Below the pieces are notes generated by a model that saw only the letters and a list, made by a program, of their open reading frames with translations, was not told the DNA's origin and made no database searches. This document shows, piece by piece, positions 1-64,000 of a stretch of 64,000 nucleotides of DNA. The stretch comes from Sphingomonas carotinifaciens (GTDB taxonomy: Bacteria > Pseudomonadota > Alphaproteobacteria > Sphingomonadales > Sphingomonadaceae): contig NZ_WSUT01000005.1 in NCBI RefSeq assembly GCF_009789535.1, positions 1,673,501-1,737,500 on the forward strand, written 5' to 3'. A program made the position numbers and the translations under genes. Numbering within the stretch: position 1 is the stretch's first letter; every line of letters starts with the position of its first letter.

Positions 1-344
1 AGGACGACACGCCGGGATGTACGCGCGAGGCCCTGGATTTCAGTGCCTTGAGCGCGCAGTTCGCGGCGGCGGGGGCAAGCGTGGTCGGCGTGTCGAAGGA
101 CAGCGCGGCCAGACATGCGAAGTTCGCGGCGAAACACGACCTGTCGGTTCGGCTGCTCAGCGACGAGAGCGGCGCCGTGTGCGACGCGTTCGGGACGTGG
201 GGCGAGAAGATGCTGTACGGCAAAACCTATATGGGGATCGAGCGTGCCACCTTCCTGTTCGGGCGCGACGGCCGGCTGGTGCGCGCGTGGCGCAAGGTGC
301 CGGGCCATGCCGAGGCGGTGCTGGAGGCGGTGCAAGGCCTGTGA
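1..344 (+). CDS. bcp: Peroxiredoxin of the Bcp/PrxQ family, 5' end cut by the window
   Basis: Thioredoxin-dependent peroxidase of the cytoplasm that reduces hydrogen peroxide and organic hydroperoxides. Reading in frame from base 3 gives the peroxidatic motif PGCT (Cys at about bases 18-20) followed by the family's LLSDE and WGEKxxYGKTYMGIER segments, which match the E. coli Bcp C-terminal half. The residue five positions after the catalytic Cys, a resolving Cys in E. coli Bcp, is Leu here, so this would be a 1-Cys type or use another Cys; a second Cys lies in the VCDAF segment. The first part of the gene lies outside the window. Its stop overlaps the next start by four bases (GTGA), which suggests translational coupling. 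Confidence 0.9.
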   Translation, partial: DDTPGCTREALDFSALSAQFAAAGASVVGVSKDSAARHAKFAAKHDLSVRLLSDESGAVCDAFGTWGEKMLYGKTYMGIERATFLFGRDGRLVRAWRKVPGHAEAVLEAVQGL

Positions 345-1141
345 ACGCGACGAGCCTGGGCGCGGCCTGTGCGGCGGTGCTGAACACTGCGGACCCCATG
401 GCCAAGGTGCGGATGGCGCGGGAAACCGCGCGGCGCTGGCGGCGCGGGGCGCTGGAACACCGGTTCGACGTGGGCCTGCCCGATGTGCCGGCGCGGCCCG
501 AGCGGCCCGAATTGCTGCCCCCCAACCGCATGCCCAAACGCGGGCGGGGCGGATCGGAGCGCGGCCGAACCGCGCTGCTCCACGCGCTCGCGCATATCGA
601 GTTTTCCGCCATCGACCTGGCGTTCGACATGGCCGCGCGCTTCGGCGCGCAGTTTCCACGCCGCTTCGCCGATGACTGGATATCGGTCGGCGCGGACGAG
701 GCGATGCATTTCGCCATATTGGATCGACGTCTGCGCCGGCTGGGTACGCCGTACGGGGCATTGCCCGCCCATGCCGGTTTGTGGGAAGCGGCCGAGGCGA
801 CTGCCCATGATGCCATGGCGCGGCTGGCGGTGGTGCCGATGGTACTGGAAGCGCGCGGCCTGGACGTGACCCCGGAAACGGTGGCGCGGTTCGAGGCGGC
901 GGGCGACACCGCCTCCGCGCGCATTCTGAACCGCATCTATACCGACGAGATCCGCCACGTCGGATTCGGTGCGAAATGGTTCGGTTATGTGAGCGCTGAA
1001 CAGGATATCGACCCGGCACCGCACTGGCAGGCGCTGGTGCGCCGCTATTTCCGGGGTTCGCTGAAGCCTCCGTTCAACGACTCGGCGCGCGAGTCAGCCG
1101 GTCTGACGCGAGACTTCTACGCGCCTCTTGCCCAGAACTGA
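341..1141 (+). CDS. Ferritin-like DUF455 family protein
   Basis: A 266-residue protein beginning at a GTG that overlaps the peroxiredoxin stop. It is mostly helical and carries the spaced Glu and ExxH residues of a ferritin-like di-iron four-helix bundle: Glu in AHIEFSAIDL, EAMH, Glu in LEARGLD, and EIRH in YTDEIRHVGFG. These features match the DUF455 family, whose reaction is not established. Coupling to a peroxiredoxin would fit a role in redox or oxidative metabolism, but that is inference. No signal peptide or membrane segment is visible, so a cytoplasmic location is likely. An earlier in-frame ATG at 17 would run through the peroxiredoxin and is not believed. Confidence 0.85.
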   Translation: MNATSLGAACAAVLNTADPMAKVRMARETARRWRRGALEHRFDVGLPDVPARPERPELLPPNRMPKRGRGGSERGRTALLHALAHIEFSAIDLAFDMAARFGAQFPRRFADDWISVGADEAMHFAILDRRLRRLGTPYGALPAHAGLWEAAEATAHDAMARLAVVPMVLEARGLDVTPETVARFEAAGDTASARILNRIYTDEIRHVGFGAKWFGYVSAEQDIDPAPHWQALVRRYFRGSLKPPFNDSARESAGLTRDFYAPLAQN

Positions 1142-1257
1142 CGTTCCACGGCAAACCTTTGCGCGTCTGGGGCGCGGTGGGGCTGCGAAACAGCGTTGGA
1201 TGCACGAAGTCGTTCCGTGGGACCTTGCCGCGGGATGACGCAGCTTGTCGGGGTTCG

Positions 1258-2439
1258 ATGATTAGCTTTCCGGTATCGGCCGCTCGGCTTGCAACCCGCC
1301 TCCGCGGTCTGTTCGTCACCCGCAACATCCTGTTCCACGATGGTCGCTCGGTTCGCCGTTTCCGCCTGCACGGTCGTGCGCAGTTCGGCGTCGCCACCGC
1401 CGGCGCGATGGTGCTGAGCCTGTCGGGTTACGGCGCGATGGCGGCGACCGGCGCGGTCGCCCATCATGACAACACCGCGCAGATTGCGCAGATGGAGTCG
1501 CAGATCGCGCGCATGCAGGCGCGGGTCGCCGCGATCCGCGAAACCGCCCAGGTCCACGCCCAGCGTGTCGAGCAGCGCCAGGCGCTGTTGACCGCGGTGA
1601 TGACCGGCGAGGGTTACAACAAGGAGCTCGCCGCCGCGACGCTGCCGGTGCCGGCGGCCAAGGACGGCGTCGAGGCGCATGTGCTGGCGCCGCTGACCAA
1701 GGTCGAGACGCGGCAGGCGGCGCTTGCCGTGCCGGCGCAGGCGATGCTCGATCGCCGCTATGCCGACACCAGCGCGGCCATCCGCAAGCTGGGCCTGAAG
1801 CCCGAGCGTGTCGCCAAGCGCAGCGTGCCGGCCAAAGGCGCGGCGATGGGCGGCGAATATATCCCGGCGAACAGTGCCGAGGCCGCCGCCGACCTGCATG
1901 CCGACCAGCAGTTCCGGACGCTGTTCCAGAGCTGGAAGAAGATGGACGGCCTGCAGCAGGGGACGATCGCGATCCCCTCGGTCCAGCCGGTCGCCAATCT
2001 GCAGTTCACCAGCAACTTCGGCATCCGTTCCGACCCGTTCCGTGGCACCGCGGCGATGCATGCCGGCGTCGACATTCCCGGTCCCGTCGGCACCCCGATC
2101 TATGCCACCGCCGACGGCATCGTCTCCCATGCCGACCGTCGCGGCGGCTACGGCAATCTGGTCGAGATCAATCACGGCAAGGGCATCGCGACGCGCTATG
2201 GCCACCTGTCCAAGATCCTGGTCACCGACGGCGCGCGCGTTCACCGCGGCCAGCTGATCGCGCTGATGGGTTCGACCGGGCGTTCCACCGGCCCGCACCT
2301 CCATTATGAAGTGCGCATGGACGGTCATGCGGTGAACCCGGTGCCGTTCCTGACCACCGCCGATTACCTGCTCGCCTCGCAGGATCACAGTGTTCACCAG
2401 ATCCCGGTTTCCACCGACGGCCCTGCCGCGCAGGATTGA
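1258..2439 (+). CDS. M23 family (LytM/NlpD-type) peptidoglycan endopeptidase
   Basis: Zinc metallopeptidase acting on peptidoglycan cross-links in the periplasm. The N-terminus has a basic stretch (LFVTRNILFHDGR, common in sphingomonad M23 proteins) and a hydrophobic segment at about residues 42-62, followed by a probable coiled coil (about 75-110) rich in Gln, Ala and Arg. The C-terminal LytM domain (about 260-370) has the zinc and catalytic motifs HxGVD, GHLSK and HLHYE, so it looks active. The chosen start is the ATG nearest the conserved N-terminal motif. Upstream in-frame codons back to 1159 are possible but lack family resemblance. It is followed by a palindromic repeat cluster rather than a simple terminator. 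Confidence 0.88.
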   Translation: MISFPVSAARLATRLRGLFVTRNILFHDGRSVRRFRLHGRAQFGVATAGAMVLSLSGYGAMAATGAVAHHDNTAQIAQMESQIARMQARVAAIRETAQVHAQRVEQRQALLTAVMTGEGYNKELAAATLPVPAAKDGVEAHVLAPLTKVETRQAALAVPAQAMLDRRYADTSAAIRKLGLKPERVAKRSVPAKGAAMGGEYIPANSAEAAADLHADQQFRTLFQSWKKMDGLQQGTIAIPSVQPVANLQFTSNFGIRSDPFRGTAAMHAGVDIPGPVGTPIYATADGIVSHADRRGGYGNLVEINHGKGIATRYGHLSKILVTDGARVHRGQLIALMGSTGRSTGPHLHYEVRMDGHAVNPVPFLTTADYLLASQDHSVHQIPVSTDGPAAQD

Positions 2440-2451
2440 AGCGCCTTTTGA

Positions 2452-2585
2452 AAACGCGCTGATGCGCGTTTCGCGGTGCCGGCCCGCTCCCCCACCCGGC
2501 CACCCATCAAGGATACTTCGTGGATGGCCGGGTGGGGGAGTGGGCCGGCACCGTCCCAAAAACTCGCTTTTCCGCGAGTTTTTCA
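2452..2585. repeat. Composite palindromic repeat, copy 1 (small-large-small hairpins)
   Basis: Three adjacent inverted repeats fill the space between the M23 gene and erpA. The left small stem is AAACGCGC/GCGCGTTT (2452-2471). The large stem of about 30 bp has arms 2474-2508 and 2523-2553, both containing the core CTCCCCCACCCGGCC or its complement. The right small stem is AAACTCGC/GCGAGTTT (about 2558-2584). The large arms and the AAACTCGC stem recur in opposite orientation at 17796-17900, so this is a dispersed element and not only a local terminator. It could fold in RNA and block read-through. Confidence 0.85.
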
Positions 2586-2644
2586 AATGACCGCCTAGCG
2601 GTGACGCCATTGCCGGGGGGGCGCGAGGCGCCTATCTCCCGGCC

Positions 2645-2983
2645 ATGACCAGTGCAGTATCCGCCATCGGGCTGACCCAGGCCGCCGCCGCGCGCGTCGC
2701 GGCCATCGCGGCCAAGCAGAACAAGCCCGCCATCCTGCGCCTGTCCGTCGAGGGCGGGGGCTGTTCGGGGTTCCAGTACAAGTTCGGGTTCGCCGACATG
2801 GCGGACAGCGACGATACGGTGACCGAGACCGATGGCGTGCGCCTGGTGGTGGACAGCATCAGCCTGGACCTCGTGCGCGGGGCGCAGGTCGATTATGTCG
2901 AGTCGCTGGGCGGCGCGGCGTTCCGGGTGACCAATCCCAACGCGGCCTCGGGCTGCGGTTGCGGCACCAGCTTCTCCGTCTGA
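2645..2983 (+). CDS. erpA: Iron-sulfur cluster insertion protein ErpA (A-type carrier)
   Basis: A-type carrier that delivers Fe-S clusters to apo-proteins in the cytoplasm. The 112-residue length and fold are typical of the HesB/IscA family. The three cluster-ligand cysteines are present: Cys40 in GGGCSGFQY, and Cys104 and Cys106 in the C-terminal GCGCGTSF. The ErpA assignment over IscA or SufA rests on the LSVEGGGCSGFQYKF and NPNAASGCGCG wording and on being a single gene away from any suf or isc cluster. Exonuclease III follows after about 10 bases on the same strand. Confidence 0.9.
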   Translation: MTSAVSAIGLTQAAAARVAAIAAKQNKPAILRLSVEGGGCSGFQYKFGFADMADSDDTVTETDGVRLVVDSISLDLVRGAQVDYVESLGGAAFRVTNPNAASGCGCGTSFSV

Positions 2984-2993
2984 TCGGTTGTCC

Positions 2994-3764
2994 GTGAAAA
3001 TCGTCACCTATAACGTCAACGGCATCAAGGCGCGGTTGCCGCGGCTGATCGAGTATCTGACCGAGGAACAGCCCGATATCGTCTGCCTTCAGGAATTGAA
3101 GGCGAGCGACGAGACCTTCCCGCTGAGCGACATCGAAGCGGCCGGATACGGCGCGGTGTGGCATGGGCAGAAAAGCTGGAACGGCGTCGCGGTGCTGGCA
3201 AAGGGTGCCACGCCGGTCGAGCGGCAGCGCGGGCTGGCGGGCGAGGACGAGGACGAGCAGAGCCGCTATCTGGAATGCGATGTGGACGGGTTGGTGGTCG
3301 CTGCCCTGTACCTGCCCAACGGCAATCCGCGGCCGGGGCCCAAATTCGATTACAAGCTGCGCTGGATGGAGCGGTTGGCGGCGCGCGCGAAGGTGTTGCT
3401 GGCCGAGGAAGTCCCTGCTGTGCTGGCGGGGGATTACAATGTCATCCCGAACGACGACGACACCTTCTCCGTGCGCGCCATGGCCGAGGATGCGTTGATG
3501 CAGCCGGAGAGCCGGGCGGCCTATCGCCGGTTGCTGGCGCAGGGCTGGACCGATGCGTTGCGCACCCGTGCGCCCAAGGGCGGGGTGTGGACCTTCTGGG
3601 ATTATCAGGCGGGGGCATGGGCGCGCGACGCCGGGTTCCGGATCGATCATCTGCTGCTCAGCCCGCAGGCCGCCGACCGGCTGGTCGATGCCGGCGTCGA
3701 CAAGGCGTATCGGGGGCGTGAAAAGGCCAGCGACCATGCCCCCACTTGGGTGACGCTGCGCTGA
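2994..3764 (+). CDS. xth: Exodeoxyribonuclease III (AP endonuclease family)
   Basis: Base-excision-repair nuclease with 3'-5' exonuclease and AP endonuclease activity. Its catalytic signatures are complete: YNVNGIKAR at the N-terminus, the metal-binding Glu in CLQELKA, GDYNVIP, the RIDHLLLS segment, and the terminal SDHAP. At 256 residues it is a normal length. The start is taken as GTG at 2994, giving the common MKIVTYN beginning; a TTG at 2988 is in frame and also possible. The stop overlaps the ATG of the next gene by one base, so the two are likely co-transcribed. Confidence 0.92.
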   Translation: MKIVTYNVNGIKARLPRLIEYLTEEQPDIVCLQELKASDETFPLSDIEAAGYGAVWHGQKSWNGVAVLAKGATPVERQRGLAGEDEDEQSRYLECDVDGLVVAALYLPNGNPRPGPKFDYKLRWMERLAARAKVLLAEEVPAVLAGDYNVIPNDDDTFSVRAMAEDALMQPESRAAYRRLLAQGWTDALRTRAPKGGVWTFWDYQAGAWARDAGFRIDHLLLSPQAADRLVDAGVDKAYRGREKASDHAPTWVTLR

Positions 3765-4534
3765 TGCGCCCGTTGCTGATGGCGGCGCTGCTGGTCGCCC
3801 TGCCGGGCGTGGCCCAGGCGCAGCGCGATCTGTGCCCCGATCGGCCGGGGCTCAGTTCGCCGGCCTGCACCGTCGATCCGGGATCGGTGATGGTGGAGGT
3901 CGCGCTGGCCGATTGGGAGCGGGGGAGCGATGCGGACACCTGGCTGTTCGGCGATACGCTGGTGCGGCTGGGGCTGGACGCGTCGAGCGAGGTCGCGGTC
4001 GGCTGGACCCCATTCGGCCATGTGCGCGAGCGCGGGGCCGGGGGCGGGCGTGCCGACCGGGTCGGCGACGTCACGCTGGAATATAAGCGCAACCTGCGCA
4101 ATCCGGACGGGCATGGCTTTGCCATCGCGGTGGAGCCGATCGTGACCCTGCCCGTCGGGCGGGCGCCGGTGGGCGCCGGCACATGGTCGGCGGGGTTGAT
4201 GGTGCCGATGACCTACGACCTGTCCGATGCGCTCCAGTTCGAGTTGATGCCGGAGATCGATGCGGCTGCGGACGAGGACGGTGCCGGCCGCCATCTGGCC
4301 TATGGCAGCGTCATCGGTCTGGAATATGACGTGTCGGACGCCTGGGAACTGGTCGGCGAGGTGCAGTGGCGGCGGGACGACGACCCGGTCGAGCCCTCGC
4401 GGCAGGCGGTGGCAGGCCTTGCGGTGGCATGGCAGCCGAGCGACGAGGTGCAGTTCGACGTCGGATCGGTGTTTGGCCTGACCGGCGGCGCACCGGCGGC
4501 GCGCTTCTATTGCGGGGTCGCGCGCCACTTCTGA
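3764..4534 (+). CDS. Putative outer-membrane transporter-like protein (phenol/MetA-type beta-barrel)
   Basis: A 256-residue exported protein. It has a clear signal peptide (MRPLLMAALLVALPGVAQAQ) followed by alternating beta-strand sequence that ends in an aromatic residue (RHF), as outer-membrane barrels do. The pattern resembles the 'transporter, phenol degradation MetA-like' family (PF13557), whose members are poorly characterised; no substrate can be inferred. Two cysteines near the mature N-terminus (LCPD, PACT) and one near the C-terminus could form a disulfide. It is translationally linked to xth, an unusual partner, so the link probably reflects only shared transcription. Confidence 0.6.
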   Translation: MRPLLMAALLVALPGVAQAQRDLCPDRPGLSSPACTVDPGSVMVEVALADWERGSDADTWLFGDTLVRLGLDASSEVAVGWTPFGHVRERGAGGGRADRVGDVTLEYKRNLRNPDGHGFAIAVEPIVTLPVGRAPVGAGTWSAGLMVPMTYDLSDALQFELMPEIDAAADEDGAGRHLAYGSVIGLEYDVSDAWELVGEVQWRRDDDPVEPSRQAVAGLAVAWQPSDEVQFDVGSVFGLTGGAPAARFYCGVARHF

Positions 4535-4560
4535 TCGGCCGATTTTGCCACGAATTGGCG

Positions 4561-4601
4561 GGCCGAACCATCACTTGGCGAGCGCGAATTCGGCCTTTTT
4601 T
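4561..4601 (+). terminator. Rho-independent terminator-like hairpin
   Basis: GGCCGAA at 4561-4567 can pair with TTCGGCC at 4589-4595 and is followed by six T residues. The loop is long (about 21 bases), so the stem is modest. Its position after the barrel-protein stop fits termination of the erpA-xth-barrel transcript. Confidence 0.5.
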
Positions 4602-4635
4602 GCAGAAACGGCGGATTTCCGCTGTGTTAGCGAAC

Positions 4636-4651
4636 TGGCACGGTTGCTGCA
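4636..4651 (+). promoter_or_regulatory. Sigma-54-like -24/-12 promoter
   Basis: TGGCACG, four bases, then CTGCA matches the RpoN consensus TGGCACG-N4-TTGCA with one mismatch and exact spacing. It lies about 50 bases before the start of the first small exported protein and faces it. No activator gene is adjacent, and a chance match cannot be excluded. Confidence 0.4.
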
Positions 4652-4700
4652 CTGCCTGGGACATCGGGGCGCCGCCCCGGTGTTCAAGGGAGTGACCATC

Positions 4701-4970
4701 ATGTTCCAAGCCAAGCTGATCGCCGTTGCCATCGCCCTGACCGCGCCGGTGGCCGTTGCCGCCAAGGACGCGCCGGTGGTGAAGGCACCCGCCGCCGCTG
4801 CCGCCACCGCCGCTGCCAGCCCCGAGCGCGGTACGGCTCGCACCGAGCGCGCCGACACGCTGCGCTATTGCATCAAGGACACGGTCACCGGGTCGCGGAT
4901 CTCGCGCAAGGAATGCCGCACCCGTTCGGACTGGCTGGCCCGCGGCTTCGATCCGCTGGAAGCGAAGTGA
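4701..4970 (+). CDS. Small exported protein of unknown function (paralogue of next gene)
   Basis: An 89-residue protein not recognised by family. It has a signal peptide (MFQAKLIAVAIALTAPVAVA), an Ala-rich linker, and a conserved-looking tail with RYC, then a basic Cys motif (KECRTRSDW) and a G-F-D-P-L end. The start is supported by the ribosome-binding sequence AAGGGAGTG. The tail closely parallels the tail of the next gene (RYC, C-R-T, W, G), so the two are probably a tandem duplication. Two cysteines in the mature protein suggest a periplasmic disulfide. The stop overlaps the next GTG start. Confidence 0.7.
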   Translation: MFQAKLIAVAIALTAPVAVAAKDAPVVKAPAAAAATAAASPERGTARTERADTLRYCIKDTVTGSRISRKECRTRSDWLARGFDPLEAK

Positions 4971-5206
4971 CCCGCGGGGCATGGCGCATGGTGGCGGTGG
5001 TGCTGGCCGTAACGGCCGGCACCGCGGCTACCGCGGCCAGGCCGGAGCGGATCGACGCCCGGGTGATGGCCGCCGCCCTGGCCGCGCCCGAGGAGCCCGC
5101 CCGCGGCCAGCAACGCTATTGCTATCGCCAAGCGCGGGGCGAACGGCCGGTGTGCCGCACGATGCGGCAATGGACCCTGCAAGGGTTGATGCCGGTCACG
5201 CGCTGA
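4967..5206 (+). CDS. Small exported protein of unknown function (paralogue of previous gene)
   Basis: A 79-residue protein beginning with a GTG that overlaps the preceding stop (GTGA). It has a signal peptide (MVAVVLAVTAGTAATAA core) and a mature part ending QQRYCYRQ...VCRTMRQWTLQG, matching the RYC / CRT / W / G pattern of the preceding protein. An alternative start is the ATG at 4988. Function is unknown; it is likely periplasmic with one disulfide. It ends 13 bases before the convergent GNAT-fold gene. Confidence 0.62.
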   Translation: MTRGAWRMVAVVLAVTAGTAATAARPERIDARVMAAALAAPEEPARGQQRYCYRQARGERPVCRTMRQWTLQGLMPVTR

Positions 5207-5219
5207 CCGGCACGCCCGT

Positions 5220-6374
5220 TTACAGGTCGCGCGCGTAGACGTTGTAGGTCTTGTTGACGCGGCTCTGGATCGTCTCGGCGATCGAGCGCATCCCCTGATT
5301 GTCATCAAGGATCCAGCCGATCTCGCCCCGGCTGGCGCCGTATTTGGTGACCGAGGCGCGGCGGATATATTCGATCATCATGAAGGCCAGCTGGCTGGCC
5401 ATGCGCGAGGACTGCAGATCCTTGCGCACGCCCATCAGGGGCACGCGCATCGTGCGCACCTGCGGTCTGCGCAGCCACAGCAGCAGCTTGGCCCAGCCGA
5501 AGGGCAGCAGGCTGCCGTTCAGCGGCTTGATCGCCTCGTTCAGGTCGGGCAGCGTGATCATGAAGGCGACGGGCTTGCCGTCCAGCTCGGCGATGCGGAT
5601 CAGGTCGTTGAACACGATCGGCTTCAGCTTGACGCCGACATCCTTGATCTCGGGCGGGGTGAGGGGGACGAAGCCCCAATTGTCCGCCCAGGCATCGTTC
5701 AGGATGTCGAGGATGATCGCGGCCTCTTCCTCGAACCGGGCCTTGTTCACCTCGCGCACGCGGATGCGCGGGTTCTTCTCGCCCGACTGGATGATCCGCT
5801 TCACGATGGGCGGAAATTCCTGGGTGATGTCCAGTTCGTAGGTGAAGAGCTGCTTGATCGTGGTGTAGCCCGCGCCCTCGATCCAGCCGCGATATTCGGG
5901 CTTGGCATGGCCCATCATGATCGTGGGCGCATGGTCATAGCCATCGACCAGCAGGCCGGGTTCTTCCCAGATCGATTGCGACACCGGCCCCATCGCCCGG
6001 GTCATGCCCTGCTCGCGCAGCCAGCCTTCCGCCGCCGCCAGCAGCGCCTGGAAAACATCCTGCCGCTCGGCATCCATCAGGCCCCATTGGCCGATTCCGG
6101 GACCGAAGCCCTGTTCGGCGGGCATGGTCAGCGCCAGCGTATCGATATGCGCGGAAATGCGCCCCACCACGCGCCCCCGCTCCTCGGCCAGGAAAAGCTG
6201 TGCCTTGGCATGGCTGTACCAGCCGTTCTTCTCAGGGGTGATCAGGCCCAGCGCCTCGCCTTTTAGCGGCGGTACCCAGTTGGGATCGTCGGCATACAGG
6301 CGGAAGGGCAGGTCGACGAACGCCTTGCGGTCGCGCTGCGTCAGCACCGGTCGGATCGTCAACGTGTCGGCCAT
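5220..6374 (-). CDS. GNAT-fold N-acyltransferase; candidate bacterial ceramide synthase
   Basis: A 384-residue soluble protein with the opening FVDLPFRLYADDPNWVPPL and an acyl-CoA N-acyltransferase-like fold. It contains GRISAHID, MGPVSQSIWEEPGLLVDGYDHAP and a C-terminal GWILDDNQGM segment. Proteins of this type have often been labelled N-acetyltransferase or dATP pyrophosphohydrolase. In Caulobacter an acyltransferase beside spt was shown to be the bacterial ceramide synthase that N-acylates the sphingoid backbone. From memory of that family, and from serine palmitoyltransferase, ACP and a CerR-like reductase 6-9 kb away, I infer the same role here. The exact reaction is not shown by sequence alone. 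Confidence 0.65.
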   Translation of the reverse strand: MADTLTIRPVLTQRDRKAFVDLPFRLYADDPNWVPPLKGEALGLITPEKNGWYSHAKAQLFLAEERGRVVGRISAHIDTLALTMPAEQGFGPGIGQWGLMDAERQDVFQALLAAAEGWLREQGMTRAMGPVSQSIWEEPGLLVDGYDHAPTIMMGHAKPEYRGWIEGAGYTTIKQLFTYELDITQEFPPIVKRIIQSGEKNPRIRVREVNKARFEEEAAIILDILNDAWADNWGFVPLTPPEIKDVGVKLKPIVFNDLIRIAELDGKPVAFMITLPDLNEAIKPLNGSLLPFGWAKLLLWLRRPQVRTMRVPLMGVRKDLQSSRMASQLAFMMIEYIRRASVTKYGASRGEIGWILDDNQGMRSIAETIQSRVNKTYNVYARDL

Positions 6375-6503
6375 GGTCGTTCCCGCAATCGATAAGTGTC
6401 GCGCCTCCTAAACGCATCCGTCGATCATAGCGAGTGAGGATTCCGCCGGCCCGCCCGCGGCGCGGCGCTGTAAATGCCACGGTCCCGCCACTATCTCGTG
6501 GCA

Positions 6504-7613
6504 ATGGAAAAGGTCATGGACACCACGATTTCCCTTGCCCGGAGCACCGCAGGCGGTGCCGCTGCGACCAAGGTGCCGCTGCACCGTATCGCGGACGACA
6601 AGACGATGCTGCGGACCGCGGCGGAGTTGACGCGCGACCTGATCGCGCCGCGCGCCGGCGTCTATTGGGCCGACCTGATCGCCTCGGTGGTGATCGGCTA
6701 TGGCGCGCTGGCGGTGGCGGTGACGGCCGGCTCGACCGCGCTGGCGATCGCGGCGGGCGTGGTGTCGATGCTGGCGCTCTACCGCGCGCTCAGCTTCATC
6801 CACGAGATCAGCCACATGAAGCACGCCGCGCTGCCGCGCTTTCGCGGTGGCTGGAACGCGCTGGTCGGCGTGCCGATGCTGACCCCCTCTTTCATGTATG
6901 AGGGGGTCCACAACCTGCACCATGCCAAGACGCGCTATGGCACGGTCGAGGATCCGGAATATCTGCCGCTGGCACTGATGAAGCCGTGGACGCTGCCGGT
7001 GTTCATCCTGGTGTCCGCGCTCGCGCCGCTCGGCCTGCTGATCCGTTTCGCGATCCTGTCGCCCCTGTCGCTGGTGATCCCCGGCTTCCGCCGCGTCGTG
7101 GTCGAGCGCTACTCGGCCTTGGCGATCAACCCGCAGTTTCGCCGCCGCATGCCTGAGGGTGAGGCGGCGCGGATGTGGAACCGCGTCGAGACCGCGGCCA
7201 GCATCTGGGCGATCGCGATCGTCACCATGGTGGCCACCGGCACGATCCCGCTGCGCGGCTTCCTGATCGCTATGGCGATCGGATCGGGCGTGGCGGTGGT
7301 GAACCAGGTCCGCACGCTGGTCGCGCATCTGTGGGAGAATGACGGCGAGGCGATGACGGTGACCGCGCAGTATCTCGACTCGGTCAACGTGCCGCCGCCG
7401 GCGCTGCTGCCCGCGCTCTGGGCGCCGGTCGGCCTGCGCTATCACGCGCTGCATCACCTGTTGCCGGGTGTGCCCTATCATAATCTGGGCGAGGCGCACC
7501 GCCGGGTGACCGCCGCGCTGGAGCCGGGATCGCCCTATCACAAGGCGAGCTACAAGGGACTGCCGGGACTGGTGGACAAGATCGTGCGCAGTACGATGAC
7601 GGTTCGCCGCTGA
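6504..7613 (+). CDS. Membrane fatty-acid desaturase family protein
   Basis: A 369-residue integral membrane di-iron enzyme. The three histidine boxes are visible: HEISHMKH, HNLHH and the C-terminal HALHHLLPG. They are separated by hydrophobic segments at roughly residues 55-100, 165-210 and 235-265. Members desaturate or hydroxylate acyl chains, using electrons from a separate donor. Lying between the putative ceramide synthase and the LptFG-spt cluster, it may act on the sphingoid base or the ceramide acyl chain, but an ordinary phospholipid desaturase is equally possible. The start at 6504 or the ATG at 6516 cannot be separated. A good terminator follows. Confidence 0.82.
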   Translation: MEKVMDTTISLARSTAGGAAATKVPLHRIADDKTMLRTAAELTRDLIAPRAGVYWADLIASVVIGYGALAVAVTAGSTALAIAAGVVSMLALYRALSFIHEISHMKHAALPRFRGGWNALVGVPMLTPSFMYEGVHNLHHAKTRYGTVEDPEYLPLALMKPWTLPVFILVSALAPLGLLIRFAILSPLSLVIPGFRRVVVERYSALAINPQFRRRMPEGEAARMWNRVETAASIWAIAIVTMVATGTIPLRGFLIAMAIGSGVAVVNQVRTLVAHLWENDGEAMTVTAQYLDSVNVPPPALLPALWAPVGLRYHALHHLLPGVPYHNLGEAHRRVTAALEPGSPYHKASYKGLPGLVDKIVRSTMTVRR

Positions 7614-7639
7614 ACGCGGTCGCGGTGCAGGATTGATCG

Positions 7640-7669
7640 GGGGGAGTGGCGGTGCCGCTCCCCTTTTTT
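7640..7669 (+). terminator. Rho-independent terminator of the desaturase gene
   Basis: GGGGAGTGGC and GCCGCTCCCC pair in a 10-bp stem with a three-base loop, followed by six T residues. It is placed 26 bases after the desaturase stop. Confidence 0.85.
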
Positions 7670-7690
7670 ATGCTGGTTCCGGCGGCGGCC

Positions 7691-7858
7691 TGTCTCTCGA
7701 TACGGCATCTCGATACGTGGCTTGGCGCCACTACTCGATGCCTACTCGAGACGAACGGATAGTTTGGATCAATTACGCCGGTCAGCTTATCTCCGTTCGT
7801 CTCGAGTAGCCGTCGAGTAGCAGCGAAGCTGCGTATCGAGACGGCGTATCGAGAGACA
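7691..7858. repeat. 168-bp palindromic element (long imperfect hairpin), copy 1
   Basis: Two arms of about 67 bases (7691-7759 and 7792-7858) are near-perfect reverse complements around a loop of about 32 bases. Each arm contains TCTCGATACG, a second CTCGATACG, CTACTCGA and CTACTCGAGACGAACGGA. Nothing coding is seen inside. A half copy with the same words occurs at 62226-62333, so this is a dispersed non-coding element of the genome. It lies between the convergent desaturase and lptG. Confidence 0.85.
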
Positions 7859-7905
7859 TGTTGCCGTGCGCCAACGACCTGCAGACAGGCTCACACGGCT
7901 AGCCG

Positions 7906-9003
7906 CTATTCCTCGGTGCGGATCAACACCGCTTCGCCGATCAGCAAGAACAGCAGAAACGGCGCCCAGGCAGCGAGAAAGGGCGGGTAGGCGCCGAGAT
8001 TACCCATCGCCAGCGCAAAATTGTCGGCGACGAAATAAGCAAAGCCCAGCGCCATGCCGATGATCGCGCGGACGAACAGCTTGCCCGAGCGCGCGACGCC
8101 GAACGCGGCGACGGCGCCGAGCAGCGGCATCAGCACGGCGGAGAGCGGACCGGACAGCTTGTGCCACAACGACCCCTCCAGCGCCTTGGTGGGGCGGCCG
8201 GCTTTCTGAAGGTCGTCGATCGCCTCCGACAGGCCACGGAACGACAGGCTGTCGGCGTCGACGCCGGCCAGTGTCAGTTGTTCGGGGGTGACGCCGTTGC
8301 CGACGACCATGGATGCGAAGCGGGTGACCTGACCGCTCGCCACGTCGAAGCGGGTGCCGGGGCCGATCCGCCAGGCATTGTTCTCGCGCTGGCCGCGCGG
8401 TGCACGCACGATGCTGCGCAGCGAGCCGCCGGTGCGGTCGTACAGGGTGACGCCGCCAAGCTGCGTCGCGGCGCCGCGGCCGCGGATCAGGTCGACCTGC
8501 AACAGGTCGTCGCCGTCGCGCACCCAGACGTTGGAGCGGTCGCCGCTGTCGATCGGCAACGGGCCGTAATCGACCTTTTGCCAGGCGTTGAGCGTGGCGG
8601 TCGCGCGCGGGGTGATGCGGTCGTTGAACGCGAAGCTGATCACCGCGACCCCGGCACTGGCGAGCAGCAGCGGCGCCAGCACCTGATGCGCGGACAGGCC
8701 GCCCGCCTTCAGCGCGATGACCTCCGAATTCTGGTTCATCGTGATCAGCGTCAGGATGGTGCCGAGCAGCACCGAAAAGGGCAGCACGAAGGAGATGATC
8801 TGCGGCGCGCGCAGCGAGACGTAGCGCCACACCTCGCCGTCGCCATTGCCCGGCACCGCCAGGATGTTGCCCGATTCGGACAACAGGTCGAGCGCCTGGA
8901 GGACCAGCACGAGTGCCGCCATGATCGCAAAGGTGCGGACCAGGAACAGCTTGCCCATGTAGATGGCGATGGTGCGCGACGGGAAGATGGCGGACAGCCT
9001 CAT
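7906..9003 (-). CDS. lptG: LptG-type permease of the YjgP/YjgQ family
   Basis: Inner-membrane permease half of the LptB2FG exporter, which extracts a lipid from the inner membrane and passes it to LptC/LptA. The 365-residue protein has the family layout: about three transmembrane segments at the N-terminus (residues 15-130), a periplasmic beta-jellyroll (about 140-265), then three more (about 275-360). Its ATG overlaps the lptF stop by four bases. The canonical substrate is LPS, but Sphingomonas lack LPS and use glycosphingolipids, and this pair lies in the sphingolipid operon. A glycosphingolipid substrate is therefore plausible, as inference. LptG rather than LptF follows from gene order and length. 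Confidence 0.85.
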   Translation of the reverse strand: MRLSAIFPSRTIAIYMGKLFLVRTFAIMAALVLVLQALDLLSESGNILAVPGNGDGEVWRYVSLRAPQIISFVLPFSVLLGTILTLITMNQNSEVIALKAGGLSAHQVLAPLLLASAGVAVISFAFNDRITPRATATLNAWQKVDYGPLPIDSGDRSNVWVRDGDDLLQVDLIRGRGAATQLGGVTLYDRTGGSLRSIVRAPRGQRENNAWRIGPGTRFDVASGQVTRFASMVVGNGVTPEQLTLAGVDADSLSFRGLSEAIDDLQKAGRPTKALEGSLWHKLSGPLSAVLMPLLGAVAAFGVARSGKLFVRAIIGMALGFAYFVADNFALAMGNLGAYPPFLAAWAPFLLFLLIGEAVLIRTEE

Positions 9004-10223
9004 GCCTTGGTCTCCGCTTCACGCGCGCGCATCTCGCGGGCGCGGCGGCGCGGCCCCGGCAGCCAGCGGGTGAACAGTTTGGCCAGCTTGGCGAAGCTGC
9101 GCTCCAGGATGCCGATCGGCTGGCCGCCGGGGACATAGGCGGTGACGTAGTACATCCAGACGACGATGCCTGCGAAGATCGCGAACGGGCCCCATAGCGC
9201 GATCAGGGGATCGACACGGCCCAGCGCGCCGATGTCCGCGGCATACTGGTTCACCTTGTGATAGGTGACGAGCATCACGATCGACAGGAAGACGCCGAGT
9301 GCGGAGGTGGATCGCTTCGGCGGAATACCCAGCGCCACCGCAAGCAGCGGCAGCAGGAACATCGTCACCACCTCGACCAGCCGGAAGTGGAATTCGGCAC
9401 GGCTGCCGTCGCGCGCTTCCTCCGACTGTGCCTCCTGCCCGTGACGGGCGAGTTCGGGCAGGGTAAACTCCAGGTCGCGGCCGCCGCGCTGGCGGAAATT
9501 CTCGAACTTGGGCAGGTCGATCGGCAGGTCGTGGCTGGAGAAGGTCAGCACGCGCGGCGCGCGAAAGCTTTGCCGGTCGTGGATCAGCGTGCCGTTGGTC
9601 AGGCGGAAGATGATGACGTTGGGATCGTCGGTGGCAAGAAAGCGGCCACGCTCCGCGGTGACGCCGATCCAGTCGCCCTTGCCGGTCTGCGCATGAACGA
9701 AGATGCCGGACAGGTCGCGACCCTTGTCGCGGCTTTCCTCGATGCGGAGCGTCATGCGGTCGCCCAGATGGGTGAACTCGCCCACCTTGATCGAGGCGCC
9801 GAGCGCGCCGGTGCGCAGTTCGTAGCGCAGCCCTTCGTAATAATAACGGGCGATCGGCTGCACATAGCCGACGATCGCCAGGTTGAGCGCGGCCAGCACG
9901 ATCGCATACAGATAGGGTACGCGCAGCAGCCGGGTGTAGCTCATACCGACGCCGCGCATCACGTCCAGCTCCGACGAGGTGGCGAGCCGGCGAAAGGCGA
10001 GCAGGATGCCCAGCATCAGCCCGATCGGAATGCCCAGTCCCAGATATTCGGGCAGCAGATTGGCCAGCATGCGCCACACCACGCTGATCGGTCCGCCCTG
10101 CGTCGCGACGAAGTCGAACAGGCGGCGGATGCGGTCCAGCACCAGCAGCATCGCGGCGATGACCAGCGTCGCGAACAGCGGCAACGCGATCAGCCGGGCC
10201 ATATAGCGGTCGATGGATTTCAT
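9000..10223 (-). CDS. lptF: LptF-type permease of the YjgP/YjgQ family
   Basis: Partner permease of LptG, 407 residues. The beginning MKSIDRYMARLIALPLFATL is typical of the family. N-terminal membrane segments are followed by the ELDVMRGVGMSY coupling-helix region that contacts the LptB ATPase, a periplasmic jellyroll (roughly residues 140-270), and three C-terminal membrane segments including ALGIPPKRS. A basic cytoplasmic tail (GPRRRAREMRAREAE) extends beyond the usual end. The ATPase (lptB) and lptC are not in the window. It lies 85 bases after the hybrid kinase on the same strand and shares a four-base overlap with lptG. Confidence 0.85.
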   Translation of the reverse strand: MKSIDRYMARLIALPLFATLVIAAMLLVLDRIRRLFDFVATQGGPISVVWRMLANLLPEYLGLGIPIGLMLGILLAFRRLATSSELDVMRGVGMSYTRLLRVPYLYAIVLAALNLAIVGYVQPIARYYYEGLRYELRTGALGASIKVGEFTHLGDRMTLRIEESRDKGRDLSGIFVHAQTGKGDWIGVTAERGRFLATDDPNVIIFRLTNGTLIHDRQSFRAPRVLTFSSHDLPIDLPKFENFRQRGGRDLEFTLPELARHGQEAQSEEARDGSRAEFHFRLVEVVTMFLLPLLAVALGIPPKRSTSALGVFLSIVMLVTYHKVNQYAADIGALGRVDPLIALWGPFAIFAGIVVWMYYVTAYVPGGQPIGILERSFAKLAKLFTRWLPGPRRRAREMRAREAETKA

Positions 10224-10308
10224 GCGGTGGCTAAGGGTGCTCGGGCGGGCGGGGAGTTCGGCTATACGAACGCGAGGCTCGCGCGTCAGCCCCAATTCTG
10301 CGCGCCCG

Positions 10309-12252
10309 TCACTCCGCCGCGATGGAGGAGGGCAGGCGGTGCGCCGCGCGCGCCATGGCGGCGGCGATGCCGCGCTCCAGCCCGGCCAGGGTGAAGGGCT
10401 TGCGGAGCAGCTCATGGTCGCCGAACACCGCCGCATTCGCCTCGCCCGCGAACCCCGTGACGAACAGGACGGCAAGGTCGGGGAAGCGGCCGGCCAGACC
10501 GGCGATCATTTCCGGGCCAGTCTGGCGCGGCATCAGCACGTCGGAGATGACGAGCTGGATGTCCGGGTTGGCGGCCAGCATCGCCGGCGCTGCCAGCGGA
10601 TCGTCGCAGGGCAGGGCGTGGTGGCCCAGTTCCTCCAGCGCGCCCATCGTGGCGGCCAGCACGCGGGGATCATCCTCGACCACCAGCACCGACAGCGCGG
10701 CGGGGGGCATGGGGGCGGGGGCGGCCGGCTCGACCGGCACGGCGGCGGGCGCCGCGCTGCGGTCGCGCGGCAGGTACAGGGTGACGGTGGTGCCCGCGCC
10801 GGGCGCGGTGCGCAGCGCGACATCGCCGCCCAGCTGGCCGACAAGGCCGAAGATCTGGCTGAGGCCAAGGCCGGTGCCCTTGCCGACGGGTTTGGTGGTG
10901 AAGAAGGGTTCGAACACGCGCTCGGCCACTTCGGGGGGCATGCCGCTGCCGGTGTCGGTCACCGACAGCACGGCATAGTCGCCGGCGACGCACTGGCCCA
11001 CCGCCCCCTCGGCGAGCGTGATCTCGCCACTGGTGATGGTCAGGATGCCGCGGCCCTCCATCGCGTCGCGGGCGTTGACCGCCAGGTTCAGAATGGCGTT
11101 TTCCAGTTGCACGCGATCGGCATGGACGCGCCAGCCGGTGGTGCGATCGTCGACGATCAGCTCGATCGCGTCGCCAAGCGTCCGGTCGAGCAGATCGGTC
11201 ATGCCGGCGACCAGCGCGGCAGGCAGGATCGCCTGCGGCTTCAGCGACTCCTCGCGGCTGAAGGCGAGCAGCTGGCGGGTGAGCGCGGCGGCGCGGTTCG
11301 CGCCCTCCGTCGCGCTGTCGATATGGCGCTGAAGGGCGGCATGGTCGCCCGGCGCGGCGCGGCGGGCGAGTTCGAGCCCTCCCAGAACGACGGCGAGCAT
11401 GTTGTTGAAATCATGTGCGATGCCGCCGGTCAACTGGCCCACCGCATCCATCTTCTGCGCCTGGCGCAGCTTGGCCTCCTGCACCTTCAGCTCGGCCGTC
11501 GCCTCGTCCACTGCCATGGCCAATTCCTCGGCCCGTGCCCGCGCCGCCTCCGCATCCGCCCGCGCCGCCGCCCGCTCGCCCACCGCCTGCACCGTCATCC
11601 AACCCAGCACGATGGCCCCCGCAACGATCAGGATGCCGAACCCTGCCAAACCCCCCGCGATCCGACTCGACCGCGCCACCGACCCGCTGGCGTCCGCCGC
11701 CCGCTCGGCAAGCAGCGCGCGTTCGGAGCGGATGATGCCGTCGAGCGTGCCGGTGATCTGTGCCAGCGAGCTAGCCTGCCGCGCCTGATAATAGCGGGCA
11801 TAGGCCAGGCTGTTCTTGTTGTAGGTGGTGGCGAGCGCGATGGCGGACAGTTCCTCGCCGCGCGTGTCATAGGCGTCGCGCAGGCGGTCGATCAGCGGGC
11901 GCTGCTGCGGATTGTCGTAAGTGATGTGTTCGAGGCGGTCGATCTGCGACCGGGCCAGCGTCCATTCGTCGAAATAAAGCTGGCCAAGCTGGCGGTCGCC
12001 GGAAATCACGTAGCGACCCAGCGACGCCTCCGACCGGGCGATCGTGCCCGCCAGCGTGCGCGCCAGGATCATCACGTCATAGGAATGCTGTTGCAGGTCC
12101 AGCGCGCGGTCGCGCTGGCGATTGGCGTGGCCGAGCGTGACGATCAGCATCACCAGCGTCACCGCGCCGGCCAGCCCCATGACGACGAGCGCGATGGTGC
12201 GCCAGGTCGTGCCGCCCTCGCGGCCGACGGATTCGGCTTCGGTCCGCTCCAC
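10309..12252 (-). CDS. CHASE3-domain hybrid histidine kinase
   Basis: A 647-residue membrane sensor. After a first transmembrane helix (about residues 18-40) comes a periplasmic CHASE3-type helical domain (about 45-195), a second membrane helix near 200-225, then HisKA with phospho-acceptor His280 (GGIAHDFNNM). The HATPase domain follows with NAVNARDAM, DTGSGMPPEV and GKGTGLGLSQ, and a C-terminal receiver has the phospho-acceptor Asp571 (VISDVLMPR). There is no output domain and no response regulator nearby. The start is GTG at 12252, just before the first membrane helix, because further upstream would run into spt. Being 49 bases downstream of spt suggests co-transcription; the signal sensed is unknown. 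Confidence 0.85.
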   Translation of the reverse strand: MERTEAESVGREGGTTWRTIALVVMGLAGAVTLVMLIVTLGHANRQRDRALDLQQHSYDVMILARTLAGTIARSEASLGRYVISGDRQLGQLYFDEWTLARSQIDRLEHITYDNPQQRPLIDRLRDAYDTRGEELSAIALATTYNKNSLAYARYYQARQASSLAQITGTLDGIIRSERALLAERAADASGSVARSSRIAGGLAGFGILIVAGAIVLGWMTVQAVGERAAARADAEAARARAEELAMAVDEATAELKVQEAKLRQAQKMDAVGQLTGGIAHDFNNMLAVVLGGLELARRAAPGDHAALQRHIDSATEGANRAAALTRQLLAFSREESLKPQAILPAALVAGMTDLLDRTLGDAIELIVDDRTTGWRVHADRVQLENAILNLAVNARDAMEGRGILTITSGEITLAEGAVGQCVAGDYAVLSVTDTGSGMPPEVAERVFEPFFTTKPVGKGTGLGLSQIFGLVGQLGGDVALRTAPGAGTTVTLYLPRDRSAAPAAVPVEPAAPAPMPPAALSVLVVEDDPRVLAATMGALEELGHHALPCDDPLAAPAMLAANPDIQLVISDVLMPRQTGPEMIAGLAGRFPDLAVLFVTGFAGEANAAVFGDHELLRKPFTLAGLERGIAAAMARAAHRLPSSIAAE

Positions 12253-12301
12253 GGAAGGGAAGCTATCGCAGTCGGTGGTGCGAGGGAAGCGGGCGAAAGG
12301 C

Positions 12302-13564
12302 TTAGGCGATGACGCCCACGGCCCGGCCCGCATCGGCGAACATGCCCAGCACGCGTTCGATCTGGGCGGGGGTGTGTTCGGCGCAGAGCGAGCAGCGGAG
12401 CAGGAAGGTGCCGGCGGGGGTGGCGGGGGGGCGGGCAAGATTGACGTAGAGGCCGGCGTGGAGGAGCGCTTGCCACATCATGGCGGCCTGCTGCTGGTCC
12501 TCCAGGATGACCGCGATGATGGCGCTGTCGGCCTGTTCGGTGCCGAGGCGGAAGCCGAGCTGGCGGAGGCCGGCGTGGAGCGTGCGGGCGTTGGTCCAGA
12601 GTTGCGCGCGTTTGGCGGTGGCGGTGGCCAGCTTGCGGATCGAGGCGGCGGCGGTGGCGACGACCGAGGGAGGGAGCGAGGCGGTAAAGATATACGGGCG
12701 GCAAGCCAATCGGATCGCTTCGAATTTCGGGTGGTTCGACACGCAGAAACCGCCCACCGTGCCGACCGATTTGGAGAAGGTGCCGACGATGAAGTCGACA
12801 TCGCCCTCGCACCCTTGCGCCTCGTACACACCGCGCCCGTTGGGGCCGTAGAAGCCCATCGAATGCGCCTCGTCGGACAGCACCATCGCGCCGTGCTTCC
12901 TGGCGACCGCGACCATCTCCTTCAGCGGAGCGATGTCGCCGAGCATCGAATAGACGCCCTCCAGCACGACCAGCTTGCCCGCGTCCTTGGGCAGGCGACC
13001 GAGCCGCTTGTCGAGGTCCTCGACCGAATTGTGGCGGAAGCGGACGATTTCGGCGACGCCCTGCTTGCAGCCGTCATAGATCGACGCATGGCTGTCCGCG
13101 TCGAGGATGACGTAGTCGCCCTTGCCGGCGAGCGTCGAGATCATGCCGAGATTGGCCATATAGCCGGTCGAGAAGACGATCGCGCCGGTCGTGCCGTAAA
13201 AGTCGCGCAGCGCCTGTTCGACCTCCATATGGTCCTGGAAGGTGCCGTTCAGCATCCGGCTGCCGTTGGTGCCCGAGCCGAACCGGTCGAGCGCGGCATG
13301 GCCGGCGGCGATGACGTCCGGGTCGAAGGTCATGCCCATATAATTGTAGGTGCCGAGCAGGATGGTGTCGCGGCCCTCGATCACCGCCTCGGTCGGCGAC
13401 TTCACCTGTTCCATGACGATCGCGAACGGATCGGTGACCCCGGAATCGAGCAGCGCCCGGCGCTCGGCGATCAGGCCGTCGAATTTCGACATCAGGTCGC
13501 GGTCGGGAGCGACCGGGGCGGGATCGGCGGGGAGGGCGTGGGGCTGGGCGGCGGCTTCGGTCAT
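12302..13564 (-). CDS. spt: Serine palmitoyltransferase
   Basis: PLP enzyme of the alpha-oxoamine synthase family that condenses L-serine with palmitoyl-CoA (or acyl-ACP) to 3-ketodihydrosphingosine, the first step of sphingolipid synthesis. The 420-residue length equals that of the soluble homodimeric Sphingomonas paucimobilis enzyme, and the sequence reads almost the same. Visible landmarks are GTYNYMG, GSGTNGSR, DADSHAS with the PLP-stacking His, DEAHSMG, and the Schiff-base Lys in GTFSKSVGTVGG. It follows the acyl carrier protein gene by 77 bases, a gap holding a tandem 15-base repeat. It is one of the best-supported genes here and a hallmark of sphingomonads. Confidence 0.96.
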   Translation of the reverse strand: MTEAAAQPHALPADPAPVAPDRDLMSKFDGLIAERRALLDSGVTDPFAIVMEQVKSPTEAVIEGRDTILLGTYNYMGMTFDPDVIAAGHAALDRFGSGTNGSRMLNGTFQDHMEVEQALRDFYGTTGAIVFSTGYMANLGMISTLAGKGDYVILDADSHASIYDGCKQGVAEIVRFRHNSVEDLDKRLGRLPKDAGKLVVLEGVYSMLGDIAPLKEMVAVARKHGAMVLSDEAHSMGFYGPNGRGVYEAQGCEGDVDFIVGTFSKSVGTVGGFCVSNHPKFEAIRLACRPYIFTASLPPSVVATAAASIRKLATATAKRAQLWTNARTLHAGLRQLGFRLGTEQADSAIIAVILEDQQQAAMMWQALLHAGLYVNLARPPATPAGTFLLRCSLCAEHTPAQIERVLGMFADAGRAVGVIA

Positions 13565-13572
13565 GTCACAAG

Positions 13573-13602
13573 GTTTCCGCAATCGGGGTTTCCGCAATCG
13601 GG
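13573..13602 (-). repeat. Tandem 15-base repeat in the leader before spt
   Basis: The plus strand reads TTTCCGCAATCGGGG twice in succession (13574-13588 and 13589-13603). On the spt transcript each unit contains GCGGAAA, a possible ribosome-binding sequence, and the second unit ends about 10 bases before the spt ATG. A GC-rich hairpin (CGCCCGC/GGGCGGG) lies just upstream. The repeat could duplicate the ribosome-binding site or be a neutral slippage product. Confidence 0.75.
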
Positions 13603-13641
13603 GACGTTCGCGCCCGCCGGAACCGGGCGGGCGCGGGGCGA

Positions 13642-13887
13642 TCAGTCCTGCTTCAGCTTGACGACGGCATCGACGAGCTGGCCGACGGTTTCGATCTCCG
13701 CCTGCATGTTCATGGTGATGATGATGTCGAATTCGTCCTCGATCGCGGCGACGAAATCCATCACGGTCAGGCTGTCCCATTCGAGTTCGCCCTGGAAGGT
13801 GGTCGTCTCGCTCAGCGCCACGCCCTTCTTGTTGAAGGGGGCGATCTGGGCGGCGACGGTGTCGAAGATGGTCTGGCGGTCGCTCAT
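13642..13887 (-). CDS. Acyl carrier protein dedicated to sphingolipid synthesis
   Basis: An 81-residue acidic protein of the phosphopantetheine-carrier family. The attachment Ser39 lies in LEWDSLTVMDF (DSL motif), followed by the acidic helix VAAIEDEFDIIITMN. The start has a good ribosome-binding sequence (AAAGGA). In Caulobacter an ACP encoded beside spt supplies or holds the acyl substrate for serine palmitoyltransferase, and the same order is seen here, so a dedicated role rather than general fatty-acid synthesis is inferred. It does not read like the highly conserved housekeeping AcpP. Confidence 0.9.
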   Translation of the reverse strand: MSDRQTIFDTVAAQIAPFNKKGVALSETTTFQGELEWDSLTVMDFVAAIEDEFDIIITMNMQAEIETVGQLVDAVVKLKQD

Positions 13888-13942
13888 GATGATCCTTTCG
13901 CGGAAGCCGCATGGCATCCAAATGCGGCGTCTTTCCGGCGGC

Positions 13943-14839
13943 CTATAGCAAACCGGCGTCGCGATACCACCGGGCGGTGGCCGCGAGCCCGTCGGCGGTG
14001 GCGATGGCGGGCGTCCAGAGCGACGGATCGGGGCGCCGGGCGGGGTCGGCGGTCCAGTCGGGATGGCAGAGATAGCCGACCCGGTCGGGGGTCAGCTTAG
14101 CGCCCGCACCGCGGAAACGGCGGTCGAGCCGCGCGCCGAGGCGCAGCAGCGCGGCCGGCAGGTGCATCGGCAGCACGCGGGTGCCGACCGCGCGGCCGAT
14201 CAGCCGGGCGAGATCGGCATGGGTCAGCACGGCGCCGTCATCCACCTCCAGCACCGCAGGCGGGCCGGGGGTGAGCCCGAGTGCCACGATCAGGCGAGCG
14301 AGATCCTCCACCGCGACCAGCGACAGGCGACCGGGTGGCGGCAGCAGGGCGAGGCCGCGCCGCGCCAGGCGGAACATGTCGCGCATCTCGGTATCGCCGG
14401 GGCCATAGACGCCGGTGGGGCGGACGATCGTCCAGTCCCGGTCGCTTTCCTCCACGAGCGTCTCCGCCTCGCGCTTGGACCAGCCATAGTTGGACAGTTG
14501 CGGCTCGCGTGCGGAGAGCGAGGAGACATGGACGAAGCGGGCGACGCCGGCGGCGCGCGCGGCGGCGAGCATCGCGGCGGTGCCGTCGATATTGCCGGCC
14601 GCGAAGCCCGCGCGATCGGGCGCGTTGACGACGCCGGCGATGTGGAGAACGGCATCCGCGCCGCCAGCCAGCGTCGCCAGCGTGTCGGGGCGGTCGAGCG
14701 CGCCCTCCACCCAGGTCACGCCGTCCTGCGGCGGTTGCGGACGGCGGGTGAGGGCGCGGACCCGGTGGCCGCGGCCAAGCGCCTGTTCCACCACGACGCG
14801 GCCGACAAAGCCGGTGGCGCCGGTAACGCCGAGGATCAC
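13943..14839 (-). CDS. NAD-dependent epimerase/dehydratase family oxidoreductase, CerR-like
   Basis: An extended SDR of 298 residues with the nucleotide-binding GATGFVG motif at the N-terminus, a Ser in the VSSLSA strand, and the catalytic YxxxK as YGWSK. In Caulobacter the SDR encoded next to spt and acp is the ceramide reductase CerR, which reduces the 3-keto group after N-acylation. Order and family here match, so ceramide or 3-ketosphinganine reduction is the likely job. The start is GTG, overlapping the proB stop by four bases. A sugar-nucleotide epimerase is the main alternative, but the neighbours argue against it. Confidence 0.82.
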   Translation of the reverse strand: MILGVTGATGFVGRVVVEQALGRGHRVRALTRRPQPPQDGVTWVEGALDRPDTLATLAGGADAVLHIAGVVNAPDRAGFAAGNIDGTAAMLAAARAAGVARFVHVSSLSAREPQLSNYGWSKREAETLVEESDRDWTIVRPTGVYGPGDTEMRDMFRLARRGLALLPPPGRLSLVAVEDLARLIVALGLTPGPPAVLEVDDGAVLTHADLARLIGRAVGTRVLPMHLPAALLRLGARLDRRFRGAGAKLTPDRVGYLCHPDWTADPARRPDPSLWTPAIATADGLAATARWYRDAGLL

Positions 14840-15939
14840 AGCAGCGCCAGATGGTTGCGGTGGACCAGCGCGGCGCGCGGCGCATAGCCGAGGATCGTGG
14901 CCTGCTCGTCCGAACGCCGGCCGAGCAGGCGGGCGGCGTCGGCGGCGTCATATTCGGACAGGCCGCGCGCGATCGTGCCCCCCGGCCCCTCGATCGTGAC
15001 GAGGTCGCCGCGGTCGAAGCGCCCCTCCACCCGCACCGCGCCCGCGGCCAGCAGGCTGCCGCCCCCCGCCAGCGCGCGGGCGGCGCCGGCATCGACATGG
15101 ATCGCACCGCGCGCGGTGAGCCCGCCGGCCAGCCATGCCTTGCGGGCGGGCGCGGCATGGGCGGCGACGAACAGGGTATGGCGCGCCTCGGTGGCGAGCG
15201 GGTGATCGATGCGGCCGCTGGCGATGGCGAGATGGGCGCCCGCGCTGGTGGCGATGCGCGCCGCCGCGATCTTGGACACCATGCCGCCCGACCCCATGCC
15301 GGAGGCCGAGCCGGCATCCGCCATGCCGGCGACCGCATCGATCGCATCGACCCGTGCGATATGGCGCGCGGCGGGGTTGGTGTGCGGATTGGCATCGTAC
15401 AGGCCGTCGACATCGGACAGCAGCACGACGCCGCCGGCACCCGCCGCCTGCGCGATACGCGCGGCAAGCCGGTCATTGTCGCCGAAGCGGATTTCCTCGG
15501 TGGCGACGCTGTCATTCTCGTTGATGACGGGCACGATGCCGAGGCCGAGCAGCCGGCCCAGCGTGGCGGCGGCGTTCAGGTAGCGGCGGCGATGTTCCAG
15601 ATCGTCGAGCGTGACCAGCATCTGCGCCGCCGTGATGCCCTGATCGCCGAGCAGTTCGGCCCAGGTCTGGCTGAGCGCGATCTGGCCGGTCGCGGCGGCG
15701 GCCTGCGCATCCTCCAGGCTGGCGCGGCCGCCCTTGGGCAGCCCCAGGCGGCGCGCACCGAGCGCGATGGCGCCCGAGGACACGATCGCGACCTGCTGGC
15801 CGGCGCGGTGACGTTCGGCAAGGTCGGCAACAAGGCTGGCGAGCCATTCACGCCGCACCGCACCATCGGGGGCGACAAGCAGCGCCGAGCCGATCTTCAC
15901 GACCAGCCGCGTGCAGGAGGAGGGAGGAAACAGCGCCAT
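14836..15939 (-). CDS. proB: Glutamate 5-kinase
   Basis: First enzyme of proline synthesis, phosphorylating L-glutamate with ATP in the cytoplasm. The 367-residue length equals that of E. coli ProB. The amino-acid-kinase domain shows VVKIGSALL, SSGAIALG, NENDSV, GDNDRLAA, LSDVDGLYD and SGGMVSKI. A C-terminal PUA domain (about 275-360) is present. It is the first gene of the minus-strand run and is translationally coupled to the CerR-like gene. That places a proline gene and sphingolipid genes on one transcript, and there is no obvious metabolic link. Confidence 0.95.
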   Translation of the reverse strand: MALFPPSSCTRLVVKIGSALLVAPDGAVRREWLASLVADLAERHRAGQQVAIVSSGAIALGARRLGLPKGGRASLEDAQAAAATGQIALSQTWAELLGDQGITAAQMLVTLDDLEHRRRYLNAAATLGRLLGLGIVPVINENDSVATEEIRFGDNDRLAARIAQAAGAGGVVLLSDVDGLYDANPHTNPAARHIARVDAIDAVAGMADAGSASGMGSGGMVSKIAAARIATSAGAHLAIASGRIDHPLATEARHTLFVAAHAAPARKAWLAGGLTARGAIHVDAGAARALAGGGSLLAAGAVRVEGRFDRGDLVTIEGPGGTIARGLSEYDAADAARLLGRRSDEQATILGYAPRAALVHRNHLALL

Positions 15940-16055
15940 GGCGGACGGCGTTAGCGCGGTTGGCGGGGGGTGCCAATGCATGCCCCGGACGAAGGGGCGG
16001 TATCCTTCGCCGCGTTCGCGCGTTCGGTTGGCACGGTTCATTCATGCAGGAGACG

Positions 16056-16202
16056 ATGATGGCGCATGTTCCCGAGGGCGCGGGCGACAATTCCAAGGGC
16101 AAGAAGGCATCGCGCATCATCGCGCCGTCGATGGCGGCCTATATGATCTTCGCGATGCTGATCGCATTCGGACTGATGTACGCCTATGCGTCCAATGCCT
16201 GA
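16056..16202 (+). CDS. Small single-pass membrane protein of unknown function
   Basis: A 48-residue protein starting at the ATG at 16056 (or 16059), seven bases after a good ribosome-binding sequence AGGAG. It has a hydrophilic, Lys- and Asp-containing N-terminus and one transmembrane helix (about residues 27-46, MAAYMIFAMLIAFGLMYAYA). I do not recognise the family. It stands alone, divergent from proB and followed by a strong terminator, which supports a real short transcript. Longer in-frame starts at 15960 or 16044 lack a ribosome-binding site. Confidence 0.6.
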   Translation: MMAHVPEGAGDNSKGKKASRIIAPSMAAYMIFAMLIAFGLMYAYASNA

Positions 16203-16309
16203 CGATTGCAGGGCGTGCAATCGCGCATGAAATCAATGCACTTGCGAGATAGCATGCTGCGCTGCACAAGGAGCGGGCCTTTCAGGCATCCTCTCCTAAA
16301 AACTTTCAC

Positions 16310-16337
16310 GGCTGGTCTGCGGACCGGCCTTTTTTTT
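16310..16337 (+). terminator. Rho-independent terminator
   Basis: GGCTGGTC and GACCGGCC pair (8 bp with one G-T pair) around a TGCG tetraloop, followed by eight T residues. It ends the small membrane protein transcript and faces the ZIP gene end. Confidence 0.88.
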
Positions 16338-16353
16338 GGCCCGGCGCCGGCGC

Positions 16354-17115
16354 TCAGCCCCCGAGCTTGGTGAGGATGAAGGCGGCCAGAAAGCCGATCA
16401 CGGCGATCATGCCCGAATAGTCGTGCGTCGATTCGGTCGCTTCGGGGATCATGGTATCGACCAGCATCGCCAGGATCGCGCCCGCGGCGACGGCGGTGAC
16501 GGCCGCGAGGATGTCCGGCGCAGCCCCGGCCAGCGCGGCATTGCCGATCATCGCGGCGAGGCCCGAGGCGAGCGCGATGCCGATCCATACGCCAAAGACA
16601 TAGGTCGGTGACCGGCCCGACCGCTTCATCCCCGCCGCACTCGCCAGCCCCTCGGGAACGTTGGACAGGAACACCGCGGCGACCATCACCGCGCTGACCC
16701 CGCCGCCGCTGAGCAGGCTGGTACCGATGACCACCGATTCGGGGATCCCGTCGAGCAGCGCGCCGATCGCGATGGCGAGGCCGGAATTGGCGCCGGCATC
16801 GGGCTGCTTCTCCTGAGGGTTGCTGCCCGAACGCTTGCGATGACGCGCGCCTTGTCGCGATACGATGATGTTGGCGAGGGTGTAGACCGCGGCGCCGCCT
16901 ACGAAACCCGCAGCGGTGGAATCGAACCCGCCCTGTGCATAGGCCTCGTCCATCAGGTCGAAGGCGACGGCCGAGATCAGCACGCCCGAGCCGATGGCCA
17001 TGATCGCGGCGATCATGCGCTGTGGCAGGGTGACGAGATAGGGAATGGCCGCGCCGAGGATCAGCGCCGATCCGCCGACCAACCCCCAAAGACCGGCCGT
17101 TGCAACCTGATGCAT
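16354..17115 (-). CDS. ZIP family divalent metal transporter
   Basis: Inner-membrane importer of Zn2+ or related divalent cations. The 253 residues form about eight membrane helices. The family's metal-site helices are seen as LDGIPESVVIG, in which the usual His is replaced (LDGIPES instead of HNxPEG), and as SNVPEGLASAAGM. A hydrophilic, basic loop at about residues 93-115 (RHRKRSGSNPQEK) separates helices 3 and 4. The loss of the first His suggests altered metal preference or a divergent subfamily. It is flanked by the tRNA-Ser gene and faces the small membrane protein. Confidence 0.85.
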   Translation of the reverse strand: MHQVATAGLWGLVGGSALILGAAIPYLVTLPQRMIAAIMAIGSGVLISAVAFDLMDEAYAQGGFDSTAAGFVGGAAVYTLANIIVSRQGARHRKRSGSNPQEKQPDAGANSGLAIAIGALLDGIPESVVIGTSLLSGGGVSAVMVAAVFLSNVPEGLASAAGMKRSGRSPTYVFGVWIGIALASGLAAMIGNAALAGAAPDILAAVTAVAAGAILAMLVDTMIPEATESTHDYSGMIAVIGFLAAFILTKLGG

Positions 17116-17193
17116 CTACGTTTCCCCATGCCTGACCGGGTGGAACGTGCAAAAGGCCGGCGGGTGCCGGTGATCGCGCTATTTGATGTCAAG

Positions 17194-17283
<90 letters not shown>

Positions 17284-17407
17284 GCTGAGGTTCGTACCGG
17301 GCGCCTGGGCGTCCGTCCGATCGGTCGAGGGCGGGCCTCTAATCGAAGGATTCGGGCGATGCAAGCGTCGAACTTGTGTGGCGGCGCAAAAAGCCTAGAT
17401 TGTTTCC

Positions 17408-17788
17408 ATGCCACGTCATGATCCCGTCCATATGCCCGACCGCCTGGAGGTGGAGGCCCCCGCCATCGCGCACGCCCGCTTCGCGATCGGGGAGGTGGTG
17501 CGGCATCGCCTGTTCGACTTCCGGGGCGTGGTGTTCGACGTGGACCCGGTCTTTGCCAATACCGAGGAATGGTACGAGGCGATCCCCGAATCGATTCGGC
17601 CGTCCAAGGACCAGCCCTTCTACCATCTGCTCGCCGAGAACATGGAGTCGAGCTACGTCGCCTATGTCAGCCAGCAGAATCTGGTGACCGACGACAGCGA
17701 CGAGCCGATCGACCATCCGGCGATCGCCGGGTTGTTCACCGGGTTCGAGGATGGGCGGTATCGCCTGCGACAGGAACATCGGCATTAG
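17408..17788 (+). CDS. hspQ: Heat shock protein HspQ
   Basis: A small hemimethylated-DNA-binding/YccV-fold protein of 126 residues. The hallmark core is present: FAIGEVVRHRLFDFRGVVFDVDP, then PFYHLLAEN, YVAYVSQQNL, and HPAIAGLF. In enterobacteria HspQ promotes degradation of some proteins by acting as an adaptor for Lon. An internal ATG at 17432 is an alternative start and would remove a non-conserved leader. Downstream lies copy 2 of the composite palindromic repeat, which may end the transcript. Confidence 0.9.
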   Translation: MPRHDPVHMPDRLEVEAPAIAHARFAIGEVVRHRLFDFRGVVFDVDPVFANTEEWYEAIPESIRPSKDQPFYHLLAENMESSYVAYVSQQNLVTDDSDEPIDHPAIAGLFTGFEDGRYRLRQEHRH

Positions 17789-17795
17789 AGTCTGA

Positions 17796-17900
17796 AAACT
17801 CGCGAAAGAGCGAGTTTCGGCGGCACCGGCCCGCTCCCCCACCCGGCCGCCCACAGAGTATCCTTGATGGGCGGCCGGGTGGGGGAGCGGGCCGGCACCG
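17796..17900. repeat. Composite palindromic repeat, copy 2 (small plus large hairpin)
   Basis: A small stem built on AAACTCGC/CGAGTTT (about 17796-17817) is followed by a 33-bp stem with arms 17821-17853 and 17868-17900 that match at all but two positions. The arms carry the same GCTCCCCCACCCGGCC core as the element at 2452-2585, and the small stem lies on the opposite side, so this copy is inverted. It fills the space between hspQ and the rplU promoter. Confidence 0.88.
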
Positions 17901-17928
17901 CTAAATGCCCGAAAGCCTGCTCGCGCGG

Positions 17929-17957
17929 TTGACAATCTCGCCTCATTTGCCTAGCTG
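17929..17957 (+). promoter_or_regulatory. Putative sigma-70 promoter of rplU-rpmA
   Basis: A consensus -35 box TTGACA (17929-17934) is followed, after 17 bases, by TAGCTG as a weak -10. It sits 64 bases before the rplU start, directly after the palindromic repeat, as expected for a strong ribosomal promoter. Confidence 0.5.
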
Positions 17958-18020
17958 ACGCTTCTTTCCCGCTGGGCGTGGCCTTTGCGGGGCACATGCA
18001 TTTGGGAAGTGACAACAGCC

Positions 18021-18317
18021 ATGTTCGCAGTCGTGCGCACGGGCGGCAAGCAGTACCGCGTCGCCGCCGGAGACAAGATCGTCGTCGAGAAGATCGAGGG
18101 CGAGGCCGGCGCGTCGGTGACGCTGGACGATGTGCTGCTCATGGGCGAGGGCTCGGAGCTGAAGTCGACCAGCGGCCTGACGGTCGCCGCAGAGATCATC
18201 GCCCAGGCCAAGGGCGAGAAGGTGATCGTTTTCAAGAAGCGTCGCCGCCACAATTATCGTCGCCGCAACGGCCATCGCCAGAACCACACGATCCTCAAGA
18301 TCGTTTCGGTCGGCTGA
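18021..18317 (+). CDS. rplU: 50S ribosomal protein L21
   Basis: A component of the large ribosomal subunit that binds 23S rRNA. The 98 residues start at [14 protein letters not shown] and contain [13 protein letters not shown] and the basic C-terminal block [17 protein letters not shown] followed by HTILKI, all typical of L21. The ATG at 18021 is used because it gives the conserved N-terminus; an upstream in-frame GTG adds non-family residues. It is 33 bases before rpmA in the universal rplU-rpmA order. Confidence 0.97.
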
Positions 18318-18350
18318 GCAGACGTTTCGAGAATCCAGGAGTAGATCGCA

Positions 18351-18620
18351 ATGGCACATAAGAAAGCAGGCGGTTCTTCGCGCAACGGTCGCGATTCGGC
18401 CGGCCGCCGCCTTGGCGTGAAGAAGTTCGGTGGCCAGGAGTGCGTCGCCGGCAACATCCTCGTGCGTCAGCGCGGGACCAAGTTCTATCCGGGCCGCAAT
18501 GTCGGCATCGGCAAGGACCACACGCTGTTCGCGCTGACCGACGGCCGTGTCGCGTTTGCCGAAGGCAAGCTCGGCCGCAAATATTGCTCGGTCGAAATGA
18601 TTGCGGCTGCGGCCGAATAA
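18351..18620 (+). CDS. rpmA: 50S ribosomal protein L27
   Basis: Large-subunit protein whose N-terminal tail reaches the peptidyl-transferase centre. Its 89 residues begin [16 protein letters not shown] and continue with [25 protein letters not shown] and HTLFALTDG, the canonical sequence. It has no N-terminal extension of the kind cleaved in Firmicutes. A strong terminator follows. Confidence 0.98.
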
Positions 18621-18676
18621 GGGCGATCATACGGGTCGCCCACCAGGGTGACCCAGGTTCCGCGACGGAACCTGCC

Positions 18677-18712
18677 AAAAAGGGAGACGGGTCACCCCGG
18701 CTCCCTTTTTTT
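18677..18712 (+). terminator. Rho-independent terminator of rplU-rpmA
   Basis: AAAAAGGGAG (18677-18686) pairs with CTCCCTTTTT (from 18701) and runs into seven T residues. A second hairpin, CAGGTTCCG/CGGAACCTG, lies immediately before it. Confidence 0.85.
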
Positions 18713-18794
18713 CGTGCTCCCGTTCTAGCGTATGTCGTTGTTCCGTCATGTGGATATGGCAGGGCACGCGCGACGCGACGAGGAGTGTACGAGA

Positions 18795-19331
18795 ATGTTC
18801 GCGCGGACGGAGAGATTGATGCTGCGGCCCGGCTGGCCGGAGGACGCACCAGAGCTGGTGCGGGCGATCGGCCATGAGGACGTGGTCACGCGGCTGGCAC
18901 GGGCGCCGTGGCCCTATGCGCTGGGCGATGCGCAGGCGTTCCTGGCGCAACCGCGAGGGGGCCATGAACCCCGCTTCCTGATCTTCGATGACATTGCGGC
19001 CGGCCCGCGGCTGGTCGGCGGGATCGAACTGATCGACGGCGAGGAACTGGCCTATTGGCTGACCCCGGCCGCCTGGGGGCGCGGCTATGCGACCGAGGCG
19101 GGGCGCGCGATGATCGACATCGCCCGCCACGCGCTGGGTGTCCGGCGGCTGCACGCGCGCCACTTCGTCGACAATCCCGCATCCGGCCGGGTGCTGGCCA
19201 AGCTCGGCTTCTGCGCCACGGGTGAAATCGCGCCGCTCGCCTCGCGGGGGCGGCGCGAACCGGGGTTGGCGATCGCCTATGAGCGCGACCTGGACGAGGA
19301 GCGAGCGGTGCCGGTGGCGCTCGCGGCCTAG
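18795..19331 (+). CDS. GNAT family N-acetyltransferase (RimJ/RimL type)
   Basis: A 178-residue acetyl-CoA-dependent acetyltransferase. It opens with RTERLMLRPGWPEDAPEL, typical of the RimJ/RimL-like group. The acetyl-CoA-binding segment is ELAYWLTPAAWGRGYATEAGRAM, and N-P-A-S-G-R-V-L-A-K-L-G-F completes the fold. Members acetylate protein N-termini or small amines; the substrate is unknown. A GNAT gene between rpmA and obgE is common in sphingomonads. The stop codon overlaps that of the convergent gene in a shared CTAG. Confidence 0.88.
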   Translation: MFARTERLMLRPGWPEDAPELVRAIGHEDVVTRLARAPWPYALGDAQAFLAQPRGGHEPRFLIFDDIAAGPRLVGGIELIDGEELAYWLTPAAWGRGYATEAGRAMIDIARHALGVRRLHARHFVDNPASGRVLAKLGFCATGEIAPLASRGRREPGLAIAYERDLDEERAVPVALAA

Positions 19332-20185
19332 GCGGCGCGCGCTTCCGGCATGACCGCATCGGCATAATCGCTTTCGGCAAGGCCGATCAGCGCGCGGTCG
19401 TCATGCTTCCAGGGGTGGAAGCCCGGCAGGAAGTAGCTGAGCCATGCGCCGGCGACCTTGCGCGCCATGCCGGGCCGGACCAGCGCATAATGGAACAGCC
19501 GCCACCAGATGCGCGGGCCGGTCAGCCCGTCCTGGCGGAGCAGGTCCAGCATGCCGCGGCGGCGACCGTTCACGAACCGGCCGGTGGTGATGAGCATCAC
19601 CAACGCCTTGATCCGCCAGCGCTTGAAACGCGGCCAGTCGCGCGTGGCGTGCAGCCATGTGTCATAGGCGACGCCCTTGTGCTCGATCTCCTCGGCGGCG
19701 TGCCACAGCCATAGCCGCGCCGCTTCCCGGTCGCCGCCTGCCAGATGACGGGGGTCGGCGATCAGCGCATGCGCCAGGATCGCGGTGAAATGCTCCAGCG
19801 CGGTGGTCGCAGCCAGGCGCGCGATCGCCGGCCTGCCGTCGGTCAGCGCCAGTTGCGCCACCACGTCGCGCTCCAGCCGGCTGGTATCGTATCCCTGCTC
19901 GGTGACGTGGCGGTTGAAGGCGACATGCTCGCGGCTGTGGATCACCTCCTGCTTCACGAAGGCGCGGATCTCGCCTTGCAGCTTGGGCGGCGTGCCGTCG
20001 CGGAATGCCTTGACGCTGTCGCAGAAAAAGGCCTCGCCGCGCGGAAAGGTGACGGACAGCGCATTGTAGAAGGCGGTCGCGACGGGATCGTCGTTCAACC
20101 AGTATCGCCGCAACCGCGCGTCGCGGCCGAACCGGACATCGCGCGGCGTGATCGTCAAATCGGCGGGCGTGATTGCTTTGGCCAC
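19328..20185 (-). CDS. Predicted metal-dependent hydrolase (PF10118 type)
   Basis: A 285-residue protein of the family labelled 'metal-dependent hydrolase'. It carries spaced acidic and ExxH residues suggestive of a di-iron helical bundle: GEAFFCDSVK, EVIHSREH, ALEHF and EEIEHKG. The reaction is unknown. A TetR-type regulator is encoded divergently, 60 bases away, with a palindromic region between them, so this is probably the regulated target. Such pairs often respond to small hydrophobic compounds, but that is inference. The end overlaps the GNAT stop. Confidence 0.8.
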   Translation of the reverse strand: MAKAITPADLTITPRDVRFGRDARLRRYWLNDDPVATAFYNALSVTFPRGEAFFCDSVKAFRDGTPPKLQGEIRAFVKQEVIHSREHVAFNRHVTEQGYDTSRLERDVVAQLALTDGRPAIARLAATTALEHFTAILAHALIADPRHLAGGDREAARLWLWHAAEEIEHKGVAYDTWLHATRDWPRFKRWRIKALVMLITTGRFVNGRRRGMLDLLRQDGLTGPRIWWRLFHYALVRPGMARKVAGAWLSYFLPGFHPWKHDDRALIGLAESDYADAVMPEARAA

Positions 20186-20202
20186 AAAAATCTCCGACTG
20201 TG

Positions 20203-20237
20203 GTGTAAGTTAGATAGCTTACATCAGTGTAGGTAAG
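20203..20237. promoter_or_regulatory. Palindromic operator region between the TetR gene and the hydrolase
   Basis: The sequence has GTAAG (20205-20209), CTTAC (20218-20222) and GTAAG (20233-20237), giving two overlapping inverted repeats with spacings of 8 and 10 bases. This AT-rich patch in GC-rich DNA, midway between divergent starts, is the expected binding site of the TetR regulator. Confidence 0.6.
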
Positions 20238-20245
20238 GAGCGTGC

Positions 20246-20860
20246 GTGGAAGCGTCAACCCGACGTCGTTTGCCCCCGGAGGAGTCGCGCGCCCAGGCGC
20301 TGGACGCGGCACGCGCGCTGCTGATCGAATCGGGGCCGCAGGCGATCACGCTGAAGGCGGTGGCGGCGCGGATGGGGCGTACCCATGCCAATCTGCTGCA
20401 TCATTTCGGCAGCGCCGCCGACCTGCAGCGCGCGCTGGCCGAGCGGATGGCGACCGACATCACGCGCCAGATCGGCGTCGCGGTGCAGGCGGCGCGGTCG
20501 GGGGCGGGGGACCCGGCGGCGATCGTCGCGCTGACGTTCGATGCGTTCGGGCGGGAGGGTGGCGGGGCGCTGGCCAGTTGGGTGATCCTGACGGGCGAGC
20601 GGGGGGTGTTCGACCCGATGCTGACCGCGATCCGCGAACTGGTGGAGCAATTGTCGTCCAACCCCGCGGACCCGGCGGACCGGGTGTTCCTGGCGGAGAC
20701 GACGCTGTCGCTGGTGCTGACCGCGCTGGGCCAGGCGTTGATCGGCCAGCAACTGGCCGCAGCCCTGGGGCTGGACGGCGAGGCGGCACGCGGGCTGGCG
20801 CTGCGCCATCTGCTGGCGGCGCACGACGCGCACGGCGCGCCGCGCCCGTCACAGGATTGA
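20246..20860 (+). CDS. TetR/AcrR family transcriptional regulator
   Basis: A 204-residue repressor-type protein. The N-terminal helix-turn-helix (about residues 15-60) reads ALDAARALLIESGPQAITL then VAARMGRTHANLLHHFGSAADL, the standard TetR layout with the recognition helix ending at HHF. The C-terminal ligand domain is Ala- and Leu-rich and variable. The start is GTG, five bases after a perfect AAGGAG. It most likely controls itself and the divergent hydrolase through the palindromes at 20203-20237. Confidence 0.88.
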   Translation: MEASTRRRLPPEESRAQALDAARALLIESGPQAITLKAVAARMGRTHANLLHHFGSAADLQRALAERMATDITRQIGVAVQAARSGAGDPAAIVALTFDAFGREGGGALASWVILTGERGVFDPMLTAIRELVEQLSSNPADPADRVFLAETTLSLVLTALGQALIGQQLAAALGLDGEAARGLALRHLLAAHDAHGAPRPSQD

Positions 20861-21946
<1,086 letters not shown>

Positions 21947-21954
21947 TCGGCGAA

Positions 21955-22031
21955 GCGCTTTCCCGCAAACACCGCGTTTGCGGGAAGCGCCGCAGTCCCG
22001 ACCCCTCCCCGGCCAAGGGGAGGGGTTTTTT
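21955..22031. terminator. Double hairpin terminator region between obgE and the sugar porter
   Basis: A 15-bp stem (arms starting GCGCTT at 21955 and ending AGCGC at 21990) is followed by CCCCTCCCC/GGGGAGGGG around GGCCA and six T residues (22002-22031). The second hairpin is a standard terminator for obgE; the first may serve the convergent transporter gene. Confidence 0.78.
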
Positions 22032-22034
22032 GTA

Positions 22035-23435
22035 TCAGCCGACCATGTCTTCCAGTTCGCGGCCGCGGGTTTCGTGAACCATGGCGCGGACGAAGAAGAA
22101 CGAGACGAACGCCGCGGCGGTGTAGCCCATATAGGTGATCGCCAGACCCGGCGAGACGACCAGCGACGGGAAGCTGACCGAGATCGCCGCGTTGGCGATC
22201 CACTGCGCGAAGCCCGACACCGCAAGCGCGGAGCCGCGGATCTGGTTCGGGAACATTTCGCCCAGCATCACCCACATCACCGGGCCCCAGCTGACGTTGA
22301 AGAACACGACGTAGAGGTTGGCGGCGACCAGCGCGATGATGCCGGAATTGCCCGGCAGGCTGACCGCACCCGACGCGTCGGTAACGGCGGTGGAGAAGGC
22401 CCAGGCGACCGTCGCCAGCGTGACGGTCATCCCCGCCGAGCCGACGAGGAGCAGCGGCTTGCGCCCGATCTTGTCGATCAGCGCGATGGTGAGCAGGCAG
22501 GCGCCGATCGATAGCGCACCCGACAGGATGTTGATCTGAAGCGCATTGTCCTCGGTAAAGCCGACCGCTTCCCACAAGGTCGCGCCGTAATAGAAGACGA
22601 CGTTGATGCCGACCAGCTGCTGGAACACGGCAAGGCCGATGCCGACCCACAGGATCGGGCGGATGCGGCCGGTGGTGCGGTCACGCAGGTCGGACAGGCG
22701 CGGCTTGTGCTGATCGCCGGCGAGGCTGGCACGGATGTCGGCGACCTTGCGGCGCGCGGTTTCGGCGCCGAACAGGCGGGCCAGCACGGTTTCCGCCTGC
22801 GCATCGCGGCCACGGACCACCAGATAGCGCGGGCTTTCCGGAATGAAGAGCAGCGCGACCAGATAGATGGCGGCCGGTACCACCTGAAGCCAGAACATCC
22901 AGCGCCAGGCGGGGAAGCCCAGCCAGAATTCGGCGGTGGAGCCACCAGCCCAGCGTGCCAGCGCGAAATTAGCGACGAACGCGCCGGTCAGGCCGGAGAT
23001 GATCATCACCTGCTGCACGCTCGACAGGCGGCCACGGATGCTCGCGGGGGTCACTTCGGAGATGTAGACGGGCGAGGTGACCGATGCCGCACCGACGCCG
23101 AGACCACCGATGATCCGCGCGATGATGAAGATCGCCGACGAACCCGCCGCACCCGCCATCACCGCGGACACCAGGAACAGGACCGCGGCCAGCATCATGG
23201 TGTTGCGCCGCCCGATCAGGTCGGCGAGCCGCCCGGCGGTGAAGGCGCCGATCGACGATCCGACAAGGATCGCGCCGACATTGATGCCGATGCCGAGCCG
23301 GCCGAGATCGAAGGCCGCCTCGATGCCCTTTTGGGTGCCGTTGATGACACCCGAATCATAGCCGAACATGAACCCGCCGATCGTCGCCACGGCGACGATG
23401 AGCGAGATCAGGCCCGTATTGTGCCTGCCTTCCAC
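22035..23435 (-). CDS. Sugar porter family MFS transporter (probable xylose/arabinose:H+ symporter)
   Basis: A 12-helix inner-membrane symporter of 466 residues. Sugar-porter signatures are present: GYDSGVINGT in helix 1, the GRLADLIGRR loop, PESPRYL, the sugar-binding QQLVGINVVFYYG, a second DKIGRKPLL, and HETRGRELE in place of PETKG. XylE, AraE and GalP share these. Its place downstream of xylC, xylB and xylX on the same strand points to D-xylose or a related pentose. The start is GTG with AGGATC upstream. The 132-base gap to xylC leaves room for its own promoter. Confidence 0.9.
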   Translation of the reverse strand: MEGRHNTGLISLIVAVATIGGFMFGYDSGVINGTQKGIEAAFDLGRLGIGINVGAILVGSSIGAFTAGRLADLIGRRNTMMLAAVLFLVSAVMAGAAGSSAIFIIARIIGGLGVGAASVTSPVYISEVTPASIRGRLSSVQQVMIISGLTGAFVANFALARWAGGSTAEFWLGFPAWRWMFWLQVVPAAIYLVALLFIPESPRYLVVRGRDAQAETVLARLFGAETARRKVADIRASLAGDQHKPRLSDLRDRTTGRIRPILWVGIGLAVFQQLVGINVVFYYGATLWEAVGFTEDNALQINILSGALSIGACLLTIALIDKIGRKPLLLVGSAGMTVTLATVAWAFSTAVTDASGAVSLPGNSGIIALVAANLYVVFFNVSWGPVMWVMLGEMFPNQIRGSALAVSGFAQWIANAAISVSFPSLVVSPGLAITYMGYTAAAFVSFFFVRAMVHETRGRELEDMVG

Positions 23436-23567
23436 GTGTCGATCCTTCCCTTGATCCTGCCGTGTCGCCGTCTGTCGGGCGGATGGGCAGGCGTGTCATA
23501 ATAAGTCCGGGCCGCCCTCACCCTTGCGCGGTAAAGCCGGGTGGGAAGGGCGGGGGCGGCCCGATCG

Positions 23568-24428
23568 TCAGACCTTTGCGCGCAGTACCGGCTTGCCGGG
23601 CGTGTCGACGCGGAAGGTGAAGATGTCGCCGGCCTGCGGTTGTTCCGCCAGCTGCTCGGGCGACAGGCCCTGCCGCGCGGTGGTGGCATAGGCGGTGCGT
23701 CCGTCCGGGCCGCCCAGCGCCACCTTGGTGATGTTCGACACGGGAAAGCGCACCTCGTGCGTCATGGTGCCGTCGGGCGAGAAGCGGCGCGCGGCCGATC
23801 CGCCGAAGAAGCCGACCCAGACGCCGCCCTCCGCATCGCAGATCGCACCGTCGGGATGGCCATGATCGTCGCCGAAGGTGAGAAAGGGGCGGGCAGGCGC
23901 CAGCGTCCCGTCCGCCTTGATGGCGTGGGCGAGGATCGTCTTGCCCAGCGTATCGACATGGTAGAGCACGGTATCGTCCGGCGCGATGGCGGGGCCGTTG
24001 GTGATGCACACCTTGTCCGCCTCGGCCTCCGAAACCGCACCGTTCTCGAACCGGTAGAGCTGGCCGCTGTCGGCGCTTTCGTCATTGTCCATCGTGCCGA
24101 ACCAGATGCGGCCCTGGCCGTCCACCGCCGCGTCGTTCAGCCGGTTGGCGGGCAGATGCGGCTCGATCTCGGCAAGCCGCTCGAACGTGCCGGTTTCCGG
24201 GTCGAAATGATGCGGACCCGATTGCAGCCCCGCGACGAAGCCGCCGCGCTCCGCCGGCACGACCCAGCCGACCATTTCCGGTGCGGCCCAGTCGTCGCGC
24301 GTGTCGGTGGCCGGATCGTAGCGATAGATACGCTGCTGCTTGATATCGACGAACCACAAGGCGTTATCGACCCAGATCGGGCCCTCCGCCAGCGTCGCCC
24401 CGACGGTCAGAAGATGTTCCGAGTTCAT
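23568..24428 (-). CDS. xylC: SMP-30/gluconolactonase family sugar lactonase (xylonolactonase, XylC-like)
   Basis: Six-bladed beta-propeller metal lactonase of 286 residues that would open D-xylono-1,4-lactone (possibly also L-arabinonolactone) to the acid. Family features are the opening GATLAEGPIW with the metal-ligand Glu, RLNDAAVDGQGRIWFGTM, CITNGPAIAPDD with the Asn ligand, and HPDGAICDAEGGVWVG with the Asp ligand. It is translationally coupled to the xylose dehydrogenase through an ATGA overlap. The order xylX-xylB-xylC resembles the Caulobacter xyl operon. The start is the ATG at 24428. Confidence 0.88.
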   Translation of the reverse strand: MNSEHLLTVGATLAEGPIWVDNALWFVDIKQQRIYRYDPATDTRDDWAAPEMVGWVVPAERGGFVAGLQSGPHHFDPETGTFERLAEIEPHLPANRLNDAAVDGQGRIWFGTMDNDESADSGQLYRFENGAVSEAEADKVCITNGPAIAPDDTVLYHVDTLGKTILAHAIKADGTLAPARPFLTFGDDHGHPDGAICDAEGGVWVGFFGGSAARRFSPDGTMTHEVRFPVSNITKVALGGPDGRTAYATTARQGLSPEQLAEQPQAGDIFTFRVDTPGKPVLRAKV

Positions 24429-25198
24429 CGCCACCCCGCATCGATAAAATAGTCGTGGCCAGTACACATTTTTGCGTCGTCCGATGCAAGGAACAGCACC
24501 AGTGCCGCCACGTCCGACGGCTGGATGCGGCCATCCAGGCACTGGGCGGCGACGATTTCCGCCTCGCCCTCGGGCGTGTACCATTTTTCCTGTCGCGGCG
24601 TCTGGACGTTGCCGGGGACGATCGTGTTGACGCGGATGTTCTGGCGACCCAGGTCGCGGGCCAAGCTGCGGGTCAGCCCCTCGATCGCGGCCTTGCACGT
24701 CTGGTAGAGGACGAGGTCGTTCAGCGCGAGGTGCCAGCTGATCGATCCGAAGTTCAGGATCGATCCGCCCCCGGCGCGCTTCATCGCAGGGAGCACCGCC
24801 TTGGCCGCGAAGAACTGGTGACGCAGGTTCACGTTCAGCCGCTCGTCCCAATAGGCGGGCGTCACGTCGTCGATGGCGTGGCGGTCGTCGTTGCCGGCAT
24901 TGTTGACGAGGATGTCGACCCCGCCCAGCGCCGATTCCAGCTCGGCAAAGACGCGGGCCAGATCGTCCAGATCGGTCAGGTCGCAGTGGCGGAACACCGG
25001 GGCATGCGCCGCCCCCGCGCCCAGCCGCGTGACCAGCGCCGCGCTCGCCTCCTCGGCGATGTCGACGAAGCCGACGCGCGCCCCTTGCGCGACGAACGCC
25101 TCGACCAGCCCTTCGCCGATGCCGGAGCCACCGCCGGTGACGATGACCCGCTTGCCCGCAAGGCTGGGATAGACGGCGCGATTGTTCATGTCGTTCAT
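24425..25198 (-). CDS. xylB: D-xylose 1-dehydrogenase (SDR family, XylB-like)
   Basis: NAD+-dependent oxidation of D-xylose to xylonolactone, the first step of the Weimberg pathway. The 257 residues have TGGGSGIG, NNAGNDDRH, NFGSISWH with the catalytic Ser, and YQTCK as the YxxxK motif. The tail VPGNVQTPRQEKWYTPEGEA and the ending TGHDYFIDAGWR are nearly those of Caulobacter XylB (CC_0821) as I recall it. That is why a specific function is given rather than 'SDR'. It overlaps xylX and xylC by four bases on each side, forming a tight operon. Confidence 0.92.
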   Translation of the reverse strand: MNDMNNRAVYPSLAGKRVIVTGGGSGIGEGLVEAFVAQGARVGFVDIAEEASAALVTRLGAGAAHAPVFRHCDLTDLDDLARVFAELESALGGVDILVNNAGNDDRHAIDDVTPAYWDERLNVNLRHQFFAAKAVLPAMKRAGGGSILNFGSISWHLALNDLVLYQTCKAAIEGLTRSLARDLGRQNIRVNTIVPGNVQTPRQEKWYTPEGEAEIVAAQCLDGRIQPSDVAALVLFLASDDAKMCTGHDYFIDAGWR

Positions 25199-26325
25199 GC
25201 CGAAAGCAGGCCGCGCGTGCTGAGATTGCGCATCAGGTCGCCGATCCCGAAGGACCAGGCGGGTGCGGCCTTGGAGGTGGTGACGGTGTTGGTGAGCGTG
25301 CCGAGGCGCGGATTGCTGATCGTCACCACGTCGCCCGTCTTGTGGGTGAAGCCGCGGCCGGGTTCGTCACGGTCCTGGGTCGGTGCGAACAGCGTGCCGA
25401 GGAACAGGACGAAGCCGTCGGGATAATGATGCTCGCTCACCGCCTGCGCCAGCAGCTCCTGCGGATCGCGGCTGATCTCCGACATCGAGCTGGCGCCGTT
25501 CAGCACATAGCCGTCGGTGCCCTCGATCCTGAGCGACACCTGGCTCGACCGGACATCGTCCATGGTGAAGCCGTCGTCGAACAGGCGGATCAGGGGGCCG
25601 AGCGAGCAGGACGCGTTGTTGTCCTTCGCCTTGCCCAGCAGCAGCGCCGAGCGCCCCTCGAAATCGCGCAGGTTGACGTCGTTGCCGAGCGTGGCGCCGA
25701 CCGCGTGTGCGCGCGCATCGGCGACCAGCACCACCTCCGGCTCCGGATTGTTCCAGGTCGAATCGGAGCGCACGCCGATCTCCGCGCCGTCGCCGACGGT
25801 GGAGAGAACCGGGCTCTTGGTGAAGATCTCCGCATCCGGGCCGATCGCGACCTCCAGATATTGCGACCACATGCCGCCTTCGATCAGCGCCTGCTTCAGG
25901 CTGGCCGCCTCGGGCGAGCCGGGGACGACCGAGCGGATGCTGCCGCCCAGCGCCGCTTCCAGCCGCTCGCGCACTGCCGCCGCCGCGGCATAGTCGCCGC
26001 GGGCCTGTTCCTCGATCACGCGCTCCAGCGCGGACACCGCGAAGGTGACGCCAGCGGCCTTTACGCATTGCAGGTCGATCGGGCTGAGCAGGGTCAGCGC
26101 GTCCTGTTCGGCCAGGTCGCCCAGCGATTCGCCCTGCGCCGGGTCGATCGCGCCGGCGTCGATCAGCGTGGCGACCGTGGGGGCCACGCGGCTCATGTCG
26201 ATCAGTTCGCCGCGCTCGACCAACACGGGGCAGGGACCCTCGCCACGGTCGATACGGCCGAGAAAGCGCCCTTCGCGCCAGTCGGCCGGCAGCGATGCGA
26301 TCAACGCGTCAATTTGGTGCAACAC
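25195..26325 (-). CDS. xylX: 2-keto-3-deoxy-D-xylonate dehydratase (FAH-fold, XylX-like)
   Basis: Dehydrates 2-keto-3-deoxy-xylonate to alpha-ketoglutarate semialdehyde. The 376 residues belong to the fumarylacetoacetate-hydrolase fold and track the Caulobacter XylX (CC_0823) pattern as I recall it: LGRIDRGEGPCPVLV, VDLQ-type LQCVKAAGVTFAVS, LERVIEEQARGD, WSQYLEVAIGPDAEIFTK, WNNPEPEVVL and FEGRSALLLGKAKDNNAS. The start is GTG with a good GGAGGGG ahead. It is the first gene of the minus-strand xyl operon, divergent from the GH35 gene. An aromatic-degradation hydrolase is unlikely given this match and these neighbours. Confidence 0.93.
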   Translation of the reverse strand: MLHQIDALIASLPADWREGRFLGRIDRGEGPCPVLVERGELIDMSRVAPTVATLIDAGAIDPAQGESLGDLAEQDALTLLSPIDLQCVKAAGVTFAVSALERVIEEQARGDYAAAAAVRERLEAALGGSIRSVVPGSPEAASLKQALIEGGMWSQYLEVAIGPDAEIFTKSPVLSTVGDGAEIGVRSDSTWNNPEPEVVLVADARAHAVGATLGNDVNLRDFEGRSALLLGKAKDNNASCSLGPLIRLFDDGFTMDDVRSSQVSLRIEGTDGYVLNGASSMSEISRDPQELLAQAVSEHHYPDGFVLFLGTLFAPTQDRDEPGRGFTHKTGDVVTISNPRLGTLTNTVTTSKAAPAWSFGIGDLMRNLSTRGLLSA

Positions 26326-26410
26326 CTGTTCCCCTCCGTCTCTGTTAGCGGTATCGGTCGCATCCGAAGAGCCGTCAAGTGGGCGGAAAATCTATAGGAG
26401 GGACAAGGGG
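26326..26410. promoter_or_regulatory. Divergent control region between xylX and the GH35 gene
   Basis: This 85-base region must hold both promoters. It contains TGTTAGCGGTATCG (about 26343-26356), half of which matches the TGTTAGCGCTAACA palindromes bound by LacI-type sugar regulators. It also has AGGAGGG before the GH35 start. No regulator gene lies beside it; the site assignment is tentative. Confidence 0.4.
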
Positions 26411-28069
26411 ATGCCGGCAAACGGACGATGGATGACGGCGATCGCGGCCGCTTTGCTGGCGACGACCGGTGTGGCAGCGCAGACCGTGCCGGCACCGGGT
26501 GCGGCCCCGGGTGCGGCAACGCCGATCCCGAAGCTGGTGAGCAAGAATGGCCGCCACGCGCTGCTGGTCGACGGCGCGCCGTTCCTGATGCTGGGCGCAC
26601 AGGCGCATAATTCCAGCAACTATGCCGCGTCGCTGCCCAAGATCTGGCCGATGCTGGACCGCATCCACGCCAATACGCTGGAGATACCGATCGCGTGGCA
26701 ACAGGTGGAGGCGCAGGAGGGCCGGTTCGACTTTTCCTATCTCCAGACGCTGCTCGATCAGGCGCGCACGCATGACAAGCGCGTCGTGCTGTTGTGGTTC
26801 GGGACGTGGAAGAACACCTCGCCCAGCTATGCCCCCGACTGGGTGAAGCTGGACAATCGTCGCTTCCCGCGCGCCAAGACGAAGACCGGCGAGGATCATT
26901 ACGTCCATTCGCCGCACGGGCGCGCGACGCTGGAGGCGGACAAGCGCGCCTTCGTCAAGGTGATCGAATATCTGCGCGATCACGATCCGCAGAACACCGT
27001 CATCATGGTGCAGCCGCAGAACGAGGTGGGCAGTTACCGCAACCCGCGCGATTACGGCGCGGAGGCCAATCGTCTGTTCGCGCAAGATATCCCCGCGGCG
27101 CTGGCCAGGAAGACGGGCAAGCGCGGCACCTGGACGCAGGCGTTCGGGGATCAGGCGGACCGCGCGTTCAACACCTGGTACACCGCGTCCTTCGTCAACG
27201 CGATCGCGGCCGCCGGCAAGGCGGTGAAGCCGCTGCCCATGTACGTCAACGCCTCGCTGGCGGGCCCGTCCAACGTGCCCGACCCGATGGGGGTGGCAAG
27301 CGGCGGGCCGCAGCAGGACGTGCTGGACATCTGGAAGGCGGCGGCACCCGCGATCGATTTCGCCGCGCCCGACATCTACGACCGCTCCAGCACCAACGTG
27401 ATCCAGTATCTGGATAAATATGCCCGGCCCGACAATGCGCTGATGGTGCCGGAAATCGGCAACTCGCGCGATTTCGGGCGGTATTTCTACGCGACGATCG
27501 GTCGCGGCGGGATCGGTTTTGCGCCCTTCGGCATCGATGACACGGGCGCGTCCAACTATCCGCTGGGTGCCAAGCAACTGGACGATGTGACGCTGGACGC
27601 GTTCGCGCTGCCCTATGAAATGCTCGGCTCGATCGCGCGCGACTGGGCCCGGATCGCGGCCAGCCGCCCGACCTGGGGCACCGCCAAGCCGGATGACGGC
27701 GCCGCGCAGAAGACGGTGATGGGCCAGTGGGCGATCACGGTGAACTGGGGGCTTTGGCAGTTCGGCCAGGCGGACTGGACCTGGCTGAAGGCCGATCCGA
27801 CCCCCTGGGGCAAGGAGCCGGTCGGCGGGGTCGCGGTCGCGCAACTGTCCGACAACGAATTCCTGGTCGTGGGCGACCATGCCCGGATCAGCTTCGGCTC
27901 CGCGCCCGGTGCGCCGCCGAACGGCATGACCCTGCGCGTCGAGGAAGGCACGTTCCAGGACGGCAAATGGGTGATGCACCGCATCTGGAACGGCGACCAG
28001 ACCGATTACGGCATCAATCTGGTCGATCGGCCGCAGGTGCTGAAGGTGACCATGGGGCGGTATCGCTAA
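26411..28069 (+). CDS. GH35-type beta-galactosidase with DUF5597-like C-terminal domain
   Basis: A secreted glycosidase of 552 residues with a signal peptide ending TTGVAAQ. The TIM-barrel begins with LLVDGAPFLMLGAQAHNSS and NTLEIPIAWQQVEAQEGRFDF, as in GH35/GH42 enzymes. The acid/base Glu lies in VQPQNEVGSYR and the likely nucleophile Glu in LMVPEIGN. The C-terminal part (about 390-552) reads like the DUF5597 domain found on such enzymes. The substrate is probably galactosyl side chains of xyloglucan or arabinogalactan, given the neighbours. The GH31 gene follows after 28 bases on the same strand. Confidence 0.85.
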   Translation: MPANGRWMTAIAAALLATTGVAAQTVPAPGAAPGAATPIPKLVSKNGRHALLVDGAPFLMLGAQAHNSSNYAASLPKIWPMLDRIHANTLEIPIAWQQVEAQEGRFDFSYLQTLLDQARTHDKRVVLLWFGTWKNTSPSYAPDWVKLDNRRFPRAKTKTGEDHYVHSPHGRATLEADKRAFVKVIEYLRDHDPQNTVIMVQPQNEVGSYRNPRDYGAEANRLFAQDIPAALARKTGKRGTWTQAFGDQADRAFNTWYTASFVNAIAAAGKAVKPLPMYVNASLAGPSNVPDPMGVASGGPQQDVLDIWKAAAPAIDFAAPDIYDRSSTNVIQYLDKYARPDNALMVPEIGNSRDFGRYFYATIGRGGIGFAPFGIDDTGASNYPLGAKQLDDVTLDAFALPYEMLGSIARDWARIAASRPTWGTAKPDDGAAQKTVMGQWAITVNWGLWQFGQADWTWLKADPTPWGKEPVGGVAVAQLSDNEFLVVGDHARISFGSAPGAPPNGMTLRVEEGTFQDGKWVMHRIWNGDQTDYGINLVDRPQVLKVTMGRYR

Positions 28070-28097
28070 GGCACCGGGACAACAGGGGAGTAGAACG

Positions 28098-30989
28098 ATG
28101 AAGGGCATGATGATTGCGGCGCTGCTTGCCGGTAGCGCTATCACGTCTGCGCATGCGCAGACCGGGGCGGGGCGGTACGAGAAGGTCGATGGCGGGATCG
28201 CGGTGACGCCGGCCGGCGGCCCGTCCGCACGGGTGACGCTGACCGTGCACGGCGACGGCATCATCCATGTGATCGCCGCGCCGCGCACCTCGCTGGGCGG
28301 AGTGCAGGCCGAAAGCCTGATGGTGCCGCAGGCGCCGGCGGCGGGTGCGTTCACCGTCCGCGAGGCGGGCGGGCATGTCATCCTCGCGGCGGCACGCACC
28401 ACCGCGGATGTCGATCTGGCGACCGGCCGCGTCCGCTTCACCGACGCGCAAGGGCGCGAAACGCTGGCCGAGGCGGACGCGGCGTCCTTTGCCACCAATC
28501 TGGTCGACGGGCGGCAATATGTCACCGCGTCGCAGCAGTTCAATCGCGGCACCGACGAGGGCTTTTACGGCCTGGGGCAGCACCAGAACGCACAGATGGA
28601 TTATAATGGGGAGGACGTCGAACTCGCCCAGCACAACATGGACATCGCGGTGCCCTTCGTCGTGTCGACGAAGAATTACGGTCTGTTGTGGGACAATGAC
28701 GGCATCACCCGCTTCGGCAATCCGGCGCCCTACACGCTGGTCGGACAGGGCGGGGGCGGCACCCTGCGCGTCACCAGCGGCGGCAAGCCGGGCTTCACCG
28801 CGCGCTATTATCTGGGCGGCAAGCTGGCGGTGACGCAGCAGGAAGCGACGATCAACTACCAGTATATCCGCGACCAGGCGAAATGGCCCGCCGCGGCCAA
28901 GGCGCAGACGACCGCGGCGACCGGCGGGCAGAACACCGCGGGCAATGCGGTGCAGACGCAAAAGGTGGTGTGGACCGGCCGGGTGACGCCCGACAAGGAC
29001 GGCGTCCACAAGTTCCAGCTGTACGGCTCCAGCTATTTCAGGGTCTTCGCCGACGGGCGCGAGGTGCTCAACCGCTGGCGGCAGAACTGGAATCCCTGGT
29101 ATCACAATTTCGACCTGCCGATGACCAAGGGCAAGGCGGTCGACCTGCGCGTCGAGTGGGAGCCCAATGCCGGCTATATCGCGCTCCTCCACAACGACCC
29201 GCTGCCCGAGGCGGATCGCCATTCGCTGTGGATGACCAGCGAGGTCGCGCGCGCGGTGAACTACTGGTACGTGCCCGGCCGCGACATGGACGACGTGATC
29301 GCCGGCTATCGGCAATTGACCGGCAAGGCCGGGATGATGCCGAAATGGGCCTATGGCTTCTGGCAGTCGCGCCAGCGCTACAACACGCAAGACGAAGTGG
29401 TCGGCGTGGTCGAGCGCTACCGGGCGCTGAACATCCCGATCGACAATGTCGTGCAGGACTGGTTCTACTGGCCCGAGGACGCCTGGGGCAGCCATGATTT
29501 CGAGAAATCGCGCTTCCCCGATCCCAAGGGGATGGTGGACCGGCTGCACGACCTGCATGCCCGCTTCATGATCTCGGTCTGGCCAAAATTTTACCCGACC
29601 ACCGAGAACTACAAGGAACTGGCCGCCAAGGGGCTGACCTATCAGGGCAACCTGAAGATGGGCAATCGCGACTGGGTGGGCAAGGGCTATGCCAACACCG
29701 ATTACGATCCCTATTCGGCGCAAGCCCGCCAGATCTTCTGGCGGCAGGTGCGCGACAAGCTGGGGACGATCGGCACCGACGCCTGGTGGCTGGATGCCAG
29801 CGAGCCTGACATCCATTCCAACCTGTCGATCGAGGAGCGGCTGGCGGTGATGGGGCCGACGGCACGCGGGCCGGCGGCGGAATATTTCAACAGCTTCCCG
29901 CTGGTCCACGCGACGGGCGTCTATGACGGCTGGCGCAAGTTCAAGCCGGACGTGCGCCCCTTCATCCTGACCCGCTCCGGTTTCGGCGGATTGCAGCGGA
30001 CGGGCTCGGCGGTGTGGTCGGGCGACGTGGCCAGCCGCTGGTACGATCTGCGCGCGCAGATCTCGGCCGGCGTCAACGTCTCGCTGTCGGGCATCCCCAA
30101 CTGGACGCACGATATCGGCGGTTTCGCGCTGGAGGATCGCTTCTCCACCAAGACGCCGACCGCCGCCGATCTGGACGAATGGCGCGAGCTGAACCTGCGC
30201 TGGTTCCAGTTCGGTGCGTTCACCCCGCTGTTCCGCAGCCATGGCGAGGCGCCGTACCGCGAGATCTACGAGATCGCGCCCGAGGGTTCGCCGATGCGCG
30301 CGTCGATGGTCTGGTACGACCAGCTTCGCTACCGCCTGATGCCCTATATCTACACCGTCGCCGCCGACACCTTCAACAAGGACGGCAGCATCATGCGCGG
30401 GCTGGTGATGGACTGGCCGGAGGATCGCACCGCACGCCAGGTGGACGACCAGTATCTGTTCGGCGACGCGTTCCTGGTCGCACCCGTCACCGAGCACAAG
30501 GCGCGGACCCGCTCCGTCTATCTGCCGGGGAATGGGCTGTGGTACGATTTCGCCACGGCACAGGCCTATCGCGGCGGCGGCCGGGTGAGCGTGGCCGCCC
30601 CCTATGAGCGGATGCCGCTGTTCGTGCGGGCCGGCGCGATCGTGCCGATGGGGCCGGTGACGCAATATATCGACCAGCAGCCGGGCGCACCGCTGACCAT
30701 CACCGTCTATACCGGCGCGGACGGCCGCTTCTCGCTCTATGAGGACGACGGCACCAGCGAACAATATCGCACCGGCGCCTGGGCGCGCATGCCGATCCGC
30801 TATGACGAGGCGACCGGCAGCGTCACGCTGGGCGCGCGCGAGGGCAAGGGGTGGAAGGGCATGCCCGCCACCCGCACGATCCGGGTGAAGTGGGTCTCGC
30901 CCGGCCGCCCGGTCACCGACGACAACGGCTTCGATGCCGAGGTGACCTATAGCGGTGCCGAGATGGTGGTGCCGCGCAGCCGCGGATGA
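28098..30989 (+). CDS. GH31 alpha-xylosidase with PA14 insert
   Basis: A secreted 963-residue enzyme with a signal peptide MKGMMIAALLAGSAITSAHAQ. An N-terminal beta-sandwich (about 22-240) precedes a PA14 domain inserted at about 245-375 (VWTGRVTPDKDGVHKFQLYG, SSYFRVFADGREV). The (beta/alpha)8 domain follows with nucleophile Asp in WWLDASEPD and acid/base Asp in WSGDVAS. The Cellvibrio xyloglucan alpha-xylosidase has the same PA14 insertion, and FWQSRQRY is the xylosidase-type sequence. It would trim xylose from xyloglucan oligosaccharides in the periplasm. A low-complexity linker rich in Ala, Thr, Gln and Asn precedes the PA14 domain. Confidence 0.9.
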   Translation: MKGMMIAALLAGSAITSAHAQTGAGRYEKVDGGIAVTPAGGPSARVTLTVHGDGIIHVIAAPRTSLGGVQAESLMVPQAPAAGAFTVREAGGHVILAAARTTADVDLATGRVRFTDAQGRETLAEADAASFATNLVDGRQYVTASQQFNRGTDEGFYGLGQHQNAQMDYNGEDVELAQHNMDIAVPFVVSTKNYGLLWDNDGITRFGNPAPYTLVGQGGGGTLRVTSGGKPGFTARYYLGGKLAVTQQEATINYQYIRDQAKWPAAAKAQTTAATGGQNTAGNAVQTQKVVWTGRVTPDKDGVHKFQLYGSSYFRVFADGREVLNRWRQNWNPWYHNFDLPMTKGKAVDLRVEWEPNAGYIALLHNDPLPEADRHSLWMTSEVARAVNYWYVPGRDMDDVIAGYRQLTGKAGMMPKWAYGFWQSRQRYNTQDEVVGVVERYRALNIPIDNVVQDWFYWPEDAWGSHDFEKSRFPDPKGMVDRLHDLHARFMISVWPKFYPTTENYKELAAKGLTYQGNLKMGNRDWVGKGYANTDYDPYSAQARQIFWRQVRDKLGTIGTDAWWLDASEPDIHSNLSIEERLAVMGPTARGPAAEYFNSFPLVHATGVYDGWRKFKPDVRPFILTRSGFGGLQRTGSAVWSGDVASRWYDLRAQISAGVNVSLSGIPNWTHDIGGFALEDRFSTKTPTAADLDEWRELNLRWFQFGAFTPLFRSHGEAPYREIYEIAPEGSPMRASMVWYDQLRYRLMPYIYTVAADTFNKDGSIMRGLVMDWPEDRTARQVDDQYLFGDAFLVAPVTEHKARTRSVYLPGNGLWYDFATAQAYRGGGRVSVAAPYERMPLFVRAGAIVPMGPVTQYIDQQPGAPLTITVYTGADGRFSLYEDDGTSEQYRTGAWARMPIRYDEATGSVTLGAREGKGWKGMPATRTIRVKWVSPGRPVTDDNGFDAEVTYSGAEMVVPRSRG

Positions 30990-30995
30990 GCCGAA

Positions 30996-31029
30996 CCCCG
31001 GCCCCTTCGATCAGGAAAGGGGCCGGGGG
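30996..31029. terminator. Hairpin terminator between GH31 and the PilZ gene
   Basis: CCCCGGCCCCTT (30996-31007) and AAGGGGCCGGGG (about 31017-31028) form a 12-bp stem just after the GH31 stop and ending at the stop codon of the convergent PilZ gene. There is no long T-run on the plus strand. Confidence 0.65.
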
Positions 31030-31653
31030 TTACTGAACGCTGCCACCGAGAGCGGTATTGATCGCCGCAAACGGACTGGCCAGCGCATTGTGCACCTCCA
31101 GCGCGATGACGACCGCGGTGGCGGTGCCGGCAATGGCGAACACGGCATATTGAAAGGCCGACGACCGGTGCCGCGAGGTTTCCACCCGCCGGGCGACGTG
31201 GCCTTCCGCCACCAGCCGCGCGCGGGTGCGGCGTTCCTGGTCGCTTTGCGTACGGCTTCCTGGCCGGGTGGCGAGGCGCGCCTCACGCGTCAGGGCCTCG
31301 GCACTGACCCGGTTCTGCGTACGCACGCCGAAAAAGCGGTCCTTGCGCCACATGACACGCCCGATGATGACCAGCGTGCCGCGGCGCACCTCGATATAAT
31401 CGCCCGTGTCGGGCGCATGGTCCGCCGCGATCAGCAGGCCGCGCGACGATACGTTATGGATGCAGGCATCCCCCCAGGTCCCGCTCAGGTTCAGGCGGCA
31501 GGGCACGAACACCTTCGTGCGTGGCTCGCGCGGGCGCAGGGCGCTCAGCACGAAGGGGGTGGGGCGACGCGAGACATGCAACCGATATCGGTGCAACTTG
31601 CAAAGATATGGTTTCTTGTCTTGCCGAAATAACCGTGGGCAACCGGGTTTCAT
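31030..31653 (-). CDS. PilZ-domain protein with a C-terminal membrane helix
   Basis: A putative cyclic-di-GMP effector of up to 207 residues. The PilZ-like barrel (about residues 45-125) has RTKVFVPCRL at the N-terminal edge and HNVSSRGLLIAADH, which resembles the (D/N)xSxxG motif. The usual RxxxR arginine motif is weak. A basic, Arg-rich linker and one hydrophobic helix near the C-terminus (AVFAIAGTATAVVIALEV) follow. The ATG at 31653 is used; TTG or GTG codons closer to the domain are equally plausible. It is unrelated to the sugar genes on either side. It lies on the xylD strand but ends at a hairpin. Confidence 0.65.
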   Translation of the reverse strand: MKPGCPRLFRQDKKPYLCKLHRYRLHVSRRPTPFVLSALRPREPRTKVFVPCRLNLSGTWGDACIHNVSSRGLLIAADHAPDTGDYIEVRRGTLVIIGRVMWRKDRFFGVRTQNRVSAEALTREARLATRPGSRTQSDQERRTRARLVAEGHVARRVETSRHRSSAFQYAVFAIAGTATAVVIALEVHNALASPFAAINTALGGSVQ

Positions 31654-31719
31654 CAATCAAAAGGGCGGCGGTCGACAGGATCGCAGTACTGCCGGCAACC
31701 GCCCTTCGTCAGCGCGACC

Positions 31720-33519
31720 TTAGTGGTTGTCGCGCGGCAGTCCCTGCGTCTGTGCGATGCGCTGGTACTTTTCCGCGCCCTCCAGGATCGCACCGGTATT
31801 CATCTGGCCGACCACCGCACGCTGCATCTCCTGCCACGGGGTCTGCGAGGCGGGATATTGGTACCCGCCGGCAGCGACCAGCGCGTCGCGGCGCTGGGTC
31901 AGTTCCTCGTCGGAGAGCAGCACGTCGGCGGTGCCCTTGTTCAGGTCGATGCGCACGCGGTCGCCGGTGCGCAGCAGCGCCAGCCCACCCATGGCCGCGG
32001 CCTCCGGGCTGGCGTTCAGGATCGAGGGCGATCCCGACGTGCCCGACTGACGACCGTCGCCGATGCAGGGCAGGGCGTGCACGCCCTCGGTGATCAGATA
32101 GGCGGGCGGGCGCATGTTGACGACTTCCGCGGCGCCCGGATAGCCGATCGGGCCGGCGCCGCGCATGAACATCAGCGTCTCGGGCGTGATGCCGAGCGAG
32201 GGGTCGTCTATGCGGTGGTGATAATCCTCCGGCCCGTCGAACACGACCGCCGGCCCCTCGAACGCATCCGGGTCGTTCGGGTTGGACAGGTACCGTTCGC
32301 GGAACTCGGTGCCGATCACGCTGGTCTTCATGATCGCGGCATCGAACAGGTTGCCCGACAGCACGATGAAGCCGGCTTCTTCCTTCAGTGGCTGGTCATA
32401 GGGACGGATGACCTTTTCGTCCTCGATTTCCACGCCGCGGCAATTGTCGCCCATGGTGCGGCCGTTGACGGTCAGCGCATCCTCATGGATCAGCCCCTGG
32501 CCCATCAGCTGGTTGACCACCGCGGGCACGCCGCCGGCGCGGTAATAATCCTCGCCCAGATATTCGCCGGCCGGCTGAAGGTTGACGAGCAGCGGCACCT
32601 TGTGCCCCTCCGTCTCCCAGTCCTTGAGCGGCAGGTCGACGCCGATGTGACGGGCGAGTGCCGCCAGGTGGATCGGCGCGTTGGTCGATCCGCCGATCGC
32701 GGAATTGACCCGGATCGCGTTGTGGAAAGCTTGGCGGGTCAGGATGTCGGACGGCTTCAGGTCCTCGGCCACCATCTCCACGATGCGCTTGCCGGTGATG
32801 TACGACACTTCCTGACGGTCGCGATAGGGCGCGGGGATCGCGGCCGAACCGGGCAGCGACATGCCCAGCGCTTCCGCCAGCGAGTTCATCGTGGTCGCGG
32901 TGCCCATCGTGTTGCAATAGCCGGTCGACGGCGCGGACGAGGCGACGAGGCGGATGAACTCCTTGTCGTCGATCTCACCGGCGGCGAGCATCTGGCGCGC
33001 CTTCCACACGATGGTGCCCGAACCGGTACGCTCGCCCTTGTGCCAGCCGTTCAGCATCGGGCCGACCGACAGCGCGATCGCCGGAATGTTGACGGTGGCG
33101 GCGGCCATCAGCGCGGCCGGCGTCGTCTTGTCGCAACCGATGGTCAGCACCACGCCGTCCAGCGGATAGCCGTACAGCACCTCGACCAGGCCCAGATAGG
33201 CCAGGTTGCGGTCGAGCCCGGCGGTCGGGCGCTTGCCGGTTTCCTGGATCGGATGGACCGGGAATTCCAGCACGATGCCGCCCGCTTCGCGAATGCCCTC
33301 GCGCACGCGCTCGGCCAGCACCAGATGGTGGCGGTTGCAGGGGCTGAGGTCGGAGCCGGTCTGGGCGATGCCGATGATCGGCTTGCCCGACTGCAACTCC
33401 TCCAGGCTCAACCCGAAGTTCAGGTACCGCTCCAGATAGAGCGCGGTCATGTCGATATTGGCGGGATTGTCGAACCAGGCGCGGCTGCGCAGCTTGGGTG
33501 TGGTGGACGGTTCGGTCAT
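31720..33519 (-). CDS. xylD: D-xylonate dehydratase (IlvD/Edd family, XylD-like)
   Basis: Fe-S dehydratase converting D-xylonate to 2-keto-3-deoxy-xylonate in the Weimberg pathway. It may also accept L-arabinonate. At 599 residues it matches Caulobacter XylD in length and wording: [40 protein letters not shown] (cluster Cys), [13 protein letters not shown] (second Cys), [15 protein letters not shown] (third Cys), [20 protein letters not shown], and the PRDNH end. The gene lies 12 bases after the mutarotase on the same strand, forming a galM-xylD operon separate from xylXBC. Confidence 0.93.
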
Positions 33520-33531
33520 GATGGTTCCGGA

Positions 33532-34680
33532 TCAGCGAGCGGTGGAGAAGCGATAGATCATCGTGTGGCGATAGGGCTTGCCCGGATCAACACGCGGTGA
33601 AACGAAGTCGGGCTTGTTCGGTGCATCCGGAAATTTCTGCGGTTCCAGTGCGATGCCGTCGCCCATGCGGTACAGGTGGCCCGACTTGCCGACATAGGTG
33701 CCGTCAAGGAAGTTGCCGGTATAGAATTGCACGCCGGGCTCGGTCGTCAAGACCTCCAGCACGCGGCCCGAGGCGGGGTCCTCCAGCCGTGCGGCAAGCT
33801 GCGGCGTGGCGGTCAGCCCCTTGTCGAGCGCGAAATTATGGTCGTAGCCCTGGCCGTAGCGGATCTGCTGGTCGCGGCCGTCGCGAATGCCGTCGGCCAC
33901 CACGCGCGGGCGGCGGAAGTCGAACACGCTGCCCTCCACCGGCTTGCGCTCGCCGGTCGGGATCAGCCTGGCGTCGACCGGCGTATAGGCGGCGGCGGGG
34001 ATGGTCAGCTTGTGGAAGGTCGCGCCCATCGGCGAACCCTCGCCGTTCAGGTTGAAGATCGCGTGGTTCGTCATGTTGACGATCGTCGGCTTGTCGGTCT
34101 TCGCCTCGAACGCGATGGTGAGCGCGCCCTGCTCGTCCAGCGAATAGGTGACGGTGGTGTCCAGCTTGCCCGGATAGCCCGATTCGCCGTCCGGGCTGGT
34201 GTGCGCCAGCACGACGCTGGCAGTGGGGCCGTTCTTGGTCGAGACGATGCGCCAGTTCTGCTTGTCGAAGCCCTTGCCGCCGCCGTGCAGCGAATTGGTC
34301 TTGTCGTTCAGCGGCAATTGGTATGCCTTGCCGTCCAGCGTGAACTTGCCGCCGGCGATGCGGTTGGCATAGCGGCCGACGGTGACGCCGAAGAAATTGG
34401 GATGCTGTTCGTAGGCCGCGACATCGTCATAGCCCAGCAGCACGTCGGCCGTCTTGCCCGCGCGGTCGGGTTGCATCACCGATTGCAGTGTCGCACCGTA
34501 CGTCAGGATGCGTGCGGACAGCCCCTGTGCGTTGGTCAGCGTGATCGCCTCGACGGTGCTGCCGTCCTGCAACGTGCCCGCCGGCGTGCGCTTTGCCTCC
34601 GCGCCGTAGGCTGCCGTCCCTGAAAGACCCAAAATCGATACCGCTACCAACGTCATACCCTTGACTGATGCCGTCCGCAT
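33532..34680 (-). CDS. galM: Aldose 1-epimerase (mutarotase), exported
   Basis: Interconverts alpha and beta anomers of free aldoses. The 382-residue protein has a signal peptide (residues 1-26, ending TAAYGA), so it works in the periplasm where released sugars appear. GalM motifs are YGATLQS, VTVGRYANRI with the catalytic region, NSLHGGGKGFDKQNW (His), NMTNHAIFNLNG (His), GYDHNFAL and the nucleophilic Glu in LTTEPGVQFYTGN. It is first in the galM-xylD operon and divergent from the FucP-type transporter, fitting supply of the right anomer to the dehydrogenase. Confidence 0.93.
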   Translation of the reverse strand: MRTASVKGMTLVAVSILGLSGTAAYGAEAKRTPAGTLQDGSTVEAITLTNAQGLSARILTYGATLQSVMQPDRAGKTADVLLGYDDVAAYEQHPNFFGVTVGRYANRIAGGKFTLDGKAYQLPLNDKTNSLHGGGKGFDKQNWRIVSTKNGPTASVVLAHTSPDGESGYPGKLDTTVTYSLDEQGALTIAFEAKTDKPTIVNMTNHAIFNLNGEGSPMGATFHKLTIPAAAYTPVDARLIPTGERKPVEGSVFDFRRPRVVADGIRDGRDQQIRYGQGYDHNFALDKGLTATPQLAARLEDPASGRVLEVLTTEPGVQFYTGNFLDGTYVGKSGHLYRMGDGIALEPQKFPDAPNKPDFVSPRVDPGKPYRHTMIYRFSTAR

Positions 34681-34812
34681 TCCTCATCCCTTCGCCTGCT
34701 TGACGCCATTGACGCGTCTTGGTGAGCAATATAGTCGGACAATACAGAGAAGGGCAAGCCGTTGCGTCGCGGATGGGCGGCAATTCGGGGTGCCGATCAG
34801 GAGAAGGGTGGG
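34681..34812. promoter_or_regulatory. Divergent control region between galM and the FucP-type transporter
   Basis: These 132 bases separate two divergent starts. An AT-rich patch, AATATAGTCGGACAATAC (about 34727-34744), stands out from the GC-rich surroundings and could be an operator or -10 region. No clear palindrome or matched promoter boxes were found. Confidence 0.35.
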
Positions 34813-36123
34813 ATGGCTTCGCCAATCAACGTTAACGCCGCAGCCGCGGCCCCCGGCGCCGGGGATGATACCAATTACCGGTCGGCGCTGACCCTGCTTG
34901 CCAGCCTCTTTTTCATGTGGGGCTTCATCACGGTCATCAACAACACGCTGCTGCCGCATCTGAAAAGCGTGTTCGACCTCAATTACACGCAAACGACGCT
35001 GATCGAGAGCGTGTGGTTCATCGCCTATTTCTTCGCCTCGATCCCCTCGGCCAAGCTGATCGAGCGGATCGGCTACCAGAAATCGCTCGTCACCGGGCTG
35101 CTGATCATGGCGGCGGGTGCGCTCGGCATGACGCTGGCCGCCAGCATCCCGTCCTACGGGGTGACGCTGTTCATGCTGTTCGTCATCGCCAGCGGCATCA
35201 CGCTGCTCCAGGTGGCGGCGAACCCTTACGTCGCGGTGGTCGGCAAGGCGGAGACCGCGTCGTCGCGCCTCAACCTGGTGCAGGCGTTTAACTCGCTGGG
35301 CACGATGCTGGCGCCGCTGTTCGGGGCCTATCTGATCCTGGGCCGGTCCAAGGGCGGCACGGCGCAGGCGGGCGCGGTCCTGACCGAGGCGGAGCGGCTG
35401 GCCGATGCGCAGTCGGTGATCCTGCCCTATGTGCTGGTCGCGGCGGTGCTGGTCGTGCTGGCGATCGTGATCGCCCGCTTTCCGCTGCCGGCGATGGGTT
35501 CGTCCACCAGCCGCGTCGCCAAGGCGGAGCGCAAGCAGCATTCGCTGTGGAAGCACCGCAACCTGGTGTTCGGCATCCCTGCCATCTTCATCTACCTGAT
35601 CGCGGAGATCGGCGTCGCCAACCTGTTCGTGAACTTCGTCAGCTCGCCCACGGTCGCGGGCCTGACGCACGAGCAGGCGGGTCGCTACCTGACCTTCCTG
35701 TGGGGCGGCATGATGATCGGCCGCTTCGCCGGTTCGTTCGTGATGCAGAAGGTGTCGGCGGAGCGCGTGCTCGCGGTCTTCTCGGTGCTCGCCTTCATCG
35801 TGATGATGATCACCGTGTTCGCCAGCGGTCCGGTTGCGATGTGGTCGCTGATCCTGGTCGGCCTGTTCCACTCGATCATGTTCCCGACGATCTTCACGCT
35901 CGGCATCAAGGGGCTGGGCGCGCTGACCGAGGAAGGGTCGGGCCTGCTCATCATGGCGATCGCCGGCGGCGCGCTGGTGGTGGTGCAGGGCTGGCTGGCC
36001 GATACCTATGGCCTGCAGACCTCGTTCCTGCTGACCGCGGTGTGCGAACTCTACATCCTGTTCTACGCGGTGTGGGGGTCCAAGGCGACCAACGCGCTGC
36101 CGGACCAGAAGCCGGTCGGCTGA
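34813..36123 (+). CDS. FucP/GluP family MFS sugar transporter
   Basis: A 436-residue proton symporter of the FHS family. The opening LFFMWGFITVINNTLLPHLKSVFDLNYTQ region and the IPSAKLIERIGYQKSL loop are the family's marks, along with LLQVAANPYVAVVG, LNLVQAFNSLGT and MFPTIFTLGIKGLG. Relatives carry fucose, galactose, glucose or arabinose. Divergence from galM-xylD suggests a hexose or pentose released by the secreted glycosidases, most likely galactose or arabinose. The ATG at 34813 is preceded by GAAGGGTGGG. A terminator follows. Confidence 0.9.
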   Translation: MASPINVNAAAAAPGAGDDTNYRSALTLLASLFFMWGFITVINNTLLPHLKSVFDLNYTQTTLIESVWFIAYFFASIPSAKLIERIGYQKSLVTGLLIMAAGALGMTLAASIPSYGVTLFMLFVIASGITLLQVAANPYVAVVGKAETASSRLNLVQAFNSLGTMLAPLFGAYLILGRSKGGTAQAGAVLTEAERLADAQSVILPYVLVAAVLVVLAIVIARFPLPAMGSSTSRVAKAERKQHSLWKHRNLVFGIPAIFIYLIAEIGVANLFVNFVSSPTVAGLTHEQAGRYLTFLWGGMMIGRFAGSFVMQKVSAERVLAVFSVLAFIVMMITVFASGPVAMWSLILVGLFHSIMFPTIFTLGIKGLGALTEEGSGLLIMAIAGGALVVVQGWLADTYGLQTSFLLTAVCELYILFYAVWGSKATNALPDQKPVG

Positions 36124-36142
36124 ACCGCCTGACAGGGTACAT

Positions 36143-36183
36143 GAAAAAAGGGCCGTCCGGGAAAACTGGGCGGCCCTTTCTTC
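36143..36183. terminator. Bidirectional hairpin terminator
   Basis: GAAAAAAGGGCCG pairs with CGGCCCTTTCTTC across a central loop, with A and T runs on the two flanks. It can therefore serve both the transporter gene and the convergent GntR gene. Confidence 0.82.
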
Positions 36184-36219
36184 ATGCGCGGGAGAGGGGG
36201 AAGGGAAGGGGTTTGCCGC

Positions 36220-36981
36220 TCACTCCTCCATCGCGCTGCGCGTATCCTCCAGCGCCAGGTCGACCAGCACGCGCATCGCCTCGCTCGCCGCCACCGCATC
36301 GCCCGCCGCGATTGCCTCGTACACGCGCACATGGTCCGGCACCGGATTGCGCGGCAACGCGCGCGCCCGCTGCTTGAACTGCGTCGTCCAGTTCACCGCC
36401 GCCCCGATGCTCGCGGACAGTACCACCAGCGCATCATTGCGCGTCGCGCGCAGGATGGTGTCGTGAAAGTCGCGGTCGGCGGCGCGGCCGGCCTCGGTCG
36501 CCAGCGTGTGGCGGCGCATCGCGGCCAGCGCTTCCTTCATCGCCTTCAGCTCCGCCTTGTCACGCCGCTCCGCCGCCAGCCGTGCCGCGGCCGGCTCGAC
36601 GATCGCGCGCAATTCGAACAGTGAGCGGACGAACTGGATGTCGGGCTCGCCCGAAAACGCCCAGGCGAGGACGTCGGGGTCGAGCAGGTTCCAGCGATTG
36701 CGCGGCAGCACGCGGGTGCCCGTCTTAGGCCGGCTTTCCACCAGTCCCTTGGCGCTAAGTACCTGTACCGCCTCGCGATAGGCACTGCGCGATACGTCCA
36801 GCGCTTCCGAAAAGGCGACCTCGCCCGACAGCGTGTCGCCGGGCACATATTCCCCGGACAAGATCGCCACGCCCAGCTTGTGCGCGATGGCGCCGTGCAG
36901 GCGACGTCCCGTCCCGCGCGGCACTCGTCTGGTCGCGTCCGGCACCCCGCTGTCCGCCGCACTGCGTTCCGCGTCACCCAT
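36220..36981 (-). CDS. GntR family regulator, FadR subfamily (FCD ligand domain)
   Basis: A 253-residue regulator. The winged helix-turn-helix (about residues 28-95) shows [55 protein letters not shown], the classic GntR sequence. The FCD effector domain follows with metal/ligand residues in [24 protein letters not shown], and [13 protein letters not shown]. FadR-type GntR proteins commonly sense sugar acids or keto acids. It is divergent from the KGSA dehydrogenase operon and probably represses it, and perhaps the rest of the pentose genes, until a pathway acid accumulates. Confidence 0.92.
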
Positions 36982-37037
36982 GCTGTTTATCCTCCCGTCG
37001 TGGCTTTGCCTATCAATTGCAGGCTAAGGGGGGAACG

Positions 37038-37070
37038 ATAAAGATTGCCAGACCGCTGTCGATCTTTTAT
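37038..37070. promoter_or_regulatory. Inverted repeat in the GntR/KGSA dehydrogenase divergent region
   Basis: ATAAAGAT (37038-37045) and ATCTTTTAT (37062-37070) are complementary with about 16 bases between. This AT-rich palindrome, 25 bases before the dehydrogenase start, is a candidate GntR operator. Confidence 0.45.
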
Positions 37071-37094
37071 GTCAGAGTAATCAAGGAGCAGGAC

Positions 37095-38654
37095 ATGACA
37101 GACACCGCCGCCGCCACGCTCGATCGTTCCGAGGCGACCGCTTTCCGCTCGATCGACTCCGCCACCGGACAGCCGGTGGGCGAGCCTTTCGCCGTTCATG
37201 GCCCCGCCGATGTCGATGCCGCCTGCGCCGCGGCCGAGGCTGCGTTCGACACCTATCGCGCGATCGACCGCGAGGCGCGCGCCGCTTTCCTGGAGAAGAT
37301 CGGCGAGGAGATCATGGCGATCGGCGAGCCGCTGATCGAGGCGGCGATGCGCGAAAGCGGCCTGCCGCGCGCGCGTCTGGAGGGTGAGCGCGGCCGCACC
37401 GTCGGCCAGTTGAAGCTGTTCGCCGGCGTCGTCCGTCGCGGCGCCTATCTCGGCCTGCGGATCGACCCTGCCATGCCCGATCGCCAGCCGCTGCCGCGCC
37501 CCGACCTGCGCCTGCGCATGATCCCGCTCGGACCCGTAGCGGTGTTCGGCGCGTCCAACTTCCCGCTCGCCTTCTCGACCGCGGGCGGCGACACCGCCTC
37601 CGCGCTCGCCGCCGGTTGCCCGGTGGTGGTGAAGGGCCACCCCGCCCATCCGCAGACCGGTGAGCTGGTCGCCGGCGCGATCCGCCGTGCGGTTGCCGCC
37701 AGTGGCCTGCCCGAGGGCGTGTTCGGCCACCTGACCGGCCCGAGCAACGAACTGGGCGCGGCCCTGGTCCGCGATCCCCGCATCCAGGCCGTCGGCTTCA
37801 CCGGATCGCGCGGCGGTGGCCTCGCGCTGGTGCAGATCGCACAAGGCCGCAAGGTGCCGATCCCGGTCTATGCCGAGATGTCGAGCATCAACCCGGTCGT
37901 GCTGATGCCCGAGGCGCTGAAGGCGCGCGGTGCGGCGCTCGGCACGGCGTTCGTCGCCTCGCTGACCATGGGCGCCGGCCAGTTCTGCACCAATCCCGGC
38001 CTGTTGCTGGCGATCGAGGGCGAGGGGCTGGACGCGTTCGTGAACGCCGCGCGGGAGGCTTTGCCGGGTGCCGCGGCGCAGACCATGCTGACCAAGGGCA
38101 TCCACCAGGCCTATGACCAGGGCGTCGAGGCACTGGCCGGACACAACCATGTCGAGACGATCGCCCGCGGCCAGGTCGGCGAGGGCGTGGCGCAGGGCCA
38201 GGCGGCATTCTTCGCCACCACCGCCGCCGAGTTCCTGGCCGACGACACGCTGGGCCACGAAGTGTTCGGCGCATCCTCGCTGCTCGTCCGCTGCCAGAGT
38301 GCAGAGGAACTGGCGCAGGTGCTGAGCGCCGCCGAGGGCCAGTTGACCGCGACGATCCAGATGGACGAGGGCGACACCGATCTGGCCGCGCGCCTGATCC
38401 CGATCCTGGAGCGCAAGGCGGGTCGTATCCTCGCCAATGGCTGGCCGACCGGCGTCGAGGTCGCGCATGCGATGGTGCATGGCGGCCCGTTCCCGGCAAC
38501 GTCGGACGGCCGCACGACCTCGGTCGGCAGCATGGCGATCGATCGCTTCCTGCGCCCGGTGTCGTACCAGAATCTGAGCGCGGCGCTGTTGCCCGCCGAA
38601 CTGCGCGACGATGCGCAAGGGACGCCGCGTCTGATCGACGGCCAGCCGGCGTAA
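37095..38654 (+). CDS. Alpha-ketoglutarate semialdehyde dehydrogenase
   Basis: NAD(P)+-dependent aldehyde dehydrogenase of 519 residues. It oxidises 2,5-dioxopentanoate to alpha-ketoglutarate, the last step of both the xylose and arabinose non-phosphorylative pathways. It shows the long-form KGSADH pattern: [36 protein letters not shown], a Rossmann GFTGSRGGG, the general-base Glu in [10 protein letters not shown], and the catalytic Cys in [10 protein letters not shown]. It corresponds in function to Caulobacter XylA. The ATG follows a strong AAGGAGCAGG. It heads an operon with the AraD1-type protein, Gfo/Idh dehydrogenase and arabinosidases. Confidence 0.93.
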
Positions 38655-38663
38655 CGCTTCAAA

Positions 38664-38696
38664 GGTGGATCGCCTCCCATGCGGGGGCGATCCGCC
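38664..38696 (+). terminator. Intergenic hairpin after the KGSA dehydrogenase
   Basis: GGTGGATCGCC and GGCGATCCGCC pair over 11 bp with a loop of about 11 bases. There is no T-run, so it may stabilise mRNA or attenuate expression of the downstream genes rather than end transcription. Confidence 0.5.
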
Positions 38697-38760
38697 GATG
38701 CATTCATGACCATTCATCGCGACCGCAACGGCGGCGCGCGATTCCAGTGAGGGGAAGACC

Positions 38761-39762
38761 ATGGCCATCCGCCTGTTGCAGCACCGTGCGCCCGACGGCG
38801 CCCGCTCGGTAATCGTCGCAGAAGGCGACCGCGCCACCATCGTGCCCGGTGTCGAAAGCGTCCATGCGCTCGCCACCCGCGCGATCGAAGCCGGGCAGAG
38901 CCTGGCGGACGCGGTGCGCGCCTGCGGCGCCGGGGATAGCGTCGACCTCGCCGCCGAACTGGCGGCCGGCCATATCCTGTCGCCGATCGATCATGCCGAT
39001 CCGGCGCATCTGGTGATGGCAGGCACCGGCCTGACCCATCTCGGCTCGGCGGAAGGCCGCGACAAGATGCACCGCGAGGCGGCGGCGGTCGAGAAGCAGA
39101 CCGATTCGATGCGCATGTTCCTGGAAGGCGTCGAGGGCGGCAAGCCCGCCGAGGGCCAGGTCGGCCAGCAGCCCGAATGGTTCTACAAGGGCGACGGCTC
39201 GCAACTGGTCGCGCCCGGCGATGCGCTCACCATGCCCGCCTTTACGCAGGATGGCGGCGAGGAGCCCGAGCTGGCCGGCATCTACCTGATCGGCCCGGAC
39301 GGCACGCCCTTCCGCCTGGGACTGTGCCTCGCCAACGAGTTTTCCGACCATGTGACCGAGCGGCACAATTATCTGTGGCTCGCCCATTCCAAGCTGCGTC
39401 AGGCCTCGCTCGGCCCGGAACTGTACGTCGGGGACATCCCCGACCATGTCGAGGGCGCCAGCCGCATCGTGCGGGACGGCAAGACGCTGTGGGAGAAGCC
39501 GTTCCTGTCGGGTGAGGCGAACATGTCGCACACGCTGGCGAACCTTGAGCATCACCATTTCAAATATGCCTTGTTCCGCCGGCCGGGCGACATCCATGTC
39601 CACTTCTTTGGTACCGCGACCCTGTCCTTCACCGACGGCGTGCGCACGCAGGAAGGCGACGTGTTCGAGATCGAGGCGGCGCCCTTCACGCTGCCGCTGC
39701 GCAACCCGCTGGCGCGTGCCGAGGGGGCCGCGGACGCGGTGACCACGGTCAAGGCGCTCTGA
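38761..39762 (+). CDS. AraD1 (GguC) family protein, FAH-fold sugar-acid dehydratase
   Basis: A 333-residue protein of the AraD1 family, formerly called GguC. It has an FAH-like fold with GTGLTHLGSAEGRDKMH, LGLCLANEFSDHVTERHNYLWLAHSKLR and LYVGDIPDHVEGASRI. Genes of this family accompany L-arabinose catabolism and are thought to dehydrate 2-keto-3-deoxy-L-arabinonate to alpha-ketoglutarate semialdehyde, feeding the preceding dehydrogenase. It is distinct in sequence from XylX, so the locus seems to have separate C5 dehydratases for the two stereochemistries. The start codon follows GAGGGGAAG. Confidence 0.82.
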   Translation: MAIRLLQHRAPDGARSVIVAEGDRATIVPGVESVHALATRAIEAGQSLADAVRACGAGDSVDLAAELAAGHILSPIDHADPAHLVMAGTGLTHLGSAEGRDKMHREAAAVEKQTDSMRMFLEGVEGGKPAEGQVGQQPEWFYKGDGSQLVAPGDALTMPAFTQDGGEEPELAGIYLIGPDGTPFRLGLCLANEFSDHVTERHNYLWLAHSKLRQASLGPELYVGDIPDHVEGASRIVRDGKTLWEKPFLSGEANMSHTLANLEHHHFKYALFRRPGDIHVHFFGTATLSFTDGVRTQEGDVFEIEAAPFTLPLRNPLARAEGAADAVTTVKAL

Positions 39763-39767
39763 ACGGC

Positions 39768-40694
39768 ATGGGCGCCATCCGCATCGCCATTGTCGGTCTC
39801 GGCAAGATCGCCCGCGACCAGCATCTGCCCTCGATAGCCGGCAACGACGCCTTCACGCTCGCGGCCACCGTTTCGCCGCGCGGCGAGGGGCTGGCGGAGG
39901 TGCCGAACTTCCGCAGCCTGGACGCGCTGCTGGCGGACGGGCCTGCGATCGATGCGGTGGCGCTCTGCACCCCGCCACAGGTCCGCTACGACCTCGCGGC
40001 GCAGGCGCTGGGCCGCGGTCTGCACGTCTTTCTGGAAAAGCCGCCCGGCGCCACGCTGGCCGAGGTCGTGGCACTGGAAGGCGAGGCGGCCTCGGCCGGT
40101 GTCTCGCTCTTCGCAAGCTGGCATTCGCGCTATGCCGCCGGCGTCGCGCCGGCCAGGGCGTGGCTGGCGGACAAGATGATCCGCTCCGCCCGGATCACCT
40201 GGCGCGAGGATGTGCGCGTCTGGCATCCGGGTCAGGCCTGGATCTGGGAGCCGGGTGGCCTGGGCGTGTTCGATCCCGGCATCAACGCGCTGTCGATCGC
40301 CACGCACATATTGCCGCGCCCCTTCTTCCTGACCGAAGGGACGCTGTCGCTGCCCGCCAACCGTGCCGCGCCGATCGCCGCCGACCTGTCGTTCCGCGAC
40401 AGCGCCGGCACCCCGATCACGATGGATCTGGACTGGCGCCAGACGGGGCCGCAGACCTGGGACATCGTGGTCGAAACCGATGCGGGCACCTGCACCTTGT
40501 CGAAGGGCGGGGCGGTGCTGACCCTGCCGGACGGCGTCGAGGCGCGCGAGGACCGCGAATATGCGGGCCTCTACGCCCGTTTCGCCGAACTGGTGCAGAC
40601 GGGGCAGAGCGATGTTGACGTGGCACCGATGCGCCTCGTCGCCGATGCGTTCCTGCGCGGCCACCGGATGGTGGTCGACGCATTCGAGGATTGA
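39768..40694 (+). CDS. Gfo/Idh/MocA sugar 1-dehydrogenase (L-arabinose/D-galactose type)
   Basis: A 308-residue NAD(P)+ oxidoreductase resembling the Azospirillum L-arabinose 1-dehydrogenase. Matching segments are the opening IAIVGLGKIARDQHLPSI, ALCTPPQVRYDLA, HVFLEKPPGATLAEV with the catalytic Lys of the EKP motif, FASWHSRYA, WREDVRVWHPGQAWIWEPGGLGVFDPGINAL and the SDVDVAPMRLVADAF tail. That enzyme also oxidises D-galactose. It is five bases after the AraD1-type gene. No dedicated arabinonolactonase or arabinonate dehydratase is present here, so XylC and XylD may be shared. Confidence 0.88.
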   Translation: MGAIRIAIVGLGKIARDQHLPSIAGNDAFTLAATVSPRGEGLAEVPNFRSLDALLADGPAIDAVALCTPPQVRYDLAAQALGRGLHVFLEKPPGATLAEVVALEGEAASAGVSLFASWHSRYAAGVAPARAWLADKMIRSARITWREDVRVWHPGQAWIWEPGGLGVFDPGINALSIATHILPRPFFLTEGTLSLPANRAAPIAADLSFRDSAGTPITMDLDWRQTGPQTWDIVVETDAGTCTLSKGGAVLTLPDGVEAREDREYAGLYARFAELVQTGQSDVDVAPMRLVADAFLRGHRMVVDAFED

Positions 40695-40747
40695 ACGGGC
40701 GAACCGGCGGGCCGAACCGGCCGGTCGCCATGACAAGGGAGAGGGAC

Positions 40748-42310
40748 ATGATGAAACCGTGGAAGAGCCTGACGGCCGCACTGCTGCTGGGCAGCGCGGC
40801 GCTGGTGCAGGCGCAAACCGCTGCGCCCGCACGTGATACCGCTACCGCAACGGTCCGGGCAGACCAGCCCGGCGCCACCTATGACAAGCGCATCTTCACC
40901 CAGTTCGCCGAGCATCTGGGCAATGGCATCTATGGCGGCCTGTGGGTCGGCAACGACAAGCGCATTCCCAACACGCGCGGCTTTCGCAACGACGTGGTCG
41001 GTGCGCTGAAGGATTTGGGCGTGCCGGTGATCCGCTGGCCCGGCGGCTGTTTCGCCGACGAATATCACTGGCGCGAAGGCATCGGCCCCAAGAACAAGCG
41101 CCCGGTGAAGATCAACACGCACTGGGGCGGCGTGACCGAGCCGAACACCGTCGGCACGCACGAGTTCATGGACGTGACCGAGCAGGTCGGCGCCGAGGTG
41201 TATATCTCGGGCAATGTCGGCAACGGCACGCCGCAGGAAATGGCGGAGTGGGTCGAATACATGACCTCGCCCGCCGGCACGCTGGCCGACGAGCGTGCTA
41301 AGAATGGTCGCAAGACGCCGTGGAAGCTGCCCTATTTCGGCATCGGCAACGAGCTGTGGGGCTGTGGCGGCAACATGAAGGCAGAATATGCCGCCGACGT
41401 CACGCGCCGCTACGCCACCTTCATCAAGGCGCCGGCGGGCACCCGCATCCAGAAGATCGCATCCGGCGCGAATGTCGACGATTATCACTGGACCGAGGTG
41501 ATGATGCGCGAGGCGGGCGACAAGGTCGATGCCCTGTCGCTGCATTACTACACCACGCCCGGTGGCTGGCCGCCCAAGGCGTCGGCGATCGATTTCGACG
41601 AGACCGCATGGGCCGAGACGCTGGCGGGCGCGTGGAAGATCGACGAGCTGATCAGCAAGCACAGCGCGATCATGGACAAATATGATCCGCAGAAGCGCGT
41701 CTATCTGGCGGTGGACGAATGGGGCACGTGGTACGGGCAGGACCCGGGCACGCATCCGGGCTTCCTGCGCCAGCAGAACTCGCTTCGCGACGCACTGGTC
41801 GCCGCCATCCATCTCAACGTCTTTGCCAAGCATGCCGACCGCGTGAAGATGAGCGCGATCGCGCAGATGGTGAACGTCCTTCAGGCGATGATCCTGACCG
41901 ACGGGCCGAAGATGGTGCTGACCCCCACCTATCACGTGTTCAAGATGTACAAGCCGTACATCGATGCCACGGTGCTGCCGATCGAGTTGAAGTCGCCCTG
42001 GTACAATAACGAGCAGTGGACGATGCCCGCGGTCAGCGCGTCGGCGGTTCGCGACAAGGCCGGGGTGGTGCATGTCGGCCTCGCCAATGCCGATCCGAAC
42101 AAGGCGATCACGGTGACCACGACGCTGGCCGGCCTGAACGCATCGGGCGTCAGCGGTCAGGTGCTGACCGCGCCGACGATCAACGCGCTCAACACCTTTG
42201 ACCAGCCGAACAATCTGGTACCCGCGGCCTTCAACGGCGCGCAGCTGAGCGGCAACACGCTGACCGTGACCCTGCCGGCCAAGTCGGTCGTCATGCTCGA
42301 CCTGCGTTAA
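40748..42310 (+). CDS. GH51 alpha-L-arabinofuranosidase
   Basis: A secreted enzyme of 520 residues that releases L-arabinofuranose from arabinan, arabinoxylan or arabinogalactan. The signal peptide runs to about residue 22 (SAALVQA). GH51 landmarks are QFAEHLGNGIYGGLWVG, VIRWPGGCFADEYHWREGIGP, the acid/base Glu in GIGNELWGCGG, HYYTTPGG, and the nucleophile Glu in VDEWGTWY. The C-terminal beta-sandwich follows. The start at 40748 has AAGGGAGAGGG ahead; an upstream in-frame ATG overlaps the previous gene and lacks a signal peptide. Confidence 0.93.
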   Translation: MMKPWKSLTAALLLGSAALVQAQTAAPARDTATATVRADQPGATYDKRIFTQFAEHLGNGIYGGLWVGNDKRIPNTRGFRNDVVGALKDLGVPVIRWPGGCFADEYHWREGIGPKNKRPVKINTHWGGVTEPNTVGTHEFMDVTEQVGAEVYISGNVGNGTPQEMAEWVEYMTSPAGTLADERAKNGRKTPWKLPYFGIGNELWGCGGNMKAEYAADVTRRYATFIKAPAGTRIQKIASGANVDDYHWTEVMMREAGDKVDALSLHYYTTPGGWPPKASAIDFDETAWAETLAGAWKIDELISKHSAIMDKYDPQKRVYLAVDEWGTWYGQDPGTHPGFLRQQNSLRDALVAAIHLNVFAKHADRVKMSAIAQMVNVLQAMILTDGPKMVLTPTYHVFKMYKPYIDATVLPIELKSPWYNNEQWTMPAVSASAVRDKAGVVHVGLANADPNKAITVTTTLAGLNASGVSGQVLTAPTINALNTFDQPNNLVPAAFNGAQLSGNTLTVTLPAKSVVMLDLR

Positions 42311-42319
42311 GCGGGCGAT

Positions 42320-42346
42320 GCCCCTCCCCGAAGCGCGGGGAGGGGC
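42320..42346 (+). terminator. Intergenic hairpin between GH51 and GH43
   Basis: GCCCCTCCCC and GGGGAGGGGC form a 10-bp stem with a seven-base loop. ATTTATG follows, so it is a weak terminator at best. The next gene's ribosome-binding site begins a few bases later, so partial read-through is likely. Confidence 0.6.
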
Positions 42347-42366
42347 CATTTATGAGAGGACAGGCC

Positions 42367-43392
42367 ATGCGCCGGTTGAAAATGGGGCTGAAACTGGCGG
42401 CGGCGGCGCTGATGCTGGGGGCCGCCGCACCGCAGGCGATCCCGCTGAACGACCGGATCACCGGTGATATCGCGCCCGTCCACGATCCCGTCATCATCCG
42501 CGAGGGCGGGGTGGTGCACGTCTTCTCGACCGGGTTGGGCGAGGGGCCGGACGGCATCATCGCCCACCGTGTCTCGCGCGACATGATCCACTGGGAACGC
42601 GCACCCGCACCGCTTGCCGCGCTGCCCGCCTGGGCAAAGACCGCGATCCCCGGATCGGGCAATGCCTGGGCGCCCGACATCTCGTTCGTCGACGGGCGCT
42701 ACCGGCTTTACTATGCCGTCTCCACCTTCGGATCGAACCGCTCGGCGATCGGCCTGCTGACCACGCCGACGCTCGATCCGGCCAAGCCCGGCTATGGCTG
42801 GCGGGACGAGGGGCTGGTGGTGATGTCGACCCCAGCCGACGATTTCAACGCGATCGACGCCGCCTTTATCCGCGACAGACAGGGTCGCGACTGGCTGTCG
42901 CTCGGCAGCTTCTGGAGCGGGCTGAAGCTGTTCGCGCTCGACCGGAAGACGGGCAAGCCCGCCGACCCCAAGGCAAAGCCGATCGCGATCGCCAGCCGCC
43001 CCGCGCCCGCCGGTGCGCCGGCCCCCGTGGAGGCGCCCTATATCTTCGAACATGGCGGCTGGTACTGGCTGCTCGCCAGCTATGATTATTGCTGCAAGGG
43101 CAATGCCAGCACCTATTACACCGTCGTCGCGCGGTCGAAGGCGATCACCGGCCCCTATCTGGGCAAGGATGGCAGCGCCATGCTGAAGGGCGGCGGTACC
43201 ATCCTGCTGCGCGCCGATCTGCAGGAAAAGGGGCGCTTTCGCGGCCCCGGCCATCCCGGCCATTTCCGCGATACCGACGGCACCGATTATGTCGTCTATC
43301 ATGCCTATGACCGCGAGGCGAAGGGTGCGCCGACGCTGCGGATCGCGCCGCTGCGCTGGGGTGCCGATGGCTGGCCGACCGCGCTGAACTGA
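42367..43392 (+). CDS. GH43 family endo-arabinanase-like enzyme
   Basis: A secreted five-bladed beta-propeller of 341 residues with a signal peptide in the first 26 residues. GH43 features include VHDPVIIREGGVVHVFSTG with the general-base Asp, NAWAPDISFVDGRYRLYY with the second Asp, and VEAPYIFEHGGWYWLLAS with the acid Glu. The order and the YDYCCKGNASTYY motif resemble endo-1,5-alpha-L-arabinanases. The start at 42367 is preceded by AGAGGA at proper spacing; an ATG at 42352 is less likely. It would cut the arabinan backbone so that GH51 and the next GH43 can trim it. Confidence 0.87.
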   Translation: MRRLKMGLKLAAAALMLGAAAPQAIPLNDRITGDIAPVHDPVIIREGGVVHVFSTGLGEGPDGIIAHRVSRDMIHWERAPAPLAALPAWAKTAIPGSGNAWAPDISFVDGRYRLYYAVSTFGSNRSAIGLLTTPTLDPAKPGYGWRDEGLVVMSTPADDFNAIDAAFIRDRQGRDWLSLGSFWSGLKLFALDRKTGKPADPKAKPIAIASRPAPAGAPAPVEAPYIFEHGGWYWLLASYDYCCKGNASTYYTVVARSKAITGPYLGKDGSAMLKGGGTILLRADLQEKGRFRGPGHPGHFRDTDGTDYVVYHAYDREAKGAPTLRIAPLRWGADGWPTALN

Positions 43393-43413
43393 ACGATATC
43401 GATGGAGAGCGAC

Positions 43414-44445
43414 ATGTCCGACCCCACCCGCCGCCTGTTCCTGGCCGGCGCCGCCGCCACGGCCGCCATGCCCGCCTTTGCGCAGAAGAAGACCCCCACG
43501 ATCGTCAACCCGCTGGTGCGCAACCGCGCCGATGCGCAGGTCTTCCGCCACACCGATGGCTGGTATTACCTGACCGGATCGGTGCCCGAATATGACCGGC
43601 TGGTGCTGCGCCGCTCGCGCACCATCGCCGGCCTGTCGACCGCAAAGGAGGCGGTGCTGTGGCGGCATGAGAAGACCGGGCCGATGTCCGGCTTCCTCTG
43701 GGCGCCCGAGCTCCACATGATCGACAATCGCTGGATCATGTATTTCGCTGCCGGCCCCAGCGGCGGCGGCGAGGACGTGTTCCGCATCCGCACCTATGCG
43801 GTGGTCTGCGACGGCCCCGATCCGATGACCGGCAAGTGGAGCGTGCTCGGCCAGCTCCAGACGCCGTGGGACAGCTTCAACCTCGACTCCACCGTCTTCA
43901 TGCACCGCGGCACCCGCTACATGGCCTGGGCCCAGCGCGAGCCGGGGATCGAGACCAACTCGAACCTGTATCTGGCGCCGCTCGCCACCCCGCTGACCTT
44001 TGCCGCCTCGCCGGTCCGCCTGACCGTGCCGACGCTGGACTGGGAAATCCGCGGCTTCAAGGTGGCGGAGGCGCCGGCGGTCCTGGCGCGCAACGGCCGC
44101 CTGTTCATGACCTATTCGGCCAGCGCCACCGACGCGCGCTACTGCATGGGCATGCTGACCGCGCGCGACGACGCGAACATCATGGATGCCGCCGCCTGGG
44201 CCAAGAGCCCGGTCCCGGTGATGACCTCCTCGCCCGAACACAAGATCTTCGGCCCCGGCCACAACAGCTTCACCGTGGACGAGCGCGGTCGCGACATGCT
44301 GGTCTTCCACGCGCGCGATTACGAGGCGATCAAGGGCGATCCGCTGTTCGATCCCAACCGCCACACCCGCGTGCAGCGTATCCGTTACGATGGAAAGGGC
44401 GTGCCGATCTTCAACCCGCCGGTGGCCAACGGTCCGCTCGCCTGA
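43414..44445 (+). CDS. GH43 family exo-alpha-L-arabinofuranosidase-like enzyme
   Basis: A 343-residue GH43 protein with a Tat-type leader (TRRLFLAGAAATAAMPAFA), so it is exported folded. The beta-propeller contains RNRADAQVFRHTDGWYYLTGS with the general-base Asp, WAPELHMIDNRWIMYFAA, and VAEAPAVLARNGRLFMTYSAS with the acid Glu. The HNSFTVDERGRDMLVFHARDY ending resembles GH43 subfamily 26 exo-1,5-arabinofuranosidases. The start at 43414 follows TGGAGAG. It is the last gene of the pentose operon. Confidence 0.86.
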   Translation: MSDPTRRLFLAGAAATAAMPAFAQKKTPTIVNPLVRNRADAQVFRHTDGWYYLTGSVPEYDRLVLRRSRTIAGLSTAKEAVLWRHEKTGPMSGFLWAPELHMIDNRWIMYFAAGPSGGGEDVFRIRTYAVVCDGPDPMTGKWSVLGQLQTPWDSFNLDSTVFMHRGTRYMAWAQREPGIETNSNLYLAPLATPLTFAASPVRLTVPTLDWEIRGFKVAEAPAVLARNGRLFMTYSASATDARYCMGMLTARDDANIMDAAAWAKSPVPVMTSSPEHKIFGPGHNSFTVDERGRDMLVFHARDYEAIKGDPLFDPNRHTRVQRIRYDGKGVPIFNPPVANGPLA

Positions 44446-44450
44446 GGAGG

Positions 44451-44495
44451 GGCCCGGAGGCATGGGGCCCGGAAGCATGGGCCCTGCAAGCATGG
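44451..44495 (+). repeat. Three tandem 15-base units after the GH43 operon
   Basis: GGCCCGGAGGCATGG, GGCCCGGAAGCATGG and GCCCTGCAAGCATGG lie head to tail directly after the GH43 stop. The rest of the intergenic stretch up to 44648 has only hairpins and no credible gene. Confidence 0.7.
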
Positions 44496-44604
44496 AAGTG
44501 TGGCCGGCGTCATGGCCGATACCGGCGACACCCCCATGCCGCATGAAGCATGTGACGGCCAGCGCTCCCTCACCAGCCGCCACGAAGGCGTCCTTGTGCG
44601 AAAG

Positions 44605-44638
44605 GCGGATGCGCCTCTATCCGGGAAAAACCCGGATA
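44605..44638 (-). terminator. Paired hairpins at the end of the VanZ-like gene
   Basis: TATCCGGG/CCCGGATA (44618-44638) is a perfect 8-bp stem with an all-A loop (all T on the gene's strand). AGGCG/CGCCT next to it is followed by TTT on the minus strand. Together they plausibly end the minus-strand transcript. Confidence 0.55.
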
Positions 44639-44648
44639 TCGCCGCAGC

Positions 44649-44990
44649 TTACTCGGCAGTCTCCGGCGCCGGAACCGCGGCCGGATCCCGCGGCCGGCGC
44701 AGCCGCAGGCCGATGAACAGGACCGTCGGCCAGAACAGCGTGTTGACGATGTCCGACGACGTATCCTCCCAACGCCACGACCCGTAATGCAGCCGGTCCA
44801 GTATCTCGTTCCCCGCCTCCGCCAGCGCGACAAAGGCCAGCGGGATCGGCGTCGACAGCGAGCGGCGGGTGACGATCCGCGCGAGGAACAGCACGATCAT
44901 CCCGGCATGGACGTGCAGGATGCTGTCGGACATGCCGGTGCCGCCCGCGATCCACTGGATCAGGTCGGCGTAGAGCGCAGGAATGTTCAT
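44649..44990 (-). CDS. Small membrane protein, weakly VanZ-like
   Basis: A 113-residue protein with about three membrane-associated helices (roughly residues 25-45, 48-65 and 85-100). The segment AEAGNEILDRLHYGSWRWEDTSSDIVNTLFW recalls the acidic, aromatic motif before the last helix in VanZ-like proteins, but the match is weak. The ATG at 44990 is preceded by GGAGAGG; an upstream in-frame start near 45125 would overlap the divergent ugd start and is not favoured. Function is unknown. Confidence 0.65.
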   Translation of the reverse strand: MNIPALYADLIQWIAGGTGMSDSILHVHAGMIVLFLARIVTRRSLSTPIPLAFVALAEAGNEILDRLHYGSWRWEDTSSDIVNTLFWPTVLFIGLRLRRPRDPAAVPAPETAE

Positions 44991-45124
44991 CGCCTCTCCA
45001 TCGCCGATCCTGCCGCGCCGCACAATCGGCCGACCGTACCAAGCCTGCTGGAAAAGACGGGCCGATCGGTTAGACACCCGCTTTTCCGGGGCACCTCGGC
45101 CCCCGCCACAGGGACGTTTCGCCA

Positions 45125-46426
45125 ATGCGTATCACGATGATCGGCTCGGGCTATGTCGGCCTCGTCTCGGGCGCCTGCCTGTCGGATTTCGGCCATGACG
45201 TGACCTGCGTCGACAAGGATGCGGGCAAGATCGACGCGCTGAGGGCCGGTCGCATGCCGATCTACGAGCCCGGTCTCGACCAGCTCGTCGCCACCAATGT
45301 GGACGCCGGCCGCCTGTCCTTCACCACCGACCTGGCCGGTGCCGTCGCGGGTGCGGACGCCGTGTTCATCGCGGTCGGCACCCCCAGCCGCCATGGTGAT
45401 GGCCATGCCGACCTGACCTATGTCTATGCCGCGGCCGAGGAGATCGCCGCCGCCGTCACGGGGGCGACCGTGGTCGTCACCAAGTCCACCGTTCCCGTCG
45501 GCACCGGCGACCGGGTGGAGGAGATCATGCGCCGTCTGGCGCCAGGTCACGACGTGCAGGTCGTCTCCAACCCCGAATTCCTGCGCGAGGGCGCCGCGAT
45601 CGGCGACTTCAAGCGGCCCGACCGCATCGTCATCGGCACCGACGACGAACGCGCCCGCGCCGTGATGCACGAAATCTATCGCCCGCTCTACCTGAACGAG
45701 TCGCCCATCCTGTTCGTCGGCCGCCGCACCTCGGAGCTGACCAAATACGCCGCCAACGCGTTCCTCGCGACCAAGATCACCTTTATCAACGAGATCGCCG
45801 ACCTGTGCGAGGCGGTGGGCGCCGACGTGCAGGATGTCAGCCGCGGCATCGGGCTGGACAACCGCATCGGCCGCAAGTTCCTCCACGCCGGCCCCGGCTA
45901 TGGCGGTTCCTGCTTCCCCAAGGACACGCTGGCCCTGCTCAAGACCGCGGAGGACGCCGCCAGCCCGATGCGCATCGTCGAGGCGGTGGTGCAGGTGAAC
46001 GACACGCGCAAGCGCGCGATGGGGCGCAAGATCATCCACGCCCTGGGCCCCGATCACCGCGGCAAGACGATCGCGCTGCTCGGCCTGACCTTCAAGCCCA
46101 ACACCGACGACATGCGCGACGCGCCCGCCATCGCCATCGCCCAGTGCCTGGCGGACGAAGGCATCACCATCCGCGCCTATGATCCGGAGGGGATGGAGGC
46201 GGCCAGGGCGATGATGCCCGACCTCGTCTATTGCCGCGACGCGTACGAGGCGGCGGAGGGCGCCGACGCCGTCGTGATCGTCACCGAATGGGACGCATTC
46301 CGCGCGCTCGACATCAAGCGGCTCGGCCAGATCATGGCGACGCGCACTATGGTCGACCTGCGCAACGTCTATCGCCGCGACGCGGTCGAAGCGGCCGGCT
46401 TCCGCTACACCGCGATCGGGCGCTAG
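45125..46426 (+). CDS. ugd: UDP-glucose 6-dehydrogenase
   Basis: Oxidises UDP-glucose to UDP-glucuronate with two NAD+. The 433 residues show the Rossmann opening MIGSGYVGLVSGACLSDFGHDVTCVDKD, GTPSRHGDGHADLTYV, TKSTVPVGT, NPEFLREGAAIGDFKRPDRIV, KYAANAFLATKI, the catalytic Cys in GPGYGGSCFPKD, and GLTFKPNTDDMRDAPA. UDP-glucuronate feeds exopolysaccharide. In sphingomonads it also supplies the glucuronosyl head of the main glycosphingolipid, a possible link to the spt locus. The gene stands alone, and its stop overlaps that of the convergent peptidase in a CTAG. Confidence 0.96.
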   Translation: MRITMIGSGYVGLVSGACLSDFGHDVTCVDKDAGKIDALRAGRMPIYEPGLDQLVATNVDAGRLSFTTDLAGAVAGADAVFIAVGTPSRHGDGHADLTYVYAAAEEIAAAVTGATVVVTKSTVPVGTGDRVEEIMRRLAPGHDVQVVSNPEFLREGAAIGDFKRPDRIVIGTDDERARAVMHEIYRPLYLNESPILFVGRRTSELTKYAANAFLATKITFINEIADLCEAVGADVQDVSRGIGLDNRIGRKFLHAGPGYGGSCFPKDTLALLKTAEDAASPMRIVEAVVQVNDTRKRAMGRKIIHALGPDHRGKTIALLGLTFKPNTDDMRDAPAIAIAQCLADEGITIRAYDPEGMEAARAMMPDLVYCRDAYEAAEGADAVVIVTEWDAFRALDIKRLGQIMATRTMVDLRNVYRRDAVEAAGFRYTAIGR

Positions 46427-47415
46427 TTGAGCGGCCTGTCCCGCTCCGCCAGCACCGGCGGCAGGTAGGGGAGCGCACTTCCCGCCGGTATCGCCGCGAT
46501 CTCCGCGGCGACCGCATCGCCGCGCGCCTTGGACGAGGGGTGGGTACGGCTGCGGAAGAGGCCACCGTCCACCTCGCCGCCATGCTCGCGCCAGAAACGC
46601 ACCGCCAGTGCCGGGTCCCACCCGGCATTGCGCAGCAGGTGCATGCCCAGCAGGTCCGCCTGGTTCTCGGTCTGACGGAACAGCCGCCCGTTGCGCCCGA
46701 ACTCGGACAGCAGCCCGCGCTTGACCCCCGCCGCATCCAGCCGCTCGCGATGCTTCAGGATGTTGTGCGCAAATTCGTGTGCGACGACCACCGCGATCAT
46801 GTCGTCGTCGAACCGTTCAAAGAAGCGCACGCCGATCTGCACGATATCCCCGTCCGCCGATGCCGACAGGCCCGGCCCGACCAGCACCTCGAACCGCGAC
46901 CGACAGCCGGGGGAGGGCGGCACCGTCACCGTGCGGGTCCGCCCGCCCTGTACCAGCGTCAGCGCCAGCGGCGCATCCGCCGGTTGCCGGGCGATCACGG
47001 CGGCGGCGGCATCGCGCGTCGCGCTGCTCGCCTGCGCGCGCCCGGCGGGGCTGATCGCCAGCGCCTGACCGCCCACCGCGCTGATCCCCTCGTTCGGCCG
47101 CACGCCCGCGCGCGCCGCGGCGCTGTTCGGCACCACGCCTTCCACCGCCACGGGCGCCTCGAACCCGAAGATGGCGGGCAGGCCGGCGCGGAGTTTCGGA
47201 TCATATTGGTCGATCGCATGAATCGCGATGCCCGGCACCGGTGCCAGATCGCGGCACAGCGCACGGTTGGCGGTCGCCAGCCGCCATGCGATCCCCGCCA
47301 GCCGCATGTCCACCTCGCGCAGCGCGGCGAATTGCTCGGGCGTTTCCTGCGCGGGGGCGGGCGCGGGTGCGGGCAGCGCCACGAGCAGTGCGGCGGCGGC
47401 AAGCATCGATCTCAT
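46423..47415 (-). CDS. M48-type metallopeptidase with PDZ-like region, exported
   Basis: A 330-residue protein with a signal peptide (MRSMLAAAALLVALPAPAPA). The central part (about 110-165) resembles a PDZ domain (VEGVVPNSAAARAGVRPNEGI). The zinc motif is HEFAHNILKHRE (HExxH), with the third ligand Glu likely in TENQADLLG, as in M48 peptidases. It is predicted to be a periplasmic peptidase, perhaps for misfolded envelope proteins. Gene context gives no further clue: ugd converges on it and DAHP synthase diverges. Confidence 0.83.
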   Translation of the reverse strand: MRSMLAAAALLVALPAPAPAPAQETPEQFAALREVDMRLAGIAWRLATANRALCRDLAPVPGIAIHAIDQYDPKLRAGLPAIFGFEAPVAVEGVVPNSAAARAGVRPNEGISAVGGQALAISPAGRAQASSATRDAAAAVIARQPADAPLALTLVQGGRTRTVTVPPSPGCRSRFEVLVGPGLSASADGDIVQIGVRFFERFDDDMIAVVVAHEFAHNILKHRERLDAAGVKRGLLSEFGRNGRLFRQTENQADLLGMHLLRNAGWDPALAVRFWREHGGEVDGGLFRSRTHPSSKARGDAVAAEIAAIPAGSALPYLPPVLAERDRPLN

Positions 47416-47571
47416 GCCCCGCTGCCTAGCCCGCCGCCGCCGCGACCGGAAGCCTCGTCGCGTTCGCGCAACATTGCGCGCGGGGCAGGGGGGTGAAAGG
47501 CCATCTTCGTTGCGCGAAGCGGAAAATCGGCGCATGGGAGCCGACAATCGAATGTGAAGAAAGTGATCGCC

Positions 47572-48945
47572 ATGGCCGCGAACTGGGCCCCCAATAGCTG
47601 GACCACCGCCGAAGCCCGTCAGCTTCCCGACTATCCCGATGCCGCCGCGCTGGCACAGGCGACCGACGCGCTCGCCAGCTATCCGCCGCTCGTTTTCGCC
47701 GGCGAGGCGCGCAACCTCACGGCGTCGCTCGGCGAAGTGGCGGAGGGGCGCGGCTTCCTGCTCCAGGGCGGCGACTGCGCGGAAAGCTTTGCGGAGCATA
47801 GCGCGAACAACATTCGCGACACCTTCCGCGTCATCCTCCAGATGGCGGTGGTGCTCACCTTCGCGTCGAAGCTGCCGGTGGTGAAGCTCGGCCGTATGGC
47901 GGGGCAGTTCGCCAAGCCGCGCTCCACCCCCACCGAGACGATCGACGGCGTCGAACTGCCCAGCTACCGCGGCGACAATGTCAACGACATCGCCTTCACC
48001 GCGGCGTCGCGCATTCCCGATCCGCAGCGGATGCTGCGCGCCTATGCGCAGTCGGCGGCGACGCTGAACCTGCTGCGCGCCTTTGCGCAAGGGGGCTATG
48101 CCAATCTCCACCAGGTGCACCGCTGGACGCACGACTTCATGGGCCGCAGCCCCTGGGCGCAGAAATATACCGAAACCGCGAACCGGATCGGCGAGGCGCT
48201 CGATTTCATGGCGGCGTGCGGGATCGATCCGGAGACAGTTCCGCAACTGTCGCAGACGCATTTCTATACCAGCCACGAGGCGCTGCTGCTGCCCTTCGAG
48301 CAGGCGCTGACCCGGCAGGATTCGCTGACCGGCGACTGGTACGACACCTCCGCCCACTTCCTGTGGATCGGCGATCGCACCCGGTTCGAGGGGTCGGCGC
48401 ATGTCGAGTTCCTGCGCGGCATCGGCAACCCGATCGGCGTGAAGTGCGGCCCCTCGCTGGAGCCGGACGCGCTTCTGCGCATGCTCGACACGCTCAATCC
48501 GGGCCGCGTGCCCGGCCGCATGACGCTCATCACCCGCTACGGCTATGACAAGATCGAGGCGGCGCTCCCCAAACTGGTCCGCGCGGTGAAGCGCGAAGGC
48601 CATCCGGTCGTCTGGTCGTGCGATCCGATGCACGGCAACACCGTAAAGGCCGCCACCGGCTACAAGACGCGCCCCTTCGACCGTATCCTGGCCGAAGTCC
48701 GCGGCTTCTTTGCGGTGCACCGGGCGGAGGGGACGCATGCCGGCGGCATCCACGCCGAAATGACCGGGCAGAACGTCACCGAATGCACCGGCGGCGCGAT
48801 CGACGTGACCGAACAGACGCTGGCCGACCGCTACCACACGCATTGCGACCCGCGCCTGAACGCCAGCCAGAGCATCGAGCTGGCCTTCCTGCTCGCCGAA
48901 ATGCTGAACGCCGAAATGGCCGAACGCCGCCGCGACGCGGCCTGA
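47572..48945 (+). CDS. 3-deoxy-7-phosphoheptulonate synthase, class II
   Basis: First enzyme of the shikimate pathway, joining phosphoenolpyruvate and erythrose 4-phosphate. The 457 residues are of the class II (plant-like) type: [34 protein letters not shown] with the metal-ligand Cys, [54 protein letters not shown]-type [22 protein letters not shown] and [14 protein letters not shown]. The ATG at 47572 gives the conserved [10 protein letters not shown] start; a GTG at 47554 is the alternative. No adjacent aromatic-pathway genes are seen. Confidence 0.95.
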
Positions 48946-49050
48946 ACCGATCGATAAGTGGGGAGGGCGCTCCCCACTTATCCACAGCAAAGCGCGCAAA
49001 TCCGCTTGACGGCCACGGCCTCTACGGATAACAGCGCGCCTCCACCGAAC

Positions 49051-49125
49051 GGCCCCTTCGTCTAGCGGTTAGGACGTCGCCCTCTCACGGCGAAAACACG
49101 AGTTCGATTCTCGTAGGGGTCACCA
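49051..49125 (+). tRNA. tRNA-Glu, anticodon CTC
   Basis: GGCCCCT (49051-49057) pairs with AGGGGTC (49115-49121), followed by A and an encoded CCA. The anticodon stem TCGCC/GGCGA holds the loop CTCTCAC with CTC at 49084-49086. D- and T-arms are normal (GTTCGATTC). There is no integrase or att duplication beside it. Confidence 0.97.
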
Positions 49126-49201
49126 CGGTTTTTCCGCTGTCACAGCGGACCTCCCACATCGCCGATGCCTGAACGCGCCTTGCCCGGGCGCGCGTCCGCT
49201 T

Positions 49202-49226
49202 GTGTGACTTATCTGGTTTGTCACAC
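49202..49226. promoter_or_regulatory. Palindrome upstream of the TonB receptor gene
   Basis: GTGTGAC (49202-49208) and GTCACAC (49220-49226) are perfect inverted repeats with 11 bases between, 73 bases before the receptor start. It is a candidate operator. The second arm plus following bases (TTGTCACACCCGCGTAAC) only loosely resembles a Pho box. Confidence 0.5.
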
Positions 49227-49298
49227 CCGCGTAACGAGACCGTCGCGGCGATTTCATCTAGTACCGCCAATGGCTTGCCCACTTCCAAAGGGGTAACC

Positions 49299-51656
49299 AT
49301 GATCTCGCGTCCTTCTTTTGCCGCGGCGCTGCTCGCGTCCGTATCCTTCTGCACCACGCCCGCTTTCGCCCAAGCCTCCGCACAGCCCGAAGACGCAGGC
49401 GAGCGGAGCGGCAACGACATCATCGTCACCGCGCAAAAGATCGAGCAACGGGCGCAGGACGTGCCCATCACCATCTCGGCGCTCAGCGGCCAGCGCATTG
49501 CCGAACTCGGCGTCGGCGATCTGGACGAGCTGTCCAGCTATATTCCCGGCCTCAACATCCAGGAGCAGAGCGCCAACAATCCCGGCATCGTCATCCGCGG
49601 CATTACCTCGGACTCGGGATCGTCGCAGCAGGGGCCACGCGTCACCCTTTATTATAACGGCGTCGATATCTCCCGGTCGCGCGGCTCCTACCAGGCGATC
49701 TACGATCTGGAACGGGTCGAGGTGATCAAGGGGCCGCAGGCGACCCTGTTCGGCACCGCCTCCGCGGTCGGCGCGATCAGCCTGACCTCGGCCCGCCCGC
49801 GCGAGGGTTTCTCGGGCACGTTGACCGGCGGCTACGGCAATTTCGGCCAGACATTGCTGTCCGGCTTCCTCAATGCCGGCAACGACGTCATCGCCGGGCG
49901 CGTCGCCTTTGAATGGAAGACGCGCGACGGCTATGTCGAGAACCTGTCGCCGCGCCAGAAGCGCGACCTCTATGCGCAGGACCAGCTCGGCATCCGCGCC
50001 TCGCTGCGCTACACCCCGACCGACACGCTGACCGTGGACCTGATCGGCACCTTCGACCGGCAGGACAATGGCGGCACCCCCTTTATCTCGCGCGCCCTGC
50101 CGACCGAGGATGGCCCCGGCAACCCGTTCGGTCGTGCGAACCTGGGCGGCTCGCCCTTGTCGGCGCAAGTGCTCGGCAACGACCAGCTCGGCCTCGACCG
50201 CAAGGTCTATGACGTCAATCTGACCGCCAGCTACGACTTTGCCGATGGCTGGAACTTCACCACCGTCAACGGCTATCGCCGCTTCGACAGTGCCGAGGTG
50301 TTCGATGCCGACGGTTCGGCCGCCTGGTATCTGGAATTCGCCGAAATCGCCAAGGGCTGGCAGGCCAGCCATGAAGGCCGCTTCAACTATGCCGACGATC
50401 ATTGGCGCGCTTCGTTCGGCTGGAACGTCTTCGTGGAGGACAATTTCCAGCGCGTGCCCTTTTCGGGCGAGGAGGGGACGTTCATCGGCTGCCTCGCGGG
50501 TGCGCTGACCGGTGGCTGCGTCAATGCCGCGGGCACCGTGGTCGCCGCCGGCACCACCGCACAGGTCACCGGCGGCCGGCTGACGCAGATCCCCTACAGC
50601 TCGGTGACCGAGAATCAGGGGCAGAACGACAGCTACTCGGTCTTTGCCGACACCACCTGGATCCCGGTGCCCGCGCTGGAGCTGACCGCGGGTGCGCGCG
50701 TGCTGATCGAACAGCGCAAGTCCGGCTATATCGCCAGCGTTCCGCGTCCGATCCTGCCGGCGCTGCTGCCGGTGGCGCTGCGCGCGCAGCTGGCGGCGCG
50801 CGGCGTCGGCGCGTCGCTGGTGCCCAACCAGGTCGATACCGGCGGCCGCACCTTCACCGCGCAGCAAAGCTATGCCGCGATCCTGCCGCGCTTCAACGCG
50901 CTGTATCGCCTGAGCCCGGCGGTGAACGTCTACGCCACCATCTCCAAGGGCCGCCGCTCGCCGGTGGTGCAGCTCAACGCCCGCGCCTCCGCCGCCGGCG
51001 CGATCCCCAACGTGCAACGCGTGCCCGAGGAGGTCGTCTGGAATTACGAGGGCGGCATCAAGGCCAGCCATGGCGGCATCTCCGGCTCGCTCGGCGTCTA
51101 TTACCAGAAATATGACGGCTTCCAGGTCAGCGTGCAGCAGGCGAACGGGACCGCCATCACGCAAAGCGCCGGATCCGCCGGCAATCTGGGGGTCGAGGCC
51201 GAACTCAGCATCCGCCCGGTCCGCTGGCTGAACGTGTTCGGCAATGTCGGCTATATCGATGGTGGCATCGACCGGAACAACAGCTTCGCCCCCGCCTTCT
51301 CCGGCGCCCGCTTCCGGCTTCAGCCCAAATGGCAGGCGGCGGGCGGGTTCACCGTCGATGCGCCGCTGGGCGGTGGCATGCGCCTGTTCGCCACGCCCAG
51401 CATCACGCATCGCAGCAGCATCTTCTTCGAACTGCCCAACAGCTCCGCCACGTCGCAAGGCCCCGTCACGCTGGTCAACGCGCGCGCCGGGATCAGCTTC
51501 GCGGACGGCGCCTATGAGCTGACCGGCTTCATCCGCAACGCCTTCGACCGCGACTATCTCCTCGACGCCGGCAACACCGGCGGCGGCTTCGGCATCCCCA
51601 CCTACATCCCCGGCGAGCCGCGCTTCTACGGCGCGCAGGCGACCGCGCGCTTCTGA
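49299..51656 (+). CDS. TonB-dependent outer-membrane receptor
   Basis: A 785-residue active transporter of the outer membrane. The signal peptide is residues 1-24 (ending TPAFA). The plug (about 40-170) starts with a TonB-box-like DIIVTAQK and contains QDVPITISALSG, GLNIQEQS, IVIRGITSD and DLERVEVIKGPQATLFGT. The barrel ends with GAQATARF, a terminal aromatic. A loop pair of cysteines (GCLAGALTGGCVN) may be surface-exposed. It is directly followed by a PhoD phosphatase, so a phosphorus-containing ligand is plausible; siderophore transport is the default alternative. A strong AAAGGGGT precedes the ATG. Confidence 0.93.
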   Translation: MISRPSFAAALLASVSFCTTPAFAQASAQPEDAGERSGNDIIVTAQKIEQRAQDVPITISALSGQRIAELGVGDLDELSSYIPGLNIQEQSANNPGIVIRGITSDSGSSQQGPRVTLYYNGVDISRSRGSYQAIYDLERVEVIKGPQATLFGTASAVGAISLTSARPREGFSGTLTGGYGNFGQTLLSGFLNAGNDVIAGRVAFEWKTRDGYVENLSPRQKRDLYAQDQLGIRASLRYTPTDTLTVDLIGTFDRQDNGGTPFISRALPTEDGPGNPFGRANLGGSPLSAQVLGNDQLGLDRKVYDVNLTASYDFADGWNFTTVNGYRRFDSAEVFDADGSAAWYLEFAEIAKGWQASHEGRFNYADDHWRASFGWNVFVEDNFQRVPFSGEEGTFIGCLAGALTGGCVNAAGTVVAAGTTAQVTGGRLTQIPYSSVTENQGQNDSYSVFADTTWIPVPALELTAGARVLIEQRKSGYIASVPRPILPALLPVALRAQLAARGVGASLVPNQVDTGGRTFTAQQSYAAILPRFNALYRLSPAVNVYATISKGRRSPVVQLNARASAAGAIPNVQRVPEEVVWNYEGGIKASHGGISGSLGVYYQKYDGFQVSVQQANGTAITQSAGSAGNLGVEAELSIRPVRWLNVFGNVGYIDGGIDRNNSFAPAFSGARFRLQPKWQAAGGFTVDAPLGGGMRLFATPSITHRSSIFFELPNSSATSQGPVTLVNARAGISFADGAYELTGFIRNAFDRDYLLDAGNTGGGFGIPTYIPGEPRFYGAQATARF

Positions 51657-51682
51657 TGCCCTCCTTTTCGAAAGACCAACCC

Positions 51683-53323
51683 ATGACCATCATCGGACGG
51701 CGCGGCGCCCTCGCCCTGATCGGCAGCGGCGCCAGCCTTTCCATTCCGGCTGTGGCACGTGGCCCGGCCAGCGCCCGCTTCGAGCACGGCATCGCCAGCG
51801 GCGACCCGGCCGCGGACGGCGCCGTGCTGTGGACCCGCGCCACCCCCGCCGACGCCAGTGCCGACGTCGCGCTGGAATGGCACGTCGCCGACGGCCCCGA
51901 CGCCGCGCCCCGCCACACCGGCCGGGTCGTCGCCCGCGCCGCCGCCGACCATACCGCCAAGCTGGAGGTGACCGGCCTCGCGCCCGGCCGCGACTACTGG
52001 TTCTGGTTCACCGACGCCGCCGGCACCCGCTCGCCCACCGGCCGCTTCCGCACCCTGCCCAGGGGCGCGGTCGACCGCCTCGTCCTCGCCGTCGCCTCGT
52101 GCCAGCTATATCCCGGCGGCCTGTTCAACGCCTATGCCGACATGGCGGCGCTGCCCCGGCTCGACGCGGTTCTCCATCTCGGCGACTATATCTATGAATA
52201 TGGCGCCGGGGGGTACGGCGCGGACATCGGCCGCAAGCTGAACCGCCTGCCCGATCCGGCGCACGAGATCGTCTCGCTGTCCGACTATCGCCGCCGCCAT
52301 GCACAGGTGAAGCGCGATGCGGACATGCAGGCCGCCCACGCCCGCGCCGCCTTTATCTGCGTGTGGGACGATCACGAGGTCGCCAATGACGGCTGGGTCG
52401 GCGGCGCCGAGAACCACGACCCCGCGACCGAGGGCGACTGGACCGCGCGCAAGGCGGCGGCGATGCAGGCCTATTTCGAATGGATGCCGATCCGCGAATC
52501 GCGTCGCGGGCTGGGTCGCGAGGCCATCTTCCGCAGCTTCGAGTTCGGCGATCTGGCAACGCTGGCGATGGTGGAAACCCGGCTGCTCGCGCGCAGCGAA
52601 CAGGTCGCGCCCAAGGGGCAGGCGCCCGCGTCCGGCGATTATGCCGCCGCCCTGGCCGAAGCCGCCCGCCCCGACCGCGAGATGCTCGGCGCGCAGCAGC
52701 AGCGCTGGCTGGAGGACGTGCTGGCCCGCTCGGTCCGCGCGAACAAGCCGTGGCAGCTGCTCGGCAATCAGGTGGTAATGGCGCGCGTCGCCGGCCCCGA
52801 TCTGGAAAAGGCATTGGGCGCGGAGAAATACGCCGCGACGCTTGCCCGCATTCCGGCGGCATATCGCGACCGGCTGGCCCGGTCGCTCGCCAGCTACCGC
52901 GTCGGCATCCCCTTCAGCCTCGATTCGTGGGACGGCTATCCGGCGGCCCGCGAACGGCTCTACCAGAGCTTCCGGCGTGCCGGCGCGCGTCCGGTCGTCC
53001 TGTCGGGGGACAGCCATGCGGCATGGTCGAACGACCTGTACGACGATGCCGGCCACCTGGTCGCGGCCGAATTCGGGGCCACCGCGATCACCAGCCCGTC
53101 CTATGGCTCGCTGCTCCCCGGCCTCGGCAAGGTGCTGGCAGACCAGAATCGCGAGGTCGTGTTCTGCGACCAGGATTCGAAGGGCTATACGCTGCTGACG
53201 CTCACCCCCGATGCGGCCACCGCCGAACATATCGCGGTGTCCACCATCCTCGCCAAACCCTTTACCCGCCGGGTGACCGCCACCCACCGCGTCACCACCG
53301 ACAAGACCCGGCCGATCGCGTAA
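51683..53323 (+). CDS. phoD: PhoD-type alkaline phosphatase/phosphodiesterase
   Basis: Secreted metallophosphoesterase releasing phosphate from monoesters and diesters. The 546 residues begin with a Tat leader (IIGRRGALALIGSG). An N-terminal beta-sandwich (about 40-135, FEHGIASGDP, LWTRATP) precedes the catalytic domain with ASCQLYPGG, LHLGDYIYEYG, VWDDHEVANDGW, NKPWQLLGNQV, and VLSGDSHAAW. The start at 51683 gives a normal Tat leader; the ATG at 51656, overlapping the receptor stop, would add nine residues. Pairing with the TonB receptor suggests a phosphate-scavenging unit. Confidence 0.92.
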   Translation: MTIIGRRGALALIGSGASLSIPAVARGPASARFEHGIASGDPAADGAVLWTRATPADASADVALEWHVADGPDAAPRHTGRVVARAAADHTAKLEVTGLAPGRDYWFWFTDAAGTRSPTGRFRTLPRGAVDRLVLAVASCQLYPGGLFNAYADMAALPRLDAVLHLGDYIYEYGAGGYGADIGRKLNRLPDPAHEIVSLSDYRRRHAQVKRDADMQAAHARAAFICVWDDHEVANDGWVGGAENHDPATEGDWTARKAAAMQAYFEWMPIRESRRGLGREAIFRSFEFGDLATLAMVETRLLARSEQVAPKGQAPASGDYAAALAEAARPDREMLGAQQQRWLEDVLARSVRANKPWQLLGNQVVMARVAGPDLEKALGAEKYAATLARIPAAYRDRLARSLASYRVGIPFSLDSWDGYPAARERLYQSFRRAGARPVVLSGDSHAAWSNDLYDDAGHLVAAEFGATAITSPSYGSLLPGLGKVLADQNREVVFCDQDSKGYTLLTLTPDAATAEHIAVSTILAKPFTRRVTATHRVTTDKTRPIA

Positions 53324-53346
53324 CAGGCAGCACGCCGATTCCTTTT

Positions 53347-53381
53347 CCGTTCGGCCTTCGACTTCGCGCAAGGCCGAACGG
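53347..53381. terminator. Perfect 12-bp hairpin after phoD
   Basis: CCGTTCGGCCTT and AAGGCCGAACGG are exact complements with an 11-base loop (GCGC-containing). CTTTT precedes it and there is no T-run after it. It may terminate phoD transcription with Rho or protect the mRNA end. Confidence 0.6.
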
Positions 53382-53451
53382 ATCGTCGCACTATCCCGCC
53401 ATCGCCCGTCGCGCACCGGTATCCACATCGCCCATCCCGCGTTGTGCCCGC

Positions 53452-54513
53452 ATGACCCTGAACCCGGCCGATCCCCGAACCGCCGCCGCCAGCGGCATGG
53501 CACGCTTCCTTGGCCGCATCGCGCCCGACGAGACGATCGCGGTCGCCGCGCATTTCGACGCGGACGGCCTTGCCGCCGCCGCCATCCTCACGCGCGCGCT
53601 GCGCACCGCCGGCCGCACCGCCGAACCGGTGATCGTCGGCAAGGCGCAGACGCCGTGGGACGAGGATTTCGCAGGCCGGTTGCGCGGCCTGAACCCCGGC
53701 GGGCTGATCCTCGCCGATCTCGGCACCCGCGCCGAACCGGTGCTTGCCGGCACGCCGACACTGATCGTCGACCATCACCGCCCGACCGGCACACCCCCCG
53801 ACGCCGTCACGCTGAGCGGCCACGCGCTCGATCCCGAACCGACCAGCGCCCTGATCGCCTGGTGGGCGACGACGGCGCTCGGCGACCAGAGCGACCTGCT
53901 CTGGCTCGCCGCACTCGGCCTGATCGGCGACATGGCGGAGGCGGCGGGCTTTCCCGAACTGGCCGAGGCGCAGAGCCGCTGGGGCAAGACCGCGCTGCGC
54001 GATGCCGTGTCGCTGGTCAACGCACCGCGCCGCACCGCCGCCGCCGATGCGGGACCCGCGCTCCGCCTGCTGCTCGCCGGCGATGGGCCCAAGGCGATCA
54101 CCAGGGGGGAGGGGCCGGACGTCCAGGCGCTCGCGGCGGCAAAGGCGGAGGTGCGTGACGCGGTGGAGGCCGCCCGCCGCGTTCCTCCCCGGATCGCCGG
54201 CGACGTCGCGTTGCTCCTCTTTTCCTCACCCTGCCAGATCCATCCGCTGATCGCTCAGCAATGGCGCGGACGGCTGCGCGACAAGATCGTGATCGCGGCG
54301 AACAGCGGCTACCGCCCCGGCTGGGTCCACTTCGCCACCCGCTCGGCCACCGGCCGCGATCTCCTCGCCTTTCTCGCCGAACACCGCCCCGACGGCGCCG
54401 ATGGCCGCTACGGCAACGGCCACGCCCAGGCCACCGGCGGCGCGCTGCCGGTGGAGATATGGAACCGCTTCGTCACGGGACTGGGAATCGTGGAGGCGCA
54501 GGTCGCACCCTGA
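53452..54513 (+). CDS. DHH family phosphoesterase (RecJ-like fold)
   Basis: A 353-residue putative nuclease or phosphoesterase. The DHH domain has AHFDADGLAAAAIL (motif I with DxDG), LILADLGTR (motif II), IVDHHRPTG (the DHH motif) and LGLIGDMAE. The C-terminal DHHA1-type region carries YGNGHAQATGGALP, resembling the GGGH substrate-binding loop. Motif I lacks the second His of a DHH triad. It is shorter than RecJ (over 550 residues), so single-strand exonuclease or nanoRNase activity is possible but unproven. The start at 53452 is chosen because the domain begins soon after it. Confidence 0.82.
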   Translation: MTLNPADPRTAAASGMARFLGRIAPDETIAVAAHFDADGLAAAAILTRALRTAGRTAEPVIVGKAQTPWDEDFAGRLRGLNPGGLILADLGTRAEPVLAGTPTLIVDHHRPTGTPPDAVTLSGHALDPEPTSALIAWWATTALGDQSDLLWLAALGLIGDMAEAAGFPELAEAQSRWGKTALRDAVSLVNAPRRTAAADAGPALRLLLAGDGPKAITRGEGPDVQALAAAKAEVRDAVEAARRVPPRIAGDVALLLFSSPCQIHPLIAQQWRGRLRDKIVIAANSGYRPGWVHFATRSATGRDLLAFLAEHRPDGADGRYGNGHAQATGGALPVEIWNRFVTGLGIVEAQVAP

Positions 54514-54532
54514 CTCCCTCGCCCCTACGGGG

Positions 54533-54575
54533 AGCATCAGGTCGTCCATGCCGGGGGCATGGACGACCTGATGCT
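54533..54575. repeat. Perfect 20-bp palindrome between convergent genes
   Basis: The arms AGCATCAGGTCGTCCATGCC and GGCATGGACGACCTGATGCT are exact reverse complements around GGG. A second weaker inverted repeat (GAAGGGTGAGGGG at 54605-54617 with its complement at 54646) follows. The pair lies between the ends of the DHH and ABC1 genes and probably blocks transcription from both sides. Confidence 0.85.
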
Positions 54576-54649
54576 GGAAGGGGCCCGCTGCCGCAAGGCA
54601 GTGGGAAGGGTGAGGGGCCGCCACAAGCGCCGCACTGCTTGGCTACCCC

Positions 54650-55990
54650 TCACCCTCCCGTCGCACCGAATGAAGCGTGCCTGTACCCCTCGACCATCCC
54701 CCGCACATCCACCCGCGCCTTCAACCGCGCGCACAGCAGGGCCGTCCCGCTCACCTTGCGCTGCACGAACAGCGTATCCACCGGCGGCAGGTGCCAGGTG
54801 TCCCGGTCCTCCGCCATCGTCGCCGCCTCCTGCCGCAGCACCGGGACGAAGGCACGGTCGCCGAAGTCGAACGCGCCCGGCTGGTCCAGCTTGGCCAGGA
54901 TCACCCCGATCATCCGGTCCACCGTCGCCCGGTGCCGTTCGGTCGCCGCCGCGCCCAGAAAGCCGGTTTCCACCGCCGCCACGCGCACCGCATCGCGGTC
55001 GCCGCTCAGTCCCGCCAGGATCAGCCGGTGATAGGCGGCCTGCGTCTCCGGCCGGATCACCCGCGCCGCCCCGAAATCCAGCAGCACCAGCCGGCCCGTA
55101 TCCGCCTGCCAACGATAATTGGCGAAGTTGGGATCGGTCTGCATCACCCCCCAGGCGAACAGCTCGCGCAGCATCAGCCGCACCAGCGCCTCGGCCGCCT
55201 TGTCGCGCGTCGCCTGATCGGCCGCCTCCAGCACCTCCACCCGCTCGCCGGCCACGAATTCCATCGCCAGCACCCGGCCGGTACTCAGCGCCGGGTCGGA
55301 CCCCGGCACCACATAGGCGGGATCGTCGCCGACCAGCGTGCGATACCGCTCCAGCATCGCGCGCTCGCGCTCGTAATCGGCTTCCTCGTGCAACTGCCGC
55401 TTGGCCTCGCCCAGCAGCGGCGCGATATCCAGCTCGCGCGGCAACAGGCCCGAGACGCGCAGCAACGTCGCGACATTGTCGACATCGGCGTCGATGCTGT
55501 TCGCGATCCCCGGATATTGCACCTTGATCGCCAGCGTGCGGCCATCGGGCATCTCGGCGCGGTGGACCTGCCCGATCGAGGCGGCGGCGATCGGATGCGC
55601 CTGGAAATGCCGGAACTTGCGGCGCCAGTCGCGCCCCCATTCCGCCGTGAGTACGCCGTCCAGTTGCTTGGGCGGCATGTGATGCGCATTGTCGCGCAGG
55701 CGGGCCAGGATCTGCGTCAGCTCGGGCGGCAGGATGTCGCCGGCATCCATCGAGATCATCTGGCCCAGCTTCATCGCCGCGCCGCGCAGATTGGCGAGCT
55801 GATCCGCCACCCGTGCCGCGTTTTTGGGCGTCAGGATCAGGTCGTTCATTTTCGGCCGTTCGCCCGCCGCCAGTCGCCGGGCGCCCTCGGTCACGATTCC
55901 CCCGGCGATGCCGCCGACGATGCGGCCCATGCCGCCCAGTCGCCCGATCCGTCCGCCGGGCACGGCCCGACCCTTCGATTCCTCGGTCAT
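54650..55990 (-). CDS. ABC1/UbiB-type atypical kinase family protein
   Basis: A 446-residue member of the ABC1/ADCK/UbiB family. The KxGQ motif is seen in AAMKLGQMISMDAGDILP, followed by AAASIGQVHRAEMPDGR, the ATP-binding Lys in LAIKVQYPG, the Glu in FVAGERVEV, MQTDPNFANY in place of the catalytic HxDxHPGN, and VLLDFGAAR. Members support ubiquinone synthesis or other lipid processes. It lacks obvious C-terminal membrane helices and is not beside ubi genes, so it is more like the soluble ABC1 group than UbiB itself. It starts four bases after the metallophosphoesterase stop. Confidence 0.88.
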   Translation of the reverse strand: MTEESKGRAVPGGRIGRLGGMGRIVGGIAGGIVTEGARRLAAGERPKMNDLILTPKNAARVADQLANLRGAAMKLGQMISMDAGDILPPELTQILARLRDNAHHMPPKQLDGVLTAEWGRDWRRKFRHFQAHPIAAASIGQVHRAEMPDGRTLAIKVQYPGIANSIDADVDNVATLLRVSGLLPRELDIAPLLGEAKRQLHEEADYERERAMLERYRTLVGDDPAYVVPGSDPALSTGRVLAMEFVAGERVEVLEAADQATRDKAAEALVRLMLRELFAWGVMQTDPNFANYRWQADTGRLVLLDFGAARVIRPETQAAYHRLILAGLSGDRDAVRVAAVETGFLGAAATERHRATVDRMIGVILAKLDQPGAFDFGDRAFVPVLRQEAATMAEDRDTWHLPPVDTLFVQRKVSGTALLCARLKARVDVRGMVEGYRHASFGATGG

Positions 55991-55993
55991 GTG

Positions 55994-56479
55994 TCAGGTC
56001 CTCAACAGGTCGGATAGCGTCACGGGGGCGAAGTCGTGCACGTCGGTGCCGACATCGAATTGCCGCGGCATCGGTTTCAACCGGCCATGGCTGTGGCCGT
56101 GTAGGTTGATCGCGCGGCGATGCTGTCCGTTCCAACTGCGGAAAGGATAATGGCACAGCACCAGCCGGTGATCGTCCAGCGTCAGCTCGGCATAATCGCC
56201 GGTACTGGCCCAGCCGGGTGCGGCCAGCGTGTCCTCCGGATCGTTGTTCCCGCGCAGCAGATGCTTGGTGCCGTTCAGCCGCGCCAGCAGGGCGGCGACA
56301 TCGGCGGGGCGCCGCGCGACGTCGCCCAGATGCCACACCGTATCGCCAGGTGCGACGACCGCGTTCCAGCGGGCGATCAGCGTTTCGTTCATCTCCGCGG
56401 TCGAGGCGAAGGGCCGGCGCGAGATGTTGATCGTGCGGTGATCGCCGAAATGCGTGTCCGCGGTGAAGAAGACCGTCAT
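55994..56479 (-). CDS. Small metallophosphoesterase
   Basis: A 161-residue calcineurin-like phosphoesterase. Metal-ligand motifs are complete: TADTHFGDHRTI (DxH), GDTVWHLGDVAR (GD), LLRGNNDPE (GNxD-like), LCHYPF (His) and NLHGHSHGR (GHSH). Such short stand-alone enzymes act on small phosphodiesters or nucleotides, and the substrate is unknown. It overlaps the upstream radical SAM gene by four bases and precedes the ABC1 kinase by only a few, so the three form one operon. Confidence 0.9.
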   Translation of the reverse strand: MTVFFTADTHFGDHRTINISRRPFASTAEMNETLIARWNAVVAPGDTVWHLGDVARRPADVAALLARLNGTKHLLRGNNDPEDTLAAPGWASTGDYAELTLDDHRLVLCHYPFRSWNGQHRRAINLHGHSHGRLKPMPRQFDVGTDVHDFAPVTLSDLLRT

Positions 56480-57564
56480 GTCCAGTACAGCACCCGCGCC
56501 ATCGGCAAGGCCTCGGCGATGCGGCGTTCGAAGAACTGGCGCAGGTCGCGCATCGTGGCCGCGTCATAGACATGCTTCTCGGTGCCGAACTTGGTGCGCT
56601 TCGTCACCCGGTCGCGCGGCGTCATGTCCAGCGACGATCCCGGATACCAGCTGTCCAGCACCGCCTTCGATCCGGCGGTGAAGCGGTGGGTTATCAACTC
56701 GACGGTCAGGTCCAGGTCCGCCACCCCCGCCAGTGCGGCGGCGGCATCGTCGATCAGCGCGCCGTAGGCCGTCTGCCAGCCCTCCGCCGCGATGATCGGC
56801 GCGATCGTCAGTCCGACCGGATAGCCCGCCGCCGCCATCTGCCCCAGCGCGTGCAACCGCTGCGCGACGGGCGCGGTGCCCCCCTCGAACCGGGCAAAGG
56901 CGCGCGGGTTGATCGATGCGCGCATCCGCGTGCGCCCGCCATGGTCGAGCGTCAGCAGCGGGGCCACATCGGCGAACTTGCTGGTGAAGCGTAGTTGCGC
57001 GGCCACGTCCCACCGCCCGAACCATGCGATGGCCGCGGACAGCGATCCCGTCAGCGGCTCCAGCGCGAGGGGGTCGGTGTAGCACGACGCCTCGAACGTC
57101 GTCCCTTCATGCGCCCGCGCGCTGCTGCGCGAGGTGATCGTGCCTTGCCCCAGATAGGCGGGCAGGCCGTCCAGTATCTCGTCCAGATTGGCATAGACGC
57201 GGGTGATCGGCGGCCCCTTCAGCGATCCTGCAAGATAGCAGTAGCTGCAATGTGCCGGACATCCTTCCGCCAGGTCGACCCGCCAGTCCGCGCTTGGCGC
57301 GATCGGCTGCAACCGGCGTTTCGACGGTGGCGCCACCACCACCGCCAGCGTCGCCTTGGCCTCGGCATAGGCGCGGCGCGGATCGTCCTCGAACCCTAGC
57401 GTCAGCCGGTCCCCCGACAATTCCACCACCTCGATCCCCATACGCTCGGCCCGCACCAGAATGGCGCGTCCATGCGCGAAATCGCGTGCGGAACGCGTCA
57501 CGACCACGCGGCGCGGCTTCCAGGTGCCGATGCCGGCGCGGGTGGGGGAGGGGGCGGTCTGCAC
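56476..57564 (-). CDS. SplB-like radical SAM protein
   Basis: A 362-residue radical SAM enzyme related to spore photoproduct lyase (SplB-like, PA0069 type). The [4Fe-4S] motif is GCPAHCSYCYLAG (CxxxCxxC). Further features are TFEASCYTDPLALEPLTG, LRFTSKFADV, RMRASINP and a C-terminal RTKFGTEKHVYD block. In non-sporeformers these proteins may repair DNA or perform other radical chemistry, which is not established. The GTG at 57564 is taken as the start because upstream codons run toward the divergent kinase gene without family sequence. It is the first gene of a three-gene operon. Confidence 0.82.
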   Translation of the reverse strand: MQTAPSPTRAGIGTWKPRRVVVTRSARDFAHGRAILVRAERMGIEVVELSGDRLTLGFEDDPRRAYAEAKATLAVVVAPPSKRRLQPIAPSADWRVDLAEGCPAHCSYCYLAGSLKGPPITRVYANLDEILDGLPAYLGQGTITSRSSARAHEGTTFEASCYTDPLALEPLTGSLSAAIAWFGRWDVAAQLRFTSKFADVAPLLTLDHGGRTRMRASINPRAFARFEGGTAPVAQRLHALGQMAAAGYPVGLTIAPIIAAEGWQTAYGALIDDAAAALAGVADLDLTVELITHRFTAGSKAVLDSWYPGSSLDMTPRDRVTKRTKFGTEKHVYDAATMRDLRQFFERRIAEALPMARVLYWT

Positions 57565-57692
57565 GGGGTTCGAACGAATGGCTGCCGAACTTGTTCGCGG
57601 CCCCGTTCGCGGCGAAGCTTTTCGGTGCGGGCGCAACCAGCGTGCGGCGATGTTTGTTGATGCTTCCCTCGTCCCTCAGGTAATCGCCCCAA

Positions 57693-60600
57693 GTGACCGC
57701 TGCCTCAAACCCTGCCTGGACCGAGGCCGATCGCCTCGCTGAACTGGAATCCTACGCGATTCTCGATACTTCGCGGGAGGCGGAGTTTGACGATATCGCC
57801 CGGCTGGCCGCCGATGTGTTTGAAGCGCCGATGGCGGTGGTCAATCTCGTGGCGGGCGACCGGCAATGGTTCAAGGCGGAGGTCGGCATCGGCGCCTGCG
57901 AACTCCCCCTCGACGCCTCCATCTGCGCCCACGCGATCCGCCACCCCGGCCTCTTCATCGTCCCCGACCTCGCCCAGGATCCACGCTTCGCCCAGAACCC
58001 CCTGGTCACCTCCTCCCCCAACCTCCGCTTCTACGCCGCCACCCCCCTAACCACCCCCACCGGCCTCCCCCTCGGAACGGTGTGCGTGCTGGATACCAAA
58101 GCGCGGCCGGAGGGCATTACCGAGCGTCAGCAATTGACACTGCAATTGCTTGCGCGACAGGTGATGACGCAACTGGACCTGCGTCGCGCAATCGCGCTGC
58201 GCGACCGGCGGACAGCCCAGCTGGAAGCGGAAATTGCGGGACGACGTGGCGTGGACCGCGCACTCGCCGAGACCGATCGACGGCTTAATGCCGTGCTGGA
58301 TAATACGCGAATGGCTGTGTTCCTGATGGATGAGCGGCAGCATTGCGTTTATGTTAATGCGGCGGCGGAGGCTTTGACGGGGTATCGTCTGGGGGAGATG
58401 GCGGGGCGGCCGTTGCACGACGTGGTGCACCATACGTATCCCGACGGGCGGCACTACCCGTTGGAGGAGTGTCCGATCGACCGGGCATTTCCCGAGCGTG
58501 CCCAGATGGATGGGGAGGAATTGTTCGTCGCCCCCGATGGCTCCTTCTACCCCGTCGCATTTACCGCGAGCCCGGTGCTGGACGATCATGGCAGCCCGGT
58601 GGGTACGGTGATCGAGGTGCGGGACGTGTCGGAGCAGAAGGCGCGGGAACAGGCGCTGGTGGAGTCCGAGGCACGGTTCCGCAACATGGCCGATCATGCG
58701 CCGGTGATGATGTGGGTGACCGACCCGGACGGGCGCTGCACCTATCTGAACAAGGCATGGTACGAGTTCACCGGACAGACCGCGGAGACGGCCGAAGGGC
58801 TGGGCTGGCTGAACGCGGTGCATCCCGAGGACAGCGGCTGGTCTGGCGAGGTGTTCCTGGACGCCAATGCGCGTCAGGCACCGTTCCGGCTGGAATATCG
58901 CCTGCGCCGCCACGACGGCACCTATCGCTGGGCGATCGATGCCGCATCGCCGCGTTTCGGCACGGACGGGGCGTTCCTCGGCTATATCGGATCGGTCATC
59001 GACATCGACGAACGGCGTGAAACGGAAAATGCGCTGCGCGCCAGCGAGCAGCGCTATCGCACGCTGTTCGAGGCGATCGAGGCCGGATTCTGCATCATCG
59101 ACATGGTGTTCGACGACGAGGGCCACCCGGTCGACTATCGCTTCGTCGAGGCCAATCCGGCGTTCGAGCGGCAGACCGGCCTGAAGGATGTGGAAGGACG
59201 CAGCGCCCGCGAACTGGTGCCCGGACTGGAGGCACACTGGTTCGAAAGCTATGGCCGTGTGGCACTGTCCGGCGAGCCGGTGCGGTTCGAGAACGGATCG
59301 GAGGCGATGGGCCGCTGGTTCGAGGTACATGCGCTTCGACTGGGGCCGGCGGAGGCGCGTCGCGTCGCGATCCTGTTCAACGACATCACCGAGCGCCGCC
59401 GCACGGACGTGGCGCTGCGTGCACTGAACGAGACGCTGGAGCACCGGGTGGAGGACGCGCTGGCCGAGCGCAAGCTGTGGGCCGACGTGATCGAGAACGC
59501 CAATGCGATGATCGCGGTGGTCTCGCCCGACTATCGTTTCCTCGCACTCAATGCCGCCTATGCCGCGGAATTCGCGCGCATCTACGGCATCCACCCCAAG
59601 GTGGGCGACAGCTTGGGCGAATTGATGGCACCGGTCGCGGCGCATCGTGACGAAGCGTTGGCGATCTGGCGTCGCGCATTGTCGGGCGAGGCGTTCACGG
59701 TGACCGAGCCGTTCGGCGAGAGCGACCTGGATCGTCCTTATTACGAGTTGCGCTTCAACGCGCTGCATGACCGCGAAGGTCATTTCGTCGGCGCGTTCCA
59801 ATATGCCGTGGACGTGACCGACCGGCTGCGCGATCAGGCGCGGCTGGCGGCGGCCGAGGAGCAGTTGCGCCAGGCGCAGAAGATGGAAGCGGTGGGTCAG
59901 TTGACCGGCGGCATCGCGCATGATTTCAACAATATGCTGGCGGTGACGATCGGCTCGCTCGATCTGCTGAACCGGCGGATCGGCGCATCGGATGCGCGTG
60001 CCAAACGCTATATCGATGCAGCGACCGACGGTGCGCGGCGCGCGGCAACGCTGACCCAGCGGTTGCTCGCCTTTTCACGGCAACAGCCGCTGCGGCCCGA
60101 GGCGGTGGACCCCAACCGGCTGGTCTCCGGCATGTCCGATCTGTTGCGCCATTCGCTGGGCGGCGACGTGCGGCTGGAGACGGTGCTGGCGGGTGGCATC
60201 TGGCCGACCCATGTCGACCCGAACCAGTTGGAAAACGTGATCCTGAACCTGGCGATCAACGCACGCGACGCGATGCCGGAGGGCGGGCGCGTGACGATCG
60301 AGACGCAGAATGCCCATCTGGACAGCCGCTATGTCGCATCGCAAATGGGCGTGGCGGCGGGGCATTACGTGCTGATCGCGGTATCGGACACCGGCACCGG
60401 CATGCCGCCCGAGGTGATCGCCAAGGCATTCGACCCGTTCTTCACGACCAAGGGCGTGGGCAAGGGGACGGGGCTTGGGCTGAGCCAGGTCTATGGCTTC
60501 GTCAAACAATCCGGCGGGCACGTGAAGATCTATTCGGAGCCGGGCGAGGGGACGACCGTCAAGGTCTATCTGCCACGGCTGATTGGTGCAGAGGCCGAGC

Positions 60601-61016
60601 CCGCCTCGCTGGCCGACGACCGCGACCTGCCGCTGGGCGAGCAGGAAGAGGTGATCCTGGTGGTCGAGGACGAGCCGAGCGTCCGGCAGTTCAGCGTCGA
60701 GGCCCTGACCGAGCTCGGCTACCGCGTGATCGAGGCGGACTCGGCGGCGGCGGCGCTGCGCCTGCTGGATGCCAATCCCGACATCGCGCTGTTGTTTACC
60801 GATGTGGTGATGCCCGAGGTGAACGGCGCCAGGCTGGCCGAGGAAGTACGGCGGCGGCGTCCCGATCTGCGGGTGCTGTTCACCACCGGGTATACCCGCA
60901 ACGCGGTGGTGCATAACGGGGTGCTGGACCCCGGCGTCGAATTGATCGGCAAGCCGTTCACCATCGAGGAACTGGCCGCCAAGGTGCGCGAGGTGCTGGA
61001 AACGCCGTTGGGGTGA
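57693..61016 (+). CDS. GAF-PAS(4) hybrid histidine kinase
   Basis: A 1107-residue cytoplasmic multi-sensor kinase with no membrane helix. Order: GAF domain (about 20-165, VNLVAGDRQWFKAEVG), four PAS domains (about 195-320, 322-450, 450-575, 593-715), HisKA with phospho-acceptor His743 (GGIAHDFNNM), HATPase (NLAINARDAMPEGG, SDTGTGMPPE, GKGTGLGLSQVYG) and a C-terminal receiver with Asp1037 (FTDVVMPE). The GTG start at 57693 has no strong ribosome-binding site. No cognate regulator is near, so the signal probably passes to a phosphotransfer protein elsewhere. Codons at about residues 72-130 are unusually C-rich. Confidence 0.93.
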   Translation: MTAASNPAWTEADRLAELESYAILDTSREAEFDDIARLAADVFEAPMAVVNLVAGDRQWFKAEVGIGACELPLDASICAHAIRHPGLFIVPDLAQDPRFAQNPLVTSSPNLRFYAATPLTTPTGLPLGTVCVLDTKARPEGITERQQLTLQLLARQVMTQLDLRRAIALRDRRTAQLEAEIAGRRGVDRALAETDRRLNAVLDNTRMAVFLMDERQHCVYVNAAAEALTGYRLGEMAGRPLHDVVHHTYPDGRHYPLEECPIDRAFPERAQMDGEELFVAPDGSFYPVAFTASPVLDDHGSPVGTVIEVRDVSEQKAREQALVESEARFRNMADHAPVMMWVTDPDGRCTYLNKAWYEFTGQTAETAEGLGWLNAVHPEDSGWSGEVFLDANARQAPFRLEYRLRRHDGTYRWAIDAASPRFGTDGAFLGYIGSVIDIDERRETENALRASEQRYRTLFEAIEAGFCIIDMVFDDEGHPVDYRFVEANPAFERQTGLKDVEGRSARELVPGLEAHWFESYGRVALSGEPVRFENGSEAMGRWFEVHALRLGPAEARRVAILFNDITERRRTDVALRALNETLEHRVEDALAERKLWADVIENANAMIAVVSPDYRFLALNAAYAAEFARIYGIHPKVGDSLGELMAPVAAHRDEALAIWRRALSGEAFTVTEPFGESDLDRPYYELRFNALHDREGHFVGAFQYAVDVTDRLRDQARLAAAEEQLRQAQKMEAVGQLTGGIAHDFNNMLAVTIGSLDLLNRRIGASDARAKRYIDAATDGARRAATLTQRLLAFSRQQPLRPEAVDPNRLVSGMSDLLRHSLGGDVRLETVLAGGIWPTHVDPNQLENVILNLAINARDAMPEGGRVTIETQNAHLDSRYVASQMGVAAGHYVLIAVSDTGTGMPPEVIAKAFDPFFTTKGVGKGTGLGLSQVYGFVKQSGGHVKIYSEPGEGTTVKVYLPRLIGAEAEPASLADDRDLPLGEQEEVILVVEDEPSVRQFSVEALTELGYRVIEADSAAAALRLLDANPDIALLFTDVVMPEVNGARLAEEVRRRRPDLRVLFTTGYTRNAVVHNGVLDPGVELIGKPFTIEELAAKVREVLETPLG

Positions 61017-61138
61017 GCGGCGTTTATCCCAAATTGCGGATACGCCTGGTTGCAGTTCTGCAAGTTCAGGCAGATGCTGCAAGCGAGGGAATGCGGCGGA
61101 ACGGGCGCGTTACCCCATATTCGATCCGGGAGGCCGTG

Positions 61139-61584
61139 ATGCGGTGTTCATGGGCAGCGACCGCGCTTGTCGCGGCGGCTTGTGCGACAGTGGACAGGCG
61201 CAAAGCGGCGAGGATCAGGTACGCCGGGCCATCATGGACATGAACCGCGCGGCGCAGCGGCTGGATGCGGACGCGTTCATGCGCAGCTACTGGCGGTCAC
61301 CCCGACTCACGATCACGTTCGACGGCGAGACGATGCGCGGATGGGACATCATTGCGCGCGAACAGCGCAAGTGGTGGGCCGACAAAAGCGCCGGCATCCG
61401 CTTTAATGAACAGCGGCCGGCCGAAATCGTGTCGCAGGGTGACGGCGTGGTGACGTCCCTGCAATGGATGCGGGTATCGCGTGCGGGCGATCAGGAGCCG
61501 GCGCGGCTGGTTATCACCTCCGTTTGGAAGAAGCTCCCCGAGGGGTGGCGGGTGGTGCTGGCCCATGAATCGTTGGTGCCGTGA
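61139..61584 (+). pseudogene. NTF2-like (SnoaL/DUF4440) exported protein, apparently frameshifted
   Basis: A good ribosome-binding site (GGGAGG, five bases before the ATG at 61139) opens a frame encoding a lipoprotein-like signal (MRCSWAATALVAAACA). That frame soon leaves the family pattern and stops at about 61243. One frame over, from around 61190 to 61584, a typical NTF2-like domain runs: QVRRAIMDMNRAAQRLDADAFMRSY, RGWDIIAREQRKWW, WRVVLAHESLVP. A single missing base near 61185-61215 would join the two, so this is a frameshift mutation or a sequencing error. If neither applies, a shorter cytoplasmic form could start at an internal ATG. Confidence 0.65.
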
Positions 61585-61755
61585 TGCTGGCCGACGGGTA
61601 TTGCAGGGCGGGCCTCTGCCGTTTTGTTTCGACGTCGTTCCGGTGAGCGGTTCGGTTCCGATGTGTTCGCTCTGAATAGGTAATGCCCCTGAAGACAACG
61701 CCATGAAGCACGGCGTGCTGTAGTTATCTTGGAAGCGAATGACCGGGAGGGCAGG

Positions 61756-62205
61756 ATGCTCAGGAAGATCGGTATGCTGGCGGCTTTCATCACTGCCGTG
61801 CCGGCCGTCGCCCAATCGTCCCCCGCCGTTCGTGTGCCACCGGAGATCGGCGCTGCATATGCACGATTGGGAAAAGCGATGATGGCGCATGATGCCAATG
61901 GCGTTCGTGCGGTCTGGGCAGAGGACTTCGTGGTGAATGCGCCCAACAATATGGTGCTGCACCGCGACGAGGTGATCGCGGCGATGGAACGCGATTTCCT
62001 CGACTATAGGGACTTTCGCAAGCACATCAGCTTTGTCGGCGAAAAGCCTGAAGTGACCGTGGTCATGGGCTACGACACCATGGTGCCGACCAAGGGGCCG
62101 GGTGCGGGCAAGCAGGTCATGCGTCCGTTTACCGACATATGGACGAACCGTGCCGGCACCTGGCAACTCATCGCGCGGCAGGCGACGATCGCTGCCGCGC
62201 GCTGA
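61756..62205 (+). CDS. NTF2-like (DUF4440) exported protein
   Basis: A 149-residue protein with a signal peptide (MLRKIGMLAAFITAVPAVAQ) and an NTF2-like cone fold: LGKAMMAHDANGVRAVWAEDFVVNAPNN, a RDEVIAAMERDF helix, and a terminal FTDIWTNRAGTWQLIARQAT strand pair. Such domains bind or hydrolyse small ligands; no function can be assigned. The ATG at 61756 has GGGAGGGCAGG ahead. It lies 170 bases after the frameshifted NTF2-like gene, so the two may be old duplicates, though identity is low. Confidence 0.82.
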   Translation: MLRKIGMLAAFITAVPAVAQSSPAVRVPPEIGAAYARLGKAMMAHDANGVRAVWAEDFVVNAPNNMVLHRDEVIAAMERDFLDYRDFRKHISFVGEKPEVTVVMGYDTMVPTKGPGAGKQVMRPFTDIWTNRAGTWQLIARQATIAAAR

Positions 62206-62225
62206 AGCGGAATGACATCGCCTTG

Positions 62226-62333
62226 ATCCGTTCGCGTCGACGTGCCTCTCGATACGTGGCTTTGCCGCTACTCGGCGACTGGGGCGCGGGGGTGGGACAA
62301 GCAGGTGTCATCCAATTTCGAGACGTACGGATC
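62226..62333. repeat. Degenerate half copy of the 168-bp palindromic element
   Basis: CTCTCGATACGTGGCTTTGCCGCTACTCG-type sequence (62246-62274) matches one arm of the element at 7691-7858 (CTCGATACGTGGCTTGGCGCC, then CTACTCG). TTTCGAGACGTACGGATCA at 62315-62333 echoes its inner end (CGAGACGAACGGAT). The other half is missing. It fills the gap between the NTF2-like gene and the convergent lactonase. Confidence 0.65.
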
Positions 62334-63306
62334 AGGCGGTCATCAGGAAGGCGGCGCCGGGGATGGAGATGACCTTGGCCTCCGGCATGGGGCAACCATT
62401 TGCACCGATGCGGAAAATCGTGACCTGGCCGCTTTCCTCGTTGGCGGCGAGGAGGTGGTTTTGGTGGAGTAGCAGGTGGCGGGGGGAGCGGCCGATGCTG
62501 GAGATGTGGCCGATGCGGGTGGGCGTGCCATGGGTGTCGAGCGCGTAGGTGACGATGCAGTCGCCGCCGCGGGTGGTGACGTAAAGGCGGGCGTGCGGTG
62601 CATCGAGCGCGATGGCGCCGCCCAGCGTCTGTTCGACCGTGATCGCGCGGATCGATTCGGCGTGCAATGTCGCACCCTCGGGGCGCAGGACGGTGAGCGT
62701 GGCGGCGAGTTCGCTGACCAGATAGGCGACCGGCAGCGTCGGATGGGGGGCGAGATGGCGCGGACCCGATCCGGGCGGGGCGGTGTAGAGCGTCTGCGGC
62801 GCATGCAGATCGTCCAGGGGGCGCGACAGGATGCGGTCGGTGCCGAGATCGACGGTGAGCAGCGCACCCGCCGGGGTGAAGCCGACCCAGTGCGCGTGCG
62901 GCCCGCGCTGGCGATCCGGGTCGGGGCCGTGACCGCGATCGGCCAGCGTGATGCCGGCGCCGGGCAGGCCAGTGTCGCCAAGGGGAAACAGCGTCACGCT
63001 GCCGCTGGCATAGTTGGCGACGGCGAGGTGGCGTTCGTCGCGGGACAGCGCGAGGTGGCAGGGCGCCTCGCCGCCCGAGCGGACCTGCGCCAGTGGGCGC
63101 CAGTCGGCGGCATAGACGTCCACCGTGCCCGCCGCCTCGTCCACCAGATAGCGGTGGCCGTGGCGGGCGGAGGCGACGGCGAAGGATGCGTTGCGGATCG
63201 ACGGGATCGGCGGCCTCGCCGTCCAGCCGCCCTGGCCGTCATGGACGAGCGGCACCAGTCCGGTGCCGCCCTTGCCCGCATAGGTGCCGACGAACGTGGC
63301 GGTCAT
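62332..63306 (-). CDS. Lactonase-family beta-propeller protein (6-phosphogluconolactonase-like)
   Basis: A 324-residue seven-bladed propeller of the YbhE/lactonase type (PF10282). Family segments are MTATFVGTYAGKGGTGL, APCHLALSRDERHLAVANYASGSV, HAHWVGFTPAGALLTVDLGTDRI, GPRHLAPHPTLPVAYLVSEL and SPRHLLLHQNHLLAANEESGQV. E. coli YbhE hydrolyses 6-phosphogluconolactone, but members vary and the substrate here is unproven. It has no signal peptide. Its ATG overlaps the upstream SDR stop by four bases. Confidence 0.85.
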   Translation of the reverse strand: MTATFVGTYAGKGGTGLVPLVHDGQGGWTARPPIPSIRNASFAVASARHGHRYLVDEAAGTVDVYAADWRPLAQVRSGGEAPCHLALSRDERHLAVANYASGSVTLFPLGDTGLPGAGITLADRGHGPDPDRQRGPHAHWVGFTPAGALLTVDLGTDRILSRPLDDLHAPQTLYTAPPGSGPRHLAPHPTLPVAYLVSELAATLTVLRPEGATLHAESIRAITVEQTLGGAIALDAPHARLYVTTRGGDCIVTYALDTHGTPTRIGHISSIGRSPRHLLLHQNHLLAANEESGQVTIFRIGANGCPMPEAKVISIPGAAFLMTA

Positions 63307-64000
63307 GGCAGTTCCTGCATCCGCGGTTCGACGCGCAGGGTGACGACATCGACGCGGGGCGGGCGGGTGAGGATGAAATCGACCGCCTCGGCGATGTCCT
63401 CGGCATAGAGCATCTCGTGCCGGGCGATCATCTCGCGCTGTTCGTCGGCAGAAGGTTCCTGCATGTCGCTGCCCACCGTGCCGGGCTCGACCAGGCCGAC
63501 GCGGATGCCGCGATCCTTTACCTCCTTGCGCAGCGTCTCGGCAAAGGCGGCCAGGCCGGCCTTGGTAGCGGAATAGACGCTTTCGCCCGGCGCATGGATG
63601 GCGGCGCTGATCGACCCGATGATGACGATCTGTCCGCCATCGTCCAGCCGCTCCAGCGCGGCGCGGGTACAGGCGAGCGCGCCGACCAGATTGACATCGA
63701 CGACATAGCGCCAGGCATCGTCCTCCATCTCGTCGATGGGATCGGCGCCGAGTGCGGCGTTGGAGACGAAGGCGTCGATATGCCCCAGCCGCTCATCCGC
63801 TTCCTGGAAAAGACGCGCGACGCCCTCGCGCGTGCCCAGATCGGCGCTGATGCCATGGACCTCGCCGCGCGCATCGGCGAAGGATTCCAGCGCCTCCGCC
63901 AGTGCCGCCTCGTTGCGGCCCAGCGTCAGCACGCGGGCGCCCTTGTCGGCGAGGCTGCAGACGATGGCGCGGCCGATGCCGGTGGTGCCGCCAGTGACGA
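63303..64000 (-). CDS. Short-chain dehydrogenase/reductase, 5' end cut by the window
   Basis: A classical SDR whose N-terminus lies beyond base 64000. Reading to the edge gives the nucleotide-binding TGGTTGIGR, then VLTLGRNE, SADLGTREGV, NAALGADP with the NAG-like motif altered to NAA, IGSISAAIHAPGESVYSATK with the Ser and YxxxK catalytic residues, and VEPGTVGSDMQE. The substrate is unknown. It is coupled to the lactonase gene, a pairing that would fit oxidation of a sugar followed by lactone opening, but the SDR subfamily is too broad to say so firmly. Confidence 0.88.
   Translation of the reverse strand, partial: VTGGTTGIGRAIVCSLADKGARVLTLGRNEAALAEALESFADARGEVHGISADLGTREGVARLFQEADERLGHIDAFVSNAALGADPIDEMEDDAWRYVVDVNLVGALACTRAALERLDDGGQIVIIGSISAAIHAPGESVYSATKAGLAAFAETLRKEVKDRGIRVGLVEPGTVGSDMQEPSADEQREMIARHEMLYAEDIAEAVDFILTRPPRVDVVTLRVEPRMQELP

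Follow-up and report, generated by a model that had tools for sequence, protein, structure and literature searches.

We analyzed a window of 64,000 nucleotides from the Sphingomonas carotinifaciens genome, in which the genes of ceramide synthesis lie beside genes for the permease subunits LptF and LptG. The gene order proposed in a sequence-only reading of this DNA (proB, CerR-like reductase, acyl carrier protein, spt, CHASE3 hybrid kinase, lptF, lptG) is confirmed, with all genes on the minus strand, as is their tight spacing, with an 85-base gap between lptF and the kinase gene and 4-base overlaps between the reductase gene and proB and between lptG and lptF. The cluster does not end at lptG as proposed, because a desaturase/hydroxylase-like gene and then a ceramide synthase homolog come after it. 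The lptG (7906–9003, minus strand) and lptF (9000–10223, minus strand) genes are predicted to encode sphingolipid-type permease subunits; both products are full length and exceed curated cut-offs for the family, with 257.5 and 206.3 bits, respectively, for the Pfam model LptF_LptG (PF03739), 298.3 bits for LptG with NCBIfam TIGR04408 (cut-off 240) and 244.3 bits for LptF with TIGR04407 (cut-off 230). The start codons of lptF (ATG) and of the hybrid kinase gene (GTG) were chosen by inspection. The kinase (10309–12252, minus strand) has a CHASE3-HisKA-HATPase-REC architecture (Pfam: CHASE3, HisKA, HATPase_c, Response_reg), and spt (12302–13564, minus strand) encodes serine palmitoyltransferase (NCBIfam NF047603, 806.9 bits, cut-off 670). 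The acyl carrier protein gene (13642–13887, minus strand), which we call acpR-like after PMC9386255, matched acyl carrier protein models with every score below cut-off; almost every fetched spt locus has such a gene close to spt, and the cerR-like NAD-dependent reductase gene (13943–14839, minus strand; Pfam: NAD_binding_10/Epimerase) is close to acpR–spt in most fetched loci. The glutamate 5-kinase gene proB (14836–15939, minus strand; NCBIfam TIGR01027, 352.6 bits) was seen in own-family loci only among those fetched, on which ground we reject a functional link to the sphingolipid system and regard proB as probably a neighbor outside it.

On the other side of lptG, the desaturase/hydroxylase-like gene (6474–7613, plus strand; Pfam: FA_desaturase, 93.5 bits) is convergent with lptG and occupies an identical position in several own-family loci. 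It may encode a ceramide hydroxylase; a DesA-family hydroxylase that works on Caulobacter sphingolipids is cited in PMC11324152. The cerS-like gene (5220–6374, minus strand) was assigned to no family in Pfam or NCBIfam searches, and its identity as a homolog of ceramide synthase (acyl-CoA N-acyltransferase) came through E. coli YghO (41% over 385 amino acids), which PMC9386255 enters as "aca" together with CC_1154. A cerS homolog is present in 30 of the 35 fetched loci holding lptF or lptG of sphingolipid type, although the main tree leaves two of these 35 (L131 and L135) untyped. A promoter scan found 2 sites, with 1.4 expected.

The genes at 7906–10223 are the sole PF03739 genes found in the S. 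carotinifaciens genome, so that the copy count recommended by the sequence-only reading gives one lptF, one lptG and no second pair elsewhere. LpxC and LpxB, two key enzymes of LPS synthesis, gave no match in this genome, and the E. coli and Caulobacter controls matched; as far as these two enzymes show, there is no sign of the LPS synthesis in the same cell that LPS export by Lpt requires. The bridge and outer-membrane components LptB, LptC, LptA, and LptD are all encoded, LptC, LptA, and LptD having been found by profile and LptB, beside lptA (L161), by sequence and position only. Their genes form separate loci, lptC-lptA-lptB-rpoN and lptD-surA. Only ~160 bases, free of lptFG, separate lptD from pepA, and the lptFG pair is ~0.94 Mb away from lptD on the same contig. 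There is one LptC locus and no LptC2 was found, a second weak profile match falling in the neighboring LptA.

Across 89 genomes of the order, LptD is found in 89, a strong serine palmitoyltransferase match in 88, LptFG in 87, and LpxC and LpxB in none. Among the matches listed, 66 of the 86 genomes having both carry spt no more than 10 kb from lptFG, in all seven families; this count takes the best listed LptFG match of each genome, with the place in G001 added from its fetched locus. This closeness is more than chance, for which we estimate ~0.6% per genome (20-kb span, genome of ~3.3 Mb), the genomes being related and hence not independent. The remaining 20 of 86, again among the matches listed, show no such closeness; in 9 of them spt and lptFG fall on different contigs, which speaks neither for nor against linkage. 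More than two PF03739 matches occur in 12 of the 89 genomes, and a single pair is therefore not universal in the order. The extra pairs of the three multi-match genomes in which places were listed (G047, G053, and G066), together with the pair of G012, all belong to the sphingolipid-type clade described below and not to the LPS type, and no spt, cerS, LptD, SurA, or PepA was found in the stretches around them.

Named loci from Alphaproteobacteria, Gammaproteobacteria, and Nitrospirota also provide cases of spt–lptFG linkage; of the 42 named spt loci whose flanks are complete, 20, including all 7 betaproteobacterial ones, lack both LptF and LptG out to 10 kb. Among 67 genomes of the class, LpxC is absent from 8 of 11 spt carriers versus 3 of 56 genomes without spt (Fisher p 4e-6, uncorrected for kinship). 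In LPS-making Alphaproteobacteria lptFG usually adjoins lptD, a slot that is empty in S. carotinifaciens. In LPS makers without spt, where the neighborhood seen here would have counted against the proposed specialization, lptFG is beside lptD in 17 of 22 loci (surroundings checked for LptD, SurA, and PepA only, within ~1.5 kb). Likewise, LptG adjoins lptD in five of five lptD loci (G104, G105, G129, G144, and G132) versus none of 14 in this order and in other LPS-less spt carriers. The LPS makers G104 and G105 have a sphingolipid-type pair in addition to the lptD-linked pair, that of G104 located beside spt and that of G105 in a position relative to spt that contig ends obscure. G144 encodes LpxC and spt, yet its sole pair is of LPS type, and G135 has spt but no LpxC, LptFG, or LptD, indicating that an spt carrier can lack Lpt. 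In E. coli, the housekeeping pair is present in 5,375 of 5,426 complete genomes, and DNA matching a second lptFG pair together with spt in one place is present in 4,042 of them; in BL21(DE3) this second pair adjoins spt (L163:19921-22067).

These distributions bear on the possibility that the retained Lpt machine carries another outer-membrane glycolipid or a lipid-linked polysaccharide, its adjacency to spt reflecting shared regulation only. The inferential nature of the substrate and the 20 of 86 order genomes lacking spt within 10 kb among the matches listed leave some room for this explanation, but we consider it unlikely given the frequency of cerS homologs in the fetched loci, the spt linkage that extends through all seven families of the order and recurs in the named alphaproteobacterial, gammaproteobacterial, and Nitrospirota loci, and the second pairs of two LPS makers, G104 and E. 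coli BL21(DE3), which adjoin spt.

Under a further explanation, the hybrid kinase, to which the sequence-only reading gave a role in sensing envelope state, would also control this exporter. The kinase gene shares its strand with spt and lptFG across small gaps and immediately follows spt in 15 of the 30 loci from its own family; however, it has no match among the 14 fetched loci of families f2–f7, G051, G004, and G086 have no such gene between spt and lptF, and in two Sphingobium loci (L203 and L207) it follows spt with no lptFG in the sequenced stretch examined. This patchy occurrence across families and loci leads us to reject the kinase as a part of the exporter, a role we hold to be quite improbable; judged from its distribution, it is a lineage-specific neighbor of spt.

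The main tree was built from 62 LptF and 56 LptG sequences, of which 56 rows were used after five duplicate loci and loci without full LptF or LptG were dropped. It separates a sphingolipid-type clade of 34 rows (100/99), in which this order is joined by other spt carriers without LPS and by the second pair of G104 and that of G105, from an LPS-type clade of 20 rows (100/100). Single-gene LptF and LptG trees, in which six long-branch rows were left out as in the extra-pair trees, agree that the pair lies outside the lptD-linked LPS-type clade. An earlier clade test in an unrooted tree did not separate the hypotheses and was then restated; the approximately unbiased (AU) test rejects an LPS-type placement for the pair of this order (p 0.0005), does not reject one for the second pairs of G104 and G105 (p 0.16), and rejects one for that of G105 alone when the six long-branch rows are left out (p 0.005). 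Simple relocation of an ordinary LPS-type LptFG beside spt, with a changed substrate and an unspecialized permease, would fit the NCBIfam assignment of the pair to LPS export above cut-off, but we reject it as very improbable given the AU test, the sphingolipid-type pairs that G104 and G105 keep besides their lptD-linked ones, and a different LptG pattern near residue 40.

Residue 40 of LptG contacts the lipid A 4'-phosphate (PMC6744409). Of the LPS-type alphaproteobacterial rows, 19 of 20 have a basic residue there, against none of 27 rows of this order, none of seven other clade members, and 1 of the 31 named pairs that come from spt loci. This pattern is of limited weight because K40E/K41E is reported to be without effect on E. 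coli growth (PMC5548808). At another contact, K34, almost every alphaproteobacterial row has Asp, whichever its kind, and the position does not discriminate. The suggested comparison of cavity residues, made here at these two contacts, separates the kinds at LptG 40 but not at K34.

Gene content, spt linkage, the separate clade, and the residue 40 pattern together suggest that the S. carotinifaciens LptFG likely moves sphingolipids to the outer membrane. The proposed specialization for glycosphingolipid is thereby supported as to sphingolipid, by a sole pair in a ceramide-gene setting, without LpxC/LpxB matches, in its own clade and away from lptD; the preference for glyco- over phosphosphingolipid is extrapolation. 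From the gene content, positions, clades, and residue pattern that we observe, we infer the substrate, a complex with LptB, LptC, LptA, and LptD, and an order of losses. Ceramide would be made at the inner membrane by CerR, AcpR, SPT, and CerS, and its head group completed by enzymes encoded elsewhere; a putative flippase would bring the finished lipid to the periplasmic leaflet, where ATP-driven LptB2FG would extract it and load it onto the LptC-LptA-LptD bridge, in the manner of LPS export. An ancestor may have carried both kinds of pair, the LPS type next to lptD and the sphingolipid type next to spt; upon loss of lipid A synthesis the former would have disappeared from the lptD region and the bridge been kept on the latter. 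That a sphingolipid-type LptFG drives the Lpt bridge for sphingolipid, the LPS-type pair having been lost, is an explanation we consider quite probable.

The core of this idea is already published as a proposal for Caulobacter: PMC11324152 (2024) proposes LptC2, LptF2, and LptG2 of Caulobacter crescentus (CC_1168, CC_1156, and CC_1155) for phosphosphingolipid transport and lists orthologs in S. wittichii and Z. mobilis. Both systems place lptFG inside a ceramide-synthesis region beside cerS, with Lpt-like sphingolipid export proposed. In Caulobacter, however, LpxC is present and, according to that paper, LptC2/F2/G2 are second versions, whereas S. carotinifaciens has its only pair, one LptC, and no match to LpxC or LpxB; the paper describes the genes as scattered in Sphingomonadales, in contrast to the close spt–lptFG linkage in our survey. 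Our pair resembles the Caulobacter type in its linkage to spt and cerS and in its clade, which it shares with the second pairs that the LPS makers G104 and G105 carry in a tree without C. crescentus. The Caulobacter locus L206 (Caulobacter sp. HMWF025) yields no flanking LptF or LptG even with a permissive threshold, and the trees thus contain no named Caulobacter pair.

LptF or LptG occurs in 35 of 80 named loci and both in 31, and these 31 pairs were placed in a tree with 25 of the earlier 56 rows. The second pair of E. coli BL21(DE3) resembles that of S. carotinifaciens in being spt-linked, annotated as LPS export, and acidic at LptG residue 40, but differs in grouping with the E. coli housekeeping LptFG and not with the alphaproteobacterial clade. 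This grouping, in a tree holding one gammaproteobacterial housekeeping pair only, suggests that the spt-linked pair of E. coli is possibly a separate recruitment. There is perhaps an even chance that sphingolipid-type LptFG constitutes a distinct permease class on a common Lpt bridge, recruited at least twice (alphaproteobacterial; gammaproteobacterial/Nitrospirota), which would act beside the LPS permease in LPS makers including E. coli and replace it in LPS-less orders, the bridge having become a sphingolipid bridge. If sphingolipid export is correct, it would explain the route of sphingolipids to the outer membrane, and the label "LPS export permease" given by automatic annotation would misname thousands of genes, among them the spt-linked second pair found in roughly three quarters of the complete E. 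coli genomes. An order with LptD throughout, LpxC and LpxB nowhere among 89 genomes, and its permease pair in a sphingolipid cluster offers a clean test system. Compared with the E. coli LptB2FGC-A-DE machine, the S. carotinifaciens pair is alike in matching the LptF and LptG equivalog models and unlike in the missing LpxC/LpxB matches, the distance of lptFG from pepA and lptD, and a nonbasic LptG residue 40; its best sequence matches in the PDB are 5l75 for LptG and 6mit for LptF.

The window pair, lptF (9000–10223) and lptG (7906–9003), lies on the minus strand, and both genes exceed the cut-offs of the NCBIfam models for LPS export, LptF and LptG respectively. The upstream serine palmitoyltransferase gene spt (12302–13564, minus strand) scores above the NCBIfam cut-off for the alphaproteobacterial enzyme. 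The order from proB through spt and a hybrid kinase to lptFG, with small gaps on the minus strand, is present as the sequence-only reading had it; however, that reading ended the cluster too early, as it runs on to 5220–6374. Beyond lptG lie a convergent desaturase/hydroxylase-like gene (6474–7613, plus strand) and then gene 5220–6374, which matches no naming family in Pfam or NCBIfam and whose product is 41% identical to Escherichia coli YghO over 385 residues. In PMC9386255, yghO and CC_1154 of Caulobacter are entered as the ceramide-synthesis acyl-CoA N-acyltransferase; with this YghO relative, lptFG is therefore flanked on both sides by synthesis genes. The interval between lptG and the desaturase gene also holds a strong terminator-like hairpin (7639–7665) and an inverted pair of ACTCGAGACGAACGG (7744–7758 and 7793–7807).

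The copy count proposed earlier turned out as expected for a dedicated pair: the genome assembly (4.09 Mb, seven contigs, rated 100% complete) encodes one LptF and one LptG, both inside the window. Searches for two lipid A genes, lpxC and lpxB, gave zero matches; LptD and LptA each have a single match, and LptC a single locus. In the region read, the order is lptC-lptA-lptB-rpoN, with LptB assigned by sequence and position only. The lptD region, named by reading, consists of pepA on the opposite strand, about 160 bases, lptD, and then surA, pdxA, and ksgA; the same PepA and SurA sequences adjoin lptD in relatives. We conclude that the window pair is very likely a sphingolipid-type Lpt permease, a member of a clade separate from the LPS-type pairs linked to lptD, and now the sole LptFG of this genome, whose lineage lacks both LpxC and LpxB; we infer that it performs a sphingolipid transport step.

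Across 89 genomes of the order, including this one, LptD is found in all and LptFG in 87, and neither LpxC nor LpxB is matched in any. A strong SPT match occurs in 88, with a weak relative only in G013. LptFG matches number exactly two in 75 genomes and more in 12; the two genomes without any, G008 and G031, are assemblies in 160 and 370 contigs. Taking the best listed lptFG match of each of the 86 genomes with both, 66 have spt no more than 10 kb from it, 64 of these with the two on one strand, and linkage is seen in all seven families. The 20 unlinked genomes comprise 19 of the window's own family and one of family f5, and nine have the genes on different contigs; in one spt-unlinked case (L138), lptFG remains together with cerS-like and desaturase genes. 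The best listed lptFG lies on a different contig from lptD in 54 of 87 genomes; in the remaining 33 the two are 117 kb or more apart. The extra matches were inspected in three of the 12 genomes with more than two (G047, G053, and G066); in single-gene trees, these pairs and that of G012 all belong to the sphingolipid-type clade, and the fetched stretches around them contain none of spt, cerS, and LptD. Among the extra pairs, those of three f4 genomes (L245:4452-6835, L246:3931-6293, and L247:4205-6525) are sphingolipid-type by these trees and lie away from spt, cerS, and lptD.

In a sample of 67 class genomes (G000, the window's genome, and G004 among them; SPT counted at E 1e-80 or better), 11 have SPT, 11 lack LpxC, and eight do both; Fisher tests gave 4e-6 and 0.006, with kinship ignored. 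Three have both SPT and LpxC: a second LptFG set is present in G104 and G105 and missing from G144. In G104 about 3 kb separate the second pair from spt; in G105 the pair and spt are on separate short contigs. The 53 genomes with LpxC and without SPT have two LptFG matches in 49 cases, one in three, and four in G102. A different neighborhood had been anticipated in LPS makers without spt, and there LptD lies beside the pair in 17 of 22 loci; the 34 loci fetched from this order and from other carriers of spt show none of LptD, SurA, and PepA. LptG is found at lptD in all five loci examined from G104, G105, G129, and G144, which are LPS-type in the tree, and from G132, which is outside it, and in none of 14 loci from this order (nine, this genome included) and other LPS-less spt carriers (five). 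G129 and G132 have no LpxC or SPT match and their LptFG still adjoins LptD, the G129 pair being LPS-type in the tree. One class genome with a 5.4-Mb single contig, G135 (G135:C1:1509145-1510392; L094, L128), has spt and a cerS-like gene and zero matches to LpxC, LptFG, and LptD; its outer membrane may need another route for sphingolipid.

A maximum-likelihood tree of 56 concatenated LptF and LptG rows separates a sphingolipid-type clade of 34 rows (support 100/99), made up of this order, further LPS-less genomes with spt, and the G104 and G105 second pairs, from an LPS-type clade of 20 rows (100/100); single-gene trees from a short search split in the same way. Grouping this order's pair with the LPS type, as against the second pairs and the E. 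coli housekeeping pair, was rejected (p = 0.0005). Constraining the G104 and G105 second pairs to the LPS type was not rejected (p = 0.16); for the G105 pair it was rejected (p = 0.005) after six long-branch rows were left out. When 31 named pairs from spt loci were added, the closest to the window pair was that of Sphingomonas sp. Leaf22, and the alphaproteobacterial pairs clustered with the window pair except that of Nitrospirillum amazonense (L227), which lies, possibly through horizontal transfer, among pairs from Gammaproteobacteria and Nitrospirota clustering with the E. coli housekeeping pair.

The proposed comparison of cavity residues gave a difference at LptG residue 40, where, according to PMC6744409, K40 contacts the lipid A 4′-phosphate. 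Of 20 LPS-type alphaproteobacterial proteins, 19 have Arg in this column. The residue is basic in none of 27 from this order, none of seven other sphingolipid-type rows, and one (L227) of the 31 named spt-locus pairs, some of which are from this order; the E. coli second pair has Asp. Since K40E/K41E is reported to have had no effect on E. coli growth (PMC5548808), the pattern indicates a different head-group environment at most, and the residue does not prove the substrate.

A named-genome scan by SPT alone found LptF or LptG around spt in 35 of the best 80 loci of the matches listed; flanks were complete for 42 of these loci, and 22 of the 42 have it. In E. coli BL21(DE3) (L163:15835-22067), aasR, cerR, acpR (names after PMC9386255 and PMC11324152), and spt are followed on the opposite strand by lptG and lptF, a second pair annotated as LPS export; the housekeeping pair is also present, beside pepA. 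By DNA matches across 5,426 complete genomes of E. coli, in which insertion sequences interrupt some copies, spt is found in 4,088, the second pair in 4,086, both as one place at least 80% covered in 4,042, and the housekeeping pair in 5,375. DH5alpha retains only a downstream remnant.

The basic idea is already published, and what is new is comparative support: PMC11324152 puts forward Caulobacter LptC2/F2/G2 for phosphosphingolipid transport, as a proposal only, and lists S. wittichii and Z. mobilis as having orthologues, which it calls scattered. In the main text of PMC13028669, the words "transport" and "export" are absent. Our literature search, covering few subscription papers and no bioRxiv preprints, found no paper reporting any of four points: loss of the lptD-linked pair, the pattern across the order, the residue pattern, and the second pair of E. 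coli.

The CHASE3 hybrid kinase (10309–12252, minus strand), which had been tied to the exporter, instead follows spt inside one family, not lptFG. It lies directly 3′ of spt in 15 of 30 own-family loci examined (41 own-family genomes), as a short remnant in L046, and has no match in 14 fetched loci of the other six families (L135, without spt, among them). Elsewhere in the window, a tRNA-Ser (cga) gene (17194–17283) lies upstream of a ZIP-like transporter gene, the transporter scoring below the Pfam cut-off.
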